Shown here piece after piece: positions 1 to 34,086 of a stretch of DNA of 34,086 bases. The position numbers were made by a program, and so were the translations under genes. Each line of letters opens with the position of its first letter. Position 1 is the first letter of the stretch. The notes beneath the pieces were generated by a model, which did no database searches, was not told where the DNA came from, and saw only the letters and a list, made by a program, of their open reading frames with translations. This stretch comes from Nitrospiraceae bacterium (GTDB lineage Bacteria > Nitrospirota > Thermodesulfovibrionia > UBA6902): the NCBI GenBank assembly GCA_003599505.1, contig QZKO01000008.1:1-34086 (forward strand), in the 5' to 3' direction.

Positions 1-3000
1 TTATTTTCTTGCCGAGTGCGACAGGAACACGAGCGGAAGGAAGCGCTTGGGAAACTTTATCTCTGTCCGCCGGGAATGGAGCTGAGGATTGAGAAAGGGA
101 TTATTCATGCGGCCCCGCTTTCCGGAGACCACGTTCATCTGCCCATCGATGAGTTTTTTATTTCTCTTGCCGAAGACGCCGGGGAGCGGGCCATAGCGGT
201 CATCTTCTCAGGCGCAGGCACGGACGGGGCGCGTGGAATTCACGAAATAAAGAACGCGGACGGGACGGTCTTTGTCCAGGACCCGGCCAACGCTGAGTTC
301 CCTGGAATGCCTCTCGCCGCTATAGATACAGGGAAGGCGGACGGCGTGCTTAAGCCGGAAGAAATCGCCTCGGAGATATTGAAGCTCCACGGGGCAATCT
401 CCATAAGCCCTGAAGGCGTTATCACAGGGGAAGATTTCGAGACCTTCTACCGGCTGATACGCGAGAAGACCGGGTATCACTTCAATCATTATAAACAGAA
501 CGTAATCAACCGCAGGATCAGGAGGCGCATGTACCTGCGCGGGGTCCTGTCGGTGAAGGATTATACGAAAATGGTGGCGGAAAATGACGCCGAAGCAGGC
601 GCCCTTGCCGCCGACTTCATGATAGGGGTCACCTCTTTTTTCCGTGACAGTCTGGCATGGAAGGCCCTCAACCTCGGTGTGATAAGGAAGCTTGCGGCGG
701 AAGATAATGATTCCCCTGTCCGGGTCTGGACCCCCGCGTGCGCAACCGGGGAAGAGGCTTATTCCATCGCCATGATGCTACACAATGAGTTTGAGCTTGC
801 CGGGAAGAAGAGGGAGATACAGGTCTTTGCCACGGACGTCAACGACCGGGCGCTCGATAAGGCGCGTGAAGGCAAATACCCCTCCAGCATAGTCGCCGAC
901 GTGCCGCCGGATTACATGAGGAGATATTTTACATGCTCCGAAGACGGCCTTTCGGTAATCATCGGCAAAGAGATACGCGAGCGCGTGGTGGTCGCCAAAC
1001 AGGACCTTCTCACGGACCCTCCGTTTTCCCGGCTCGACCTGATCATCTGCCGCAACCTGCTTATTTATCTTGAACCTCAGGCCCAGGAGAAATGCATCAA
1101 CCTTTTTCATTATGCGCTTAAGGAAGGCGGCTATCTTTTCCTCGGCAATGCGGAGTCCGTCGGCAGGAGCGGCGCTCTCTTCAGGTCCCTGGCCCATAAA
1201 AAATGCCGCGTCTATCAAAAAATCGAGGCAGTGCCTTCTGCGAGACTGCCGCTTCCCGTGCCTTTTGCATCGGAGCGCGCTGCGCCTTCTCCAGTCAGGA
1301 CGGCGGTCACTGAGCAGCAGTCCGTCACAGGGTCCATCCAGGAGTCCCTGCTTGAGGAATACGCCCCGGCGGCAGTGGCGATCAATCAACAATACGACAT
1401 CATTTACCATAACGGCCCCACCAACAGGTACCTCCGCCAGCCCCGTGGCGCGCCCACGCAGAACTTGCTTGAGCTCCTCTCCGAGAACCTGCGCAGCAGG
1501 GTCCGGGGGGCGATCTACAGGACAACTAAGGAGGCAAGGCCGGTCTCGATCCGCGCGAGCATCCCCGGAGACGACAAGGGGAAAATCCAGGTCACACTGC
1601 GTATTTCAAGATTGAAAGAGGACCTGTCCCTTATCGTGTTCCATGAGAAGGGAGGGATATCCGAACAGGAAGCCGCAGCGATAGAGGCCGCCGACGTTGA
1701 CGTCAATGCAATACGCCAGCTTGAGAGCGAGCTTTCGGCAACGCGCGCGGACCTCCAGAGTCATATCGAGCAACTGAAGAGCCTCAATGAAGAGCTGCAA
1801 TCATCCAACGAGGAATTGCAGGCGGCCAACGAGGAGCTTGAGACCTCAAGGGAAGAGCTGCAGTCGCTGAATGAAGAGCTGATCACCGTGAATTCCCAGC
1901 TCCAGGGCAAGATCGAGGAGCAGGACGAGACCAACAACGACCTGAACAACTTTCTCACAAGCACAAATATTCCTACTGTCTTTCTTGATTCCCGGTTCAG
2001 GGTGAAACGGTTCACCCCAGCCATGTCAAGGCTCCTGAAGCTCATCCCCTCCGACGTGGGACGGCCGATTGCCGACATGTCGCTGGAAAGCCTCGGCCCC
2101 GAGCTGATTGCGGACGCGCAAACCGTTCTCGACAACCTTGTCCCGGTAAAGAAGGAAATCCTGCTGAAAGACATCTGGTATGTCAGGACCGCGCTCCCGT
2201 ACAGGACTTCCGACAATCGTATCGAGGGCGTTGTCATCACCTACAGTGACGTCGCCGAGATCAAATCGGCTGAGGAGCGCACAAGACATCTCGCCTCATT
2301 TCCGCAGTTGAACCCGAACCCTGTTTTGGAGGTGGATGCCTCGGGCAAAGTTATTTTCTTTAATCCGGCAGCGCAAAAGATTTTGGACAGCCTCGGCATG
2401 GACAGAGGAGATTTCAGCGTCTTCCTGCCCGAAGATATGGAGAGCATTTTACAAGACCTGGAGAATAAAACGGAGGAGACACTTTATCGCGAGATCAATT
2501 TAAAGGACAGGTCCTTCGGCGAGAGCATTTATTTTTCACCCCAGTTTAACGTCGCCCGCATTTATACCTATGACATCACCGAAAGAAAGCTGGCCGCCGA
2601 GGCCTCGCGCAAACTTGCCGCCGTGCTCAGGGACTCCAATGACGCGATCATGGTCCATGACTTCGAGGGCAATATCACGGTCTGGAACCATGGGGCGGAG
2701 CGGTTGTTCGGCTGGACCGAGGCCGAGGCCCTGAAGATGAAGATCAGAGACACAATACCGGCTGAGAAACTTGCAGAGGCGCTCGCCTACCTGGAAAGCC
2801 TGTATCTCGGCGAGCCTGTGTCCCCGTTCGAGACGAAGCGTCTCACAAAGGACGGTCGGGTTCTGGACATCTGGCAGACCGCGACCGTATTGTTTGACGA
2901 TGCAGGGAAACCGGCCGCCATTGCCACAACCGAGCGCGATATCACCGGGCGTAAACGGGCCGCTGAGGAGATCAGCCGCGCAAAGGAAGAATGGGAGCGG

Positions 3001-3516
3001 ACCTTTAACAGCGTGCCGGACATGATAGCGATACTCGACAATAACCACACGATCATACGGGTAAACGAATCAATGGCAAGGCGTCTTGGACGCAAGCCCG
3101 GGGAGTGCGTCGGGATGCGGTGTTATGAGGCCGTGCACGGGACAACGGCCCCGCCTGATTTCTGCCCTCATTCCCTCACCATTAAGGACGGCCGCGAGCA
3201 TGTCCGGGAGCTACACGAAGAACATCTCGGCATGGACCTGCTGGTTACCACCAGCCCCTTGTTCGATGAGCAGGGAAAGATGGTCGCCTCGGTGCACGTC
3301 GCCCACGACATCACCGCGCGCAAGAAGGCGGAGGAGCAGATCCAGCGGCAGGTAGAGGAGCTGAGCGCAGTCAACGAGGAATTGACGCGCTTTAACAACG
3401 CCGCAGTCGGCAGGGAGCTCCGCATGATCGAATTGAAGAAAGAGGTGAACGAGCTGTGCGGAAGGGTAGGAGATGCGCCGCGTTATCCGCTCGATTTCGA
3501 GTCGGAGCAGCCCTGA
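1..3516 (+). CDS. CheB-CheR hybrid with multiple PAS domains (5' truncated by window)
   Basis: The frame is open to base 1, so the true start lies upstream and the GTG at 16 is only the first in-window start codon. The visible N-terminus is the last part of a CheB methylesterase domain (about residues 10-125 from the GTG), including SGAGTDGARG with the conserved Asp. The catalytic Ser and His would be upstream. A CheR methyltransferase follows (about 140-400) with the SAM-binding motif ACATGEEAYSIAM and ICRNLLIYL. A coiled coil of NEELQ/NEELE repeats (about 565-640) leads into four PAS-like domains (about 650-1105), each of the last three ending near an ITxRK-like motif, then a short coil. 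There is no kinase domain. The family is known for CheB/CheR fusions that feed PAS sensing into non-classical chemosensory or two-component circuits. No MCP or CheA gene is in view, so the methylation target is unknown. The kinase gene begins 10 bases later, suggesting one transcript. Confidence 0.93.
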   Translation, partial: LFSCRVRQEHERKEALGKLYLCPPGMELRIEKGIIHAAPLSGDHVHLPIDEFFISLAEDAGERAIAVIFSGAGTDGARGIHEIKNADGTVFVQDPANAEFPGMPLAAIDTGKADGVLKPEEIASEILKLHGAISISPEGVITGEDFETFYRLIREKTGYHFNHYKQNVINRRIRRRMYLRGVLSVKDYTKMVAENDAEAGALAADFMIGVTSFFRDSLAWKALNLGVIRKLAAEDNDSPVRVWTPACATGEEAYSIAMMLHNEFELAGKKREIQVFATDVNDRALDKAREGKYPSSIVADVPPDYMRRYFTCSEDGLSVIIGKEIRERVVVAKQDLLTDPPFSRLDLIICRNLLIYLEPQAQEKCINLFHYALKEGGYLFLGNAESVGRSGALFRSLAHKKCRVYQKIEAVPSARLPLPVPFASERAAPSPVRTAVTEQQSVTGSIQESLLEEYAPAAVAINQQYDIIYHNGPTNRYLRQPRGAPTQNLLELLSENLRSRVRGAIYRTTKEARPVSIRASIPGDDKGKIQVTLRISRLKEDLSLIVFHEKGGISEQEAAAIEAADVDVNAIRQLESELSATRADLQSHIEQLKSLNEELQSSNEELQAANEELETSREELQSLNEELITVNSQLQGKIEEQDETNNDLNNFLTSTNIPTVFLDSRFRVKRFTPAMSRLLKLIPSDVGRPIADMSLESLGPELIADAQTVLDNLVPVKKEILLKDIWYVRTALPYRTSDNRIEGVVITYSDVAEIKSAEERTRHLASFPQLNPNPVLEVDASGKVIFFNPAAQKILDSLGMDRGDFSVFLPEDMESILQDLENKTEETLYREINLKDRSFGESIYFSPQFNVARIYTYDITERKLAAEASRKLAAVLRDSNDAIMVHDFEGNITVWNHGAERLFGWTEAEALKMKIRDTIPAEKLAEALAYLESLYLGEPVSPFETKRLTKDGRVLDIWQTATVLFDDAGKPAAIATTERDITGRKRAAEEISRAKEEWERTFNSVPDMIAILDNNHTIIRVNESMARRLGRKPGECVGMRCYEAVHGTTAPPDFCPHSLTIKDGREHVRELHEEHLGMDLLVTTSPLFDEQGKMVASVHVAHDITARKKAEEQIQRQVEELSAVNEELTRFNNAAVGRELRMIELKKEVNELCGRVGDAPRYPLDFESEQP

Positions 3517-3526
3517 GAACGTATCT

Positions 3527-5425
3527 ATGAAAAAAGATAAACCCACAGACCTTCGCAAGCAGGCCGAAGCCCGGCTGAAAAAGCGTTTTGACAAACTTGA
3601 CGACCTGCATGAAGGCGACCCGCAGCGGCTCGTTCACGAGCTGCGTGTCCACCAGGTCGAGCTTGAGATGCAGAACGAGGAGCTCCGGAAATCCCAGGCC
3701 GAGCTTGAGGAGTCCCGCGCAAGGTATTCCGACCTCTATGACTTCGCGCCCGTCGGCTACTTTACATTCGATAAATACGGCCTGATCATCAGGGTAAACC
3801 TCACCGGCGCCGGGCAACTCGGCATCGAAAGGAATTTGTTGATCAAAAAACCCTTTTCACGTTTTATTCGCAAAGACGATCAGGACGTCTTTTTTTTGCA
3901 TCGGGGCAAGGTCTTTGAAACTAAAGAACTACAGACCTGCGAGCTCAGGCTCAAAAGGAAAGACGGCGCCGGGTTTTATGCGCAGCTTCAAAGCCTTGCG
4001 GTAGAAGACAAGGCCGGCAGAGCTGTTTATTGCATGACGGCAGTGAGCGATATTACGGAGCGCAAGCTGTCGGAACAAGCGCTCAGGGAACTTAACAAAA
4101 CCCTGGAGCAGCACGTGGCCGAGCGCACGGGTGCGTTGAGGAAAAGCGAAGAGCGGTATCACTCACTATTTGAAAACATGGTGGAAGGGTTCGCATACTG
4201 CAAGATGCTTTTTGATGACCGGGGCCGTCCTGCTGACTTTGTCTATCTCGATGTCAACAGCGCATTCGGGAGATTGACCGGCCTGGAAAACGTGATCGGC
4301 AAAAAAGTCACCGAGGCAATTCCGGGGATCAAAGAATCACATCCGGAGTTATTTGAGATTTACGGCAGGGTCGCGTTGACAGGCAATCCGGAGAAAATCG
4401 ACATCGAATTTGTCCCCCTGAATATCTGGCTGTCCCTTTCGGTCTACAGCACGGAAAAGGGGCATTTTGTGGCTGTTTTTGACAATATCACCGAGCGCAA
4501 GCGGGCCGAGGAGGCGCTGCGTAAGGCGTATGATGATCTGGAAATACGTGTCCAGGAGCGCACTAAGGAGCTCAGGGAACTTAACGAAACACTGGAGCAC
4601 CGCGTGGCCGGGCGCGCCGCCGAGATGCAGGCCGCCAATACCGCCCTGCAAGAGTCCCGCAAAGCCGCCCTCAATATAATGGAAGATGCCATCGCCGCCC
4701 GCCGTCAGGCCGAGGAGGTGAGCGAAGAGCTTGCCGCAGTCAACAAAGAGCTTGACGCGTTTTCTTACGCCGTGTCCAATGACCTTATGGCGCCGCTGCG
4801 CTCTATTGAAGGCTTTACCGCCGCGATTACCGAGGACTATGCAGCCTCCCTCGATAAAACCGCTAAAGATTATTTCGACAGGGTGACCGCCGCGAGCCGG
4901 CGCATGTCCCAGCTTATCAACGCCATGCTGAACATGGCCCGCCTGACAAGGGGCGAGCTTACGGCGAGGACCGTGAACCTCAGCGACCTGGCGGAAGTGG
5001 CCGCATATGAGCTGGGGAAAAAATACCCGGAGCGCCCGGTGGAGATTGTAATAGCCAAAGGCGTTAAGGCGCTGGGAGATATCGACATGCTCAGGGTTGT
5101 GATCGAGAACCTCTTTGACAATGCTTATAAGTTTACGGGCAGGCATCCTTCTGCAAAGATCGAATTCGGGGTGATGGAAGAAGAAATAAGTCATATAGGT
5201 CTTATAGGACCTGTTTACTTTGTGCGTGACGACGGCGAGGGGTTTGATGTGGAGTACGCCTGGAAGCTCTTCAAGCCGTTCAGCCGCCTTCATGCGGAAT
5301 CCGAATTCCCGGGAATAGGCATCGGGCTGTCCACAGTCCAGCGCATCATCCGGCGTCACGGAGGGAAAATCTGGGCGGACAGCGCGCCGGGGAAGGGGGC
5401 GACGTTTTATTTTACGTTAAAATAA
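3527..5425 (+). CDS. PAS-PAS sensor histidine kinase with phosphoacceptor His replaced by Asn
   Basis: The ATG at 3527 is preferred over an in-frame ATG at 3473 that would overlap the upstream gene; the Shine-Dalgarno site is weak. The protein is 632 aa. A helical N-terminus (LRVHQVELEMQNEEL) precedes PAS 1 (about 65-180), PAS 2 (about 207-325) and a coiled coil (about 330-405). The HisKA domain reads SYAVSNDLMAPLRSIEGF where this family normally has S-H-D-L; the acceptor codon at 4778-4780 is AAT (Asn, residue 418). The ATPase domain looks intact: ENLFDNAYKF (N box), DDGEGFD (G1) and GIGIGLST (G2). Known biochemistry says the kinase cannot autophosphorylate at this site, so it may be a pseudokinase or heterodimer partner. 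Just before the G1 box the frame contains SHIGLIGPV, encoded by a copy of the 9-bp repeat found between genes here. It is soluble, with no membrane segment seen. Confidence 0.92.
   Translation: MKKDKPTDLRKQAEARLKKRFDKLDDLHEGDPQRLVHELRVHQVELEMQNEELRKSQAELEESRARYSDLYDFAPVGYFTFDKYGLIIRVNLTGAGQLGIERNLLIKKPFSRFIRKDDQDVFFLHRGKVFETKELQTCELRLKRKDGAGFYAQLQSLAVEDKAGRAVYCMTAVSDITERKLSEQALRELNKTLEQHVAERTGALRKSEERYHSLFENMVEGFAYCKMLFDDRGRPADFVYLDVNSAFGRLTGLENVIGKKVTEAIPGIKESHPELFEIYGRVALTGNPEKIDIEFVPLNIWLSLSVYSTEKGHFVAVFDNITERKRAEEALRKAYDDLEIRVQERTKELRELNETLEHRVAGRAAEMQAANTALQESRKAALNIMEDAIAARRQAEEVSEELAAVNKELDAFSYAVSNDLMAPLRSIEGFTAAITEDYAASLDKTAKDYFDRVTAASRRMSQLINAMLNMARLTRGELTARTVNLSDLAEVAAYELGKKYPERPVEIVIAKGVKALGDIDMLRVVIENLFDNAYKFTGRHPSAKIEFGVMEEEISHIGLIGPVYFVRDDGEGFDVEYAWKLFKPFSRLHAESEFPGIGIGLSTVQRIIRRHGGKIWADSAPGKGATFYFTLK
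5188..5212 (+). repeat. 9-bp degenerate repeat inside kinase coding frame
   Basis: Two full nonamers, GTCATATAG and GTCTTATAG, followed by a partial GACCT, match the intergenic repeats at 5429, 6602, 7239 and 9744. Because the unit is 9 bases the frame is kept and the copy encodes SHIGLIGPV next to the ATP-binding G1 box. Confidence 0.7.
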
Positions 5426-5428
5426 AAT

Positions 5429-5458
5429 AAGTCCTATAAGTCTTATAAGACCTACAAG
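5429..5458 (+). repeat. 9-bp degenerate tandem repeat between kinase genes
   Basis: Three nonamers read GTCCTATAA, GTCTTATAA and GACCTACAA, filling almost the whole space between the stop at 5425 and the ATG at 5460. The repeat leaves no room for a Shine-Dalgarno site for the next gene. TCTTATAAGA within it is a perfect palindrome. Confidence 0.75.
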
Positions 5459-5459
5459 T

Positions 5460-6602
5460 ATGCCCAAACCACTTCACATATTAATCGTCGAAGACTCTGA
5501 AGACGACGCCTTTCTCCTGCTCCGCGAGTTGAGGAAGGGCGGTTATGAGGTTACATCCGAACGCGTTGAAACGGCTGAAGCCATGAAGGCCGCGCTTGGA
5601 AAAGGGGGCTGGGACATCGTCATCTCCGATTACGTGCTGCCGGTGTTCGGCGGCCTTGCGGCCTTGTCCATCCTGAAGGAAAGCGGGCAGGACCTGCCTT
5701 TCATTATCGTGTCCGGCAACATCGGCGAGGACATCGCGGTGGGAGCGATGAAGGCCGGGGCGCATGACTATATCATAAAAGGCAACCTGACAAGGCTGGC
5801 GCCTGCCGTTGAACGGGAGCTCCGCGAGGCTGAAGTGCGCCGTGAAAAAAGGCAGGCCGAGGAAGCCCTGAGACGTTCTCATGAAGAGCTGGAAAGGAAG
5901 GTTGAAGAGCGGACCGCGGAACTCGTAAGGTCCAACAAAGAGCTTGAGCAGTTTGCCTACATCGCCTCGCACGATTTGCAGGAGCCTCTGCGCATGATAA
6001 CAAGCTACCTGGATTTGCTGGACAAACGGTACAGGGGCAAGCTTGAAAAAGACGCGGGTGAATTTATCGATTATGCTGCAGGCGGCGCAGCGCACATGAA
6101 GACCCTGCTGAATGACCTGCTGGTGTACTCGCGGGTGGGCACAAAGGGCAAACCTTTTGAGCTGACCGATTTAAATATCTCTCTGAAGAGCGCAATTTCC
6201 AATCTCAAAAAACGGGTTGAAGAAAGCGGGGCGCAAATCACCTGCGGCAACCTGCCCGGCATTTACGCGGACGAGACCCAGATGGTGCAGTTGTTCCAGA
6301 ACCTGATCGGCAACGCGATAAAGTTCAGGAACAGTGATGCCCCCCGGGTCACCGTCTCATCCGAATTAAAGGGAAACGAATGGACCATCAGGGTCAGTGA
6401 CAACGGCATCGGCATCGACCCGAAATTCTTTGATAAAATATTCCAGATATTCCAGCGCCTCCATACAAAAGGGCAATATCCAGGCACGGGGATCGGCCTG
6501 TCGATCTGCAAAAAGATAGTAGAGCGCCACGGCGGCCGCATTTGGGTGGAGTCGGAGCCGGGAAAGGGCTCGACATTTTGCTTTACTCTTAGGGTAAAAT
6601 AA
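5460..6602 (+). CDS. Receiver-histidine kinase (REC-HisKA-HATPase)
   Basis: The 380-aa protein starts with a receiver domain (about 1-125): ILIVEDSEDDAF supplies the acidic pocket, ISDYVLP the phosphoacceptor Asp and DYIIKG the conserved Lys. A coiled linker (about 130-165) leads to HisKA with IASHDLQEPLRM (His at residue 171). The ATPase domain has LFQNLIGNAIKFR, VSDNGIGID and GTGIGLSICKK and ends in a family-typical FTLRVK. The architecture is that of a soluble relay kinase controlled by phosphorylation of its own receiver, a type often found beside bacteriophytochrome or PAS kinases. The start follows a 9-bp repeat with no Shine-Dalgarno site, so translation may be coupled to the upstream gene. 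The kinase half is nearly the same as the C-terminus of the gene at 7267, including downstream DNA. A natural partner donor or competitor is the His-less kinase immediately upstream; this is inference. Confidence 0.93.
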   Translation: MPKPLHILIVEDSEDDAFLLLRELRKGGYEVTSERVETAEAMKAALGKGGWDIVISDYVLPVFGGLAALSILKESGQDLPFIIVSGNIGEDIAVGAMKAGAHDYIIKGNLTRLAPAVERELREAEVRREKRQAEEALRRSHEELERKVEERTAELVRSNKELEQFAYIASHDLQEPLRMITSYLDLLDKRYRGKLEKDAGEFIDYAAGGAAHMKTLLNDLLVYSRVGTKGKPFELTDLNISLKSAISNLKKRVEESGAQITCGNLPGIYADETQMVQLFQNLIGNAIKFRNSDAPRVTVSSELKGNEWTIRVSDNGIGIDPKFFDKIFQIFQRLHTKGQYPGTGIGLSICKKIVERHGGRIWVESEPGKGSTFCFTLRVK

Positions 6603-6624
6603 GTCATATACGACCTATTACAGA
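6602..6624 (+). repeat. 9-bp-type repeat after REC-kinase gene
   Basis: AGTCATATACGACCTAT directly follows the stop codon and matches the segment downstream of the paralogous kinase at 9744. It is a diverged member of the GTCNTATAA nonamer family. Confidence 0.55.
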
Positions 6625-6643
6625 TATTTCAGGAGGTGCAATA

Positions 6644-7240
6644 ATGGCAATTTCCACAGAAAAAAGAAATTCCGGGATAGCCTTAATCGGCGACGTGCCG
6701 TGGGGCACTCACTTCTGCCAGTTCTACACGACCAAGAAGGACCTGCTCGACATGCTGGTGCCTTATTTCAAGGCGGGACTGGAAAGCAACGAGTTCTGCA
6801 TGTGGGTCACATCAGAGCCTTTAAATGTTGAGGACGCGAAGAGGGCGATGAAAAAGGCCGTGCCGGGTTTTGAAGAGTACGTCAGGAAGGGCCAGATAGA
6901 GATCATACCGTATAACGAGTGGTACACAAAGGGCGGAAGCTTTAAAGAGAAAAGGGTGCTCAACGGCTGGGTGAGCAGGCTCAACACCGCGCTCAGGAAA
7001 GGTTTTGACGGCCTGAGGCTGACAGGCAACACCTTCTGGATTGAAAAGAAAGACTGGGACGCGTTTACAGACTATGAGGCTACTGTAAACAGCGTCCTCG
7101 GCAATTATAAGATGATCGCAATATGCACCTATTCGCTCAAGAAGTGCGGGGTCGTGGAGATCATGGACGTGGTCAGGAACCACGAGTTCGCCCTCGCCAT
7201 GAACCACGGCGAATGGCAGATGGTCAGCATGCCTCAATAG
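6644..7240 (+). CDS. Stand-alone MEDS domain sensory protein
   Basis: The ATG at 6644 has a strong Shine-Dalgarno site (AGGAGG, 6631-6636). The 198-aa product is a single MEDS (DcmR-like sensory) domain: it opens with GDVPWGTHFCQFY, continues with LVPYFKAGLESNEFCMWV and has the typical GFDGLRLTGNTFW and NHEFALAMNHGEWQM segments. The family is named from methanogen and methylotroph sensory proteins and is thought to bind a small ligand, with an unusual Rossmann/RecA-like fold. No output domain is attached. The next gene begins with a paralogous MEDS domain fused to a kinase, so this protein is likely a duplicated, detached input module. It could act as a ligand-bound regulator of the neighbouring kinase. 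No membrane segments or signal peptide are visible. Confidence 0.88.
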   Translation: MAISTEKRNSGIALIGDVPWGTHFCQFYTTKKDLLDMLVPYFKAGLESNEFCMWVTSEPLNVEDAKRAMKKAVPGFEEYVRKGQIEIIPYNEWYTKGGSFKEKRVLNGWVSRLNTALRKGFDGLRLTGNTFWIEKKDWDAFTDYEATVNSVLGNYKMIAICTYSLKKCGVVEIMDVVRNHEFALAMNHGEWQMVSMPQ

Positions 7241-7266
7241 GTCTTATAAGACCTATAAGACTTATA
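7239..7266 (+). repeat. 9-bp degenerate tandem repeat between MEDS genes
   Basis: Nonamers GTCTTATAA, GACCTATAA and GACTTATAA run from the stop codon of the MEDS gene directly into the ATG at 7267. AGGTCTTATAAGACCT is a perfect palindrome, so the element can also form a small hairpin. Confidence 0.75.
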
Positions 7267-9744
7267 ATGAAGACCTTTCACTCCGACAAACGCAAATCAG
7301 GCATCCCGATAATCGGCGACCTGCCGTGGGGCAGTCACTTTTGCCAGTTTTACCAGACGAAGAAGGACCTGCTTGATGTATTTGTCCCTTACGTTAAGGC
7401 GGGACTGGAGAACAATGAGTTTTGCGTATGGGTCACTTCAAGGGCGCTCGGGGCTGAGGATGTGAAGAGGGCCCTTAAGAAAGCCGTGCCCCATTTTGAA
7501 AAATATGCAAAGAACGGGCAGATACAGTTGGTCCCCTCCAGCCGTTGTCATGCAGTAAAGGGGCGGGATGCAAGAGGCAAGGGGCAAGAGAGCAAGGTCA
7601 TCGGCTCACTGGTTGATAAGGCCGTCTCCGGCGGTTTTGAGGGCCTCAGACTTGCTTGCGGCTCTTGCCTTACAAAGAAGGACGGCAAGGCCTTCACATG
7701 CGGGTCCGAAGTTATAAGCAAACATAACGCGCTCGCGGTCTTTGCATATCCCCGCGACAGGTTTGACGCGATCGGGCTTATGGAGGTCGTAAAGAACCAC
7801 CGGCTTGCCCTCCTGAAGAATGCGGGAAAGTGGGAAGTCCTCGAAAGCTCGGAGGCGCGCACCGTAAAGGACGCCCTGAAGAGGAGCGAGGAAAAGCTGC
7901 ACTCCCTCTTCAGATATATGTCTGAAGGGTTTGCCTATCACAGGATTGTGCTCGATGCGAAGGGGAAGCCCTGCGACTATATATTCCTTGAGGTCAACGA
8001 GGCCTTTGAGAGGCTAACCGGTCTTAAAGGGAAAGACGTCATCGGCAAAAAGGTAACGGAAGCCCTTCCCGGGATAGAGAAAGACCCCGCGGACTGGATA
8101 GGGAGATACGGCAAGGTCGCGCTGACCGGAAAGCCAGCGCAGTTTGAGAGCTGGTCAGGGCCGCTTAAACAGTGGTTTTCGATTTCCGCCTTCAGCCCTC
8201 ACAAGGGCTATTTCGCCGTGACCTTCAGTGACATTACGGAGCGCAAGCAATATGAAGATGAACTTATCCGCGCCAGAAAAGAGTGGGAGCGGACCTTCGA
8301 CAGCGTTCCCGACATGATAGCTCTCCTCGATAATAAACACCGGATCATGCGGGTCAACCGCGCAATGGCGGACAAATTGGGACTTAAGGCCGAAGAATGT
8401 ATCGGCCTGCCGTGCTACAAATACGTGCATGGTCTGTCGGCGCCGCCTGACTTCTGTCCCCATACATACACCCTGAAAGACGGCTGCCAGCATATGTTTC
8501 AATTAAATGAGGAAAGGCTCGGCGGCGACATGCTGGTCAGCACTACCCCGATTTTAAACGAACAGGGGGTGACAACCGGCTCCGTGCATGTGGCGAGAAA
8601 TATCTCCGAGCTGAAAAAGGCGGAGAAATCGCTCCGGTATACCCTTGATGAATTGCGGCAGAGTGAACAGCGTCTGAACAGGTCGCAGGAGATCGCCCAT
8701 CTCGGCAGTTGGGAGCTGGACCTCGTGAACAACCATCTGTACTGGTCTGATGAAGTCTACCGGATATTCGGCCTCAGGCCGCAGGAATTCGGCGCGTCCT
8801 ATGAAGCGTTCCTGGAAGTTGTGCACCCTGACGATCGCGCGGCAGTCGATGAAGCATATTCCGGATCGCTGCGCGAAGGAAGGGACAGCTACGAGATAGA
8901 GCACCGCATTGTGAGAAAGGCAACGGGCGAAGTAAGGACCGTCCATGAAAAATGCGAACATTCCAGAGACGGGCACGGCCGGATTATACGGTCCGCCGGG
9001 ATGGTCCATGACATAACTGAACGCAAGCAACTGGAAAAAGAGCGCGAAAGGCTGATTTCAGAGCTTGAGAGGTCTAACACAGAGCTGGAGCAGTTTGCCT
9101 ACATCGCTTCCCATGACCTTCAGGAGCCGCTCCGTATGGTCTCAAACTACGTGCAGCTTATCAGCAAGCGCTATAAAGACAGGCTGGACAGGGACGCCGA
9201 TGAGTTCATCGACTATGTGGTGAAAGGGACGGCCCATATGCAGACGCTCCTTAATGACCTCCTGACATACTCGCGGGCGGGTTCAGCCGCCGGGTCTTTT
9301 GCGCTGACCGACCTCAGCTCCGCGCTTAGCAGGGCGACTGTAAATCTCAAGCCCCTGATTGACGAAAGCCGCGCGGAAATAAGACATGAAGACCTTCCCG
9401 CCGTTTACGCTGATGAAGTGCAGATGGCCCAGATATTCCAGAACCTCATAAGCAATGCCATAAAGTTCCGGAGCAATGGACCGCCGCGTGTTAATATATC
9501 CGCGGACCTGGTGAATAACGAATGGATTGTCCGCGTCAGCGACAGCGGCATCGGGATCGACCCGAAATATTCTGAAAGGATATTTCACATATTCAAGCGT
9601 ATCCATTCGAGGGAAAAATATGAAGGCACCGGCATCGGCCTGGCAATATGCAAGAAGATAGTGGAAAGGCACGGCGGACGCATATGGGTTGAATCAGAGC
9701 CGGGGAAGGGCTCGACGTTTTGTTTTACGCTTAGGGTAAAATAA
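7267..9744 (+). CDS. MEDS-PAS-PAS-PAS hybrid sensor histidine kinase
   Basis: An in-frame GTG/ATG extension back to 7123 would overlap the upstream gene, so the ATG at 7267 (825 aa) is chosen because the MEDS fold starts at GDLPWGSHFCQFY. Domains are MEDS (1-190), PAS 1 (about 207-328), a Cys/His-containing PAS 2 (about 338-450) with CYKYVHGLSAPPDFCPH, PAS 3 of the PAS_3 type (about 465-588), HisKA (IASHDLQEPLRM, His616) and HATPase (about 715-825) with VSDSGIGID and GTGIGLAICKK. All catalytic kinase motifs are present. No membrane segments are seen, so it should be a cytoplasmic multi-input kinase. The start codon lies flush against a 9-bp repeat with no Shine-Dalgarno site. A purine-rich 7-bp repeat run lies in the MEDS linker at 7570-7597. 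The likely output is the single-domain receiver immediately downstream. Confidence 0.93.
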   Translation: MKTFHSDKRKSGIPIIGDLPWGSHFCQFYQTKKDLLDVFVPYVKAGLENNEFCVWVTSRALGAEDVKRALKKAVPHFEKYAKNGQIQLVPSSRCHAVKGRDARGKGQESKVIGSLVDKAVSGGFEGLRLACGSCLTKKDGKAFTCGSEVISKHNALAVFAYPRDRFDAIGLMEVVKNHRLALLKNAGKWEVLESSEARTVKDALKRSEEKLHSLFRYMSEGFAYHRIVLDAKGKPCDYIFLEVNEAFERLTGLKGKDVIGKKVTEALPGIEKDPADWIGRYGKVALTGKPAQFESWSGPLKQWFSISAFSPHKGYFAVTFSDITERKQYEDELIRARKEWERTFDSVPDMIALLDNKHRIMRVNRAMADKLGLKAEECIGLPCYKYVHGLSAPPDFCPHTYTLKDGCQHMFQLNEERLGGDMLVSTTPILNEQGVTTGSVHVARNISELKKAEKSLRYTLDELRQSEQRLNRSQEIAHLGSWELDLVNNHLYWSDEVYRIFGLRPQEFGASYEAFLEVVHPDDRAAVDEAYSGSLREGRDSYEIEHRIVRKATGEVRTVHEKCEHSRDGHGRIIRSAGMVHDITERKQLEKERERLISELERSNTELEQFAYIASHDLQEPLRMVSNYVQLISKRYKDRLDRDADEFIDYVVKGTAHMQTLLNDLLTYSRAGSAAGSFALTDLSSALSRATVNLKPLIDESRAEIRHEDLPAVYADEVQMAQIFQNLISNAIKFRSNGPPRVNISADLVNNEWIVRVSDSGIGIDPKYSERIFHIFKRIHSREKYEGTGIGLAICKKIVERHGGRIWVESEPGKGSTFCFTLRVK
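7570..7597 (+). repeat. 7-bp degenerate repeat inside MEDS coding region
   Basis: Heptamers GCAAGAG, GCAAGGG and GCAAGAG, then AGCAAGG, run in tandem. They encode a charged ARGKGQESK linker that differs from the aligned part of the upstream MEDS paralogue, so the repeat appears to have expanded in a tolerant loop. Confidence 0.5.
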
Positions 9745-9776
9745 GTCATATAAGTCATATACGACCTATCACAGAC
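9744..9776 (+). repeat. 9-bp degenerate tandem repeat after MEDS kinase gene
   Basis: AGTCATATA occurs twice in tandem followed by CGACCTATCACAGACA. It matches the element after the paralogous kinase gene at 6602, so gene end and repeat seem to have been duplicated together. Confidence 0.65.
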
Positions 9777-9811
9777 AAGAAAAGCGGTGAATAAAAAGGA
9801 GAGAACAACAG

Positions 9812-10255
9812 ATGAACAATGTGCCATTGAACCCGATTGAAGTCCTGCTCGTGGAAGACAACCCCGGAGACGTGCGCCTGATGCAGGAGGCGCTGAAGGA
9901 CTCCAAGGTCCACAACAACCTGCACGTTGTATATGACGGAGAAAACGCGATGTCGTTTCTCCGCCGTGAAGGCGTATACTCAGGCGCCCCGGAGCCGAAC
10001 CTCATTATGCTCGACCTGAACCTCCCGGGAAAAGACGGCCGCGAGGTCCTTGATGAAATCAAGAACGACCCCGGCCTCAAACATATCCCGGTGGTGATTG
10101 TGACCACTTCAGCGGCCGAGCAGGACATCCTGAAAAGCTACCGCCTGCACGCAAACTGTTATGTCACAAAACCGGTAAACCTCGACCAGTTTATAAAAGT
10201 AGTGCACGCCATCGAGGACTTCTGGTTCTCTATAGTCAAGCTGCCCAGGAAGTGA
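9812..10255 (+). CDS. Single-domain response regulator, Rcp1-like
   Basis: The 147-aa protein is a lone receiver domain with [13 protein letters not shown], the phosphoacceptor loop [12 protein letters not shown], the switch residues VTTSA and CYVTKPVNL. The extended loop after the first helices ([15 protein letters not shown]) is typical of the Rcp1 group, which pairs with phytochrome-like and PAS kinases. There is no output domain, so it should act as a phosphate shuttle or protein-binding switch. The ATG has a good Shine-Dalgarno site (AAAGGAG, about 11 bases upstream). Its position directly after the MEDS-PAS kinase and before two REC-headed proteins makes it the probable target of that kinase; this is inference from context. 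Confidence 0.93.
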
Positions 10256-10273
10256 TATGATGTTTTAAGTAAT

Positions 10274-12322
10274 ATGACCGCGAAAAAAATTAACATACTC
10301 CTTATCGAGGACAACCCCGGCGACGTGAGGCTTATCCGGGAAATGTTAGGCAGGTCGGAGCTGGCGTATTCGCTCGAGCACGCCGGCACTCTTACCGACG
10401 GCCTTGCAAGACTTAAAGGACATATCTATGACGTCATACTGCTGGACATGAGTCTTCCCGACGGCAGCGGTCTCGACTCCGTCCCCGAGATCAAGAAAGT
10501 GGCGCCGAAGATGCCTATAGTGATGCTCACCGGGCTTGACGATGAAGAGACGGCTGTTTCCGCGCTCCAGCTCGGCGTCCAGGACTACCTGCTGAAGGAC
10601 CGGATAGACAGGACCCTTCTTCTGCGTTCGCTGCGGTACGCTGTGGAGCGCAAGCGGATCCTTGACGCGCTTGCCGAGTCTGAAGGCAAGTACAAAAACC
10701 TCGTGGACAACTCCCTTGCGGGGGTATTCAAGACCAACCTCGAAGGCGAAATCCTGTTTGCGAATAATGCCCTGGCAAGGATGCTCGAATATGAATCGCC
10801 CGGGGATTTAATCTCGCTCGGGGCGCTCTCCATATATAAGACGCCGAAAGACAGAAAAAACCTTATCGACAGTCTGAAAAAAAGGGGGAAGGTCAGTAAT
10901 TTTGAAATGGAAGCGGTCACAAAGAACGGGAAAACGAGGAACCTGCTCCTCAGCGTGACCATCTACGGCGAGGTCCTTTCAGGGACTATGATAGACATCA
11001 CTGAGCGAAAACGGATGGAGGAGACCATAAAGCACCAGGCCTACCACGACCTCCTTACCGGCCTGCCCAACAGGCTCCTCTTTATAGACCACCTGAGGCT
11101 CGCGCTGGCCCGGGCGCACCGCGACAGGTATATAGTGGCGGTGATGTATCTGGACCTCGATAATTTCAAGGAGATAAACGATTCTCTCGGGCACTCGGCG
11201 GGCGACCAACTGCTGCAGGCGGTCTCCCGCAGGCTGAAGGCCTGCCTGCGTGAAAGCGACACCATTGCCCGCATCGGCGGGGACGAATATAACATCCTTT
11301 TGCCGAAGGCGGACCATGAAGAGGACATTGTTACTATAACCGACAAGATAATCGCGGCCTTCCGGCAGCCGTTTATACTCGACAGTCACCCGGTCCACAC
11401 ATCCACAAGTATCGGCGTCAGTCTTTTCCCTTCCGACGGAGATGACGCGGAAACACTGCTGAAAAGCGCGGACGCCGCGATGTACAGCGCCAAGAACGGG
11501 GGCCGGAACAATTACAGGTTTTATAATTCCGCCATGAACAGCCGCGTGCTCGAGCGGATGAGACTGATGAACCGCCTGCGGGGGGCCCTTAAGTCAGGGG
11601 AGCTCGCGGTCTACTACCAGCCGCAGGTAAGCCTGGATACAGGGCAAGTGCTTTGCGCCGAGGCGCTGGTGCGGTGGCGGCACCCGGAGATGGGCCTGCT
11701 GCAGCCCGCGCAGTTCATCCCCTTTGCCGAAGAAACAGGTCTTATCACAGAGGTGGATGAGTGGGTAATGCGCGCGGCCTGCGCCCAGGCCGGTGCCTGG
11801 CAGAAAGCAGGATATGCTCCCGTGTGCGTCATGGTGAATTATTCTTCCCGTCATTTTCAGAAGAGCGATTTTGCCGGGACCGTATCCGGGATCCTTCAGG
11901 AGACCGGCCTGGACCCGGTGTACCTCGGGATCGAAATCTCCGAACGCACGATGATGCAGGACGCGGAGCTTGCCGTACCGGGCCTCATGAAGCTTGCCGG
12001 CGACGGTGTCAGGCTTTGCATTGACGACTTCGGCACCGGCTGCTCATCGCTGCACTATCTGAAAAAACTGCCTGTCCAGGTCCTCAAAATAGACAGGTCC
12101 TTTATCAGCGGCTTCTCTGAAGACCCCGACTACAAGACCATAACGAATGCCGTAATCAACCTCGCCCGCGGCCTCAGGCTGAAAGTGGTCGCCGAAGGGG
12201 TTGAAAATGAGAACCAGCTCGCGTTCCTGCAGACCATCCGCTGCGACGAGGCCCAGGGATATCACTTCAGCAGGCCCGTGCCCGCGGAAGAATTCACGAG
12301 GTTTCTGAAACCGGCGGGTTAG
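10274..12322 (+). CDS. REC-PAS-GGDEF-EAL cyclic-di-GMP regulator
   Basis: The 682-aa protein has a receiver (about 1-125; [31 protein letters not shown]), a PAS domain (about 135-250), GGDEF (about 253-420) and EAL (about 430-678). The cyclase signature reads GGDEY (residues 335-339), a conservative variant, with an upstream RESD that fits the product-inhibition RxxD site. The EAL half keeps EALVRW, EISE, DDFGTG, KIDRSF, AEGVE and QGYHFS, so both synthesis and hydrolysis of cyclic-di-GMP are plausible. Phosphorylation of the receiver probably sets the balance. It starts 18 bases after the Rcp1-like gene with only a weak ribosome-binding site. It is the one clear second-messenger output in the island and presumably controls attachment, motility or matrix genes elsewhere. 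Confidence 0.94.
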   Translation: MTAKKINILLIEDNPGDVRLIREMLGRSELAYSLEHAGTLTDGLARLKGHIYDVILLDMSLPDGSGLDSVPEIKKVAPKMPIVMLTGLDDEETAVSALQLGVQDYLLKDRIDRTLLLRSLRYAVERKRILDALAESEGKYKNLVDNSLAGVFKTNLEGEILFANNALARMLEYESPGDLISLGALSIYKTPKDRKNLIDSLKKRGKVSNFEMEAVTKNGKTRNLLLSVTIYGEVLSGTMIDITERKRMEETIKHQAYHDLLTGLPNRLLFIDHLRLALARAHRDRYIVAVMYLDLDNFKEINDSLGHSAGDQLLQAVSRRLKACLRESDTIARIGGDEYNILLPKADHEEDIVTITDKIIAAFRQPFILDSHPVHTSTSIGVSLFPSDGDDAETLLKSADAAMYSAKNGGRNNYRFYNSAMNSRVLERMRLMNRLRGALKSGELAVYYQPQVSLDTGQVLCAEALVRWRHPEMGLLQPAQFIPFAEETGLITEVDEWVMRAACAQAGAWQKAGYAPVCVMVNYSSRHFQKSDFAGTVSGILQETGLDPVYLGIEISERTMMQDAELAVPGLMKLAGDGVRLCIDDFGTGCSSLHYLKKLPVQVLKIDRSFISGFSEDPDYKTITNAVINLARGLRLKVVAEGVENENQLAFLQTIRCDEAQGYHFSRPVPAEEFTRFLKPAG

Positions 12323-12325
12323 GAT

Positions 12326-14908
12326 ATGGAGAAAAAAGAAATAAAAGTCCTCATGATCGACGATAACCCCGGGGACGCGCGGCTCATCAGTGAAATGCTC
12401 GCGGAAACAACGCCCTCCTCTTATCTGTTTGCTCATTCCGTCACGCTTGCAGACGGCGTCAGGGCCCTGTCCGGAGCATCTTATGACGCGGTGCTTCTGG
12501 ACATCGGGCTTCCGGACAGCAGCGGTCTCAACTCTGTCACCGAGATCAAAAGAGCGGCGCCCAGGACCCCGGTAGTAATGCTGACTGGGCTTGATGATGA
12601 AGAAACGGCTGTTTCAGCCCTCAAGCTGGGGGTCCAGGATTACCTGGTAAAGGGGCAGATAGACAGCGGGCTGCTGGTCCGCTCCCTGCGTTACGCCATT
12701 GAACGCAAGCGTGTGGAGGCGGAGCTTCAGGAAAAACAGCATATTGTACAGCGCATTGCGGAGGCCACCCCGAATATCCTCTATATTTTTGATATTATTG
12801 AGCGCCGCCTTATCTACGCGAACAGCGGGCTGAACCTGCAGCTCGGTCATACGCCGGAAGGGCTCCGGCAAATGGGCGCTTCCCTGCTTCAGAATATTAT
12901 CCACACGGACGATTTACCTGAAGTTGCAAGCAGCCTCCGGAACGGATTAAGGTTGAAAGATGACGACGTCATGGACGTCACGCTCCGTGTCAGGCATGCC
13001 TCCGGAGAATGGCGCTGGCTCCACACAAGGAGTGTCGTATTCAGCAGGAACAGCGACGGCATTGTAAAAGAGGTGCTCGGCTCCGCGCAGGACATTACCG
13101 GGCAAAAGGCCGTTGAAAGCGAGCTCCGCAGGCACCGCGAAGAACTTATGGAGATTGTGGAAGAGCGCACCGCGGAGCTGCAAAAGAGCAATGAAGAGCT
13201 GGCGCTGGAAATCAGCGGGCGCGTGAAGACGGACCGCATCGTCAAAACGACAAACGAGCTCCTTAAACTTTTTCCGGCCAGGCGTTCGAGGAAAGACTAT
13301 CTGAAATCAGTGGTAAAGATAATCCGCGAATGGAGCGGCTGCCGCTGCGTGGGCATAAGGGTGCTGAATGAACGCGGAGAAATCCCGTATGAGCACTACG
13401 CCGGTTTCGGTCAGGACTTCTGGAAATCGGAAAACCGGCTTTCAATCAGTAAAGACCGCTGTGTCTGCATGAGGGTAATTTCAGGACAGCCTGAACCCGG
13501 GGGCGCCGCTGTACTGACTCAGGCGGGCTCATGGCATTGTGACAACACGTCCAGGTTCTTCCGGGAATTGCCGCCGGGAGACAAGATCAAGTACAGGAGG
13601 GTGTGTGAGATGAAAGGGTATAAATCGGTGGCTGTAGTCCCCGTCCGGTTTCTGGACAGGACGTTTGCCGCTATTCATCTTGCCGATGAAGAGGAAGGGA
13701 AGGTCCCCCTGGACATGATCGAGGCCCTTGAGACAATGACACCTCTGATCGGAGAGGCCATTCACAGGTTCAACATGGAAGATGAGCTGATGCAGAACTA
13801 CCTGTCGCTCCAGTCGGCCCTCGAGCTGCTTGAAAATGTCTTTTCAAATGTCCATGTGCTGATCGCGTACATGGATACGGGTTTCAATTTCATCACCGTG
13901 AACAATAAATACGCTGAAGCGGAAGGCCGGGAGCCGGCATTCTTTACAGGCAAAAACCACTTCGACCTGTATCCGGATGGAGAAAATGAGGCGATTTTCA
14001 GAAAGGTCGTCGAAACAGGCGAGCCTTATTACGCGAAGGCCGAACCCTTTGTCCGCACTGACGACCCTGAGAGGGGCACGACGTTCCGGGACTGGAGCCT
14101 GAAGGCCGTAAAAAACGCGGAAGGCAAGGTCGGCGGACTCGTCCTCAGCCTTATAGACGTAACCGAGAATATCACGCTCTATTCGGAGCTGATGCGCTCC
14201 GAGCACCTGGCTTCAATCGGCGAGCTTGCCGCGGGAGTGGCGCACGAAGTGAACAACCCGATAAACGGCATTATAAACTATGCCCAGATGCTGCTGAACA
14301 GGTGCAAGACGGACAGCAGGGATTATGATATAGCGGCCAGGATCATCAGGGAAAGCGACCGCATCGCCGGCATCGTAAAAAGCCTTCTCTCGTTCGCGCG
14401 CGGAAGCGGCGGGGAAAAAAGGCCTGTTCAGGTCAGCGAGATATTGTCCGAGTCCCTGACGCTGACCGAGGCGCAGTTAAAAAAGGACGGGATATCCCTT
14501 GAGATCGTCATCCCGCCGGACCTGCCCCGGATTTTTGCGCAGCCCCAGCAAATCGAGCAGGTGATGCTGAACCTCATCAGCAATGCCTGCCACGCGCTGA
14601 ACAGGAAATATCCTGAAAAGCACGCTGAAAAGATAATAAGGGTTTCCGCGGGCCGGTTGACGGCTGATGACGGACGCTTTGTGAGGATAACGTTTCAGGA
14701 CAACGGCATCGGCATACCGGAGGGGATAAGGGACAGGATAATGGACCCTTTTTTCACGACAAAATCCGCGGAAGGCACCGGGCTGGGTCTCAGCATAAGC
14801 CACGGCATTATCAGCGACCACGGCGGCAGGATTAAAATAGAGAGTAATGAGGGGGAGTTCACCAGAGTCATCATGGATCTGCCCGCAGATAACAGGCAAG
14901 AGGCATGA
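12326..14908 (+). CDS. REC-PAS-GAF-PAS sensor histidine kinase (NtrB-like kinase core)
   Basis: The ATG lies 3 bases after the previous stop, implying translational coupling. The 860-aa product contains a receiver (about 1-125; VLMIDDNPGDARL, VLLDIGLPDSSG), a PAS domain (about 140-265), a coiled coil (RTAELQKSNEEL), a Cys-rich GAF-like domain (about 305-480) with CRCVG, DRCVCMRV and SWHCDNTSRFF, a second PAS (about 500-615), HisKA with AAGVAHEVNNPINGI (His640) and HATPase with MLNLISNACHAL, FQDNGIGIP and GTGLGLSISHG. The kinase core resembles NtrB/HWE-like classical kinases and differs from the IASHDLQEPLR type of the two kinases upstream. Its receiver is close in sequence to that of the GGDEF-EAL protein (shared LTGLDDEETAVSAL), indicating a paralogous domain. 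No partner DNA-binding regulator is encoded nearby. It closes the signalling island. Confidence 0.93.
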   Translation: MEKKEIKVLMIDDNPGDARLISEMLAETTPSSYLFAHSVTLADGVRALSGASYDAVLLDIGLPDSSGLNSVTEIKRAAPRTPVVMLTGLDDEETAVSALKLGVQDYLVKGQIDSGLLVRSLRYAIERKRVEAELQEKQHIVQRIAEATPNILYIFDIIERRLIYANSGLNLQLGHTPEGLRQMGASLLQNIIHTDDLPEVASSLRNGLRLKDDDVMDVTLRVRHASGEWRWLHTRSVVFSRNSDGIVKEVLGSAQDITGQKAVESELRRHREELMEIVEERTAELQKSNEELALEISGRVKTDRIVKTTNELLKLFPARRSRKDYLKSVVKIIREWSGCRCVGIRVLNERGEIPYEHYAGFGQDFWKSENRLSISKDRCVCMRVISGQPEPGGAAVLTQAGSWHCDNTSRFFRELPPGDKIKYRRVCEMKGYKSVAVVPVRFLDRTFAAIHLADEEEGKVPLDMIEALETMTPLIGEAIHRFNMEDELMQNYLSLQSALELLENVFSNVHVLIAYMDTGFNFITVNNKYAEAEGREPAFFTGKNHFDLYPDGENEAIFRKVVETGEPYYAKAEPFVRTDDPERGTTFRDWSLKAVKNAEGKVGGLVLSLIDVTENITLYSELMRSEHLASIGELAAGVAHEVNNPINGIINYAQMLLNRCKTDSRDYDIAARIIRESDRIAGIVKSLLSFARGSGGEKRPVQVSEILSESLTLTEAQLKKDGISLEIVIPPDLPRIFAQPQQIEQVMLNLISNACHALNRKYPEKHAEKIIRVSAGRLTADDGRFVRITFQDNGIGIPEGIRDRIMDPFFTTKSAEGTGLGLSISHGIISDHGGRIKIESNEGEFTRVIMDLPADNRQEA

Positions 14909-14943
14909 GTGGTTAGCCTTTAGCCATTAGCCTTTCGCCTTTT
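14909..14943 (+). repeat. 7-bp degenerate tandem repeat
   Basis: Five in-phase heptamers follow the stop codon: GTGGTTA, GCCTTTA, GCCATTA, GCCTTTC and GCCTTTT. This is the same GCNNNTA style as the array between frr and gap at 21949. Confidence 0.7.
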
Positions 14944-14977
14944 GTTGTATAAAGAAAATTAATAGCCTCATTCTTTC

Positions 14978-15006
14978 TTGACAAACGGCCTGTCAGGATT
15001 TAAGAT
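14978..15006 (+). promoter_or_regulatory. Sigma70-like promoter of the sulfur-relay operon
   Basis: A perfect -35 box TTGACA (14978-14983) and a -10 box TAAGAT (15001-15006) are separated by exactly 17 bases. The predicted transcript would have a leader of about 45 bases before the ATG at 15059 and a strong Shine-Dalgarno AGGAGG. Confidence 0.75.
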
Positions 15007-15058
15007 TATAAATCTTTTTTTTAACTCCCATTTAATCTGATTCAGGAGGTAAATAAAC

Positions 15059-15352
15059 ATGAAATTAGCTGTCTTTGTCAGTGATTACAGATTGAATGTC
15101 GACACACTGGACCGGCTGAAAGCCGAAAAGCTCGGCATCATTCTTGTTCAGAACGGCGTCTATCACGCAACCGCCAAGGAAAACGGGGCCGCTTCATCCC
15201 TGCTGAACAAATCAGCGGACTTTTATGCCCTGAGCGATGACCTCGAGACAAGGGGCCTGAGCGCGGCTGTAAACAGCAAAGTAAAGGTCATAAGCTACGG
15301 CGACATAGTAGACCTTATGTTCAATGAATATGATAAAAACGTTTGGTTATAG
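15059..15352 (+). CDS. TusB/DsrH-like sulfur relay protein
   Basis: The 97-aa product has the TusB/DsrH pattern: a hydrophobic start, LGIILVQNGVYHA, then FYALSDDLETRGL and a C-terminal ISYGDIVDLMFN with an aromatic residue near the end (NVWL). The start is fixed by AGGAGG at 15044-15049. In the TusBCD/DsrEFH complex this subunit joins the D and C subunits in a heterohexamer that passes persulfide sulfur from TusA to TusE or DsrC. This copy contains no cysteine at all, so it is presumably structural rather than a sulfur carrier. It is first in a B-D-C-A order, different from E. coli tusDCB and from the dsrEFH order of sulfur oxidizers. Confidence 0.8.
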   Translation: MKLAVFVSDYRLNVDTLDRLKAEKLGIILVQNGVYHATAKENGAASSLLNKSADFYALSDDLETRGLSAAVNSKVKVISYGDIVDLMFNEYDKNVWL

Positions 15353-15367
15353 GGAGGTATAAAATCA

Positions 15368-15727
15368 ATGGGAAAGCTTACTATCGGATGTTTTTCTTCT
15401 CTTGTAGGTTCAATGAGCCTTGATTTCTCGGTCAAGCTTGCGTCCGCGGCTATTGAAAAAGGGCACAAGGTGGACTTCTGGGTTTCGGGCAACGCCACCA
15501 TGCTCTCAATTAAAGGGCAGAGGGCTTTCAAGGATTATTCAGCTCTTATGAAGCCGGTCCAGGAATTAATGGGAAAGGGACTTTCCATTACAGCCTGCGA
15601 GGCCTGCGCAGAGGCAAGAGGATATCATAAGGACAATACAATTGAAAATTTCAAGAGGCACAGCATGGACTGGTACCTTGCGAGCGCGTTTGACGCAGAC
15701 AGGGTGTTTCATATAGGAGGTGAATAG
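15368..15727 (+). CDS. TusD/DsrE-like sulfurtransferase subunit
   Basis: The 119-aa protein matches the DsrE/TusD family: a first strand TIGCFSSLVG, a helix LDFSVKLASAAIEKGH, VDFWVSGNATML and the segment GLSITACEACAEARGY, which places cysteines where TusD and DsrE carry their conserved sulfur-accepting Cys. In the family this residue holds a persulfide received from TusA. The gene lies 15 bases after the TusB-like gene, with GGGAGG upstream of the ATG, and ends just before the TusC-like gene, so the three should be co-translated into one complex. Whether it serves tRNA 2-thiolation or dissimilatory sulfur metabolism cannot be settled here because no TusE/DsrC gene is in the window. Confidence 0.82.
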   Translation: MGKLTIGCFSSLVGSMSLDFSVKLASAAIEKGHKVDFWVSGNATMLSIKGQRAFKDYSALMKPVQELMGKGLSITACEACAEARGYHKDNTIENFKRHSMDWYLASAFDADRVFHIGGE

Positions 15728-15728
15728 A

Positions 15729-16142
15729 ATGGCCACAACCAAATTGGGATTTATCGTCCAGAGAACCCCCTACAAAAGCGAGAACACGAAGCTCGCGCTC
15801 ACGCATGCCATCTCAAGCCAGAGCGTTGAAGTGTATTTAAATGACGGAGACCTTGTTACCGCCGATATCGCGTTTGTGGGCGACGGCGTCCTGAACTGCC
15901 TGAAAAACCAGAAGGCAATGGAAAAATACGGTCTGACCAGCACCGAATCGCATATCAAGAACTGCCTGCTCCTGGACCTTAATGTTATGGTCTGCAAGGA
16001 GGACCTTGATAAGTTCGGGCTTTCCGAAAACGATATCGTGATGGACGCTGAAGAATTCGGGGCCGACATGACAGTAAAGGTTGTCCCCTTTTCCGAAATA
16101 ACGAAAATGATGGAAGATGTAAACCATCTCCTGTTTTTCTGA
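15729..16142 (+). CDS. TusC/DsrF-like sulfur relay protein
   Basis: The ATG at 15729 is chosen over a GTG at 15720 because AGGAGG (15715-15720) is correctly spaced for it. The 137-aa protein has the DsrE/DsrF-like fold pattern: LGFIVQRTPYKSENTKLALT, the VEVYLNDGDLV strand, IAFVGDGVLNCLKNQ (the family GDGVYQL region) and VMVCKEDLDKFGL, with a Cys in the position usual for TusC. It starts one base after the stop of the TusD-like gene. It would be the third subunit of the sulfur-transfer hexamer. The sequence is somewhat diverged from characterised TusC proteins, so the subunit assignment rests on order and motif positions. Confidence 0.78.
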   Translation: MATTKLGFIVQRTPYKSENTKLALTHAISSQSVEVYLNDGDLVTADIAFVGDGVLNCLKNQKAMEKYGLTSTESHIKNCLLLDLNVMVCKEDLDKFGLSENDIVMDAEEFGADMTVKVVPFSEITKMMEDVNHLLFF

Positions 16143-16171
16143 TAACCAATTTAATATACCAGGAGGAAAAA

Positions 16172-16423
16172 ATGGCTGATTTAAAATCACAGGCACCTAC
16201 GCAAACCCTTGACGTTTTAGGAAGGGTTTGTCCCTACCCGCTCGTCCTGACAAAGAAGACTATGGAGAAGGCGCCAGGCGGGACCCTTTTGAAGGTACTC
16301 TGCGACGCCCCCGCGTCCGCGGAAGACACCATCCCGAAATATTGTGAGAAACAGGGATTCGAATTCGAGCTGATCAAACTTGAAGACAAGGGGTACTGGG
16401 AGATATTCATTAAGAAAGCGTAA
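16172..16423 (+). CDS. tusA: TusA/SirA-family sulfur carrier
   Basis: The 83-aa protein has the TusA signature CPYPLVLTKK (CPxP with the sulfur-carrying Cys) after LDVLGRV, followed by GTLLKVLCDAPASAEDTIPKY and a final WEIFIKK strand. Length is normal for the family. A strong AGGAGG precedes the ATG. TusA receives persulfide sulfur from a cysteine desulfurase or rhodanese and passes it to TusD/DsrE, so its place after the B-D-C genes completes a sulfur relay. A long hairpin terminator follows directly, showing it is the last gene of the operon. Confidence 0.93.
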   Translation: MADLKSQAPTQTLDVLGRVCPYPLVLTKKTMEKAPGGTLLKVLCDAPASAEDTIPKYCEKQGFEFELIKLEDKGYWEIFIKKA

Positions 16424-16445
16424 GAAACGTAACCCGCGAGAAGCT

Positions 16446-16488
16446 CAAAAAGGCATCCCCATGAAACGGGATGCCTTTTTGATTTTTT
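16446..16488 (+). terminator. Rho-independent terminator after tusA
   Basis: A perfect 14-bp stem (16446-16459 with 16468-16481) contains AAAAAGGCATCCC and its complement around an 8-base loop, and is followed by a T-rich tail. The A-rich left arm gives a T run on the opposite strand, so it may also stop transcripts from the convergent ferredoxin gene. Confidence 0.92.
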
Positions 16489-16519
16489 AGTGCGGCACAT
16501 ACTGTGAACTCTATAAGCT

Positions 16520-16550
16520 GTCATGCCCGCTTACGGACTGCGGGAATGAC
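16520..16550. repeat. Palindromic GTCATNCCCGC repeat
   Basis: GTCATGCCCGC and GCGGGAATGAC form an 11-bp inverted repeat with one mismatch around a 9-base loop. This is the common dispersed bacterial GTCATTCCCGC palindrome. It sits at the 3' end of the ferredoxin gene and may act as an RNA-stabilising or terminating hairpin. Confidence 0.7.
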
Positions 16551-16559
16551 GGCATGGTC

Positions 16560-16745
16560 CTACATCTCTGTTACTGTTATGGCGCTGTTAGGACACGATT
16601 CCACGCAAGTCAGACAGTAAGCGCAATCAGACGCCTGATGAGGGTCTGATTTTCCGTCCGTTATCTGGAAAACTTCCGACGGACACAGATTGACGCATTC
16701 CTCACAGCCGTCACACTTGTCATTATCAACGTTTACGAGATACAT
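16560..16745 (-). CDS. 2[4Fe-4S] ferredoxin
   Basis: The 61-aa protein has two complete CxxCxxCxxxCP cluster motifs: CDGCEECVNLCP (about residues 11-22) and CAYCLTCVESCP (about 41-52). That is the pattern of a small bacterial-type low-potential electron carrier with two [4Fe-4S] clusters. The start has a strong GGAGG about 9 bases upstream. It converges with the sulfur-relay operon across a terminator, so a functional link is possible but not shown. Its reduction partner is not encoded next to it. Confidence 0.93.
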   Translation of the reverse strand: MYLVNVDNDKCDGCEECVNLCPSEVFQITDGKSDPHQASDCAYCLTCVESCPNSAITVTEM

Positions 16746-16766
16746 TCTTCTTCACCTCCTGTTCAT

Positions 16767-16862
16767 GTAATAACGTTATACATTATATGTTATAAGGGGG
16801 GAGATCAGATGATATGCTGCCTGTCTTTTACGTATAACAAAATAACGTCTAACGAATAACGG
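16767..16862. repeat. Degenerate 7-bp repeats upstream of ferredoxin gene
   Basis: GTTATAC, ATTATAT and GTTATAA (16775-16795) face GTATAAC, AAAATAAC, GTCTAAC and GAATAAC (16832-16860) in the opposite sense. The two arms resemble the inverted heptamer arrangement between frr and gap, but are more decayed. A TATAAT on the minus strand (16782-16787) overlaps the first arm and could be the ferredoxin -10 box, without a good -35. Confidence 0.45.
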
Positions 16863-16917
16863 TTTTTACGTTCAGAAATTAATATACCCGATTACTCCGG
16901 CAAAAATCTACGGCAGG

Positions 16918-17766
16918 TTATTCTTCAAGGCCGGTCAAAAACCGGTAGACACATTCCGGAAGGTCTTCGCTGTACCCGCCTTCAAGAACAGCGAAAACCG
17001 GTTTCCTGAAAGCGGCAAGCATCCTGCCGATTTCCCTGTATGTTTCCTGTTCCAGGGAAAGGTTTGTAATGGGGTCGAGTTTGTATGTGTCAAACCCCGC
17101 GGAGACAGCCAGCAGGTCGGGGTTGAATTCTTCAACGCTCTTAAGCCCTTGCTCCAGCGCCGACAGGTATTCTTCCGGCGTGGTCCGCGCGGGAAGGGGG
17201 TAATTGACGCAGTTCCCCCGGCTCTTCAGCCCGGTGCCCGGGTATAAGGGGCTCTGGTGGAGAGAGAGGTAAAGGAAATCTTTTTTGCCGAGGAGGATAT
17301 CTTCCGTGCCGTTGCCGTGGTGGCAGTCAAAATCAACTATTGCTGTTTTTCCGGTTTTCCCTTTCGCTTTTAAAGATGCAATAGCTATATTGTTGAAGTA
17401 ACAAAAACCGCCGAGGTTATTTTTTGTCGCGTGGTGTCCGGGCGGGCGCATGAGGGAGAAAGCCTTCTCACCTGTAGTTAAACAATGCATTGCCGCGTCA
17501 ACAGCGCTTCCCGCGGCAAGTCTCGCGATCTCAAATATCCCCGGAAACACAGGCGTGTCGGGGTCAAAGAATTTCTCTCTCTTCACGCTCTCAAGCAATT
17601 CCGGCGTGTGCGCCAGAAGGATATCTCCATCAGCGCAGGGGTGCGGCCCCATAAATTCAAACCCCTTCTCCTTAAGGTAATTGTAAGTAGCCGAAACCCG
17701 CACAGGAGATTCAGGATGGCCGGGGCTGGAATATTCCAGGCATTTGGGGGAATAAAATATTTTCAT
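16918..17766 (-). CDS. Histone deacetylase-family (HDAC-like/AcuC-like) Zn hydrolase
   Basis: The 282-aa protein has the full HDAC fold signature: an N-terminal HPESPVRVSA, FSLMRPPGHHA with the catalytic His pair, GGFCYFNNIAIA, the zinc motif DFDCHHGNGTED (Asp and His ligands), SAGFDTYKLDP with the third ligand Asp, and LEGGYS with the catalytic Tyr. All active-site residues are present, so it is probably an active deacetylase. Bacterial members include acetoin-utilisation AcuC, acetylpolyamine amidohydrolases and small-molecule or lysine deacetylases; the substrate is not predictable here. No acetyl-CoA synthetase or acetoin gene is adjacent. The ATG lacks a Shine-Dalgarno site and lies 6 bases after a promoter -10 box, suggesting a leaderless mRNA. 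It is divergent from the flippase-like gene. Confidence 0.93.
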   Translation of the reverse strand: MKIFYSPKCLEYSSPGHPESPVRVSATYNYLKEKGFEFMGPHPCADGDILLAHTPELLESVKREKFFDPDTPVFPGIFEIARLAAGSAVDAAMHCLTTGEKAFSLMRPPGHHATKNNLGGFCYFNNIAIASLKAKGKTGKTAIVDFDCHHGNGTEDILLGKKDFLYLSLHQSPLYPGTGLKSRGNCVNYPLPARTTPEEYLSALEQGLKSVEEFNPDLLAVSAGFDTYKLDPITNLSLEQETYREIGRMLAAFRKPVFAVLEGGYSEDLPECVYRFLTGLEE

Positions 17767-17772
17767 AAGTTA

Positions 17773-17800
17773 AGTATAATAAATCCGGTCAATTTATCAA
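17773..17800 (-). promoter_or_regulatory. Promoter of the HDAC-family gene (leaderless)
   Basis: On the minus strand TTGATA (17795-17800) and TATACT (17773-17778) are 16 bases apart. The -10 box ends 6 bases before the ATG at 17766, so transcription would start at or within a base or two of the start codon. Confidence 0.6.
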
Positions 17801-17807
17801 ATCCGCC

Positions 17808-17837
17808 TTGATTGTTAACTGATAATACGGCTATACT
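17808..17837 (+). promoter_or_regulatory. Possible divergent promoter of the flippase-like gene
   Basis: TTGATT (17808-17813) and TATACT (17832-17837) with an 18-base spacer lie back to back with the HDAC gene promoter. The predicted leader before the ATG at 17854 is about 10 bases. Confidence 0.4.
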
Positions 17838-17853
17838 AATACTCACGGACTTC

Positions 17854-18918
17854 ATGAAGAAAAAGTATCTCCATCTTTTCATCGGGCTCGTCCTTATCGC
17901 GGTTTCAGTTTATTTCGCTTTCAAGGGCGTAAAGATTTCAGAGCTGACAGCCGCTTTCAGGTCTGTCCGTTATTTTTATCTTATCCCGACAATGGGCATA
18001 GTCCTTATCAGTTATGTGCTCAGGGCCATGCGCTGGCGTTACCTTATCAGGCCTGTAAAAGACGTAAAAACCATGTCGCTTTTTTCTCCCATGATGGTGG
18101 GCTTTATGGCGAACATGCTTCCCGCGAGGGCAGGTGAATTCATCCGGGCCTACCTGCTTTCAAAGAAGGAGAGCATCAGTTTCAGCTCGTCGTTCGCCAC
18201 TATTTTCATAGAAAGGCTGTTTGATCTGATCCTGCTCCTGATCCTGCTCATCTGGGTGATGCTGTTTATGTCTGAGGCCTTTTCCGCCACAGGCGAAACA
18301 TATCAGGTGGCCCTGATATTCTGGACCTTCAATTTTTCACTGTACCAGATGGTAACGGTTTTCGGTACCCTGACCTTCTTTTTGTGCCTGTTTATTTTCC
18401 TCTTCTCCGCCCTGTTGCAGTTCAGTAACGGACTGGCCATGAAAATAGTCGGGGTGTTTATAAAGCCTTTTCCGCTGAAATGGCGGGAAAGAATTATCGG
18501 CCTTGTGAAATCATTTACAATGGGGCTTAATATCATCAGGGACAAACGGGGATTTTTCGCTTCAATCTTGCTTTCCGTCCTTATATGGGCCTCTTTTATT
18601 CTTACTTATTATCCTCTCTACCTGGCGTTCGGTATCGGGGGCCAATTGCCTGTTGTGTCTTCGCTCGTCATACTCTGCGTGACTGTGGCGGTCTTTATTA
18701 CGCTCATGCCTACGCCGGGTTTTTTCGGCTCATATTTCCTGGGCTGCATTGCCGCGTTGTACGGGATTTTCGGCATTCAGAAATCGGTCGCTTTAAGCTA
18801 CGGGATTGTCGCGTGGCTTGTCGGCATGGGCTCCACAGTGCTCATCGGCTCGATCTTCGCGATCAGGGAGCATGTTTCTTTCAGTGAAGTCGCCGCGGAA
18901 GAAGATAAGCTGGAGTAG
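17854..18918 (+). CDS. Flippase-like / lysylphosphatidylglycerol synthase transmembrane family protein
   Basis: The ATG at 17854 (354 aa) is favoured over a TTG at 17812 because the upstream codons overlap the putative promoter and the hydrophobic N-terminus starts at MKKKYLHLFIGL. The protein is almost entirely membrane-spanning, with about eight hydrophobic segments. It carries the UPF0104/LPG_synthase_TM motifs: SYVLRAMRWRYL, MLPARAGEFIRAYLL and the FIERLFDLILLL segment. Near the C-terminus LMPTPGFFGSYF matches the family's PxPGxxG region. Members include glycosyltransferase-associated flippases and the MprF transmembrane domain. The soluble aminoacyltransferase domain of MprF is absent, so a lipid or glycan transport role is more likely, but the substrate is unknown. 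Confidence 0.85.
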   Translation: MKKKYLHLFIGLVLIAVSVYFAFKGVKISELTAAFRSVRYFYLIPTMGIVLISYVLRAMRWRYLIRPVKDVKTMSLFSPMMVGFMANMLPARAGEFIRAYLLSKKESISFSSSFATIFIERLFDLILLLILLIWVMLFMSEAFSATGETYQVALIFWTFNFSLYQMVTVFGTLTFFLCLFIFLFSALLQFSNGLAMKIVGVFIKPFPLKWRERIIGLVKSFTMGLNIIRDKRGFFASILLSVLIWASFILTYYPLYLAFGIGGQLPVVSSLVILCVTVAVFITLMPTPGFFGSYFLGCIAALYGIFGIQKSVALSYGIVAWLVGMGSTVLIGSIFAIREHVSFSEVAAEEDKLE

Positions 18919-19145
18919 TGTTTCCCTGCAATATGCGCCCTGCTTCATCAAACAGCCTGCCTTAAAAAGCGGTAATAAAAATTATTGAAATAACACTGCG
19001 AGTTATGATAGTCTTATACTTGCGGACAGAAGAACATTATTGTTCTTCTTAAAATCACACACGTCCACCCAACACTCTCTCTGACAGTGTCCCGAAGATC
19101 CGGGATTCAGGGAGAAAGGACGGAGGAAAAACTGAGGAGGTAAGT
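18919..19145 (+). other. rpsB leader region with hairpins
   Basis: This 227-base stretch holds no gene. It contains a perfect 9-bp hairpin (19028-19036 with 19041-19049, loop TTAT), a second small hairpin built on TCCCG/CGGGA (19090-19105), and a purine-rich run with AGGAGG before the S2 start. Translation-machinery leaders often bind S2 for autoregulation; that role is inferred only. A TATACT at 19015-19020 could be a -10 box, but no matching -35 is evident. Confidence 0.4.
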
Positions 19146-19919
19146 ATGGTAGTAACTATGAAAGAGCTTCTGGAGGCCGGTGTGCATTTCGGGCACCAGG
19201 TCAAGCGCTGGAACCCCAAGATGAAAAAATATATTTTCGGACAGCGCAACGGCATCTATATTGTCGACCTTCAGAAGACGGTCAAGATGTTTGAAGACGC
19301 CTATAATTTTGTCAGGGACCTGTCCGGCAGGGGTGAGCGGGTCCTTTTTGTCGGCACAAAAAAGCAGGCGCAGGACGTAATTCTTGAAGAGGCGCAGCGT
19401 TCGCAGTCTTTTTATGTGAACCAGCGCTGGCTCGGGGGCATGCTGACAAACTTCACGACAGTAAAGCAGGGGATTGAAAAATTAAAGAAGATTGAGAAGA
19501 TGAAGGAGGACGGCACTTACGAGCTCCTTACGAAGAAAGAGGTTGCCAGATACGAGACCGAAAGGACCCGTCTTGAAAAGAACCTGAGCGGCGTAAAAGA
19601 AATGACAAACCTGCCGGGCGCTGTTTTTATCGTCGATCCCAGGAAAGAATCCATCGCGATTGCCGAAGCGCGGAAACTGTCGATTCCGGTAGTGGCGCTT
19701 GTCGACACCAACTGCGACCCTGACGCGGTGGATTATGTGATCCCCGGCAATGATGACGCTATCCGGTCGATAAAACTGATTACTTCGAAGATAGCTGAAG
19801 CGATCATTGAAGGGAAGAGCATACTGAGCAAGGCGGCGCAGCAGAGCGCCGAGCAGGCGGTGATTGAAGAAAAAGCTGCTGAAGATGAGAAACAGGAGAA
19901 GGAGGAAGTAACAGGATGA
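19146..19919 (+). CDS. rpsB: 30S ribosomal protein S2
   Basis: The 257-aa product is a complete S2: [66 protein letters not shown] and [11 protein letters not shown] are all family landmarks. A strong GAGGAGG precedes the ATG. The C-terminal tail beyond about residue 225 is Glu/Lys-rich and variable, as is usual. The stop overlaps the tsf start as ATGA (19916-19919), so the two genes are translationally coupled. S2 binds late in 30S assembly near the mRNA exit and S1 site. Confidence 0.98.
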
Positions 19920-20515
19920 ATATAACAGCAGACGCCGTAAAAGAATTAAGAGAACAGACCGGCGCGGGCATGATGGACTGCAAGAAAGCCCTTACCGAGG
20001 CGCAGGGTAACTTTGAGACTGCGCTGGATATATTGAGAAAAAAGGGGATCGCTTCAGCCACGAGGAAGGCCTCGCGGGAGGCCTCAGAGGGGCTCATAGG
20101 GTCGTATATCCATATGGGCAAGATCGGCGTCCTTGCGGAAGTTAACTGTGAAACCGATTTTGTCGCGAAGACGGCCGAGTTTCAGGAGTTTGTCAGGGAC
20201 CTTGCCATGCATATCGCCGCTTCAACCCCAGCGTACGTGAAGAGAGAGGACGTGCCTGCCGAAGTCGTTGAAAAGGAAAAAGTCATTTACGCTTCACAGA
20301 TAACCGGCAAGCCCCCGCAGGTCGTCGACAAGATAGTTGAAGGGAAGCTCGAGAAATATTATTCCGACACCTGTCTCATGGACCAGGTATTTGTAAAAGA
20401 CCCGGACCAGAAGAAAAAGATAAAAGACCTGGTGGTTGAAAAGATAGCCAAACTGGGAGAGAATATCATCATCAAGCGGTTTGTAAGATTTCAGTTGGGA
20501 GAGAAGGTAAATTAA
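19916..20515 (+). CDS. tsf: Elongation factor Ts (short form)
   Basis: EF-Ts exchanges GDP for GTP on EF-Tu. The 199-aa protein has the N-terminal UBA-like module with [16 protein letters not shown] and the core motif [10 protein letters not shown] that contacts EF-Tu. It ends in [16 protein letters not shown]. It is about 80 residues shorter than E. coli EF-Ts and resembles the compact form of Thermus and many other bacteria, which lacks the second core subdomain and coiled-coil insertion. It overlaps rpsB by 4 bases. A large inverted repeat starts right at its stop codon and separates it from pyrH. Confidence 0.97.
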
Positions 20516-20654
20516 CCACAGAGACACAGAGGCACGGAGAAGTAATAAAAAATCCGAAATTCGAATATCGAAATACGAAACAAATTCAAAATTCAAATTC
20601 GTATTTCGTGCTTCGAATTTAAGTATTTCTCTGTGTCTCAGTGACTCTGTGGTT
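20514..20654. repeat. Large nested inverted repeat between tsf and pyrH
   Basis: Outer 28-base arms (20514-20541 and 20627-20654, built on CCACAGAGACACAGAGG) match at 24 of 28 positions. An inner pair built on ATTCGAA...CGAAATACGAA (from about 20560) matches at 18 of 21, and the AT-rich centre repeats CAAATTC. Together they can fold into one long hairpin filling the gap. Similar CACAGAGAC- and TTCGAA-rich dispersed repeats are widespread in environmental bacterial genomes. Confidence 0.85.
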
Positions 20655-20663
20655 TGAAAAATT

Positions 20664-21377
20664 ATGAAAAAACCAAAATACAGAAGGGTCCTCCTGAAAC
20701 TGAGCGGGGAGGCCCTCATGGGCGACAAAAATTTCGGGATCGACCAGAAGATTGTGCAGTACATATCACGGGAGCTCAAGGGGATATCCAGGTCAGGCGT
20801 CCAGGTTGCCATTGTCATAGGAGGCGGCAACATATTCAGGGGACTCGAAGCGAGCGCTGAGGGCATGGAAAGGACCTCAGCCGACTACATGGGCATGCTG
20901 GCGACCGCGCTCAACGCCCTTGCGCTTCAGAACGCGCTGGAGAGGAACGGGATGCCCACAAGGGTTTTGTCGGCCATTGAAATGAGAGAGCTCGCCGAGC
21001 CTTATATCAGGAGAAGGGCCGTGAGGCATCTTGAAAAGGGACGGCTTGTCATATTCGCGTGCGGCACCGGCAACCCTTATTTCACTACCGACACGGCGGC
21101 GGCGCTGAGGGCCATGGAAATAGGGGCGGACGTAATCATGAAAGCTACAAAAGTCGACGGCGTCTATACGAGTGACCCGGTGAAAGACCCTTCCGCAAAG
21201 AAATTCAAGGAGATTACCTATATCGATGTCCTGAAGAAAAGGCTGAAGGTAATGGATTCCACCGCGATATCGCTTTGTATGGACAACAGACTTCCGATAA
21301 TAGTATTCAGCCTGATGAAAAGCGGCAACATCAAAAGAATTTTAGAGGGCAAAAAAGTAGGTACGCTGGTCGGATAA
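20664..21377 (+). CDS. pyrH: UMP kinase
   Basis: The 237-aa protein phosphorylates UMP to UDP in pyrimidine nucleotide synthesis, as an amino-acid-kinase-family hexamer. Landmarks are [55 protein letters not shown] and [14 protein letters not shown]. Length and motifs are normal. The start codon follows the large inverted repeat within 10 bases and has no Shine-Dalgarno site, so its translation may be affected by hairpin folding or depend on read-through from tsf. The frr gene follows after 10 bases. Confidence 0.97.
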
Positions 21378-21387
21378 GGGGGTCATC

Positions 21388-21945
21388 ATGCAGAAAGAGG
21401 TAAAGGCAAGGCTCACGGACAGGATGGAAAAGGCAATCGAGGCGCTTAAAAAGGACCTTGGAGGCGTCAGGACAGGGCGCGCGTCGTTATCTATTCTCGA
21501 TGGGTTGCATGTGGATTATTTCGGAACGCCGACGCCTATCAATCATATCGCGACCCTGAGCGTGCCTGAAAGCAGGCTTATTACTATCCAGCCGTGGGAC
21601 CCGAAAGTGATTTCAGATATTGAAAGGGCGATCCAGAAATCCGACCTCGGGTTAAACCCGAGCAATGACGGCAAGATTATAAGGCTGGCCATCCCGCCGC
21701 TTACGGAAGAGCGCAGAAAAGAGCTTGTAAAGCATGTTCATAAACGCGGGGAAGAGGCAAAGGTCGCGATCAGGAACATACGGCGCGACAGCAACGAAGA
21801 GATGAAAAAGCTTGAAAAGGAAAAGCATGTAAGCGAAGACGAAACCAAGCGCGCTGTCGAGGACATACAGAAAATTACGGATTCATACATAAAGAAGGTG
21901 GACGAAGTTATATTGCATAAAGAGAAGGAATTAATGGAAGTGTAA
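21388..21945 (+). CDS. frr: Ribosome recycling factor
   Basis: The 185-aa protein with EF-G splits the post-termination ribosome. Landmarks are [31 protein letters not shown], here given only as the conserved parts VRTGRAS and YFGTPTP, then [13 protein letters not shown] and the C-terminal helices with [17 protein letters not shown]. Length is the family norm. An AGGGGG sequence lies about 6 bases before the ATG. It ends the rpsB-tsf-pyrH-frr translation cluster and is followed by a heptamer-repeat hairpin. Confidence 0.97.
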
Positions 21946-21948
21946 AAA

Positions 21949-23050
<1,102 letters not shown>

Positions 23051-23060
23051 AGCGGCGATT

Positions 23061-24281
23061 ATGGAAAACAACTATTCACTTCCTATTAAAGGGGTCTTAA
23101 ACAAACTTTCCATCAGGGACCTGGACATCAAAGGCAAGAGGGTTTTCATACGCGTGGACTTCAATGTGCCCCTGGATGAAAACCTCAATATCACCGATGA
23201 CAGGAGGATACGTTCGGCGCTTCCTACGATTAATTACGCGATTGACGAAGGCGCGAAACTGGTCCTTGCTTCGCATCTCGGCAGGCCGAAAGGCAAACCG
23301 GACAAGAGGTACAGCCTCGCTTCCGTTGCCAGGAGGTTGCAGCGTCTTATCAAGAAAGAGGTGAAATTCCTGCCTGACTGCGCGGGCCCCGAGACGGAAG
23401 CGGCTGTCGGCAGAATGTCTGAGGGCGATATCGTTCTCCTGGAAAACCTGAGGTTCCATATTGAAGAGGACAAAAACGACGAAGTGTTCAGCAGGAAACT
23501 CGCGAACCTCGCCGATTATTATGTGAATGACGCCTTCGGGGCGGCCCACAGAAGCCACGCCTCGATAGTAGGCATAACAAAATTCCTTCCCTCAGCCGCG
23601 GGCTTTCTTCTCCAGAAGGAGATAGAATATCTGCAGGGTGTCACGCTGCATCCCGTCAGGCCGTTTGTCGCCATACTCGGCGGGGCAAAGGTCTCAGGGA
23701 AGATCGACGTCATCAGGAATCTCGAAAAGAAAGTCGACAAGGTAATCGTAGGCGGGGGAATGGCTTTCACCTTTTTAAAGGCAATGGGATATAATGTCGG
23801 GGATTCCCTCGTGGAAAACGACATGCTGGACCTTGCCAACGAGATAAAAGACAGCGTCACATCAAAGGGGATTAAATTCTATCTCCCGGTTGACTGCGTC
23901 ATTGCTCAAAGCATCGAGCCCGGCGCTGAGACAAAGCTTGTTACCGCGCAGGAAATACCCAACGGCTGGAAGGCGGTGGACATCGGTCCCGCGTCCGTGA
24001 AGCTTTTCTCCGAGGCGCTGGAAAGCGCGAAGACCATCCTGTGGAACGGCCCCATGGGGGTTTTTGAAGTCGATGCCTTTTCACGAGGCACATATTCAAT
24101 AGCCCATGCCGTCGCCGATGCTTACGCGCTGACCATAGTGGGCGGCGGAGATACAGACCTTGCGGTAAGCAGGGCGGGCGTCGCCGAAAGCATATCATTC
24201 ATATCTACAGGCGGCGGCGCGGCGCTGGAGCTTCTTGAAGGCAAAGAATTGCCCGGACTCGTGGCGCTGACGGAAAAGTGA
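23061..24281 (+). CDS. pgk: Phosphoglycerate kinase
   Basis: The 406-aa enzyme transfers phosphate between 1,3-bisphosphoglycerate and ADP. Landmarks are VFIRVDFNVPLDE, LASHLGRPKG, the LLENLRFHIEE segment, YVNDAFGAAHRSHAS, VAILGGAKVSGKID and the C-terminal GGGDTDLAV and STGGGAALELLEG. The ATG at 23061 is preferred over an in-frame TTG at 23034 inside gap. It gives an N-terminus about 13 residues longer than usual before the LSIRDLDIKGKRV start of the fold; no better start lies inside. The ribosome-binding site is weak, so coupling to gap is likely. Confidence 0.97.
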   Translation: MENNYSLPIKGVLNKLSIRDLDIKGKRVFIRVDFNVPLDENLNITDDRRIRSALPTINYAIDEGAKLVLASHLGRPKGKPDKRYSLASVARRLQRLIKKEVKFLPDCAGPETEAAVGRMSEGDIVLLENLRFHIEEDKNDEVFSRKLANLADYYVNDAFGAAHRSHASIVGITKFLPSAAGFLLQKEIEYLQGVTLHPVRPFVAILGGAKVSGKIDVIRNLEKKVDKVIVGGGMAFTFLKAMGYNVGDSLVENDMLDLANEIKDSVTSKGIKFYLPVDCVIAQSIEPGAETKLVTAQEIPNGWKAVDIGPASVKLFSEALESAKTILWNGPMGVFEVDAFSRGTYSIAHAVADAYALTIVGGGDTDLAVSRAGVAESISFISTGGGAALELLEGKELPGLVALTEK

Positions 24282-24286
24282 CGGGT

Positions 24287-24838
24287 TTACCTTTCCTGAA
24301 AGCCGGAAATAATATAATCAGACCCGGGAAGATGTGACGGCCTGACCTCGAACACGTATTTCTTGTAGAGTTTCTGACCGCTCCTGTCAGTTAGAGTTAC
24401 ATCGTAAAGGAATTCAAATTCATAATGATGTCCGTTTCTTTTAACAACCAGACCGTCCTCTGTCTGTTCCGCCTTGCTGCCGTAAACTATTTTCATTCCA
24501 TCTATGAACTCGTCATAACTTTTGTACACGGTCCTGAAAGAGTTTTCATACATATTACGGTCAATGACCATTGATTTATCCTTAATGCGCTCTCTCTTGA
24601 GAGTATCAAGATAAATAAAATCGAGCACGCCTTCCGGTATTTTCCGCACCTTCAGCACATCCACTGTTTCATAAGGGTTCCCTTTGCCGGTGATGACGGC
24701 CTGGAGATGTTTTTCGACCACATTCCTCGCCTTTCTCTCCTGCAATTCCGGATATAAAAACATGCCCGCCGCGAAGACGACAATAATTATTGATAAAATC
24801 AGGAGAGCGAGTTTCTTTTTGTCTTTTCCCGCAACCAT
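24287..24838 (-). CDS. Membrane-anchored protein of unknown function
   Basis: The 183-aa product is not recognised. A basic start (MVAGKDKKK) is followed by one hydrophobic segment at about residues 9-29, so it should be a bitopic membrane protein with a soluble domain outside the cytoplasm. The rest is mixed helix and strand without Cys motifs; its C-terminal half (YEFEFLYDVTLTDRSGQK, then YVFEVRP) looks like a beta-rich NTF2-like or Tim44-like accessory domain, a guess only. The start lacks a Shine-Dalgarno site, but a perfect minus-strand TATAAT lies 5 bases upstream, suggesting a leaderless transcript. It converges with pgk, leaving 5 bases between the stops. Confidence 0.75.
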   Translation of the reverse strand: MVAGKDKKKLALLILSIIIVVFAAGMFLYPELQERKARNVVEKHLQAVITGKGNPYETVDVLKVRKIPEGVLDFIYLDTLKRERIKDKSMVIDRNMYENSFRTVYKSYDEFIDGMKIVYGSKAEQTEDGLVVKRNGHHYEFEFLYDVTLTDRSGQKLYKKYVFEVRPSHLPGSDYIISGFQER

Positions 24839-24843
24839 GCCTT

Positions 24844-24849
24844 ATTATA
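24844..24849 (-). promoter_or_regulatory. -10 box of the membrane-anchored protein gene
   Basis: A perfect TATAAT on the minus strand ends 5 bases before the ATG at 24838. No convincing -35 box is visible. It is one of four such leaderless-type arrangements in the window. Confidence 0.5.
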
Positions 24850-24938
24850 ACAACCGGCGCGGCCTTAACTCCATTTCCGCTTGCCGCCCCGGCCCTTTGC
24901 CCCTTTAAAGCGGGATAGATGAATCACGAGGAGTTGTT

Positions 24939-24944
24939 TATAAT
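24939..24944 (+). promoter_or_regulatory. -10 box of the NagZ-like gene
   Basis: A perfect TATAAT ends 5 bases before the ATG at 24950. The nearest -35 candidate is poor (TAGATG, 17 bases upstream). A GAGGAG lies too far upstream of the ATG to serve as its Shine-Dalgarno site. Confidence 0.5.
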
Positions 24945-24949
24945 GTTAC

Positions 24950-26434
24950 ATGCCCGATCTTGAAAAGAAGTTGTATCAGCTTATCATCAGCAGAATTGAC
25001 GGGGAGAAACTTTCTTCGGCGCCGCACCGGCAACGGGCTTTTGAGCTTGCTGAAAAAGGGGTCGGCGGGTTCATTCTGTTCGGCGGCAGGAAGGATGAGG
25101 TGAAGAGTTTTATCGCAGGGCTTCAGTCCGTTTCCGAAATTCCTCTTTTTATCGCTTCAGACATTGAACGCGGAGCAGGGCAGCAGTTTGAGGGCGCGAC
25201 ACGGTTCCCTTTTCAGATGGCAGCGGCAGCGGCAACCGACAAAAATATGGCGGATGATGTGAAGGCGCTCCAGGACATGGTCAAGGCTATTGCCGATGAA
25301 GCTGCTGATATCGGGATCAATATGCCTCTCGTCCCTGTTCTGGATGTGAACGTAAATCCCGATAATCCGATTATCTGCACAAGGGCGTTTTCAGACAGGC
25401 CTGAAGAGGTCGCGTGGTTCGGCAGGATTTATATCAGGATACTTGAAGAATCAGGGCTGATAAGCTGCGCAAAGCACTTTCCCGGACACGGCGATACATC
25501 CGTTGATTCGCATATTTCGCTTCCCGTAATCTCAAAATCTGTTAAGGAGATAAAGGAAACGGATTTATTTCCATTCAACGAAGCTGTAAAAGCAGGAGTC
25601 GGCAGTATCATGATCGGCCATCTCGGCATCCCCGCGCTTGACGCACTGCCTGCCTCTCTTTCAAAAAAGGTGATCACGGGGTTACTGAGAAAAGAGCTCG
25701 GTTATGAAGGTCTTATTCTCACTGACGCGTTGAACATGAGCGCCCTGAAAGAGGTAGAGAACGTTCCCGCGAAATGCCTGAATGCGGGGGTTGATGTCCT
25801 GCTTCATCCGGCGGACGCGGATGCGGTTGTTGAGGAGCTTAAACAGGCTGTCGCTTCAGGAGAGCTTGAAGAAGAGAAGATCGATAGGGCGGTAGAAAGG
25901 ATTTTGAGGTACAGGAATAGGGTAGGGGCAATTCATGAATTGCCCCTGCAGGCTGAAAGTTACGCAGAACTTTCTCAACTGATCTTTGATAAATCCATTA
26001 CTCTCGTAAAGAATACGCCGGGATTGTTGCCGATAAAGAATACGCAAAATGTTTCTCTCGTATTTGCCGGCGATGAGAAGCTATACGGGACGTCGCCGCT
26101 CAGAGGCCTTGTGCCCGCAGGGCCGGGTTTAAAACCCGCCCCTGCAATCATCGCAGCGGTCTTCACAAACGTCGCCGCATGGAAAGGCAGTTCCGGGATA
26201 AGTGTAGAAGAGATACGCCGTATAAAAGAGCTGACAGGAAAATCACGTCAATCCATAGTCATATCATTCGGCAGCCCATATGTGCTGAGACACTTCCCGG
26301 AAGCCGGCGCGCTTATCGCCGCATATGATACGGCGGAACAGGCGCAGGTGTCTGTTATAAAATGTCTGAAGGGTGAAACCGGTTTTCAGGGCAGGCTGCC
26401 GGTCAAACTGGACTATGATGAAGATTCAGAGTGA
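24950..26434 (+). CDS. Glycoside hydrolase family 3, NagZ-like beta-N-acetylhexosaminidase
   Basis: The 494-aa protein has the GH3 barrel: GGFILFGGRKDEV, IASDIERGAGQQF and the NagZ loop KHFPGHGDTSVDSH, which supplies the His/Asp general acid unique to NagZ-type GH3, then LTDALNMSAL with the likely nucleophile Asp. In cells NagZ removes GlcNAc from anhydromuropeptides during cell-wall recycling. Beyond about residue 330 there is a C-terminal alpha/beta domain, so it is the longer two-domain type, as in Bacillus, not the 340-aa E. coli form. No signal peptide is seen. Two palindromic repeats lie in frame in this C-terminal part (25924-25947 and 26117-26145). An AmpG-type permease at 32867 belongs to the same pathway. 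The start appears leaderless. Confidence 0.9.
   Translation: MPDLEKKLYQLIISRIDGEKLSSAPHRQRAFELAEKGVGGFILFGGRKDEVKSFIAGLQSVSEIPLFIASDIERGAGQQFEGATRFPFQMAAAAATDKNMADDVKALQDMVKAIADEAADIGINMPLVPVLDVNVNPDNPIICTRAFSDRPEEVAWFGRIYIRILEESGLISCAKHFPGHGDTSVDSHISLPVISKSVKEIKETDLFPFNEAVKAGVGSIMIGHLGIPALDALPASLSKKVITGLLRKELGYEGLILTDALNMSALKEVENVPAKCLNAGVDVLLHPADADAVVEELKQAVASGELEEEKIDRAVERILRYRNRVGAIHELPLQAESYAELSQLIFDKSITLVKNTPGLLPIKNTQNVSLVFAGDEKLYGTSPLRGLVPAGPGLKPAPAIIAAVFTNVAAWKGSSGISVEEIRRIKELTGKSRQSIVISFGSPYVLRHFPEAGALIAAYDTAEQAQVSVIKCLKGETGFQGRLPVKLDYDEDSE
25924..25947. repeat. Perfect 24-bp palindrome in NagZ-like coding frame
   Basis: The palindrome has the half-site AGGGGCAATTCA and equals its own reverse complement over 24 bases. 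It encodes VGAIHELPLQ together with its flanks. That peptide is a recognisable translation of a dispersed GGGGCAATTCATGAATTGCC palindrome seen in many bacteria. Confidence 0.85.
26117..26145. repeat. 29-bp inverted repeat in NagZ-like coding frame
   Basis: Arms GCAGGGCCGGGTTT and AAACCCGCCCCTGC flank one central base and pair with one mismatch. It encodes PAGPGLKPAPA. The GC-rich arms with a TTTAAAA centre are of a different repeat family from the palindrome at 25924. Confidence 0.75.
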
Positions 26435-26485
26435 TAAGCGCTCATCCCGACGATTTGGAATGTGTGGGCAGATCAATAAAGAAAC

Positions 26486-27088
26486 TCAATTCTTAACTCT
26501 GGCCGTATGCCTTTCCAGTATCTTTTTGTAATCATCCACGGTATCGATGTCAAGGATAACACCTTCATCCGTTACGGGGAGAAGACATACCCTTTCGGGA
26601 TACTTTTTTATAACGTCTCTCAGAGTGCCCCCGTAAAAGATATCTTCCAATAAACTCTTCGGCAGCAGCACCGGGTGGCCTTTTTTTGTCCCATATTGCG
26701 GAATAAGTATTCTGTCCGGCTCCTGCCCGTGAAGGGCGACAAGGCTTTTTATTGTTTCTGCCGACACCAGCGGCTGGTCCGCAAGGCTTATCAGTATCCC
26801 GCTTGAAGATTTAACAACTGCCCTGAGACCGGTTCTCAATGATTCCGCCATATCGCTTGCAGGGTCGGTATTGAAGACAATTTTCACGGAAAGATCATGA
26901 ACGGATTCCCTTATCCTTTCGTGTCCGCTTCCCAGAACAACAACGGTGTCCTCTATCCCCGAAAGCAAAAGCGTTTCGAGACCGTTCCTGATTATGGGTT
27001 TACCGTTCAGGGGGAGGAGCTGCTTCAGATGTCCCATCCTCTTTGACAAGCCTGCTGCAAGAAGAACGGCTGAGACCCGGTGCGGCAT
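26486..27088 (-). CDS. MocA/MobA-like molybdenum cofactor nucleotidyltransferase
   Basis: The 200-aa protein has the NTP-transferase start AVLLAAGLSKRMG, the LKQLLPLNGKPIIR lysine region and the ISLADQPLV loop, which points to the MocA (CTP, molybdopterin cytosine dinucleotide) branch. GHPVLLPKSL and ILDIDTVDDY are further family landmarks. The product fits as the cofactor-maturing enzyme for the hydroxylase encoded upstream. The ATG has a good GGAGG and lies 89 bases inside the 3' end of the XdhC gene in another frame; it cannot start later because the nucleotide-binding loop begins at residue 8. It is the last gene of the operon. Confidence 0.88.
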   Translation of the reverse strand: MPHRVSAVLLAAGLSKRMGHLKQLLPLNGKPIIRNGLETLLLSGIEDTVVVLGSGHERIRESVHDLSVKIVFNTDPASDMAESLRTGLRAVVKSSSGILISLADQPLVSAETIKSLVALHGQEPDRILIPQYGTKKGHPVLLPKSLLEDIFYGGTLRDVIKKYPERVCLLPVTDEGVILDIDTVDDYKKILERHTARVKN

Positions 27089-27845
27089 TCATCCTCCTTT
27101 GCTGTATTATCTGCGCCGTGATGCTTATCGCTATCTCCTCCGGCGTCACGGAGCCGATGGAAAGGCCGACGGGTGTAATGACCCTGTTTACGGCTTCTTC
27201 CGCGAACCCGTTATCCCTGAGCGTTCTGAAAAGAAGGGCCTTTTTGCGCCTGCTTCCAAGCAGTCCGATGTAACATGCTTCAGTCCCTAACGCGGCTTTC
27301 AACGCTTCAAGGTCATGGTTGTGCCCCCGCGTGGCTATTACAATATATGTATTTCTGCCGACAGAGAGGCGCTCAAATACGGTACCGAATTCTTCGGCAA
27401 TGACATCATGAGCATGCGGTATGTTTTTTCTGTTTGCGTATTCTTCCCTGTCGTCGGTGACCGTAACGTGAAAGCCGGAAAATCTTGCGACCGTTGAAAG
27501 CGCCTTACCCACATGACCCGCGCCGAGTATCACAAGGCAGGGTTCAGGGACCACCGGCTCGATATAAACGAGGATTTTCCCTCCGCAGACAAGCCCTCCG
27601 TGTTTCTCATTGAGCTGAAAAGGGAAAGTCTGGGGCGTTCCGCTTTTTATAGCCATCATCGACGCCTGTTTTACTTCCGCCTCGATGCATCCTCCGCCCA
27701 AAGTTCCCAGAGTAGTGCCGTCATCCCTCACAAGCATTTTTGCCCCTTCCCTCTGGGGCGAGGAACCAAAGCACTGCACTATGGTTGCAAGGGCACACTG
27801 CCTGCCTTCATTTTTCAACCTGATTATTTCTTCATAGATTTCCAC
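27000..27845 (-). CDS. XdhC-family molybdoenzyme maturation protein
   Basis: The 281-aa protein has the XdhC/CoxI N-terminal domain (LATIVQCFGSSPQREGAKML, GTLGGGCIEAEV, then HGGLVCGGKI with a conserved Cys) and the C-terminal Rossmann domain with LVILGAGHVGKAL and IGLLGSRRKK. Family members bind the molybdenum cofactor, help its sulfuration and insert it into xanthine-dehydrogenase-type enzymes. The start is a GTG whose G is shared with the stop of the Mo subunit (TAGTG), with GGAGG upstream, so coupled translation is expected. The normal fold ends near QIIQQRRM; the last 30 residues are a tail read through the start of the MocA gene, an unusually long overlap. Confidence 0.9.
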   Translation of the reverse strand: MEIYEEIIRLKNEGRQCALATIVQCFGSSPQREGAKMLVRDDGTTLGTLGGGCIEAEVKQASMMAIKSGTPQTFPFQLNEKHGGLVCGGKILVYIEPVVPEPCLVILGAGHVGKALSTVARFSGFHVTVTDDREEYANRKNIPHAHDVIAEEFGTVFERLSVGRNTYIVIATRGHNHDLEALKAALGTEACYIGLLGSRRKKALLFRTLRDNGFAEEAVNRVITPVGLSIGSVTPEEIAISITAQIIQQRRMNAAPGLSRSSCSRLVKEDGTSEAAPPPER

Positions 27846-30010
27846 TATACTGCCTCCGCCCTCTTCAAATCCTCCGCGCGTATCGGCAGTCTCCGCATAC
27901 GTTTGCCCGTCACGGCAAAGACGGCATTCGCCACTGCCGGAGCGACAGGCGGGACCCCCGGCTCACCTATCCCTCCGGATTTCTCCTCACTCGGCATGAT
28001 GTGGACCTCTACAACCGGCATATGGTTAATACGCATTAGTTGATAATCATGGAAATTGCTCTGCGCTACGCGTCCTTTATTAAACGTTATCTCACTGAAA
28101 AGCGCTGCGGAAAGTCCGAAGGCTATGCCTGACTCCATCTGCGCCTCGATGGTGTCAGGGTTTACAATCCTGCCGCAGTCAACAGCGCATACTACTTTAT
28201 GCACCCGCACTTCGCCTTCTCTGCTTATAGAGACCTCTGCAACCTGCGCCACATAACTTCCGAACGACTTATGCACCGCGATGCCGCGGCCGTGTCCCGC
28301 GGGTAAAACGCTTCCCCATCCCGCCTTTTGCGCGACAAGCTCAAGCAGCGCCTTGCGCCTGGGGTCTTTCGACAGCAGGCTGCGGCGGAACTCGTAAGGG
28401 TCTTTGCCTGCCGCCTGGGCAAGCTCGTCAATAAAAGTCTCCACGACAAATGCCGTGTGAGAATGTCCGACCGACCGCCACCACTGTACCGTTATCGGAT
28501 ATTTTGGTGAATGGAGATCAACAAGGATATTCGGGATATCATAGGGGATGTCCTTCGCCCCTTCTACGGATGTTTCATCTACCCCTTCTTGTACGAGCAT
28601 CTTTTCAAAGGCAGTTCCCGCGATGATGGACTGCCCGACAACCGTATGCCTCCACGCGATGGGTTTTCCGTTTCCGTCAAGGCAGGCTGCTATGCGGTCA
28701 TACCACATCGGGCGGTAGTATCCTCCCCTGATGTCGTCCTCCCGTGTCCACATTACCTTCACAGGTTTTTTCACTGCCTTTGCCACGTGCGCAGCCTCTG
28801 TGACAAAATCCGAATGGGGATTCGCCCGGCGGCCGAAACCGCCTCCGAGGAGGGTCGTGTGGAGTCTGACTTGTTCCGGTTTTAGACCGAGGACTTCCGC
28901 AGCGGAATTTCTGTCAACTGTCTGAAACTGTGTGCCTGTCCAGATATCGCAGCCGTCTTCGCGGAAATCTATCACAGCATTAAGCGGCTCCATGGTGGCA
29001 TGCGCTAAATACGGCACTTCATACTCCGCGCTTATCCGCTTCTTGGCCTTTGAAAGCGCGTCCTCAGCGTCTCCCTCTTTTCTTGCGGCAGTTCCCGGTC
29101 TCTTTGCGAGCGCTGCATAGTCTGAGCGCTGTTTTTTGGTGTCAAACCCTGAAAGAGGCCCCTCATCCCAGACGGTCTCAAGGACGTCGCGGCCGAGTTT
29201 GGCGGACCAGAAGTTGTCCGCAACAACCGCGACGCCTGTAGGTATCTGCACGACGGACCTTACTCCGGCGACCGCTTTAGCTTTTTTATCGCTGAAACTC
29301 TTCAGCTTGCCGCCGAATACAGGGCAGCGCTCAACAACAGCGGTGAGCATGTCCGGCACTTTGACATCAATGCCGAAAACCGCTTTCCCCATCACCTTAT
29401 CAGGTGTATCCAGCCGTTTTACCGGCTTGCCGATGATCTTATATTTCTCCGGTTTCTTCAAAGGGACATCCTGCGGCACGCACATCCGTGCCGCCTTTTC
29501 CGTGAGCTTGCCGTAAGGAAGCTGTTTTTTCGTTTCCGGATGTATGACAAAACCGTTTTCCGCTTTGCAGGAAAGTGGGTCCACGCCCCAGATCTCCGCC
29601 GCGGCCTGAATGAGCATCACACGCGCCGCAGCGCCTGCCTTGCGAAGCTGGTCCCACGTGCTCCATGTGCTCGTGCTTCCGCCTGTCCCCTGAATACCCC
29701 ATACAGTGTGATTGTATGCGGGGTCAACCGGAGCAGGCTCAATGCGGATAGTGGACCAGTCTGCCTCCAGTTCATCAGCCACCACCATCGGCAGCGATGT
29801 ATAGACTCCCTGTCCCATCTCCGATTTGTTGACGACAACAGTTACAATACCATCCGTACCTATGCGGATGAAGGCATTAGGCGCAAATGTCGCCGCCTCT
29901 TCTCCCGGTGCTTCCTCGTAACGGGGAAAAACTCCAAGTATCAATCCTCCTCCTATCAATGCGCCTGTCTTCAGAAAATCCCTCCTGCTTATGTTAATGA
30001 TCACGCTCAT
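27845..30010 (-). CDS. Tat-exported molybdopterin-binding subunit, IorB/aldehyde oxidase type
   Basis: The ATG at 30010 (721 aa) is chosen: it overlaps the small-subunit stop as ATGA, has a GGAGGGAGG upstream and starts with a twin-arginine signal ([15 protein letters not shown]). An in-frame start at 30088 would bury the signal. The protein is the large subunit of a molybdenum hydroxylase of the xanthine dehydrogenase family, resembling isoquinoline 1-oxidoreductase beta subunits. Visible cofactor motifs are [44 protein letters not shown] and the active-site [11 protein letters not shown] with the catalytic Glu. The Tat signal places it in the periplasm. No FAD subunit is present, so electrons likely leave through the [2Fe-2S] subunit to an unidentified cytochrome. 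The substrate (an aldehyde or N-heterocycle) is unknown. Confidence 0.93.
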
Positions 30011-30471
30011 GACTTCCCTCCCTCCGCCATCATCTTTGATGCGCTGTGAATGGAGCGGCGGATCCTCTGATAGGTCCCGCAGCGGCACAGATTCCCGGAC
30101 ATGACATTGTCAATGTCATCATCGCCGGGGTTCGGGTTTTCCTTCAGCAGGGCAACAGCCTCCATGATCTGACCCGGCTGGCAGTATCCGCACTGGGGGA
30201 CTTCATCTTCAATCCAGGCCTTTTTCACCGGGTGATCATCAGGAATGCCTTCAATGGTTGTGATTTTTTTACCCGCGGCGTCTTTTACGGGAGTCTGGCA
30301 GGACCTTGTCGCCTTGCCGTCGATATGCACCGTGCACGCGCCGCACAGCGCCATGCCGCAGCCGAATTTCGTGCCGGACAGTCCGAGGTGCTCGCGGATA
30401 ACCCACAATAAGGGCGCCTCCGGACCGACGTCGATGTTATATGTTTTTCCGTTGACATCAAGAGAAATCAT
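30007..30471 (-). CDS. [2Fe-2S] small subunit of molybdenum hydroxylase, IorA type
   Basis: The ATG at 30471 is preferred to one at 30483 because GGAGGT is placed correctly for it; the product is 154 aa. It has a plant-type [2Fe-2S] domain with [15 protein letters not shown] and a later Cys, and a second four-helix [2Fe-2S] domain with [10 protein letters not shown] and [11 protein letters not shown]. This is the standard pattern for electron-transfer subunits of the xanthine dehydrogenase family. It lacks its own signal peptide, so it would be co-exported by the Tat signal of the large subunit, as known for such complexes. It is the first gene of the minus-strand operon and overlaps the next by 4 bases. 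Confidence 0.95.
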
Positions 30472-30544
30472 GTTGACCTCCATTCAAAGAATAATTAACT
30501 ATGAACAATTAAGGAGAACATAATTACTAATTCCTATAAATGGC

Positions 30545-30573
30545 ATTATCTCAAAAAAAATTTGACCCTGCAA
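30545..30573 (-). promoter_or_regulatory. Sigma70-like promoter of the molybdenum hydroxylase operon
   Basis: On the minus strand TTGCAG (30568-30573) and GATAAT (30545-30550) have a 17-base spacer. The predicted leader is about 65 bases before the ATG at 30471. The rest of the gap, 30574-30639, shows no other feature. Confidence 0.5.
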
Positions 30574-30639
30574 CTGAAGAAGTGCAAAAGTGCGGCAGAG
30601 CGGAAGCACGAAGGAATTGTACTTATGGGGGATAGTATA

Positions 30640-31644
30640 CTACAACACTAAAAAATCCAAATAATTCTTGTCTCCCCACTTACAGGCATTTAAAAGACCG
30701 AGTAAATCGGCATTGAATTGCCTGGACATCTCTGTCAACTTATGAAATACCATGTCCTTCTCCCTATCGACTTTTTTTAAATTGTCAAGATGGTTCCTGA
30801 CACTTTTTTTGCCGATTTCCCGGAGAAAATCCGCATACAAAACGAGAATGTTTTCATAAGTATCTGCCATTTCCTGTTCGAGAAGAATATGTGATATCTT
30901 GTCGGCAAATGGCAACCGTAAGTTTTCTATTATATAGTCATACCTGGTGCTGTTATGTTTATTTAAACTATTTAAAAGAATTACTATTCCTCCAAAGTAA
31001 AGCCCTTTCCTCGAAAATCGGAGCTTGATGTTTCTTATGGCCCATTCCTTGTTGTCCTCAGTAGTTTTAAATTCGTAATCAACACAAATGGTTCTGTAAT
31101 ACCGGATGATATCACTTAGCAGAAACCGTGGAGGCTTGTTGTCGTATTTCATGATGTCCTTTAAATATTTCCTCAGTATTTTCTCATATGCATCATTGAA
31201 AAAAGGTTCATTGTACAAACATTCCGACTCCAGTAAAAAAAGTATCCTGTTCGTGATAGAAGGGTTTGTATCTTCCTTCCCTCCGATATTCTTATACATA
31301 GCATTTATGGAGATAGACTCAAATCCTACACTACACTTGACCCCTGCTTTCTTGGCAGTGTCCCGGATAATTTCATTGATAACTTTTTCTGTATCACTCG
31401 GCATTTTTTTGCTGTAAATAACATATACGTCTAAATCGGACTGCGCAGATGCTTCATATCTGCCGTATGAGCCAACGGCAACAATACAGCAATCACCTTC
31501 GCATTGGACAGCTTGTAATCTCTTTTTCAAAAGAGACCTGACAGCATCTATCTTTTCCGTTGAAAAAGTTTGGAAACCCGTAAGGGCGGATATTGAGCGA
31601 GAAGGCAGTTTTGATTTACTATGAAATTCTGCTAAATATTTCAA
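30640..31644 (-). CDS. Nucleotidyltransferase-domain protein, pol-beta superfamily
   Basis: The 334-aa protein carries the minimal nucleotidyltransferase motif VAVGSYGRYEASAQSDLDVY (about residues 57-76): Gly-Ser followed by Asp-x-Asp. A conserved-looking helical part follows (DIIRYYRTICVDYEFK and WAIRNIKLRFSRKGLYFGG). The same layout is seen in uncharacterised GlnD-like or DUF294-like transferases, but I cannot name the family. It may modify a protein, an RNA or a small molecule. The start is a TTG with no clear Shine-Dalgarno site, 10 bases after the HD gene stop, so coupled translation is likely; no better start exists before the motif. The DNA is AT-rich compared with both sides, suggesting joint acquisition with the HD gene. 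Confidence 0.8.
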   Translation of the reverse strand: MKYLAEFHSKSKLPSRSISALTGFQTFSTEKIDAVRSLLKKRLQAVQCEGDCCIVAVGSYGRYEASAQSDLDVYVIYSKKMPSDTEKVINEIIRDTAKKAGVKCSVGFESISINAMYKNIGGKEDTNPSITNRILFLLESECLYNEPFFNDAYEKILRKYLKDIMKYDNKPPRFLLSDIIRYYRTICVDYEFKTTEDNKEWAIRNIKLRFSRKGLYFGGIVILLNSLNKHNSTRYDYIIENLRLPFADKISHILLEQEMADTYENILVLYADFLREIGKKSVRNHLDNLKKVDREKDMVFHKLTEMSRQFNADLLGLLNACKWGDKNYLDFLVL

Positions 31645-31654
31645 GTATTATTGT

Positions 31655-32602
31655 TTAAATATGGGAGAAGCGAGTTTCTTCAGCTACAAGATATCTCTGG
31701 TTTTTTGATACAGAGAACTTTTTATTGAAGTTAATCCTGAAGCTTCTTAAGCTGGAACCAACCACGTCCCCGAATTTATTGAGTTCCTTTAATTGATTAC
31801 TTATAAAGCCTGTCGAAAAATCACTTTTGAACTCATTAATAAAATGACATAACCATGGGAATACATGCAGCATCTCTGAGTCTGATAATAGAAAATAATC
31901 CTTGCTGAGAAATGACTCTTTTAAAAATAGTGCCTGAAAAAGCGCTTCTGTAATTCTGGACTTTTCATCGTAGATGTATGAATTATATATCCTATCCTTG
32001 CTTTTCCAAAAAGAATCGAACAAACCAGCATGGTTCCCCCAGTTCTCTTCACTACACATAATGTTAAATACTTGATCACAAATATGCTTTGTATAATCTG
32101 AATTGGAGAAAAAGCTTTCCGTTCTAACTATGCCATCTAATGAATCAAAATTTATACTCATTTTAGTTATTACTTTATCTCTTGAATTCGCACAACCTTC
32201 TATCGTAGCAACTATTCTGTCCGCATCGATATTATATTTGTCCCAAATTTTTGTTAGGTGTGGTGAGTAAAGGATTAAATGCTTTGTAACGTCATGATGT
32301 GAAATCGAGAACTTATTTATAAAAACAGGTTCCAGGCTATGAGAAAAACTACAGTGTCCAAGATCGTGGAGCAGGCCGGCTAACACAAAATAGATTTCTT
32401 CAGATTTAGAAAGTATTTTCTTTTGTGCATAAACACGGCATTTATTTGCTACAGATATACTATGTTCATAACGTGTAGAAGGTCCATTGCCGTTCAGGCA
32501 GACATATCCCAGGATTCCCAAAAATGAAATATCTCTTAATCGCTGAAATTCAGGCGATTCTATTACCTCTGAATAGATACTGTTTTCCCTGAGAATTTTC
32601 AT
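31655..32602 (-). CDS. HD-domain phosphohydrolase, COG1078/dNTPase-like
   Basis: The 315-aa protein has the layout of SAMHD1/dGTPase-like HD hydrolases: SPEFQRLRDISFLG at the start, STRYEHSISVA with the first metal His, GLLHDLGHCSFSHSLE with the HD pair, and NFDSLDGIVRTE carrying the last metal Asp. In the family the metal site hydrolyses phosphate bonds of dNTPs or nucleotide signals. The C-terminal half is diverged and not recognised. It forms a two-gene unit with the nucleotidyltransferase. GC is low: 21 of 60 bases in 31921-31980 by eye. There is no Shine-Dalgarno site; a promoter abuts the ATG. It could be a housekeeping-like hydrolase, a signalling enzyme or a defence effector; the sequence does not decide. 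Confidence 0.82.
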   Translation of the reverse strand: MKILRENSIYSEVIESPEFQRLRDISFLGILGYVCLNGNGPSTRYEHSISVANKCRVYAQKKILSKSEEIYFVLAGLLHDLGHCSFSHSLEPVFINKFSISHHDVTKHLILYSPHLTKIWDKYNIDADRIVATIEGCANSRDKVITKMSINFDSLDGIVRTESFFSNSDYTKHICDQVFNIMCSEENWGNHAGLFDSFWKSKDRIYNSYIYDEKSRITEALFQALFLKESFLSKDYFLLSDSEMLHVFPWLCHFINEFKSDFSTGFISNQLKELNKFGDVVGSSLRSFRINFNKKFSVSKNQRYLVAEETRFSHI

Positions 32603-32607
32603 GTTAT

Positions 32608-32635
32608 TTATAACAAGAGCCTTTGTTTATGTAAA
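32608..32635 (-). promoter_or_regulatory. Promoter of the HD-nucleotidyltransferase pair (leaderless)
   Basis: Minus-strand TTTACA (32630-32635) and TTATAA (32608-32613) are 16 bases apart. The -10 ends 5 bases before the ATG at 32602, so the mRNA would begin at or next to the start codon. Confidence 0.5.
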
Positions 32636-32710
32636 TATCATAAGTAAATAATATCTTATTTTCAAGGTAAAAACTGTTCCAACCGGTCAATCCATTCAAA
32701 GCCGGGTTTC

Positions 32711-32866
32711 TCACTGATACAGCAAATATTTCTCCAGCAGCTTAAGGAATTGAGCGAGTGGTCCCTGCCGGTTCAGCTCGATGATTTTATGATTAAGGTC
32801 GTCCCTGATCTCCTTCAAAACCTTGCGTGAGCCGATGAAAAACGAAACGGGGTCTGCCCTTTTAGA
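32711..32866 (-). pseudogene. C-terminal remnant resembling a family-3 solute-binding protein
   Basis: The 51 codons after the AmpG-like gene's stop read DPVSFFIGSRKVLKEIRDDL and further helical residues to YLLYQ before a stop. The amphipathic FFIGSRK-EIRDDLNHKI-FLKLLEKYL pattern resembles the C-terminal helices of periplasmic solute-binding family 3 proteins. There is no start codon or N-terminal part in this gap. It happens to share the frame of the upstream gene. It is most simply a truncated gene end left by a deletion or insertion of the permease gene; a short independent gene is less likely. Confidence 0.4.
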
Positions 32867-34081
32867 TCAAGAGCCCCTTTTCCACGACGCGAATTTCAGG
32901 AGCAGCAGCATCCCGGGGACCGCGATCAGGGTGCACATGATGAAGAAACTCATCCATCCCATATGCTTCGCGAAATAGCCGGTGGGGGCGGACGCGAGCA
33001 CCCTTGGAATGCCCATGAGGCTGCTGAGGAGGGCGTATTGGGTCGCGGTGAATTTCTTATTTGTAATGCTTCCCATAAATGCGACGTAGGCGGCAGTCCC
33101 CATGCCGCCGCTCAGGTTTTCGAAAGCGATCACGCCTGCCAGCGCCGGAACACTGTGGCCGATTTTTGCAAGCGCCGCGAACCCGGCTGTAGACACGGCC
33201 TGAAGAAATCCGAATATCCAGAGTGAGCGGCTGATCCCGAGACGCAGCATGAGGACACCGCCGATGAGGCTTCCGATAATGGTTGCCCAGAAGCCGAACA
33301 GTTTCACGACCGTGCCGATCTCTGTCTTTGAAAACCCGATATCGAGATAAAAAGGCGTGGTCATTGCGCTTGCGAGGGTGTCTCCTATTTTATAAAGAAG
33401 GATAAACGCGAGGACCCAAAGGGCGCCCTGACGGGAAAAATATTCAGTGAGCGGATTGAATACCGCCTCGATAATACTTTCCGGCGTGCCGGAGGGGACA
33501 GGCGGTTCGGGCGTCAGAAAAGTTGTGATGACGCCTGGGACCATACAGGCGGCCATGATGAAGTAAACCATTTTAAAAGACATGTAGTCCGCCATGATGA
33601 GTCCGCCTCCTGAAGCCAGGAGCATACCCACACGGTAGCCGTTTACATACAGTGAAGAACCTAATCCCAGTTCATCGTCCGCGAGGTCTTCGCGTCTGTA
33701 GGCGTCCACAACAATATCCTGTGACGCGCTGAAAAATGTCACCAGAAATGCCGCTGCGGCAATCATCCACGGGTCCCCGGGGTTAACAAGACCGAGGCCC
33801 GCGATTGAAATGATCAACGCGATCTGCGCTGTCAGCAGCCATCCCTTTCTGCGGCCTAAAAAAGGGAGAGTGAACCTGTCCATGAACGGCGCCCAGAGGA
33901 ATTTTAGCGTATAGGGAAGTCCCACGAGCGACATCAATCCGATTACGGTCAGGTCGACTCCCTCTTCCTTCATCCAGGCCTGTAATACGGTTATGGTAAG
34001 GAGGAGGGGCAGACCGCAGGCAAAGCCCATGATAAAGGAAACGAGCATGCGGCGGCTGAAGATGGTTTTGAGCATGTTCAT
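32867..34081 (-). CDS. AmpG-type muropeptide permease, major facilitator superfamily
   Basis: The 404-aa protein is a 12-segment MFS carrier with AmpG landmarks: GLPLLLTITVLQAWM near the start, GLPYTLKFLWAPFMDRF, LGRRKGWLL, SASQDIVVDAYRRE and the C-terminal SSLMGIPRVLASAPTGYFAK. AmpG imports GlcNAc-anhydromuropeptides from the periplasm for cell-wall recycling, upstream of NagZ. Its start lies 5 bases from the window edge, so a longer N-terminus or an operon partner cannot be excluded. The stop is followed by a gene remnant in the same frame. No regulatory site can be seen at this edge. Confidence 0.88.
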   Translation of the reverse strand: MNMLKTIFSRRMLVSFIMGFACGLPLLLTITVLQAWMKEEGVDLTVIGLMSLVGLPYTLKFLWAPFMDRFTLPFLGRRKGWLLTAQIALIISIAGLGLVNPGDPWMIAAAAFLVTFFSASQDIVVDAYRREDLADDELGLGSSLYVNGYRVGMLLASGGGLIMADYMSFKMVYFIMAACMVPGVITTFLTPEPPVPSGTPESIIEAVFNPLTEYFSRQGALWVLAFILLYKIGDTLASAMTTPFYLDIGFSKTEIGTVVKLFGFWATIIGSLIGGVLMLRLGISRSLWIFGFLQAVSTAGFAALAKIGHSVPALAGVIAFENLSGGMGTAAYVAFMGSITNKKFTATQYALLSSLMGIPRVLASAPTGYFAKHMGWMSFFIMCTLIAVPGMLLLLKFASWKRGS

Positions 34082-34086
34082 GTATA

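Follow-up and report, generated by a model that had tools for sequence, protein, structure and literature searches.

Rickettsia palindromic elements (RPE-1, RPE-4 and RPE-6) are palindromic repeats that lie in frame in protein genes, where they are tolerated as extra peptide. The dispersed palindromic family described here, from a Nitrospiraceae bacterium with a Thermodesulfovibrionia-like genome (Nitrospirota), is like them in that a palindromic repeat is read in frame and tolerated as peptide, but it is set apart by description: RPEs reside in other hosts and RPE-1 insertions are longer, whereas the present host is non-rickettsial, the units code for ten residues and one copy is length-neutral. 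The other close parallel is provided by GTAG-tagged REPs, which are short, high-copy palindromes starting with GTAG (Di Nocera, De Gregorio and Rocco 2013, PMC3733652). Some of these GTAG/CGTC REPs lie in frame within genes, including those for replication, repair and tRNA synthetases, intragenic REP dimers occur, and two Xanthomonas recB genes carry REPs at about the same site (PMC3733652). Our family shares with them high-copy palindromes starting with GTAG and copies in frame within genes. In those REPs, however, GTAG stands unpaired as a tag at one end of the stem-loop, whereas here GTAG pairs with CTAC and the unit is symmetric. Moreover, GTAG REPs are mostly intergenic and often associated with RAYT genes, whereas about half of the sampled copies of our family lie inside genes and no such association was found.

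The text of PMC3733652 mentions neither Nitrospira nor Thermodesulfovibrio. A literature search, conducted largely outside subscription papers, returned no paper on Nitrospirae or Thermodesulfovibrio and palindromic repeats, and text hits for the arm sequence were limited to primers and other sequences that are unrelated as judged by title. Intragenic REPs and RPEs are already known, and what appears new, no precedent having been found in the literature searched, is the Nitrospirota host, the length-neutral replacement of codons and the loop hotspot shared by several repeat families.

A dispersed family with two copies in a GH3 gene

The stretch of DNA analysed in this study (34,086 nucleotides; hereafter the window) contains an intact ORF of 494 amino acids on the plus strand at 24950-26434, which stays open through both repeats. 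The encoded protein matches the Pfam GH3 N-terminal domain at residues 4-320 (E 8e-77) and, weakly and below the Pfam cut-off, the C-terminal domain at residues 431-492. Its KHFPGHGDT..DSH motif and D259 are invariant across a 31-row alignment, and the best fold matches are the GH3 N-acetylglucosaminidases 3sql, 6k5j and B. subtilis NagZ (4gyj). With the barrel, the motif and the Asp nucleophile, the protein is predicted to be a GH3 beta-N-acetylglucosaminidase/NagZ-like enzyme, in agreement with the initial annotation, which had placed two in-frame palindromic repeats in a gene of this kind.

Copy 1, GTAGGGGCAATTCATGAATTGCCCCTGC, is a 28-bp unit at 25922-25949 (no strand assigned) that codes for VGAIHELPLQ (residues 325-334) and encloses the perfect 24-bp palindrome noted at the outset (25924-25947); in shuffled versions of the window, the expected number of matches to this 24-mer at up to 3 mismatches is 0.00. 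Copy 2, GCAGGGCCGGGTTTAAAACCCGCCCCTGC, lies 167 bp away at 26117-26145 (no strand assigned), close to the separation of about 170 bases first proposed, and codes for AGPGLKPAPA (residues 390-399); the 29-bp inverted repeat announced there is present, although it is decayed and imperfect (90% self-complementary). In an AlphaFold2 model built from 31 sequences (mean pLDDT 89), both peptides are coil. Copy 1 joins the last barrel helix (308-325) to the first C-terminal-domain helix (335-349), and copy 2 runs from helix 383-386 to strand 399-405, where the model, at low confidence (block mean pLDDT 64), places it in a surface loop. Thus, only copy 2 lies in the C-terminal domain, to which both had been assigned; copy 1 occupies the interdomain linker, with GH3_N ending at residue 320.

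The initial annotation regarded the two repeats as unrelated. They share the same outer 8-nt complementary arms, GTAGGGGC...GCCCCTAC, and differ in a variable self-complementary core, and are therefore core variants of one multi-copy family with units of 27-30 bp; two independent repeat families in the GH3 gene are ruled out by the shared ends. Copy 1 is a single base away from the commonest 28-mer, and copy 2 a few bases, mainly in the left arm. The counting of palindromes elsewhere that had been suggested gave 28 exact loci for the pattern GTAGGGGCN{6,36}GCCCCTAC in the bacterium's own genome (G000; 2.64 Mb in 87 contigs), against 0 for the reversed pattern, and a search of this genome with the repeat region gave some sixty short matches. 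AATTCATGAATT is the commonest core, with GGGTTTTAAACCC, GACCCGCCGGGTC, GTATTGCAATAC and others as variants. All nine other members of the genus carry the family, with 2-71 exact loci each (reversed-pattern control 0-1), and the same exact-locus search found it in scattered members of the taxonomic family, order and class.

These palindromes could instead be intragenic DNA or RNA elements, such as hairpins or gyrase or recombination sites, with the protein sequence as a by-product. Copy 1 would form a 12-bp RNA stem and the sequence around it gives a better fold than its shuffled versions do (z -2.35), but a fold score of that kind is expected for any palindrome. In addition, copy 2 is decayed, the cores are not conserved, and the majority of the orthologous genes have no palindrome at all, which makes this explanation very unlikely. 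An Rfam search gave no match, which speaks against a structured RNA family.

A replaced linker and a loop hotspot

To compare orthologues, we aligned 66 GH3 genes, taken full-length from relatives' genomes and from named Nitrospirota MAGs; those from the named genomes were found by an alignment-based scan, a single-protein scan having given none. At the protein level, the nearest relative has 74% identity, and it is from the orthologues that insertion is judged. Both repeats had been described as inserted. At site 1 no length has been added relative to the orthologues, and simple insertion is rejected for this site: the linker is 23 codons long in 48 of the 66 sequences, that of the window included, and is never shorter than 21. 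This shared length indicates that ten linker codons gave way to copy 1 with the length kept constant. The ten codons are 0-10% identical in amino acids to those of the repeat-less genus members, as against 69-75% in the barrel domain. VGAIHELPLQ is absent from site 1 in every orthologue except G002, where GTAGGAGCAATTCATGCATTGCCCCCGC is a decayed copy of the repeat DNA, and neither peptide was found in any repeat-less orthologue among the 66, so that no case emerged of the same peptide without palindromic DNA. Other palindromic sequence occupies site 1 in L136 and L120.

The ten codons of G000 and G002 are 70% identical in amino acids and 87% in DNA, which places them among the highest 9% of ten-codon windows although the linker is otherwise hypervariable. 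Such a value might be expected if the repeat peptides were selected and kept for protein function, for example as a docking or stabilising segment. Nevertheless, G002 already has amino-acid changes inside the repeat, the same peptides are found in unrelated enzymes, and at site 2 sequence, length and repeat family vary freely among species. Nearly all interior genic copies also use one frame, which would fit selection on the peptide, but this bias is explained by stop codons in the other frames (see below), and we regard a selected function as very unlikely.

Site 2 is a hypervariable loop of which copy 2 makes up most. A family repeat occupies it in six genus members, lying at the same site and in the same frame in G002, G003, G005, G006 and G008; it is a double, composite unit in G002 and G005, a decayed copy in G003 and G006 and a perfect copy in G008, and it is absent in G004, G007 and G009. 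A single gain followed by a loss in G004 is possible, but the GH3-barrel tree is too weakly resolved to establish where site 2 gained or lost a repeat, and its scoring took G006, which has a decayed copy, as lacking the repeat. In G006 the GH3 gene is divided between two contigs, and short repeats are able to interrupt or misdirect assembly, so one might ask whether the repeat was stitched into the gene during metagenome assembly or binning. Against such an artefact, independent MAGs of other species hold diverged copies at the same site and in the same frame, and the ORF is open throughout. A 28-bp repeat is also shorter than the usual assembly k-mers. An artefact is thus extremely improbable.

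More distant species carry other palindromes in the site-2 loop: CCCCCTTT..AAAGGGGG-type in L115, L142 and L145, CCCTCTCCCC..GGGGAGAGGG in L136, and a 33-bp palindrome with perfect arms, TATCGGGGACAGAATTGAATTCTGTCCCCGATA, in L123. The last contains GGGGACAG, which fits the GGGGWSAS consensus of the TIR-type repeats of TIRYT transposases (PMC3733652), a likeness that extends to this short consensus only, and belongs to a family other than the window's repeats. The 66 orthologous genes together hold 24 inverted repeats with arms of at least 10, and 9 of these lie within residues 381-400, a stretch that makes up about 5% of the sequence (1.3 expected, P 3e-6, with kinship only roughly allowed for); when three related genus copies are counted once, the figure is 7 of 22 (P 1e-4). 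Site 2 therefore looks like a hypervariable loop that several palindromic families from different Nitrospirota have colonised repeatedly.

A second repeat family, coding for KGGKGGF/PPLLKGGKGGL-type peptides, occupies loops in several conserved proteins of Nitrospirota MAGs; it is seen in L204, L206, L212 (queA), L249 (prmC) and the GH3 genes of L115, L142 and L145.

Genic copies, their reading frame and their spread

Although the repeats had been called normally intergenic, about half of the sampled copies lie inside genes. In 400 kb of genome sampled without regard to repeats (crude ORF calling, coding fraction 0.88), 8 of 18 copies lay in the interior of ORFs 200 amino acids or longer, leuS, queA and a P-type ATPase gene among them (resampled control 0), 6 lay at the edges of genes or in ORFs that were short or uncertain, and 4 were intergenic; scaled from this sample, the genome would hold roughly a hundred copies. 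In-frame copies occur in aspS, queA, prmC, trpE, leuS and the gene for a P-type ATPase, which has three repeat-derived segments; for these copies some relatives have the repeat and some do not. The genes for a tetrapyrrole methylase fusion and an MMPL transporter carry in-frame copies too. In aspS, the same loop holds a copy in three relatives, and in other relatives unrelated sequence of near-equal length; in prmC, the loop with the repeat is the shortest of all compared; in the P-type ATPase, one copy, which is shared only with G031 of another genus, makes the protein 8-9 residues longer there than in most relatives, and a second repeat site is common to four species. Therefore, copies sometimes add length and at other times replace existing sequence. 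The ATPase copy VGAIHESPLQ is present in L044 (G000:C9) and L287 (G031) and absent from closer relatives, which points either to transfer of the gene or to insertions made independently at one site.

Read on either strand, the palindrome has the same sequence. With the commonest core, GTA GGG GCA (VGAIHELPL) is the only stop-free frame, the others holding TAG or TGA, and surviving genic copies of that type therefore use GTA GGG GC.... In the scenario that we favour, palindrome copies would land within genes as well as between them, and a genic copy would persist only if the reading frame stays open and only where the linker or loop is exposed and nearly any sequence is tolerated. On this account copy 1 would have overwritten ten GH3 linker codons with no change of length, and copy 2 would fill most of a loop colonised again and again by several repeat families. 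The peptides are most likely tolerated, and presumably neutral, passengers with no new function. We give a probability of about 85% to this explanation as a whole, namely one dispersed family whose genic copies are kept where the frame is open and the loop permissive, and carried as passengers. The proposal that dispersed palindromic repeat DNA has become protein sequence is upheld by family membership, by frame, by the orthologues, by the loop position in the model and by recurrence in other genes.

The copies may be moved in trans by a single-strand-type (HUH) transposase or arise by replication-coupled hairpin copying. No clear excess of duplicated flanks was seen in 37 copies, which speaks against a classical MITE or transposition with target-site duplication. 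Four Y1_Tnp (HUH) genes are present in the bacterium's own genome, with 26 more loci in the genus, and no enrichment of palindromes was found beside them: a palindrome lies near only one of these 30 loci. The flanking of RAYT (Y1 transposase) genes by some REP copies is thus not a feature of this family, and RAYT-driven REPs are unsupported. It is possible, and we suggest it only tentatively, that repeat DNA is a lasting supply of loop sequence for conserved enzymes in this Nitrospirota lineage, that several unrelated palindromic families repeatedly overwrite, and do not just lengthen, the same permissive loops through copying that is length-neutral and duplication-free, and that much of the loop divergence between species is repeat turnover rather than point mutation.

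Three other regions of the window hold repeat-like sequence. The spacer at 20516-20663, between the ORFs at 19916-20515 and 20664-21377, is made up of repeats nested in one another: CCACAGAGACACAGAG...CTCTGTGGTTT ends enclose an AAATTCGAATATCGAAATACGAA inverted repeat and CAAATTCAAAATTCAAATTC. At about 7573-7610, a repeat-like peptide, RDARGKGQESK, lies in frame in an 873-aa ORF (7123-9744), and RGKGQ-like peptides recur in other genes of the same genome (L044, L058 and L060). Finally, a perfect 15-bp inverted repeat with an 8-nt loop at 16445-16482, followed by T-rich sequence, resembles an ordinary intrinsic terminator hairpin.

Implications for loop evolution

The main interest of these observations is that the habit is lineage-wide, that it has loop hotspots and that one replacement is clearly length-neutral. 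Annotators and phylogeneticists should be aware that VGAIHELPL or VGAGFKPAPT in otherwise unrelated proteins indicates repeats, not homology. Loop sequence in this bacterium is often recycled repeat DNA rather than a record of protein ancestry. The present lineage, outside Rickettsia, has many conserved enzymes with dispersed repeats visible as protein, each copy being shared by some relatives and absent from others. Such a system can be used to ask by what route repeats get into genes, which reading frames and loops accept them, and whether recycled repeat DNA can feed the evolution of loops.
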